From a virus: a stretch of 20,325 bases of DNA. The stretch is taken from the IMG/VR virus record IMGVR_UViG_3300042914_001429, positions 1-20,325 of that record; one strand, written 5' to 3'. This document shows, in pieces, positions 1-20,325 of the stretch. The first letter of the stretch is position 1, and each line of letters opens with the position of its first letter. The translations under genes and the position numbers were made by a program. The notes beneath the pieces were generated by a model. It saw only the letters and a program-made list of their open reading frames with translations. It was not told where the DNA came from and searched no databases.

Positions 1-168
1 GTCGCAGGTGTCAACGTAACGGCTGGCACAACGATCGTAACGTTGGGCACCGGCACCGGTGGTATTGGTACCTACGAAGTGGACATCTCGCAGTCAGCAT
101 CGATAGATGCGATTACTGCGGCGGTGATTGTCACCGTTTCATCCGGCAGTCGCTGGGTAGTTTTGTAA
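1..168 (+). CDS. Phage tail/structural protein, C-terminal 55 residues (5' truncated by window edge)
   Basis: An open frame enters at base 1 and ends at TAA 166-168. It encodes 55 residues rich in Gly, Thr, Ser and Val with alternating beta-strand character. The stretch [10 protein letters not shown] followed by an Ile-Ser-Gln resembles short repeats I know from phage tail and baseplate proteins. The next gene starts 10 bases downstream behind an AAGGA ribosome site, so this is the first visible gene of the rightward tail cassette. The N-terminus lies outside the window, so the full size and exact role (fibre, baseplate or tail-tip) cannot be judged. Assignment to the virion is inferred from composition and neighbours. 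Confidence 0.6.
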
Positions 169-178
169 AGGATAAATC

Positions 179-760
179 ATGGCATCTTTAGTTCTTGCAG
201 GTGATACCAGCGGATCGATTACGGTATCTGCTCCTGCTGTTGCGGGTAGTACAACACAGACGCTGGTGAATGTCACTGGTACGTTAGCGCCTGTTGTGTC
301 GGGTACGGCTGTGGCTTCAACTAGCGGTACGTCGATTGACTTCACTGGCATTCCTTCGTGGGTTAAGCGAATTACGGTGATGTTTAGTGGGGTGAGTACG
401 AGTGGGACATCAAACATTCAAATACAAATTGGAAGTGGAAGCGTTACAACAAGCGGATATGTTGGTGCTACATCATTTGTTTCTTCAGGTGGTACAGGTG
501 GAACTAACTTTTCTGCTGGTTTTTTAATTAGTAATTCAGTTGCTGCAGGACATAATTATAACGGAATTGCAACATTATGTTTGCTAAGTTCAAACACATG
601 GGCATTTTCTAATACTACAAGCAGAGGCGATTTTGCAACTGCATATTTTGGTAGTGGTGTTTCTTCTGCATTATCAGGCGCACTAGACCGCGTCCGCATC
701 ACTACAGCGGGCGGCACAGACACGTTTGACGCTGGCTCAATTAACATTCTCTACGAATAA
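179..760 (+). CDS. Tail fibre-type protein, paralogue A
   Basis: A 193-residue protein, low in charged residues and rich in Ser, Thr and Gly, typical of beta-rich phage fibre tips. AAGGA lies 6 bases before the ATG. Residues about 51-75 contain IPSWVKRITVMFSGVST, a motif I associate with tail-fibre proteins of diverse phages. The C-terminus (LSGALDRVRI...FDAGSINILYE) closely matches the end of the gene at 1635-2168, so the two are paralogues with the same C-terminal module. The middle of the gene is clearly AT-richer than its ends (21 of 60 G+C at 541-600, against 32 of 60 at 241-300 and 35 of 60 at 661-720). This suggests a swapped receptor-binding segment. A role in host adsorption is inferred. 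Confidence 0.75.
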   Translation: MASLVLAGDTSGSITVSAPAVAGSTTQTLVNVTGTLAPVVSGTAVASTSGTSIDFTGIPSWVKRITVMFSGVSTSGTSNIQIQIGSGSVTTSGYVGATSFVSSGGTGGTNFSAGFLISNSVAAGHNYNGIATLCLLSSNTWAFSNTTSRGDFATAYFGSGVSSALSGALDRVRITTAGGTDTFDAGSINILYE

Positions 761-769
761 GGAACGATC

Positions 770-1204
770 ATGGCTGGAACTATCGTAGCAGATCAACTAG
801 AAGCCGCGTCGACAAGCACGTTGGTGATTAAGAACGGTGTGGCTAACACGCCGCCAACCATTCAAGATAGTGCAGGTACGCAAATTGGTACGTTCTGTCG
901 TGCATGGGTGAACTTTAACGGTACAGGCACTGTCGCTATTCGCGCGTCGTTTAATGTAAGTTCGATTACGGATAATGGTACGGGTGATTACACGGTCAAT
1001 TTTACGAATGCGTTGCCGGATGCTAACTATGCAATCAACTTAACTACAGCAACAACATTTGGTAGAACTTTACAGGTTGATGCTTCTTCAGATACGGCAG
1101 CGCCAACAACACAAAGCACCACCGCTGTAAGGATAACTATTAAATCAACAAGCTCAAACGTCGGCGTTGACATGGCAAATATTTACGCCGCAGTATTCCG
1201 CTAA
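770..1204 (+). CDS. Tail fibre-type protein with the CRAWVNFNGTGTVAIR module
   Basis: A 144-residue protein starting 9 bases after the previous stop, with AAGGA 6 bases before the ATG. The N-terminal third (MAGTIVADQLEAASTSTL) resembles an attachment or coiled segment. The core CRAWVNFNGTGTVAIR followed by SSITDNGTGDYTVNF is a recognisable domain shared by short tail proteins of marine, freshwater and soil phages. The C-terminal part is beta-rich and uses AT-richer codons than the core, as in the neighbouring fibre gene. It probably forms part of the tail-fibre or tail-tip complex with the flanking products. The receptor and stoichiometry cannot be read from the sequence. Confidence 0.75.
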   Translation: MAGTIVADQLEAASTSTLVIKNGVANTPPTIQDSAGTQIGTFCRAWVNFNGTGTVAIRASFNVSSITDNGTGDYTVNFTNALPDANYAINLTTATTFGRTLQVDASSDTAAPTTQSTTAVRITIKSTSSNVGVDMANIYAAVFR

Positions 1205-1213
1205 AGGCCAATT

Positions 1214-1417
1214 ATGAAACTGATTATCTACCCTAACGACACCGGCGGTATCTGCATCTTAACTCCTGCACCTGAGTGCGGTCTGAGTCTGCAAGAGATC
1301 GCTGCTAAGGATGTTCCTGCTGGCAAGCCTTACAAGATTATCGATGCGGCTGACGTACCTGCTGACCGTACATTCCGCGGTGCTTGGACGGCTGATTTTT
1401 CTGAGGTGACTGAATGA
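1214..1417 (+). CDS. Small conserved phage protein, tail cassette (possible fibre assembly factor)
   Basis: A 67-residue acidic protein with AAAGG 6 bases before its ATG. It reads like the small phage proteins that start with a beta strand and a PND-GG turn, then carry an AAKDVPAGKPYKIID segment and a Trp near the end. I know this pattern from tail-fibre cassettes, where such genes sit next to fibre-assembly proteins. Its TGA overlaps the ATG of the next gene in an ATGA, so the two are probably translationally coupled. The function is not demonstrated. Chaperone or assembly is inference from position between fibre genes. Confidence 0.65.
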   Translation: MKLIIYPNDTGGICILTPAPECGLSLQEIAAKDVPAGKPYKIIDAADVPADRTFRGAWTADFSEVTE

Positions 1418-1644
1418 TTACGATTGACTTCGCTAAAGCACAAGCGATTACCAAAGACCGGCTTCGCGCTGAACGTGCCCCGCTTCTTATCGCTCAAGAT
1501 GTGGCCTTTATGCGCGCAACCGAGACAGCTGACGGTGTGACCTTGGCTGCTGTGGCTGCAGAGAAGCAGCGCCTGCGTGACGTCACTAAGCTGGTGGACA
1601 CTTGCACGACTTTGGATGAACTGAGGGGGCTGTCATGTCAGTAA
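1414..1644 (+). CDS. Small helical phage protein, tail-fibre-assembly-like
   Basis: A 76-residue, mostly helical protein. The order is an N-terminal strand (MITIDFAKA), a RAERAPLLIAQDVAFMRA helix, and a KQRLRDVT helix before a short C-terminal tail. This layout (APLL, then D-x-x-FMRA, then K-Q-x-LRDVT) matches the C-terminal domain of small proteins accompanying phage tail fibres, some annotated as tail-fibre assembly. It overlaps the preceding gene by 4 bases and the following fibre gene by 10 bases, so it is translated within the cassette. The exact role is inferred, not seen. Confidence 0.65.
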   Translation: MITIDFAKAQAITKDRLRAERAPLLIAQDVAFMRATETADGVTLAAVAAEKQRLRDVTKLVDTCTTLDELRGLSCQ

Positions 1645-2168
1645 TCATTAACGGTAGCGCAGGTGTTATTACGAACAGCGGTGCTGTGTATGACAGCCTG
1701 CAAAGAGGTACAGCAATTACGCTGACTAACCAAACAGCACCTGAATTTACCAGCATCCCGTCGTGGGTGCGGCGTATTACGCTGATGTTTAACGGCGTTA
1801 GCACAAACAGCACGGGCGATGTTTTGATTCAGCTTGGCACATCCAGTGGCTATGTAATTTCAGGGTATTTAGGCGCTAGTACATCGGTAGCTTCTTCTAC
1901 TGCTGGAACGACAAACTATACAACTGGCATAGGTTTGCGTGCTGGCGGCGCTTCGGGTGCTGCGGCAGTTCGTCATGGAGCCGTTACAATTACAAACCTC
2001 AACGGAAATGTTTGGTGTGCATTTGGTGTAGTTGGGTATAGCGACACCACAACCACTATTTATACTGGATCTTCAATATCGCTATCAGCTGCTCTTGATA
2101 GAATTCGCTTATATGTTGACGGCACACAGCAGTTTGACGCCGGCACCATCAATATCATTTACGAGTGA
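1635..2168 (+). CDS. Tail fibre-type protein, paralogue B
   Basis: A 177-residue Ser/Thr/Gly-rich protein with GAGGGGG 5 bases before the ATG. It shares with the gene at 179-760 the IPSWVRRITLMFNGVST motif (here about residues 41-57) and the C-terminal block LSAALDRIRLYVDG...FDAGTINIIYE. The N-termini differ (MSVIINGSAGVITNSGAVYD here, a common phage tail-protein opening), as do the central segments. The two genes therefore look like duplicated fibre modules with separate N-terminal docking and central variable parts. Together they may give two receptor specificities or form a heteromeric fibre. The presence of the gene is certain; the specific role is inferred. Confidence 0.75.
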   Translation: MSVIINGSAGVITNSGAVYDSLQRGTAITLTNQTAPEFTSIPSWVRRITLMFNGVSTNSTGDVLIQLGTSSGYVISGYLGASTSVASSTAGTTNYTTGIGLRAGGASGAAAVRHGAVTITNLNGNVWCAFGVVGYSDTTTTIYTGSSISLSAALDRIRLYVDGTQQFDAGTINIIYE

Positions 2169-2171
2169 CGC

Positions 2172-2393
2172 ATGGATTCGCAAGTGCTTTTTAATATCGC
2201 GGTTGCGATCGCCGGATTCTTCGGCGGCTGGGTGTTGAACAACATCCACCGTTCAATTGACCGGCTGGACACAGACGTGCGTGCCATGCCGCACACGTAT
2301 GTGACGCGTGAAGACTACAAGGACGACATCCGCGACATCCGCGACATGTTGGGTAAAATCTTCGACAGGCTTGACCACAAGCAGGACAAATAA
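2172..2393 (+). CDS. Small membrane-anchored coiled protein of the lysis region
   Basis: A 73-residue protein with one hydrophobic segment near the N-terminus (about residues 5-22, ending in GGWVLNN). A charged helical tail follows with heptad-like spacing (DDIRDIRDMLGKIFDRLDHK). It starts 3 bases after the fibre gene and ends at a TAA that overlaps the strong AAGGAGGTG ribosome site of the holin candidate. Proteins of this shape are common directly upstream of phage lysis genes and are sometimes called XhlA-like or putative holin. An accessory lysis or tail-membrane role is possible. I do not assign a specific family. Confidence 0.65.
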   Translation: MDSQVLFNIAVAIAGFFGGWVLNNIHRSIDRLDTDVRAMPHTYVTREDYKDDIRDIRDMLGKIFDRLDHKQDK

Positions 2394-2402
2394 GGAGGTG
2401 TT

Positions 2403-2573
2403 ATGAAGACGTTTATCTTAGCCCGTGCTAAAGAGCCATCCACTTGGCGTGGTCTGTTCCTGTTCTTGGCCGCTGCCGGTGTGCCCATCGCGCCTCAGAT
2501 GGCCGACGCTATCATCGCCACAGGGTTGGCTGTCGCTGGTCTGATTGGGGTTGTGACGCCTGACAAGAAATGA
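2403..2573 (+). CDS. Putative holin, 56 aa
   Basis: A small gene starting at ATG 2403, two bases after an almost perfect Shine-Dalgarno (AAGGAGGTG, 2392-2400). It encodes 56 residues. A short polar N-terminus (MKTFILARAKEPSTWRG) precedes two hydrophobic segments, about residues 18-30 and 34-51, separated by the turn VPIAPQMAD. A short charged C-terminus (PDKK) follows. Two transmembrane helices, small size and a 4-base ATGA overlap with the muramidase gene are typical of phage holins, which permeabilise the inner membrane and control lysis timing. The function is inferred from topology and context. Confidence 0.7.
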   Translation: MKTFILARAKEPSTWRGLFLFLAAAGVPIAPQMADAIIATGLAVAGLIGVVTPDKK

Positions 2574-3082
2574 AGGACAATTTCCGCCAGGCGCTGCAGG
2601 CAGTTCTGCAGCATGAGGGTGGGTTCGTCAACCACCCCAAAGACCCAGGCGGCATGACCAACTTGGGCGTCACTAAACGGGTCTGGGAAGAATGGGTCGG
2701 TCATCCTGTTGGCGAAAAAGAGATGCGCGCGTTGACCCCAGTGACGGTAGCGCGGCTGTACAAGCGCAAGTACTGGGATGCGGTCAAGGCCGACGAGCTG
2801 CCAACCGGCCTCGACTATCTGATGTTCGACTTTGCGGTCAACGCTGGCCCTGGCCGTGCCATCCGAACCCTGCAGAAAGCGATCGGAACGAACCCTGACG
2901 GCGTCATCGGCCCCAAGACCATGCAGGCGATAAAGACCGCCAATCAGAAAGACTTGATCGCTAAGTTCAGCATGGAAAAGGAGCTGTTCTATAAGGCGCT
3001 CCCGACGTTCGCAACCTTTGGCAAAGGCTGGATGCGCCGGGTAGCAGAGGCTAAGTCACATGCGGTGACGATGCTGGCGTAA
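2570..3082 (+). CDS. Endolysin, GH108-type N-acetylmuramidase
   Basis: A 170-residue protein that should hydrolyse the MurNAc-GlcNAc bond of host peptidoglycan at lysis. The N-terminal Glyco_hydro_108 domain shows the family signature HEGGFVN with the catalytic glutamate at residue 16. It then has DPGGMTNLGVT and the LYKRKYWDAV segment. Residues about 85-160 fit the PG_binding_3 domain that follows GH108 (FDFAVNAGPGRA, DGVIGPKT). Its length is normal for the family. There is no signal peptide, so release should need the holin. The start overlaps the holin stop (ATGA). The last 27 bases overlap the 3' end of a leftward gene. Confidence 0.93.
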   Translation: MKDNFRQALQAVLQHEGGFVNHPKDPGGMTNLGVTKRVWEEWVGHPVGEKEMRALTPVTVARLYKRKYWDAVKADELPTGLDYLMFDFAVNAGPGRAIRTLQKAIGTNPDGVIGPKTMQAIKTANQKDLIAKFSMEKELFYKALPTFATFGKGWMRRVAEAKSHAVTMLA

Positions 3083-3247
3083 CTGCCGGCAGACCTCACG
3101 GTCGCGCGCCGACATGTCGGGGGATATTTCGGCCACCACGCAATCAGATGGCGTGGGGCGCGAGTGGTCGACAGGCACAAAGAAAGCCAGAAAGCCAATG
3201 GTCGCCACCACAATGGCCGCGTAATAGACGAGGACAAGCTCCTTCAT
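3056..3247 (-). CDS. Small single-pass membrane protein, last gene of the leftward operon
   Basis: A 63-residue protein with a hydrophobic segment at residues about 4-24 (VYYAAIVVATIGFLAFFVP). A polar tail follows with Cys36 and Cys53, ending in a His/Arg-rich sequence. It begins in an ATGA overlap with the upstream gene and lacks a good ribosome site of its own, so translation is probably coupled. Its 3' end lies inside the end of the convergent endolysin gene. Topology (N-in with a periplasmic tail, or the reverse) is not resolved. A spanin role is unlikely because it is on the strand opposite to the lysis genes. Function unknown. Confidence 0.6.
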   Translation of the reverse strand: MKELVLVYYAAIVVATIGFLAFFVPVDHSRPTPSDCVVAEISPDMSARDREVCRQLRQHRHRM

Positions 3248-3426
3248 ACGCTCAACAGCCTGCCCAAGAACTTCACCACAGGCGACTCGTACCGTATGGG
3301 CACGCCCAGCATGATGTCCTGAACAAACCGCTCCTCTGGCGTAGAGTCGCGCTGATACAACTGCGGAATATAGTGCGCGCCGATCTTGGGTGGTTCTTCT
3401 TTGATAAAGTAGCCATCACGTAACAT
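3244..3426 (-). CDS. Unknown small phage protein, 60 aa
   Basis: I chose the ATG at 3426 because AGGAGG lies 7 bases upstream of it. A longer reading to 3468 would leave that ribosome site inside the gene. The 60-residue product begins MLRDGYFIKEEPPKIG and is mixed charged and hydrophobic, with no transmembrane segment, cysteines or recognisable motif. It overlaps the upstream zinc-ribbon gene by 11 bases and the downstream membrane-protein gene by 4 bases. Function unknown. Its place in a long accessory operon suggests a non-essential or host-interaction role, which is inference. Confidence 0.6.
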   Translation of the reverse strand: MLRDGYFIKEEPPKIGAHYIPQLYQRDSTPEERFVQDIMLGVPIRYESPVVKFLGRLLSV

Positions 3427-3661
3427 CGTCTTTCCTCCTGTCTTCATTTGCACGGCGGGCGTCAACACCTTTCTTTTTTATCAACGCTGCCTCGTCCTTA
3501 GTATAAATCGATTTTCCCACCATTACGTTGCCTGCGACCCACACCTCTGCTGAGTAGGCATTGTTCTTGCATGATGAGCACCTGCGCTGCCGCCGTATGC
3601 CGCCTGGCTGTTGCGTGGTGTTTACAACGTGGGTCTTGCTGCCGCACTGCTGACATTTCAT
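3416..3661 (-). CDS. Zinc-ribbon protein with NrdR-like CxxC pairs
   Basis: An 81-residue basic protein. It starts MKCQQCGSK and has Cys pairs at 3/6 and 28/31 (MKCQQC and RRCSSCK) separated by a polar loop with several arginines. This matches a zinc ribbon like that at the N-terminus of NrdR and many small phage DNA-binding proteins. The C-terminal half is Lys/Arg rich and hydrophilic. The chosen ATG (3661) gives an ATGA overlap with the upstream gene and has GAGGT about 7 bases before it. A longer frame to 3685 has no such support. A nucleic-acid-binding or transcription role is likely from the fold, with no target visible. Confidence 0.65.
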   Translation of the reverse strand: MKCQQCGSKTHVVNTTQQPGGIRRQRRCSSCKNNAYSAEVWVAGNVMVGKSIYTKDEAALIKKKGVDARRANEDRRKDDVT

Positions 3662-3846
3662 TCTTGCACCTCTGACGTATCCCACGCTTCTGCGGCTTTC
3701 TTTAGTGCGTACCCGACGGCTTCTCGGCTACGCTCGTCATCTGCAACGTCTAACACTGTAAATTCAAAATGACCATCCCAGTGGTGGGTAATCACTAAGG
3801 TGTAAGTGACGGGCTGTCGCTTTGTGGCAATGTCTATGACAGTCAT
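3658..3846 (-). CDS. Unknown small phage protein, 62 aa
   Basis: Start set at ATG 3846 because it overlaps the upstream stop as ATGA, the rule in this operon, with AGAGG a few bases before it. The product (MTVIDIATKRQPVTYTLVIT...) has three predicted beta strands, then a helix (SREAVGYALKKAAEAWD). This resembles a small alpha/beta domain often found in phage accessory operons. No catalytic motif is visible. Function unknown. Confidence 0.6.
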   Translation of the reverse strand: MTVIDIATKRQPVTYTLVITHHWDGHFEFTVLDVADDERSREAVGYALKKAAEAWDTSEVQE

Positions 3847-4106
3847 GTTTGGCCTCTTTTTAATATCTTTGCAATTAACTCCATGCACAAGTGGTAAGCC
3901 TCATCCTCAAGCTCGTCTGTCATTTCTTCTTTAATGGCTTCTGTTACCGATAAACGCTCTGCTGCTGCGACTAAAGCGGCAAAGCGTTCAAGTGCTTCCT
4001 GATGTATGCCTTCCGGATACTGATTGCCTTCGGTCGGCGACGTCCATACGAACGTGCTTTCGGAGTACCACAGCCCCGCTTTGTGTGCCATCTCAATAAT
4101 GTTCAT
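3843..4106 (-). CDS. Small phage protein with the LERFAALVAAAE helix
   Basis: An 87-residue acidic protein. Its N-terminal third (MNIIEMAHKAGLWYS) resembles the opening of a large group of small phage proteins. It is followed by PEGIHQEALERFAALVAAAE, a helix widely reused in phages of Betaproteobacteria and present again in the gene at 7456-7680 of this window. The C-terminus is helical with one Cys. It has ATGA overlaps at both ends. Function unknown; the shared helix may be an interaction module. Confidence 0.65.
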   Translation of the reverse strand: MNIIEMAHKAGLWYSESTFVWTSPTEGNQYPEGIHQEALERFAALVAAAERLSVTEAIKEEMTDELEDEAYHLCMELIAKILKRGQT

Positions 4107-4297
4107 GGCCGCACCGCCTTGGCCATGATCTCCAGCCGTTCACGGGCGTCACGCAGGGCGCAGTACCGCTGATGCAGGCGCTGCAGGTGGGAGCTGCGGC
4201 GCTCGTTCAACGTCTCATGCGTCAGTAGCGCGAACACCTCGTCCTCTGACAATGACGGCAACTGGTCATTCAGTGCGCGCCAGCTTTGTTTTTTCAT
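4103..4297 (-). CDS. Small helical protein of unknown function, 64 aa
   Basis: A predominantly helical, charged 64-residue protein (MKKQSWRALNDQLPSLSEDE...). A C-terminal Arg/Leu-rich stretch (HLQRLHQRYCALRDARERLE) could form a coiled coil. AGAAGG sits 6 bases upstream of the ATG, so the start is well supported even though it overlaps the upstream gene by 32 bases. The pattern LPSLSEDEVFALLTHE resembles the short binding modules that recur in phage proteins. No function can be given. Confidence 0.6.
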   Translation of the reverse strand: MKKQSWRALNDQLPSLSEDEVFALLTHETLNERRSSHLQRLHQRYCALRDARERLEIMAKAVRP

Positions 4298-4439
4298 GTT
4301 CGACCTTCTGTTCTATGGTTTCTAATTTATCCACCGCACGCATCCAGGCGTTGGCGATTTGGTTGTACTCTTTATTGCGCTGGCGCTCTTCTACCTGCGC
4401 GGCCTTTAGTTTGGCCTTCCAATAATCAAGTCTTTTCAC
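4266..4439 (-). CDS. Small coiled-coil protein, GTG start
   Basis: The GTG at 4439 has GGAGG 9 bases before it, and no ATG in this frame has comparable support. A longer frame to 4508 starts with residues that do not look coding (proline- and tryptophan-rich). The 57-residue product (VKRLDYWKAKLKAAQVEE...) is almost wholly helical with Lys/Glu/Ala heptads, so a coiled coil is likely. It overlaps neighbours by 14 bases upstream and 32 bases downstream. Function unknown. Confidence 0.55.
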   Translation of the reverse strand: MKRLDYWKAKLKAAQVEERQRNKEYNQIANAWMRAVDKLETIEQKVEHEKTKLARTE

Positions 4440-4572
4440 GTTGTTCGGCCTCCAGTTCGCGCAGATCGTTGGCCACATCAGAGACGCCGTGCCAATCGCT
4501 ACGGGCAATCATGACATGCAGGTAGTCGATCAGAATCTCACGCTGGGTTTCGTACTTGGTAAAGTCCGTCAT
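4426..4572 (-). CDS. Short conserved phage protein, 48 aa
   Basis: A 48-residue gene below the usual length cut-off but well supported. It has an AAGGAGG ribosome site 7 bases before the ATG, an ATGA overlap with the upstream gene, and a two-helix pattern (FTKYETQREILIDYLHVMI, then DWHGVSDVANDLREL). Similar WHGV-x-D-x-AND-L sequences occur in small phage proteins of Betaproteobacteria. It is acidic, with no Cys and no membrane segment. Function unknown. Confidence 0.65.
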   Translation of the reverse strand: MTDFTKYETQREILIDYLHVMIARSDWHGVSDVANDLRELEAEQREKT

Positions 4573-4844
4573 TTTGTTGCCTCCTTGGGTTTAGAAAATT
4601 TTGCCATTGGTATGACACGTTTGCTGCCGTCTAGCATCTCGATATGCACGAAGCCTTGCGAGCCCGCCCAGCAGCCGTAATACGCACGGTTTAACCCGTC
4701 AATGTCGAACGCCATCTTCATGCCGTGGCACCAGCTGGGGTGGTCTTGCGTTAACACCGTCTGCACATGCACGTCATCGTAAGTCAGGTAGCCGGGCTCG
4801 GCGGCTAACGCTGGCGCGGCCAGTAGTAGTAACAGGTATTTCAT
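4569..4844 (-). CDS. Exported (periplasmic) small protein
   Basis: A 91-residue protein with a clear Sec-type signal peptide. It has Lys2, a Leu-rich core (YLLLLLAAPALA), and an Ala-x-Ala cleavage site after residue 14 or 15. The mature part is about 76 residues with two cysteines (39 and 58) that could form a disulfide in the periplasm, and a GCWAGSQGFVHIE segment. Similar exported proteins occur in accessory operons of Gram-negative phages. Early phage-encoded periplasmic proteins may block superinfecting phage or modify the envelope, but that is inference. It has ATGA overlaps with both neighbours. The signal-peptide call is solid; the function is unknown. Confidence 0.7.
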   Translation of the reverse strand: MKYLLLLLAAPALAAEPGYLTYDDVHVQTVLTQDHPSWCHGMKMAFDIDGLNRAYYGCWAGSQGFVHIEMLDGSKRVIPMAKFSKPKEATK

Positions 4845-5317
4845 ATGTTCTTCTCCTTCAGCTTGGCTTCGATGGCACGGGCAAAATAAACGTCGGTCAA
4901 ATCCCCATCATCACCATACGATTGCCTGTACCCCTCTAAAATTTCATCATTCGTCAGCCCTTGCCATTCGCGCTGTGGTGGGGCGGTGTAGAGGGGAACA
5001 TTAAATCCAACGTGTGAATCGTGCATCCACGCCACCGGCTCCGGTTCAGGCTGCGCTTCGTAGTTCGCCCTCACAAGCACTACGCTTGCGGCATGGTCGG
5101 GCAAAAACTCAATGCGCCATAGATCACCCTTAATCACAACATCACGATAATCCGGTTCGGGTGCCCTAAGTCGGGCGCGGAGGGTTTCGATTGCAGGGAA
5201 CAGAAGTTTGACCGCGCCTGATCGAGCCTTTCCTGCCTCGCTAAAATCATCACTCCCTGTTGTCCATATCAACGCATCCAGCACAGACTGCGCTTCCTCG
5301 CGGGTTAGTGTAATCAT
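4841..5317 (-). CDS. Phage accessory protein with a PLYTAPP module
   Basis: Start set at ATG 5317, where it overlaps the preceding stop as ATGA; extension to 5368 is unsupported. The 158-residue protein has a helical N-terminus (MITLTREEAQSVLDALIW), a central strand-rich part, and the module EPVAWMHDSHVGFNVPLYTAPP followed by LTNDEILEGYRQ. The PEPVAW...PLYTAPP module is very common in small proteins of proteobacterial phages and is swapped between otherwise unrelated genes. Its role is unknown. The N-terminal 8 codons are nearly identical in sequence to those of the gene at 5562-5705. No enzymatic motif is visible. Confidence 0.65.
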   Translation of the reverse strand: MITLTREEAQSVLDALIWTTGSDDFSEAGKARSGAVKLLFPAIETLRARLRAPEPDYRDVVIKGDLWRIEFLPDHAASVVLVRANYEAQPEPEPVAWMHDSHVGFNVPLYTAPPQREWQGLTNDEILEGYRQSYGDDGDLTDVYFARAIEAKLKEKNI

Positions 5318-5565
5318 AGTTTTATGCACTCCATTCCTTCCCACTTGCAAACTGGTTCTTCCTTGCACATGATGACGAAGCCTTCAATATCGCCATCGCC
5401 ACCGCAGGATTGCACCTCGTAGCCGTAGTCGCCAACTTGCACGATCATCGGCTTGTCGGGATCAATCATGTCGTCCTTGTCTTTCCATTTGCTGTTAATC
5501 CAATCGTCTTCAACATCCATCATGGTTAACATGACAAATCGCATTGACTGTGATTTAATGATCAT
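5314..5565 (-). CDS. Unknown acidic phage protein, 83 aa
   Basis: An 83-residue acidic protein rich in Asp, Met and Gly with four cysteines in the C-terminal half (SCGGDGD, MCKEEPVCKW and MECIKL). A metal-binding site is possible, but no standard zinc motif fits. It starts at ATG 5565 in an ATGA overlap with the upstream gene. An internal Met8 start (MRFVMLTMM) is a less likely alternative. Function unknown. Confidence 0.6.
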   Translation of the reverse strand: MIIKSQSMRFVMLTMMDVEDDWINSKWKDKDDMIDPDKPMIVQVGDYGYEVQSCGGDGDIEGFVIMCKEEPVCKWEGMECIKL

Positions 5566-5705
5566 TGCGGTTTCTCCTCATCTCCAAAGTCCATATCAAC
5601 AGGGTGCGGCACATCGTCATGCACAATCACGCCATCTTCTTCAGGCAAAAACTTTCCGCAGATAACGCAGTAGTAACCTTCCGCGCGGGTTAGTGTGATG
5701 GTCAT
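5562..5705 (-). CDS. Small zinc-finger-like protein, 47 aa
   Basis: Start set at ATG 5705, which has an AGGGGG ribosome site and overlaps the stop of the 34-aa membrane-protein gene (ATGA). The 47-residue product begins MTITLTRAEG and contains YCVICGKFLPEEDG followed by VIVHDDVPHP. Cys-x2-Cys plus two downstream His residues form a plausible CCHH metal site. Short proteins of this C-x2-C...HDD-x2-H form are common in phage accessory operons. Function unknown; nucleic-acid or protein binding is inferred. Confidence 0.65.
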   Translation of the reverse strand: MTITLTRAEGYYCVICGKFLPEEDGVIVHDDVPHPVDMDFGDEEKPQ

Positions 5706-5806
5706 AGTTTCCCCCTGAATATGAAGGCCAAGATAAGAACAACAATGATAAAGAAGGCAATCTCTGCTAACGGTTTCATCAACCAAAATATAAAGGCATC
5801 AATCAT
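5702..5806 (-). CDS. 34-aa single-pass membrane peptide
   Basis: A tiny gene with AGGAG 7 bases before its ATG and ATGA overlaps at both ends, exactly like its longer neighbours. The product is MIDAFIFWLMKPLAEIA followed by FFIIVVLILAFIFRGKL. One strongly hydrophobic helix fills most of it, with a positive C-terminus suggesting N-out, C-in orientation. It is too short for any recognisable domain. Small membrane peptides in phage early operons can alter host membrane complexes, but nothing specific can be claimed here. Confidence 0.6.
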   Translation of the reverse strand: MIDAFIFWLMKPLAEIAFFIIVVLILAFIFRGKL

Positions 5807-6132
5807 TGTTGTTCTCCTGTAGCTTTGCGAATGGCGGCTTTTGCTTTGTCTATTACTTTACCTGCGTAAAAAGTGCCTTCGTCAAAGGAATTGGTTTCGT
5901 CAGTTACGCCGTTTTCAAAATTGCCAACGGCATCGCACATCTCAACTAACATTCGCAACGCCTCCACCAACTCAGCATTTACCTCATGCAAGCGGCGTAG
6001 TTCGGTCGCTGCATCGTGCATATTGTTTGCGCTTGGCTCCCAGCCCATACCTTCAGCGCCAAGGTTTAAACCTTGAGCATCCGCTTCCAATCTATCAGCC
6101 AGCCGCAGTGCTTCGGGTTGTTTGTCAGTCAT
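5803..6132 (-). CDS. Conserved small phage protein, 109 aa, helical
   Basis: A 109-residue acidic, largely helical protein. It opens MTDKQPEALRLADRLEADAQ and continues with AATELRRLHEVNAELVEALR, a pattern shared by many small phage proteins of Beta- and Gammaproteobacteria. The central helix has coiled-coil spacing. It overlaps the helicase stop (ATGA) and the 34-aa gene start. The function of the group is not known to me. Its position directly after the helicase gene suggests co-expression rather than a shared mechanism. Confidence 0.7.
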   Translation of the reverse strand: MTDKQPEALRLADRLEADAQGLNLGAEGMGWEPSANNMHDAATELRRLHEVNAELVEALRMLVEMCDAVGNFENGVTDETNSFDEGTFYAGKVIDKAKAAIRKATGEQQ

Positions 6133-7466
6133 TTCAATGCCTCCATCGCTATGTCGGAAATCGCTCGTTTGTCGTGCAGGGCTGCCCAGATCTTTTCGTC
6201 AACTGTCTTCTCGGCGAGTAGGATATAGACCCAGACATCTCGCACTTGACCGGAACGATGGAGCCTGCCGACGGTTTGCTCATAGAGTTCCAGCGACCAC
6301 GGCAGCGACAGAAAGACCATGTGACACCCTCCAAATTGAAGGTTAAGGCCATGTCCTGCGGACTTTGGATGCACAGCGAGTAACTCGATTTGTCCGGCGT
6401 TCCATCGTTTGATGGCGTCGGTGTCGTCGAGGGTGGCAAGCCTTGGATAGCGGCGACGAAGTTCCGCCACCTCCTCCTGAAACTGGTAAACAAGAAGCGT
6501 ATTCGCATGTTGGTTCTCCTCCAGTAGTTCGTCCAATCGATCAAACTTGTGCCCGCTAAACCAGACAGCCTCTTTGCTGTTGATGAACTGACCCGCCACG
6601 TCTGACGCCGCCCGGCTGCTGTCGTACACAAAGCCGGACGCCATCTGTTGCAACTTTGATGTAACGGCTGCTGCGTTGGCGGCTAATATCTCAGCGGTCG
6701 GAAACTGCACCACGAAGTCTTTCTTCATCTTCTCGTACGGCGCGCGGTCTTCTAATTGACAGCGCAGCTCAACGACGTGGCACTCGGGCAGCTTGTCCTT
6801 GTATTCGCCTGGCTCCAAGACGTAGGTGGCCGGCTTGATGCGCTCCATGACCAACGGCAGGGCGCCTGGGCGTGGCAACCACTCGCCGAAGTCGCGGTTC
6901 ATACATACAAAGTATTGCTGCAAGAAGGCGCCCTTGGCACGGCCAAGCAACTTCTCGTCCACAATCTTGCACTGACCGAAGACGTCTTCCAAGCCGTTGG
7001 ACGTGAACGACCCCGTCAGACCCCAGCGTATCTTGAACTGGTCGATGATCTTGTGTAGCGCCTTGAAACGTGTGCCTGACGGGTTCTTCAACTTTGTCAG
7101 CTCGTCGAACACGATCGCGTCGAAGGTCGACAGGTCTTGCTCGGCTAGCCACTGAATGTTGTCGTAGTTGGTCGCAACGATATGCGCGTCAGAATCCAGC
7201 GCCTCGCCCCGACTGCGCGGTGTACCCACAGCTGTGCGGCAGTGCAGCTCCAGCGCCCACTTGCGCGCCTCGATGGGCCAGACGTCCGTGCAAACACGCT
7301 TTGGCGCCAAGACAAGGAAACGACTGGCGTACCCGTCCTTCACCATCGCCTGCATGGCGGTCAGTGTGATTGCCGTCTTGCCTGCACCCACGGGTGCCAA
7401 GATCATCGCCCGGTCACGCTCATATAAGAAATCGGCGGCTTCGTCTTGGTACGGTCTAAGCTGCAT
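6129..7466 (-). CDS. SNF2/DEAD-like superfamily 2 DNA helicase
   Basis: A 445-residue ATPase. The start is set at Met (7466) before LRPYQDEAADFL, the usual opening of phage SNF2-type helicases, with GAGG 5 bases upstream. The longer frame to 7523 adds unsupported residues. Motif I is APVGAGKT (24-31), motif II FDEL (120-123), motif III LTGS (150-153), and motif VI QTVGRLHRSGQ (397-407) with two arginines. It probably remodels DNA or unwinds replication and recombination intermediates. In phages this family is often next to a VRR-NUC nuclease, as here (one small gene between). It overlaps upstream by 11 bases and downstream as ATGA. Motif II has DELT rather than DEAH, a usual phage variant. 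Confidence 0.9.
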   Translation of the reverse strand: MQLRPYQDEAADFLYERDRAMILAPVGAGKTAITLTAMQAMVKDGYASRFLVLAPKRVCTDVWPIEARKWALELHCRTAVGTPRSRGEALDSDAHIVATNYDNIQWLAEQDLSTFDAIVFDELTKLKNPSGTRFKALHKIIDQFKIRWGLTGSFTSNGLEDVFGQCKIVDEKLLGRAKGAFLQQYFVCMNRDFGEWLPRPGALPLVMERIKPATYVLEPGEYKDKLPECHVVELRCQLEDRAPYEKMKKDFVVQFPTAEILAANAAAVTSKLQQMASGFVYDSSRAASDVAGQFINSKEAVWFSGHKFDRLDELLEENQHANTLLVYQFQEEVAELRRRYPRLATLDDTDAIKRWNAGQIELLAVHPKSAGHGLNLQFGGCHMVFLSLPWSLELYEQTVGRLHRSGQVRDVWVYILLAEKTVDEKIWAALHDKRAISDIAMEALK

Positions 7467-7680
7467 CGTTGCCTCTGGCGCGGATAGCGTCTGCGGCGTT
7501 ATTAGCCCACTCCCACTGCTCACACACCTTCGCGCACGCCTCGCGCTCTGCGGCTGCGACTAGGGCGGCAAAGCGCTCAAGATGCCCAATATCCATCACC
7601 ACACCTAACGCCATCGTGCCGTGAAATAACCAATTGTCTTGAATAATTTTGTTAATTTGATCTCTGTCTAATCCACTCAT
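7456..7680 (-). CDS. Small phage protein with the LERFAALVAAAE helix, 74 aa
   Basis: A 74-residue protein starting at ATG 7680 with AAGGAG 7 bases upstream; the start lies 29 bases inside the nuclease gene. The N-terminus is MSGLDRDQINKIIQD. Then comes LERFAALVAAAEREACAKVC, the same helix as in the gene at 3843-4106, followed by a C-terminal AADAIRARGND. The EREACAKVCE continuation is a very common ending in small phage proteins. Function unknown. It lies between the nuclease and helicase genes, so it may be an adaptor, but this is only positional. Confidence 0.65.
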   Translation of the reverse strand: MSGLDRDQINKIIQDNWLFHGTMALGVVMDIGHLERFAALVAAAEREACAKVCEQWEWANNAADAIRARGNDAA

Positions 7681-7930
7681 CAATCATCTCCTTCGACCAT
7701 AAACAGGCGTAGTTTTGTTTTAAGCGCAACACGTCGTTGCGGAAGATCTTTTGCTGCTCTGACAACCGACCACCTTTGGTTTTCAATTCAACAAACCATG
7801 TGCTGCCATCAGGCATACAAGCGATGCGGTCACTCACTCCGCGCTGGTTGACTGACCTGAACTTGTACGTCCTACCGCCAGCGCGTTCGACCGTCCACAC
7901 AAAGTAATTTTCAATTTCGCGTTCAAGCAT
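7652..7930 (-). CDS. VRR-NUC domain nuclease
   Basis: A 92-residue protein of the PD-(D/E)XK superfamily, VRR-NUC type. Residues 31-50 contain GVSDRIAC with Asp34 and WFVELK with Glu48 and Lys50. A QQ pair at residues 59-60 lies in the following helix. These are the expected catalytic residues, and the length is normal for phage stand-alone VRR-NUC proteins. It should cleave structured or damaged DNA, possibly with the SNF2 helicase encoded two genes on. It is the first gene of the leftward operon. Its ATG sits about 7 bases after the predicted -10 element, with no Shine-Dalgarno. Confidence 0.88.
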   Translation of the reverse strand: MLEREIENYFVWTVERAGGRTYKFRSVNQRGVSDRIACMPDGSTWFVELKTKGGRLSEQQKIFRNDVLRLKQNYACLWSKEMIDEWIRQRSN

Positions 7931-7937
7931 GCTGCGA

Positions 7938-7966
7938 AATATAAGGCATCAAAAAGTATTTGACAA
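7938..7966 (-). promoter_or_regulatory. Leftward sigma70-type promoter of the nuclease/accessory operon
   Basis: On the minus strand, TTGTCA (7966-7961) and TATATT (7943-7938) are separated by exactly 17 bases. Each matches consensus at five of six positions. The predicted +1 falls at about 7931-7930, which is the start codon of the VRR-NUC gene. Its -35 hexamer shares five bases with the -35 of the rightward promoter. Confidence 0.65.
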
Positions 7967-7988
7967 GGATTATTTTAGGGTCTACAGT
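7960..7988 (+). promoter_or_regulatory. Rightward sigma70-type promoter of the replication operon
   Basis: TTGACA (7960-7965, perfect) and TACAGT (7983-7988, four of six) are separated by 17 bases. The +1 should be near 7995, giving a 27-base leader that contains GGGAG (8008-8012) 9 bases before the ATG at 8022. It would drive the Fe-S nuclease gene and those downstream. Confidence 0.65.
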
Positions 7989-8021
7989 CGAGGCTCAATC
8001 ACTACACGGGAGTACAGTTCA

Positions 8022-9140
8022 ATGTCACATTCCAATATCGTCGGCGGTTCCACCGCCAAGCGCGTCATCAACTGCCCGGCATCGGTCAAGCTCGTGCAAC
8101 AGATGCCGCCCCAACCTGAGTCCGAACACGCAGCACGCGGAACTCTCCTGCATAACGTGATCGCCGAACTGCTTGAGTTTGACAAGAAGCCCGCGCAGTG
8201 CTTGGGCGCCCAGTACAAAGATCAGACACTCACACCGGAGCTACTCGATGAAAAGATTATTCCCGCTCTCGCGCTACTCGATGAAGTCGATCCCGAAAAG
8301 AAGATGGAGTACATGGTTGAAACCCGCGTTGGCTTTGGCGATTTTTTACCAGGGGTTTTTGGCAGCACTGATTTACTTGGCCGACTTGGCAATCGCGCCG
8401 TGGTTCTTGATTGGAAGTTTGGTGATGGTGTTCTTGTGGATGCTACTGATAATCCGCAGCTCCTATTCTACGCAGCAGCAGCCATGAGAACACCGGCAGC
8501 GCAATGGATATTCGAAGGTGCTGAAGAGATCGAGTGCATCATCGTGCAGCCGCCATCGATCCGTCGTTGGGTCACAACACCTGAGCGCGTCAAGCAGTTC
8601 GAGCAAGAACTCCTCTACGCTGTGCGTCTCTCGTCATGGCCAGAGGCACCGTTTGCAACAGGCGACCACTGCCGTTGGTGCACTGCAAAACCTATTTGCC
8701 CACGCATGACCGGTGCAGCTGACCGTGCATTGAAGGTGCAGCTGACTAACCTGCCGGCAGAACAGATCGCAACACAGCTGCGTCAGGCTGATATGCTGGA
8801 AGACTACATCAAGGAACTGCGCGCGCTTGCGTTCCAGATGCTTGAGAACGACCGCCCCGTGCCCGGCTACAAACTGGTCGCCAAGCGTGGCACACGCCAG
8901 TGGGTGGACGAGGCGAAGGTCGAAGCATGGGTTGATGCGAATGGCGTAGAAGACGCCTACGAGACGAAAATTAAATCGCCTGCACAGCTTGAAAAAGTCT
9001 TGAAAAAGACTACACTAGATTTCCCGTCGGATTTGGTCGTATCGATCTCGTCGGGGAGTACGTTGGCGCCGGAGTCTGATCCGAGGCCAGCGGTTTTGCA
9101 AATCGGGAAGCAGTTGACTGCAGCCCTCTCTAAACTTTAA
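8022..9140 (+). CDS. RecB/Cas4-like Fe-S exonuclease (DUF2800 type)
   Basis: A 372-residue protein. The start is at ATG 8022 (GGGAG 9 bases before), at the typical opening MSHSNIVGGSTAKRVINCP; an earlier in-frame start at 7929 would run through the promoter. Catalytic elements of the RecB/Cas4 PD-(D/E)XK fold are His44, Glu100 (VETR), Asp117 (GSTD), Asp130-Trp-Lys132 (DWKFG) and Gln146. Cys18 plus Cys217, Cys220 and Cys226 (HCRWCTAKPIC) match the split 4Fe-4S cluster of Cas4/AddB nucleases. It probably acts as a DNA exonuclease in phage recombination or replication. It is followed 13 bases on by its usual partner gene. Confidence 0.9.
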   Translation: MSHSNIVGGSTAKRVINCPASVKLVQQMPPQPESEHAARGTLLHNVIAELLEFDKKPAQCLGAQYKDQTLTPELLDEKIIPALALLDEVDPEKKMEYMVETRVGFGDFLPGVFGSTDLLGRLGNRAVVLDWKFGDGVLVDATDNPQLLFYAAAAMRTPAAQWIFEGAEEIECIIVQPPSIRRWVTTPERVKQFEQELLYAVRLSSWPEAPFATGDHCRWCTAKPICPRMTGAADRALKVQLTNLPAEQIATQLRQADMLEDYIKELRALAFQMLENDRPVPGYKLVAKRGTRQWVDEAKVEAWVDANGVEDAYETKIKSPAQLEKVLKKTTLDFPSDLVVSISSGSTLAPESDPRPAVLQIGKQLTAALSKL

Positions 9141-9153
9141 TAGGAGTACAGTA

Positions 9154-9795
9154 ATGTCCAATATGGTCACGTTCAAAGGTGCAAACCTTCCAGCAGTATC
9201 TACCCTCTCAACCGCACTGCGCACGCTTGAGACCGAAGTCGGCCCAGCAGGCTCCGTCATCCTGAAAATGGACAAGACCGGCCACTGGGTGTTTGGTGCA
9301 GACCAAACCGAAGTCGATGACGACGCAACGTGGGCGATCAACCCGTTTTCTTTCATTCATGGCTTTATTGCTTGGGGTGAGGGTGAAGTGTTGGGTGAGA
9401 AGATGGTGTCGGTATCCGAGCCGCTGCCAGAGATGGAAGCAGCACCACCCAACGCCAAGCGTGGTTGGGAGGCGCAGGTCGGCATGTCATTGAAATGCGT
9501 CACTGGCGCCGACAAGGACATGGAAGCGCGCTACACCGTCACGTCCGTGGGTGGCAAGCGAGCTGTTCAGCAGTTGGCGGTTGCGATTGCCGAGCAGGTG
9601 GAGAAGAACCAGAGCAAGCCAGTGCCGATCGTGCGTCTCAAAAAAGACCACTACACGCACAAGTCGTATGGCCGCATCTTCACGCCGGTCTTTGAGATCG
9701 TCGAGTGGGTGTCGATGGATGGTAAAGCAGACGAGGCCGAGGAGCAGGAAGCACCTGCAGCCGAAGCCGCACCTGCCCGCCGCCGTCGCGGCTAA
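9154..9795 (+). CDS. Replication-module protein, possible ssDNA-binding partner of the DUF2800 nuclease
   Basis: A 213-residue protein with AGGAG 7 bases before the ATG. A globular body of about 180 residues (with FKGANLPAVSTLSTALRTLE near the N-terminus and a basic VRLKKDHYTHKSYGRIFTP near residue 170) is followed by a Glu/Ala-rich linker. The protein ends in ARRRRG. Genes directly after DUF2800 nucleases usually encode DUF2815-type ssDNA-binding proteins. By position this could be a functional equivalent, but the sequence does not look like the DUF2815 I know. The tail has acidic residues before the basic end, unlike the plain acidic tip of SSB. Role inferred from context. Confidence 0.75.
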   Translation: MSNMVTFKGANLPAVSTLSTALRTLETEVGPAGSVILKMDKTGHWVFGADQTEVDDDATWAINPFSFIHGFIAWGEGEVLGEKMVSVSEPLPEMEAAPPNAKRGWEAQVGMSLKCVTGADKDMEARYTVTSVGGKRAVQQLAVAIAEQVEKNQSKPVPIVRLKKDHYTHKSYGRIFTPVFEIVEWVSMDGKADEAEEQEAPAAEAAPARRRRG

Positions 9796-10018
9796 GTAGC
9801 ATGGGGGAAAGCGGATGCTGTGAGTACTGATTGTTAAGTGGGTTGAGTAGGCACACCTGTTCAGGATCAATCAGGCGCCCTGAGCCAAGCAAGGCGACAG
9901 ACGCAGCGAGTACCCCACCTTTTCTATGACCCCGGTCATCTAATCATCAGGCTCTTCCTTGGTCGGTTCGACCTGATGCTGGCAAGATGACAGGGGTCAC
10001 CCTTCTTCGATAAAAATT
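9796..10018 (+). other. 223-base gap with strong inverted-repeat structure (candidate structured RNA)
   Basis: No convincing gene lies in this gap. At 9927-9940 and 9986-9999 there are 14-base arms (TGACCCCGGTCATC and GATGACAGGGGTCA) that pair at 13 of 14 positions. Inside are CATCA/TGATG arms (9945-9949, 9974-9978) and a GGTCG-GTT-CGACC hairpin (9961-9973), giving a nested structure. Another small inverted repeat, TCAGG-CGC-CCTGA, lies further left, near 9870-9882. There is no T-tract after the outer stem, so it is not a standard terminator. It may be an mRNA processing or regulatory structure or a small RNA; strand and function are not settled. Confidence 0.45.
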
Positions 10019-10429
10019 ATGCGCGAACATGAGCTAGTCATTCAAGATTTCCTAGCCAAGAACCCCGGCTGGCGCAAACATGGTTTGCGAAAAGAAATCA
10101 ACGCTGTGATGGGTTACGACGTCGTAGGCCGCTTGGGGTTTATACCCGACGCGTTTCAAATTGACGTTGATGCGCAGTATGTGCGGCTGTTAGAAGTTGA
10201 CGGTGAATCGCACACCTTGCCGGAAAAACTATCCCTTATGTGCGACTTGTGGATGTGCTTAGATTCTTTGTCGTGGTCGATGGAACTAACAACAATAAAT
10301 TTGTTTACCGGTTCTGTAGCTATAACTTCTGATCTTCAATTCACTAAACTTTGGCACGATGGAATCGAAAACTATGTCCAATCTCTGGCTCGACTTCGAG
10401 ACGCGCAGTCGCTGCGACCTATCCTCTAA
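10019..10429 (+). CDS. Possible PD-(D/E)XK-fold phage protein
   Basis: A 136-residue protein. The start at ATG 10019 has no Shine-Dalgarno but is the first credible Met. Residues 41-70 read FIPDAFQIDVDA...RLLEVDGESHTLPEK. Asp44, Glu59 and Lys70 are spaced like the core of PD-(D/E)XK nucleases, and the layout (PDAF, then strand-E-V-D, then H, then LWMCLDSLSW) matches a group of small phage proteins I recall with EVEDTH in the same place. It overlaps the polymerase gene start by 56 bases. Nuclease activity is inferred; the central Lys is farther away than in classic family members, so this may be a degenerate or non-catalytic version. Confidence 0.65.
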   Translation: MREHELVIQDFLAKNPGWRKHGLRKEINAVMGYDVVGRLGFIPDAFQIDVDAQYVRLLEVDGESHTLPEKLSLMCDLWMCLDSLSWSMELTTINLFTGSVAITSDLQFTKLWHDGIENYVQSLARLRDAQSLRPIL

Positions 10430-12338
10430 AGGGGTTTACAACTATGCCCAAGATGGAACCACCGATGTACTTTGTATGTCGTACGCCTTTGATGAGGGCG
10501 AAGTTGTTACGTGGCAGCCCGATCAACCGTTTCCGCAATCCGTGCGCAATCACACCGGACGCATCTACGCCCACAACGCCGCCTTTGAGCGTCTCATCTT
10601 TTGGTACGTCCTACAGTGTAACTTTCAACTCGAGCAGTTCGTCTGCACCGCTGCACAAGCGCGTGCTAACTGCTTACCTGGCAGCCTTGAAGACGTCGGA
10701 CGCGCCATCTCAAGCAGCATGCGAAAAGACCACCGTGGAAGCCAGCTTATCCGACTACTTTCCGTCCCTCAAATTGATGGATCGTTTAACAATTCGCCAG
10801 AGCTGATGGCTGAGATGATCCGTTACTGCGAACAAGATGTCCGTGCCATGCGCGCGATCAGCAAGGCCATGCGCCCGCTATCTGAGCAGGAGCTGGCCGA
10901 CTACCACACGAACGAGCGCATCAACGATCGGGGCGTGCTGCTTGACCTGCCTCTGGCGCGGGCAGCTGTCCGCTATGCGAGGGACGAAAAAACTGATATT
11001 GAAATGTTGGTCGCCGACCTAACCGAAGGCCAGCTTAAGTCGGTGCGCAGCCCCAAGATGAAACAGTGGGTGATGGAGCGTGTCGGCCCGCAAGCTTTAA
11101 AGATGATGGAGACATACAAGGACGGCGACTTGAAGTATTCTATCGACAAGTCCGTACGTGCCAATTTACTGGCTTTTGCCGAGGAAAACCCCGATGAGAT
11201 TCCGACCACTGTTGCGGACGTCATTCAATGCGCAGATGACCTCTGGGCGTCGTCGGTTGCGAAGTTCAGCCGCCTTGCGAGCTTGGCAGATGAAGACGAT
11301 CACCGAGTACGAGGTGCTTTCGTATTTGCAGGAGGTTCTGCCACCGGAAGAGCTTCAAGCTATGGCGCGCAATTACACAATATGTCGCGAAAATGCGCCG
11401 AAGACCCGGATGCTGTACGGCACGCTATGGTCAGAGGCCACAGCATCACCCCAAGATTTGGAAAACGCGCTACAGATGTTCTCAAAGGAATGCTCCGGCC
11501 CGCACTGATTGCAGCGCCGGGGAAAGTCTTTGTTGGTTACGATTGGTCGGCTATTGAAGCGCGCATGACGCCGTGGCTATCTGCCGATCCGCAGGCCGAC
11601 GAGGTCTTGCAGGTCTTCCGCGATGGCCGTGACATTTACAAACGTGAGGCCGCCGGCATCTACCGCGTGCCTGAAGAAACAGTATCAAAAGAGCAACGTC
11701 AGATAGGCAAGGTCGCAATTTTGAGTTTAGGGTTTGGGGGGTCTATCGGCGCGTTTTCGGCGATGGGTCGCAATTACGGCGTTGTCCTGCCCGAGTCAGA
11801 CTCACGCCGGATTGTGGACGCATGGCGACGCGCTAACGCATGGGCCGTGCGCTACTGGACAAAACTCGAGGAGGCTTACACGCGGGCGCTACGCAATCCT
11901 GGGCGGGAGTTTACCGCCGGTCGGGTCACCTACTTGTACGACAAGCAGCATCTCTGGTACGCGCTGCCCAGTGGGCGCATCTTGTGCTATCCATTTGCTA
12001 AGTTTGAGGGTGACGAGATCACGTACGTCAAGGCGGCATGGAAACCTGCAGCGGACGCGAAAGAATGGCCACGGGCACGCTTGTGGCGCGGGCTGGCAAC
12101 AGAAAATATCACCCAAGCGGCTGCGCACGACCTGTTGCGAGAGTCACTGCACATTGCAGACGCCGAAGGGCTGTGCCCAGTAGCGCATGTTCACGATGAA
12201 ATTTTAGTAGAGTGCGACGCCGGTGATGCGGAGCGCGTCAGCGCTCGGTTGCACGAAATAATGACGACCAATCCAGCATGGGCGCCGGAGTTGCCGCTTG
12301 CTGCGGAGGGCAGCATTATGTTACGATACGGCAAGTAA
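10374..12338 (+). CDS. polA: Family A DNA polymerase (Pol I-like) with 3'-5' exonuclease domain
   Basis: A 654-residue replicative polymerase. The start at ATG 10374 gives the usual phage opening MSNLWLDFETRS; an ATG 15 bases earlier is an alternative, and both have weak ribosome sites. Exonuclease residues are Asp7/Glu9 (DFET), HNAAFE (67-72) and YCEQD (151-155). Polymerase motif A is GYDWSAIEAR (388-397, Asp390), motif B is the O helix R442-x3-K446 to SLGFGG, and motif C is HDE (607-609). No 5'-3' exonuclease domain is present. The positions equivalent to E. coli Phe762 and Tyr766 are Leu450 and Phe454. It should replicate the phage genome with the primase-helicase downstream. Confidence 0.93.
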   Translation: MSNLWLDFETRSRCDLSSKGVYNYAQDGTTDVLCMSYAFDEGEVVTWQPDQPFPQSVRNHTGRIYAHNAAFERLIFWYVLQCNFQLEQFVCTAAQARANCLPGSLEDVGRAISSSMRKDHRGSQLIRLLSVPQIDGSFNNSPELMAEMIRYCEQDVRAMRAISKAMRPLSEQELADYHTNERINDRGVLLDLPLARAAVRYARDEKTDIEMLVADLTEGQLKSVRSPKMKQWVMERVGPQALKMMETYKDGDLKYSIDKSVRANLLAFAEENPDEIPTTVADVIQCADDLWASSVAKFSRLASLADEDDHRVRGAFVFAGGSATGRASSYGAQLHNMSRKCAEDPDAVRHAMVRGHSITPRFGKRATDVLKGMLRPALIAAPGKVFVGYDWSAIEARMTPWLSADPQADEVLQVFRDGRDIYKREAAGIYRVPEETVSKEQRQIGKVAILSLGFGGSIGAFSAMGRNYGVVLPESDSRRIVDAWRRANAWAVRYWTKLEEAYTRALRNPGREFTAGRVTYLYDKQHLWYALPSGRILCYPFAKFEGDEITYVKAAWKPAADAKEWPRARLWRGLATENITQAAAHDLLRESLHIADAEGLCPVAHVHDEILVECDAGDAERVSARLHEIMTTNPAWAPELPLAAEGSIMLRYGK

Positions 12339-12354
12339 CTTTAAAAGGCCGACT

Positions 12355-12834
12355 ATGATTACGCAAAATCGACTGCGCGAGCTGTTGCAGTATGCGCCAG
12401 AAACTGGCGAATTTATGTGGAGAGTTAGCCATCCCCGCGCAAAAGTTGGAGCGATAGCGGGCGCTACCGATCATTATGGCTATGTGGTGATACGGTTGGA
12501 CGGGCACCTATATAAAGCGCATCGTTTGGCATGGCTGTACGTGCATGGCGTTTGGCCGTCAAAAAATATCGACCATATAAACCGCGTAAAAAACGATAAC
12601 CGCATGGAGAATTTGCGGCTTGCAGATCAATCCATCAACATGCACAATGTTGGCGTCCGCGTGAATAGCAAAAGCGGGGTTGCGGGCGTCACTTGGCGCG
12701 CAGATCGTAAAAAATGGAACGCGCGCATCAAAGTCGGGTACAAAAATTTCAATTTAGGTTTGTTTGAGACTATTGCGGCGGCTATCGCCGCGCGTCGCGA
12801 AGCCGAAGTACGTTTGTTGCAAGCGATCAAATAA
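12355..12834 (+). CDS. HNH homing endonuclease with AP2/ERF-type DNA-binding domain
   Basis: A 159-residue protein with AAGG 6 bases before ATG 12355. The HNH nuclease part has AHRLAW (His56), then NIDHINRVKNDNRMENLR with Asp73-His74 and Asn82/Asn86. The C-terminal part, residues about 107-145, reads SGVAGVTWRADRKKWNARI then a beta strand and LGLFET, the AP2 DNA-binding form. This pairing is typical of free-standing phage homing endonucleases. It sits between the polymerase and primase genes, 16 bases after the former, and is followed by a hairpin. No intron or intein is visible in polA, so it is an intergenic insertion. It is probably a selfish element with possible local regulatory effect. 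Confidence 0.9.
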   Translation: MITQNRLRELLQYAPETGEFMWRVSHPRAKVGAIAGATDHYGYVVIRLDGHLYKAHRLAWLYVHGVWPSKNIDHINRVKNDNRMENLRLADQSINMHNVGVRVNSKSGVAGVTWRADRKKWNARIKVGYKNFNLGLFETIAAAIAARREAEVRLLQAIK

Positions 12835-12836
12835 AA

Positions 12837-12858
12837 AAGCCGCCTGGCAGGGCGGCTT
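12837..12858. terminator. GC-rich hairpin between HNH and primase genes
   Basis: AAGCCGCC (12837-12844) and GGCGGCTT (12851-12858) form a perfect 8-bp stem with a 6-base loop. It is preceded by an A-run on the plus strand, which would be a T-run for leftward transcripts. Rightward, the following CTTC is a weak tract, so it may only attenuate transcription into the primase gene. Confidence 0.5.
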
Positions 12859-12878
12859 CTTCAACTACAAGGACTGCA

Positions 12879-15197
12879 ATGGATTTCCTCGAATTTTATA
12901 CCAAATTGGCACCACAGGGTGAGACTGCACTGGTCGTGCGCCAGAAACCCAAACTCAAAAACGGTCAGATCCAGCTCCACCCCGATGGCGCGGTCATTTG
13001 CACATGGCCGGCCTACCTGCCCGACTATCCGACCAAACCTGATTGGGCGATCTACGGTAACACCGCGTCATTCATTGTCGATCGATTCAAGGACGGCCAT
13101 GTATCGGCATCGAAAGACAATTGCGATTACGTTCTGGTCATGGTGCTGGATGACGTGGGCGACCCTGAGAAGGCGCCCAACATCCCGCCCCTGCCGCCGA
13201 CGTGGATCATCGAGACGTCCGCTGGGTCGTTCCAGTGGGGATACGCTTTTTCCGAGCAGCCGACCAAGGGCGAGTACGCTGCTGCGATCGACGCGATTAT
13301 CAAGGCCGGCTACTGCGACCCAGGCGCCAATAACGCCGTGCGTAACTTCCGCCTACCGGGCTCGATCAATATCAAGCCGGGGCGTGACTTGTTCGCGTCG
13401 CGTTTGGTCGAGTTCCACCCCGACCGCGAGTTCACCTTGCCCGAAATCTGCGCAGCTCTTAACGTCACGCCGTCCGAGCCATCATCCTTGGGCGTGCGTC
13501 CTATCCGGCTCTCAGACGATGGCGCGGATGATGTGATGGCGTGGCTGTCCGCGCAGGGCGTGCTGCTGTCCACACCGAACACACGCGGGTGGGCGACTGT
13601 CATCTGCCCGAATAAGGATCAGCACACGGACGGCAACCCCGAAGGCGGCTACAGCCCATCGACGCGCTCTTACCGCTGCCTGCACTCGCACTGCGTCGAC
13701 TTCGACTCAAACGCGTTCCTCGATTGGGTCGCGGCCAATGGTGGGCCGAAGCACGCGCCTGGCTTGCGTGAAGAGTTGCTCGCGGCTGTGATGGATCAAA
13801 CGCTTGCAAAACTGACGCCGACCGAGGCGTTCCCAGACAAGGGTGCCGAGGTGATCGCCGAGGTCGAGAAAAAACAACTGGATAGGGTCGAGAAGGAAAG
13901 CTGGTATGAGCGTTTTGCGTACATTCAGGACGATGATTCGTACTTTGACATGGACGATCGACGCGAGATTAGTCGCAATACTTTCAATGCACTCTTTCGG
14001 CACGTCACCTGTCACTCCATCCACAAGGGCAAAACGCCGCGCCGAATTGAGGCGTCTACATGCTTTGACGAAAACCGACAGGCGAAAGGTGCGCTCGCTT
14101 TAGCCGGTATTACTTACGCTGCCGGCGAGACGGTGCTTGTGTCGCGTGACGGTCAGGTCTACGGTAACCGATGGTCGAATGGCCGTCCGGCGTGCGTGGC
14201 TGGCGATGTAACGCTTTGGTTAGACCATCTGCACCGGATGGTGCCCGAAGCGTTTGAGCGGGAGCATTTGCTTAACGTGATAGCGCACAAGGTGCAGCGC
14301 CCAGACGTCAAGATCAATCACGCGATTCTGCACATTGGCCGGCAGGGTAGCGGCAAAGATACGCTATACGAGCCGTTTTTATGGGCTGTTGGGGGTGCTC
14401 GCGCTAGCCGGCGTAACGTGGCTATCGTGCGTAACGAGGAAATTACGTCTCAATGGGGCTACAACTACGAATCCGAAATTATGGTGTTCGAAGAGCTGCG
14501 CCAGAGCGAGGCGAAGGATCGCAGGGCGCTCGAGAATCACCTGAAGCCCATTATCGCCGCGCCGCCTGAGTTTGTAACCGTTAACCGCAAGGGTTTGCAC
14601 CCGTACCAGGCGCTGAACCGAATGCTGGTGCTGGCATTCTCGAATGAGCGGGTGCCCTTGTCGTTGCCGTCTGAGGATCGCCGCTGGTTTGTCGTATATT
14701 CGGACGCGCCGCGCATGACCGAGGAAGAGGGTGCCCGCTTGTGGCGCTGGCTGGATAATGGCGGCTGTTCGGCGGTCGCAGCGTGGCTGTATCAGCGTGA
14801 CGTGAGCAAATTCAACCCAGGCGGCACTCCACCACTGACCGAAGCCAAGATCATCATGGTCGAGCAGGGTAGGTCGACCGCCGAATCCTATCTGGTCGAG
14901 ATGATCGAGCGCCGCTTGGGCGAGTTCTCTGCAGGTGTCGTGGCCGCACCGTTCTACAGCCTGTGCGACCGCCTGCAGGGTGGCGCACCAATGAATACTC
15001 GCGTGGTACAGCAGGCGCTACTGCATGCGCTGAAAGAGGCCGGCTGGGTCGATATGGGGCGCATAAAGTCGCGAGAGTTTGACACCCGTAAGCACATTAT
15101 CTGTGCGCCAGAGCTGGCCGACACGGCGAGCAAGTCAGAACTCCGGCGCATGGTCGAAGAAACACCACCGCCGTCCGCCGTTCGCCTGGTCAAGTAA
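12879..15197 (+). CDS. Primase-helicase: AEP/PrimPol, zinc region and SF3 helicase
   Basis: A 772-residue multidomain replication protein with AAGGA 5 bases before the ATG. Residues about 80-190 form an archaeo-eukaryotic primase-like domain: VLDDVGD (Asp91/Asp92), SAGSFQWGY (114-122), and RLPGSINIKPG (158-168). Residues 240-275 have Cys243, His249, Cys267, His271 and Cys272, a zinc-binding region like that of primases. The C-terminal half (DUF5906-like) is an SF3/D5-type ATPase: Walker A GRQGSGKDT (487-495), Walker B IMVFEEL (534-540), and Asn589 (FSNE) before SEDRRW with arginines 601/602. It should make primers and unwind DNA. It follows the HNH gene and ends at a terminator stem. Confidence 0.9.
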   Translation: MDFLEFYTKLAPQGETALVVRQKPKLKNGQIQLHPDGAVICTWPAYLPDYPTKPDWAIYGNTASFIVDRFKDGHVSASKDNCDYVLVMVLDDVGDPEKAPNIPPLPPTWIIETSAGSFQWGYAFSEQPTKGEYAAAIDAIIKAGYCDPGANNAVRNFRLPGSINIKPGRDLFASRLVEFHPDREFTLPEICAALNVTPSEPSSLGVRPIRLSDDGADDVMAWLSAQGVLLSTPNTRGWATVICPNKDQHTDGNPEGGYSPSTRSYRCLHSHCVDFDSNAFLDWVAANGGPKHAPGLREELLAAVMDQTLAKLTPTEAFPDKGAEVIAEVEKKQLDRVEKESWYERFAYIQDDDSYFDMDDRREISRNTFNALFRHVTCHSIHKGKTPRRIEASTCFDENRQAKGALALAGITYAAGETVLVSRDGQVYGNRWSNGRPACVAGDVTLWLDHLHRMVPEAFEREHLLNVIAHKVQRPDVKINHAILHIGRQGSGKDTLYEPFLWAVGGARASRRNVAIVRNEEITSQWGYNYESEIMVFEELRQSEAKDRRALENHLKPIIAAPPEFVTVNRKGLHPYQALNRMLVLAFSNERVPLSLPSEDRRWFVVYSDAPRMTEEEGARLWRWLDNGGCSAVAAWLYQRDVSKFNPGGTPPLTEAKIIMVEQGRSTAESYLVEMIERRLGEFSAGVVAAPFYSLCDRLQGGAPMNTRVVQQALLHALKEAGWVDMGRIKSREFDTRKHIICAPELADTASKSELRRMVEETPPPSAVRLVK

Positions 15198-15229
15198 AAA
15201 AAAGCCCGTCAGGTTTGATCCTGACGGGC
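15196..15229 (-). terminator. Rho-independent terminator of the second leftward operon
   Basis: GCCCGTCAGG (15204-15213) and CCTGACGGGC (15220-15229) form a perfect 10-bp stem with a 6-base loop (TTTGAT). Eight As precede it on the plus strand (15196-15203), which are eight Ts on the minus strand directly after the stem. It therefore terminates leftward transcription. The A-run includes the end of the primase TAA. Rightward it lacks a T-tract. Confidence 0.85.
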
Positions 15230-15259
15230 GAACCGAAGGACGGCTGGAGAGATGCCGCG

Positions 15260-15319
15260 CTATAACCCTAGCACGATCGCGAGCATGGCCGCAAGTATCA
15301 ATCCGATGAGAGCGAACAT
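15260..15319 (-). CDS. 19-aa hydrophobic peptide, last gene of the leftward mini-operon
   Basis: A tiny frame beginning at ATG 15319 with CGGAGG 5 bases upstream and ending at TAG 15260. It encodes MFALIGLILAAMLAIVLGL, a single hydrophobic helix. It overlaps the end of the upstream gene by 22 bases and lies about 30 bases before the terminator. At this length chance is possible. The strong ribosome site and position between gene and terminator support translation. Confidence 0.4.
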   Translation of the reverse strand: MFALIGLILAAMLAIVLGL

Positions 15320-15546
15320 GCAGCCTCCGATTCAATGCCACGGATAATCGTATCTTTGAGCAGGTCGACCACATCCACACCGCCGGCGTAAGCGTGGATC
15401 AGCCAAGCATTACCAGCAAAGCCGACCGACCGATCAGCCGGCTCCCAGTCTACAAAGCACAATAGTTCGGTGTCGCCATGCGTGTACGTGTATGGCCAAA
15501 GATGTTGCGGCCAATGGCCGCCGCTGGTATCAATTTGCGTCTTCAT
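15298..15546 (-). CDS. Unknown phage protein, 82 aa
   Basis: An 82-residue protein rich in aromatic and glycine residues, with GAGGAG 8 bases before its ATG. The N-terminus is MKTQIDTSGGHWPQHLWPYT; the C-terminal half has YAGGVDVVDLLKDTIIRG, a predicted helix. A HWPQHLWPYTYTHGDTE segment suggests a compact beta structure. It overlaps the upstream 52-aa gene by 17 bases. I recognise no family. Its place in a short operon of tiny genes suggests host-directed accessory function. Confidence 0.6.
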   Translation of the reverse strand: MKTQIDTSGGHWPQHLWPYTYTHGDTELLCFVDWEPADRSVGFAGNAWLIHAYAGGVDVVDLLKDTIIRGIESEAACSLSSD

Positions 15547-15688
15547 TGGTCAGCTCCTCAATACTGATCGTTGCATCGTGTTCCCAATCGGCAGTGCCGG
15601 AATAGATGATTTCCCGCGCCGTGTCAATGTCGGCGGCTTCAATGTCGCAATAGTCAACGACGACACGCTTAAATTTAAATGTTTTCAT
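15530..15688 (-). CDS. 52-aa phage protein, beta-rich N-terminus with AREIIYSG helix
   Basis: A gene missed by usual length limits. ATG 15688 has a GGAG 11 bases upstream, and the frame ends at TGA 15530. The product starts MKTFKFKRVVVDYC, continues DIEAADIDTAREIIYSGTAD, and ends with an acidic EELTNEDAN. The strand-turn-helix pattern (A-D-x-x-x-A-R-E-I-I-x-S-G) is shared by many small phage proteins. It overlaps upstream by 14 bases and downstream by 17. Function unknown. Confidence 0.6.
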   Translation of the reverse strand: MKTFKFKRVVVDYCDIEAADIDTAREIIYSGTADWEHDATISIEELTNEDAN

Positions 15689-15965
15689 CGGTCAAATTCT
15701 CCAGAAGTGGGATTGTCGGGTCATACAGCGCGGTTCCGGAATAGTTAAGCATTTCCGTGTAATCGCATGGCACAAGATTATTTAACGTTTCAAATTGGCG
15801 GACATAATCGCCCGTTGACATCGTACCGGCGTAATCTTTGGGAAACTTGCGGATATCTTTGGGTTTCTTTGGTTTCCATGCCTTGCGGGCAAGTTTTGCC
15901 CACTCAATCGGGCATTTGTCGAATTTGAGTGTGTACGTAGTGCCGTCAATGTTTAAGGTTTGCAT
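15675..15965 (-). CDS. Unknown basic phage protein, 96 aa
   Basis: A 96-residue protein with GGAG 8 bases before ATG 15965. It has a strand at the N-terminus (MQTLNIDGTTYTLKFDK), a strongly basic middle (ARKAWKPKKPKDIRKFPKD), and an acidic C-terminus (ENLTDENI). The basic central stretch could contact nucleic acid or phosphate-rich targets, but no known fold is evident. It is the fifth gene of the leftward mini-operon. Function unknown. Confidence 0.6.
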   Translation of the reverse strand: MQTLNIDGTTYTLKFDKCPIEWAKLARKAWKPKKPKDIRKFPKDYAGTMSTGDYVRQFETLNNLVPCDYTEMLNYSGTALYDPTIPLLENLTDENI

Positions 15966-15981
15966 GGTCGATTCTCCATTG

Positions 15982-16134
15982 TTACCACAGCGCAGCGCCG
16001 TGGGTTTCGATTGTGGGCGTTTGCGCCCGTTTGCGCGTTACTTTGCGCGTTATGTAAGGCCGGCCAGCCGCTGGTGGATAGTCCCGCCAACAGCAGACCG
16101 CCCCGAAGTCGTCAAGCCAGCCGTACTGCGTCAT
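15982..16134 (-). CDS. 50-aa unknown protein
   Basis: Start set at ATG 16134, which overlaps the upstream TGA as ATGA. There is no good ribosome site of its own, so it is probably coupled. The product is MTQYGWLDDFGAVCCWRDYP followed by a basic segment with ITRKVTRKRAQ and a C-terminal ALW. A Cys pair (14/15) and three Trp residues stand out. It is too short to place. A longer frame to 16179 would begin with low-complexity Arg-rich residues and is less likely. Confidence 0.5.
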   Translation of the reverse strand: MTQYGWLDDFGAVCCWRDYPPAAGRPYITRKVTRKRAQTPTIETHGAALW

Positions 16135-16418
16135 GCGTCTGCGTAATCGGCGGTCATGTGCTGCGCAATCTCGCGCCAATTCACGTCCGACATGAATGCG
16201 CGGGCATAGTCCGCCATCAGGCTGTTAGCGGCGGATTCATGACTATAAATGATGTAATCCTCCGCATACGTTTGCAATTGATCCGCAAAATCCTGAGATA
16301 CGGCCATCGTGCTGTCGTAATCTGCAAAATGCTCGCGCGGATCAAAACCATCAAAGATTTCGAGATTGACGCGCCAAGTGGCGTAGTTTGTCCAGCCGTT
16401 ATATGTGGTGTCAGTCAT
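16131..16418 (-). CDS. TNYATW-family small phage protein
   Basis: A 95-residue acidic protein with AGGAG 8 bases before ATG 16418. The N-terminus YNGWTNYATWRVNLEIFDG is a clear match to the small phage/plasmid family recognised by the NGWTNYETW pattern (I recall it as a DUF in Pfam; I am unsure of the number). The rest is helical and aromatic-rich (FADQLQTYAEDYIIYS). Its acidic character could mean DNA mimicry or anti-host function, but that is speculation. It lies in the leftward mini-operon after the 28-aa membrane peptide. Confidence 0.75.
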   Translation of the reverse strand: MTDTTYNGWTNYATWRVNLEIFDGFDPREHFADYDSTMAVSQDFADQLQTYAEDYIIYSHESAANSLMADYARAFMSDVNWREIAQHMTADYADA

Positions 16419-16436
16419 GGTCGGTTCTCCTGTAGG

Positions 16437-16523
16437 TTAGTAAGCCAGCAACATAAATACAAATAGCGCGAGTGATGCAAAGCCGAACACGGCGCAAGCG
16501 ATTTCAAGAAGGGTAGGTTTCAT
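16437..16523 (-). CDS. 28-aa membrane peptide
   Basis: ATG 16523 has GAGAGG 6 bases upstream and an ATGA overlap with the preceding 59-aa gene. The product is MKPTLLEIACAVFGFASLAL followed by FVFMLLAY, one hydrophobic helix with a short polar N-terminus. Both signals argue for real translation despite the small size. Function unknown. Confidence 0.55.
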   Translation of the reverse strand: MKPTLLEIACAVFGFASLALFVFMLLAY

Positions 16524-16699
16524 TTGTCGCCTCTCATATTGGCGATTTTTGCCGCAGCAGCAGCGCAAACGTCACAAGTGACATGCGCGCGCGATTTATA
16601 TGGCACGCTGCCGTGTTGACGCGGTAGCGATTCGAGCGGCACTTTGCATGCGGTTTTGGTGTTGCGCTGAACTTCAGCGCCGATATACATGTGAATCAT
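16520..16699 (-). CDS. 59-aa protein with C-x2-C zinc-knuckle-like site, first gene of the leftward mini-operon
   Basis: The first gene after the promoter at 16797-16770. It has GGAGG 5 bases before ATG 16699 (an in-frame Met4 is an alternative). The product starts MIHMYIGAEVQRNTKTACKV; it later has HVTCDVCAAAAAKIAN. Cys18, His39, Cys42 and Cys45 could coordinate a metal ion. A basic, alanine-rich helix follows. It overlaps the 28-aa gene as ATGA. A small DNA/RNA-binding or antirestriction-type role is possible, with no direct evidence. Confidence 0.6.
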   Translation of the reverse strand: MIHMYIGAEVQRNTKTACKVPLESLPRQHGSVPYKSRAHVTCDVCAAAAAKIANMRGDK

Positions 16700-16717
16700 G
16701 TCATCCTCCAGGTGAAT

Positions 16718-16734
16718 TGCCTAAAATTTAGGCA
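16718..16734. promoter_or_regulatory. 17-base perfect palindrome in the leader of the leftward mini-operon
   Basis: TGCCTAAA-A-TTTAGGCA, perfect 8-base arms around a central A, lies between the promoter at 16797-16770 and the GGAGG site of the 59-aa gene. Counted from the predicted +1 (about 16763), it covers about +29 to +45. It may be an operator for a dimeric repressor or an RNA hairpin near the ribosome site. Confidence 0.55.
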
Positions 16735-16769
16735 GTTATTTTGCTATACAATGTTTTGCTGCTGAAACC

Positions 16770-16797
16770 ATTATAGCGACACAAAAATAAATGTAAA
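16770..16797 (-). promoter_or_regulatory. Strong leftward sigma70-type promoter
   Basis: On the minus strand, TTTACA (16797-16792, five of six) and TATAAT (16775-16770, perfect) are separated by 16 bases. The +1 should be near 16763, giving a leader of about 64 bases. It would transcribe the eight-gene mini-operon to the terminator at 15229. Confidence 0.75.
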
Positions 16798-16826
16798 GGA
16801 TTATTTTGCATTTATTTTGGTGTCTT

Positions 16827-16925
16827 TTTGTGGGTCATTTGGGCGGTTTGTGGGTCATGAAAATGGCGCGGATGACCCACGCGATAACCTAGTCTGCTAC
16901 TAGCTTTTGGCTATTTGTGGGTCAT
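16827..16925. repeat. TTTGTGGGTCAT repeats (three direct, one inverted core)
   Basis: TTTGTGGGTCAT occurs at 16827-16838, 16847-16858 (exactly 20 bases apart) and 16914-16925. Its core ATGACCCAC is inverted at 16872-16880. Such clustering in an AT-rich gene-free region suggests a protein-binding array upstream of the leftward promoter. Confidence 0.6.
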
Positions 16926-16962
16926 GTGGGCTATTGTTTTTATAAAGTCAGAATTTATATTT

Positions 16963-16996
16963 TATACAGTAGTTCTATACAGTAGTTTGCTGTATA
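16963..16996. repeat. TATACAGTAGTT direct repeat with inverted CTGTATA
   Basis: TATACAGTAGTT occurs at 16963-16974 and 16976-16987 with a 13-base period. The inverted sequence CTGTATA follows at 16990-16996. The tract is AT-rich and could be an unwinding element or operator. Confidence 0.5.
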
Positions 16997-17066
16997 TCCC
17001 CCCGTGCCCCACGCTATACACAGCCGACGACTTTAAAAAAAGGGCCCTAAATTGCCCACACGCAAA

Positions 17067-17091
17067 CCCTTGATTTTAAAGGGCTTTTTTT
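17067..17091 (+). terminator. Weak rho-independent terminator-like hairpin
   Basis: CCCTT (17067-17071) and AAGGG (17079-17083) pair around GATTTTA and are followed by C and seven Ts. The stem is short (5 bp), so termination of rightward read-through from the replication operon is possible but uncertain. Confidence 0.45.
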
Positions 17092-17167
17092 ATTACCTTT
17101 TGATAACAAAAGTTGTAAGCCATTGATTTTAAACAGAAAAAGTGTGGGTTTTTGCGAATTGCCCACA

Positions 17168-17208
17168 TTATCCACCAATGCTAGTAGGGTTATTATAAGT
17201 TATCCACA
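17168..17208. other. Two DnaA-box matches
   Basis: TTATCCACA (17200-17208) is identical to the E. coli consensus DnaA box, and TTATCCACC (17168-17176) differs at one base. Both are in the same orientation, 32 bases apart, beside AT-rich DNA and the repeat array. One perfect 9-mer could occur by chance in 20 kb, but the pair in this context is suggestive. Confidence 0.5.
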
Positions 17209-17231
17209 GGTTTGGTAGCATTATGCTAATA

Positions 17232-17357
17232 GTTAGTGACCACTAACCTGGCTATGTTAGTGACCACTAACTTTGTAAGTGAGTGCTTACTAACCTGGTT
17301 AGTTAGTGCTTACTAACTTGTCAGCCTGGCAACCCAAAAAAGTGAGTGCTCACTAAC
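17232..17357. repeat. Five near-palindromic 16-bp repeats (GTTAGTGACCACTAAC type)
   Basis: Copies: 17232-17247 and 17256-17271 (identical, 7-base perfect arms around AC), 17279-17294, 17302-17317 and 17342-17357. Start-to-start distances are 24, 23, 23 and 40 bases. The consensus is GT(T/G)AGTG(A/C)(C/T)(C/T)ACTAAC. The regular spacing and dyad symmetry point to cooperative protein binding: iterons, a partition site or repressor operators. Confidence 0.75.
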
Positions 17358-17476
17358 CTAGGGGGGTGGGGGGCCCGTGGCTGGCCGGTCACGATTACGG
17401 AGGGTCTGCACAAAATTTTTTTTCTTTATAAAACCAGCCAACGACCACCAGAAAAATAGCCCACATTGCCCACAAA

Positions 17477-17504
17477 TTGACATCACACGCAAATGCGCTA
17501 ATAT
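17477..17504 (+). promoter_or_regulatory. Rightward promoter of the terminase operon
   Basis: TTGACA (17477-17482, perfect) and TAATAT (17499-17504, four of six) are separated by 16 bases. The ATG of the small terminase gene is at 17511, six bases after the -10, so the transcript should start at or next to the start codon. No Shine-Dalgarno precedes it. Confidence 0.6.
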
Positions 17505-17510
17505 GCAGCC

Positions 17511-17960
17511 ATGTTCAAATCAATCCCATTCACCCCGCGCAAAGTCGAAGCGACCGAAGCCAGGCTGCAGGCCATCTATGACGCGGCTGCGCTTGGACTC
17601 AAGGGCGACTCGCTTGCTTTGGCGGCTGGTATGCTGCCCACCGAGTTTAGGCAGCTGTGCGAGCTTGACCCGGCAGCGGACATGGCCGCCATGAAAGGCC
17701 GCGCCGACAGCGAGATGGAGGCCAGTGCCCACCTGCGCAACGCAGCCCGCGCTGGCGACAGCAAGGCGGCGCTCGCAATCCTGCAGCACGCCCACGGCTG
17801 GACGGCCCGCCAAGAAATTAGTGTCGACATCACGAACAAGATCAGCATCACGCAGGCGCTGCAGCAGGCACAAGAACGCGTCATCGATGGACTGATTACG
17901 GAACAGCAACCGGAGTATCTGGAAAATGCCACTGAACGCACTCGCACCGCCGTCGGTTAA
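17511..17960 (+). CDS. terS: Terminase small subunit
   Basis: A 149-residue protein, almost entirely helical. The N-terminal FKSIPFTPRKVEATEARLQA leads into a helix-turn-helix-like part (LALAAGMLPTEFRQLCELD). A central AALAILQHAHGWTARQEISV segment and a C-terminal helix (QALQQAQERVIDGL) fit phage small terminases, which bind the pac/cos site and hand DNA to the large subunit. It is two genes before the large terminase, with a 35-base overlap with the gene between. It has no ribosome site and probably a leaderless mRNA. The assignment rests on architecture and position. Confidence 0.8.
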   Translation: MFKSIPFTPRKVEATEARLQAIYDAAALGLKGDSLALAAGMLPTEFRQLCELDPAADMAAMKGRADSEMEASAHLRNAARAGDSKAALAILQHAHGWTARQEISVDITNKISITQALQQAQERVIDGLITEQQPEYLENATERTRTAVG

Positions 17961-18612
17961 TGTATTGCGGCAAGCAGTCGGCGCTGACGCCTTTGCCGCG
18001 CCCACCGCACCAATACAGACCTACTCACCTCGCCCTGGCGTGACCTTTGTCGGGCAAGTGCATGGCGAACCCATGACGCTGCCTGCTCGCATCAAAGCAG
18101 AGGCTGCGCAACACGGCGCGTATTACGAAGGCACGGGTGGCGACAAGCTGCCGGGCGTGTCATACAAAGGGTCGTGGGACGACGCAGCCGCCAAAGCGGT
18201 CAAAGGATACCCATCAGAATTCCTGTTTACGCTGTTTACCAACACGGACGTAAACAAACAAAAAGACGTGCTGCCTAGCGACAAGACGATATTTGATAGC
18301 ATTTTGGAAAACCAAGACAAGTTCGGGTACTTTAAAGACCGTAAGTTTGACAGCAAGACCTTGGCGACTTTTCTGCAAAACATGGGGCCGGAGTTTTTGC
18401 AAGAAGCCCAGCGCCCGGCGTCAAAGGAAAACGTAGCGGCGTTTTTAGATCGGGGCGAGCGCGAAATGTGGGAGGCTGACGACACACCCGCACGCCAAAT
18501 GGCCAACAAAGCCAACGAACACCGCCAACGCTGGTTGCTGTCGCAACCCAAAGGCGTGTACTTTATAGGCTCCGACCACCTGCAAGACTTGAAACGACTG
18601 CAAGGTAAATAA
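17926..18612 (+). CDS. Unknown protein between the terminase genes, 228 aa
   Basis: A 228-residue protein with a Pro/Ala-rich N-terminal region (to about residue 40) and a helical, charged body. A recognisable stretch is GVSYKGSWDDAAAKAVKGYP, then FLFTLFTNTDVNKQKD. The C-terminus is basic (RWLLSQPKGVYFIG...LKRLQGK). No motif of a known nuclease, methylase or HNH enzyme is visible. The start at 17926 overlaps terS by 35 bases; a start further in is possible. The stop overlaps the terL start by one base (TAATG), so it belongs to the packaging operon. The function may be packaging accessory or virion component; neither is supported by motif. Confidence 0.65.
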   Translation: MPLNALAPPSVNVLRQAVGADAFAAPTAPIQTYSPRPGVTFVGQVHGEPMTLPARIKAEAAQHGAYYEGTGGDKLPGVSYKGSWDDAAAKAVKGYPSEFLFTLFTNTDVNKQKDVLPSDKTIFDSILENQDKFGYFKDRKFDSKTLATFLQNMGPEFLQEAQRPASKENVAAFLDRGEREMWEADDTPARQMANKANEHRQRWLLSQPKGVYFIGSDHLQDLKRLQGK

Positions 18613-20150
18613 TGGCGCAACAGCCGATCTATGACGCCGAGGGCGAGCAGCTCCTAATGACGCGCCTCTGGGCGCCGACCATCGCTGACGACCCCGAAGC
18701 GTTCGTGCTGTTCGCGTTTCCGTGGGGGCAACCCAACACGCCGCTGGCCAAGTTCAAAGGCCCGCGCACCTGGCAGCGCAAGATACTGCGCAGAATCGCC
18801 ACGCACATCCGAAATAATCGGGGTCAGATTGACATGGACGCCCTACGCACTGCGGTCGCGTCCGGTCGAGGGATTGGTAAGTCTGCGCTCGTCTCTTGGC
18901 TCGTCTTGTGGATGCTGTCCACCCGCATCGGGTCAAGCGTAATCGTGTCGGCTAACAGTGAAGCCCAGCTCAGATCCGTGACATGGGGCGAGTTAACCAA
19001 GTGGCAGGCGATGGTGATTAACAGCCATTGGTGGGAGATTAGCGCAACCAAGCTGATTCCGGCTAAGTGGATTACGGAACTGGTCGAGCGCGACTTGAAG
19101 AAAGGTACGCGCTACTGGGCGGCTGAAGGCAAGCTTTGGTCGGAAGAAAACCCTGACAGTTACGCCGGTGTTCACAACCACGACGGCATGATGCTGATCT
19201 TCGACGAGGCCTCAGGTATTCCGGACGCCATTTGGTCGGTCGGTGCGGGCTTTTTTACCGAACCCATCCTTGACCGGTACTGGTTCGCGTTCAGTAACCC
19301 CCGGCGTAATCAAGGCTACTTCTACGAGTGCTTCCACGCCAAGCGGGCCTTCTGGCACACGGAGAATATTGACTCGCGAACGGTCGAAGACACGGACAAG
19401 CAGATATATGAGCAGATCATTGCGGAGTATGGCGAGGATTCGCCACAGGCTAGGGTTGAGGTCTACGGTGAATTCCCATCGGCTGGCGAAGATCAGTTTA
19501 TTGGTGCGTCTGCTGTCGACGATGCCGCCCAAAGGCCACGCTACAAGGACGAGACGGCGCCAGTTGTTGTCGGCGTTGACCCAGCTCGCGGCGGCGCGGA
19601 CGCAACCGTCATCGTCGTCCGACAAGGGCGAGATCTAGTCGCGATCAAACGGTACCACGGCGAGGACACGATGACGACCGTTGGCCGAGTGATTGATGCC
19701 ATCGAGGAGTACCGCCCGGCGCTAACAGTGATCGACGAAGGCGGTCTAGGCTACGGGGTACTTGACAGGCTAAAAGAACAGCGCTACAAGGTGCGGGGAG
19801 TGAACTTCGGTTGGAAGTCCTCCAAGCCGGTCATGTACGGCAACAAGCGAGCCGAGATGTGGGGTGCGATGAAGGACTGGCTACGAACGGCCAGCATCCC
19901 CAACGACAGGCAGCTCAAAGCCGACCTGACAGGCCCCATGAAGAAGCCCGACTCGTCGGGTACGATCTACTTGGAAGGCAAGAAAGAAATGAAGTCGAGA
20001 GGCCTCGCGTCACCGGACGCAGCCGACGCCCTAGCGGTGACGTTCGCGTTCCCGATGGCAAGCCGAGAGTCGAGTTTTGAGCGCGCCTCACGGCGCAATG
20101 ATGGCTACACGCAGCGACCTGTCGCTGCAACTGGCTGGATGGGGGCATGA
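18612..20150 (+). CDS. terL: Terminase large subunit
   Basis: A 512-residue DNA-packaging ATPase-nuclease with AAGGT 5 bases before the ATG. The ATPase domain has Walker A SGRGIGKS (84-91), Walker B LIFDEAS (195-201) and a coupling-type segment AFSNPRRN (226-233). The nuclease domain has Asp323 (GVDPARGG), Asp375 (VIDEGG) and Asp469/Asp472 (SPDAADAL), the expected RNase H-like acidic triad. The length is normal. It cuts concatemeric genomes and drives DNA into the prohead. Its stop overlaps the next small gene as ATGA. Confidence 0.93.
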   Translation: MAQQPIYDAEGEQLLMTRLWAPTIADDPEAFVLFAFPWGQPNTPLAKFKGPRTWQRKILRRIATHIRNNRGQIDMDALRTAVASGRGIGKSALVSWLVLWMLSTRIGSSVIVSANSEAQLRSVTWGELTKWQAMVINSHWWEISATKLIPAKWITELVERDLKKGTRYWAAEGKLWSEENPDSYAGVHNHDGMMLIFDEASGIPDAIWSVGAGFFTEPILDRYWFAFSNPRRNQGYFYECFHAKRAFWHTENIDSRTVEDTDKQIYEQIIAEYGEDSPQARVEVYGEFPSAGEDQFIGASAVDDAAQRPRYKDETAPVVVGVDPARGGADATVIVVRQGRDLVAIKRYHGEDTMTTVGRVIDAIEEYRPALTVIDEGGLGYGVLDRLKEQRYKVRGVNFGWKSSKPVMYGNKRAEMWGAMKDWLRTASIPNDRQLKADLTGPMKKPDSSGTIYLEGKKEMKSRGLASPDAADALAVTFAFPMASRESSFERASRRNDGYTQRPVAATGWMGA

Positions 20151-20305
20151 TGGCAACAAAACCTGGGCTGTACGCGAACATTCACGCAAAACAAGAGCGC
20201 ATTAAGGCCGGAAGTGGCGAAAAGATGCGCAAACCCGGCTCGCCTGGCGCACCAACGAACAAAGATTTCAAACAATCGGCTAAAACGGCTAAAAAGGGGA
20301 AGTAA
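20147..20305 (+). CDS. Small basic phage protein, LYANIHAK family
   Basis: A 52-residue, strongly basic protein in an ATGA overlap with terL. It reads KPGLYANIHAKQERIKAGSG followed by EKMRKPGSPGAPT, then a Lys-rich tail (SAKTAKKGK). The LYANIHAK-x-x-RI-x-x-GSGEKMRKPG signature is conserved in small proteins encoded beside the terminase of many tailed phages. A DNA-binding or head-associated role is plausible from charge and position only. Confidence 0.75.
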   Translation: MMATKPGLYANIHAKQERIKAGSGEKMRKPGSPGAPTNKDFKQSAKTAKKGK

Positions 20306-20306
20306 C

Positions 20307-20325
20307 ATGCCACTGGTTAAGTCGA
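20307..20325 (+). CDS. Start of next head-region gene (truncated by window edge)
   Basis: ATG 20307 has GGGGA before it and encodes MPLVKS before the window ends. The opening MPLVKS resembles small conserved phage proteins with an MPL(V/I)KSKS start. Only six codons are visible, so identity is uncertain. Confidence 0.4.

Follow-up and report, generated by a model that had tools for sequence, protein, structure and literature searches.

Conserved dyad sites adjoin a TerL-linked core, a putative packaging region, in tailed phages from freshwater metagenomes

Phages lambda and 21 have the same cosQ and cosN and different R sites (PMC4669245). By analogy, we regard this pair as the nearest precedent for the exchangeable arrays described here. 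P22 has its pac, an asymmetric sequence of 22 bp, within the gene for TerS (PMC9611059). Phage P26218 was assembled as a circle, which was read as a terminally redundant or circularly permuted genome (PMC4657236). We analyzed a window of 20,325 nucleotides (IMG/VR record IMGVR_UViG_3300042914_001429), part of a tailed-phage genome, in which a sequence-only reading had proposed a candidate replication origin made of DnaA boxes and regular near-palindromes.

The window encodes a helicase, a VRR-NUC-type endonuclease, an exonuclease, PolA, an HNH endonuclease and a primase-helicase, followed by a leftward block of small genes. Beyond this block, a stretch without genes leads to the presumed terS, which is followed by an optional gene and then terL. 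The large terminase subunit TerL (512 aa, 18612..20150, + strand) is distantly related to the TerL proteins of epsilon15 and phiV10 (~38%). The gene at 17511..17960 (+ strand, 149 aa) is presumed to encode the small subunit TerS, mainly from its position before terL and its N-terminal helix-turn-helix. It had no sequence match in Pfam, PHROG or PDB. The N-terminal helical domain of its structural model (mean pLDDT 76.7) was TerS-like, and the fold matches in the PDB (phBC6A51, PaP3 TerS and Sf6 TerS) were weak, with E values of 0.4 to 4. Strong matches among predicted viral proteins were mostly unnamed relatives, and some weaker ones were labelled small terminase. A promoter-like TTGACA-16-TAATAT (17477..17504, + strand), recognized by consensus match only, precedes terS.

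Five 16-bp near-palindromes had been reported in the non-coding stretch, and they were borne out. They span 17232-17357 with start-to-start steps of 24, 23, 23 and 40 bases. They are copies 1 and 2 (GTTAGTGACCACTAAC; 17232..17247 and 17256..17271), copy 3 (GTGAGTGCTTACTAAC; 17279..17294), copy 4 (GTTAGTGCTTACTAAC; 17302..17317) and copy 5 (GTGAGTGCTCACTAAC; 17342..17357), the last docked on a conserved core. All five are on the + strand. The window contained exactly five sites with at most two mismatches from GTTAGTGNNCACTAAC, against a mean of 0.0 in block-shuffled sequence. The 40-base step, whose content had been overlooked, is not empty: it is filled by a second, different palindrome, TTGTCAGCCTGGCAAC (17318..17333, no strand), which abuts copy 4. 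The sites are dyads, and the earlier doubt over plain iterons was justified. An Rfam search gave no match. A hairpin function was rejected, as position 3 of the left half is T, G or A and its partner is A in 90%, so that pairing is not maintained.

Relatives were gathered by a pattern scan and by TerL searches of IMG/VR. They yielded 89 non-redundant arrays of 3-9 copies, with 469 sites in total, and each array lies left of the core and before terS. All copies have the same orientation, giving the directional consensus AAGTNAGTGNNYACTAACYTGG, and are spaced mostly by 23-24, 29 or 38-39 bp. Of 59 close relatives, 47 have a last copy that stops 12-14 bp short of the core GGCC; in the distant tC group, whose TerL is ~66-69% identical to that of the window, this gap is 16-21 bp in 17 of 25 members. 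A random genome-wide scatter of the 16-mer had been named as a refutation of the proposed origin; instead, the sites were nearly restricted to the array locus, with 78 inside and 4 outside the array in 14 array-bearing genomes (0.5 Mb). Of the 59 close arrays, 52 carry the palindrome TTGTCAGCCTGGCAAC, which had no further occurrence in 763 kb. Conservation of 89 non-redundant arrays across many independent metagenomes, and the lack of such sites in shuffled sequence, mean that chance or an assembly artefact can practically be dismissed.

The nearest relatives with annotation were all assembled from metagenomes, namely DSL-LC05 from Dishui Lake (TerL 71%), which has been called lytic (PMC10611076), and two Manatee Spring genomes. 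In 30 near-full-length relatives, integrase and ParB_N were absent, and HTH_3 gave three weak matches, none above the cut-off. Among 84,980 bacterial and archaeal species genomes, relatives were found in one MAG only. A virulent phage is the best reading. A 64-aa protein (4103-4297, − strand) was encoded in 28 of 29 main-group genomes and was not found in DSL-LC05-like ones.

These results bear on two alternatives raised by the sequence-only reading. A partition site of a plasmid-like prophage had been suggested, and centromere arrays do have a similar look, with dyads repeated at even intervals. We consider this very improbable, since the 30 relatives encode neither the ParB protein expected of a ParB-parS system nor an integrase, prophage copies are essentially lacking, and blastn found no similar array among 72,556 plasmids. 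A cooperative repressor array of a prophage is likewise disfavoured, because the integrase and HTH_3-type repressor that would accompany a CI/Cro-type operator array were not found in the same genomes (HTH_3 at the cut-off), and because bacterial and archaeal genomes gave a single MAG hit. More broadly, a dimeric regulator of the phage or host might act on the dyads to control two promoters that face apart, one early and leftward, the other late and serving terS. The array does lie between divergent promoter-like sites (16797-16770, − strand, and 17477-17504, + strand), and a palindrome of the DSL-LC05 lineage, ACCCANTGGGT, occurs both in the array region and near promoters. However, both promoters lie outside the array, at distances of ~120 and 430 bp, few GTTAGTG sites occur elsewhere, no HTH_3 protein exceeded the cut-off, and close docking on the core would not be expected. 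A regulatory role is therefore quite unlikely.

A G-run had been noticed to the right of the array. This run, GGGGGGTGGGGGG (17361-17373), opens a conserved core that had been missed as a whole and that ends in a T-run. The core (17361..17429, + strand) contains the G-run, GGGCC, ACGGAGG and the T-run, and is the proposed terminase recognition or cutting region, either cos or pac. Its general layout is GGGGG-n-GGG..GGCC, then approximately 40 nt in which ACGnAGG and TCAC occur, and then the T-run. A pattern search detected it in 300 of 327 terL loci, which is wider than the array. This search required GGG..GGCC and the T-run, so the conservation of those parts is inflated. Because both ends were demanded, independent evidence comes from two features that the search did not impose, a constant spacing and an internal element. 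The spacing from GGCC to the T-run was 40 nt in 221 of the 300 cores. The element CGnAGS..YYRC, located 26 nt after GGCC, was present in 116 of 221 distinct cores from all three TerL groups, compared with 2 of 3819 GGCC sites in a coding control. The core precedes the presumed terS by approximately 110 bp and lies upstream of terL; the median distance from core to terS start was 113 bp across relatives. A cos or pac site is expected at the terminase genes or shortly ahead of them, as here. The optional gene (228 aa, 17926..18612, + strand), which has no family match, is also found in relatives between core and terS; it occupies the terS-terL interval here and the core-terS interval in the L010 locus, and thus moves within the packaging module.

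We compared the genes with which the core is inherited. Two genomes of the DSL-LC05-like tB group, G031 and G034, had no detectable homologues of PolA, the primase-helicase, the SSB-like protein or TerS; their exonuclease match was at best 23% and their helicase approximately 31%. They retain TerL (74-77%), portal (69-73%) and capsid (76-82%) together with the core, and their relatives also retain it. In G031 and G034 (L480-L481 and L494-L495), a large module exchange is apparent, with the replication genes and TerS replaced and TerL and the head genes 69-82% identical. Phage P26218 has a related capsid (34%) and portal (41%) and an unrelated TerL; no core was seen before its terL region. P22-like P26218 was rejected as a model on account of its different TerL. 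The core thus goes with TerL, being kept with it in G031 and G034 and not seen beside the other TerL of P26218; inheritance with the terminase rather than with the replication genes is what a cos or pac site would show. Since the core follows TerL and stands before terS, packaging is its simplest function, and from these comparisons it most likely belongs to DNA packaging as cos or pac.

The array may then form the left part of a packaging-initiation region in which the core is the terminase site, a tentative reading that we place a little short of an even chance. In this scheme, the terminase, chiefly TerL, would recognize or cut concatemeric DNA at the core (17361-17429). To its left, approximately five same-facing dyad sites of 16-20 bp and the different palindrome would be available, and a dimeric DNA-binding protein would occupy each dyad site. 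Given how near the last copy lies to the G-run, a fully occupied array would bring the terminase onto the core or orient it there, much as lambda cosB, through its R sites and its IHF site, acts on cosN. In favour of this reading, the array ends near the core in separate lineages. Against it, approximately half of the core-bearing loci carry no recognized array, and the conserved DnaA box described below is left unexplained. Contig ends also did not cluster at the core to mark a cos cut, an outcome compatible with a terminase cut there as well as with none: breakpoints were scattered and full-length contigs opened at many places, so reading cos ends from contig ends was rejected. One full-length contig had a direct terminal repeat. 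No core was found in isolates by blastn, and epsilon15 and phiV10 were set aside as guides, no similar core being seen at the epsilon15 genome start.

The sequence-only reading had rested on a perfect DnaA box beside the array. This box, TTATCCACA, is present at 17200..17208 (+ strand). One perfect box per 20 kb is not significant alone, as we estimate that approximately 0.16 would be expected by chance on two strands. However, it was conserved on the same strand in 48 of 55 close array-bearing relatives, with a typical offset of 32 bp to the left of the first copy, compared with 0 of 278 coding control windows, and for this reason we consider it real. It was found in 0 of 29 of the other array-bearing lineages. 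The reported near match, TTATCCACC, is also present (17168..17176, + strand), but it was kept in only 3 of 54 and is unlikely to work as a DnaA box. It is contiguous with the 9-mer TTGCCCACA at 17159. The AT-rich tracts described to the left were confirmed, with a GC content of 0.26-0.35 (17085-17160 and 17168-17231) against 0.54 in the whole window.

Contiguous 9-bp direct repeats form a second repeat class (16829-16924, 17052-17060, 17159-17167 and 17459-17474), and some sit at the terS promoter. Their units are TTGCCCACA and TGACCCACA in the window and TTGTCCACA, TGACCCAAA and TAGCCAACA in relatives; they are DnaA-box-like, yet differ by lineage. Of 220 loci, 73% had tandem 9-mers in the vicinity of the core, compared with approximately 5% in the shuffled or coding control.

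These features suit an origin, where host DnaA would bind TTATCCACA and an initiator on the dyads, or on the 9-bp tandem repeats, would open the AT-rich DNA. The phage primase-helicase and PolA would start there, and the core might be an adjacent but distinct site for packaging. The DnaA box at its preferred 32-bp offset, the AT-rich left flank, the array repeats and the frequency of tandem 9-mers all fit. No obvious initiator or ParB gene had been seen in the window. ParB_N was found in none of the 30 relatives. The window does encode a possible initiator, the primase-helicase (12879-15197), approximately 2 kb upstream and carrying DUF5906 and a sub-threshold RepB_primase match. It speaks against an origin that the element shared by the whole family, the core, is inherited with TerL and the head genes and survives the replacement of PolA, the primase-helicase, the SSB-like protein and the exonuclease. 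Moreover, the last copy is near the core and not near the DnaA box, the box is missing from the other array-bearing lineages, and no array-specific initiator gene was found. GC skew, which had been suggested as a check, was calculated for third codon positions as well; it was uninformative, being weak, tied to gene direction and without a clear switch. An origin is possible but doubtful.

TerS was considered as the reader of the array, and the outcome speaks against the packaging reading. In the main group, its helix-turn-helix (GLKGDxLALAxGMLPxEYRQL) is nearly identical with the array (L132) and without it (L339), and the recognition helix does not co-vary with the repeated sites as in a lambda-type cosB. 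To account for the array, the TerS tree also requires that it was gained or lost at least eight times. For these two reasons, TerS was rejected and is probably not the array reader. Array changes on the primase, TerS and TerL trees numbered 5, 5 and 4, a roughly equal fit that does not discriminate among them. No gene was exclusive to array-bearing phages, and the best-correlated ORFs were mostly overlapping or low-value frames.

In the DSL-LC05 lineage, the different palindrome ACCCANTGGGT occupies the array region, and MW202483 carries repeats of the GTTTACATAAAC palindrome instead; arrays are therefore lineage-specific and exchangeable. Judged from these sequences, the array appears to be a lineage-specific accessory docked on a wider core. 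In MW202483 (L187:2645-3091), an annotated homing endonuclease gene lies between core and terS, beside the GTTTACATAAAC array. It is conceivable, although rather unlikely, that exchangeable dyad arrays serve the TerL-linked core through a host or phage reader other than TerS, perhaps coupling DnaA-dependent replication to packaging at a single location.

Overall, the dyad array is real and conserved, and it is part of, or closely coupled to, the TerL-linked putative packaging core; the main rival is an origin, chiefly by virtue of the DnaA box. Relatives are common in freshwater metagenomes, and the phage records searched contain only metagenome-assembled ones. A short core that follows TerL would allow packaging sites to be searched for in phages that have not been cultured, and the exchangeable arrays offer a natural series for asking which non-TerS protein sets the specificity of packaging, or of an origin.

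Compared with known systems, parS-type arrays are similar in their regularly spaced palindromes and different in that no ParB or lysogeny genes were found here. DnaA-box/iteron origins of plasmids and phages share the DnaA box, repeats of approximately two turns and AT-rich DNA. Unlike them, this locus has dyads rather than plain iterons and an attached core that follows TerL, and no dedicated initiator was found. The headful pac sites of P22, SPP1 and Sf6 lie upstream of or within terS, as here, and the head genes are related to those of P26218; however, the P26218 TerL is unrelated, and no large dyad array has been named for those pac sites. Lambda cos (cosQ-cosN-cosB, with R1-R3 and an IHF site) differs in that cosB lies between cosN and terS, whereas here the core separates the array from terS. 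The TerS recognition helix of lambda and 21 changes with the sites, whereas here it is constant. The copies here are dyads and number up to nine, and no cohesive end is known here. In both lambda cos and this locus, a conserved region next to terS is adjoined by several short sites, and in both, relatives diverge in these binding sites yet retain the cut region, here the putative core (PMC4669245).
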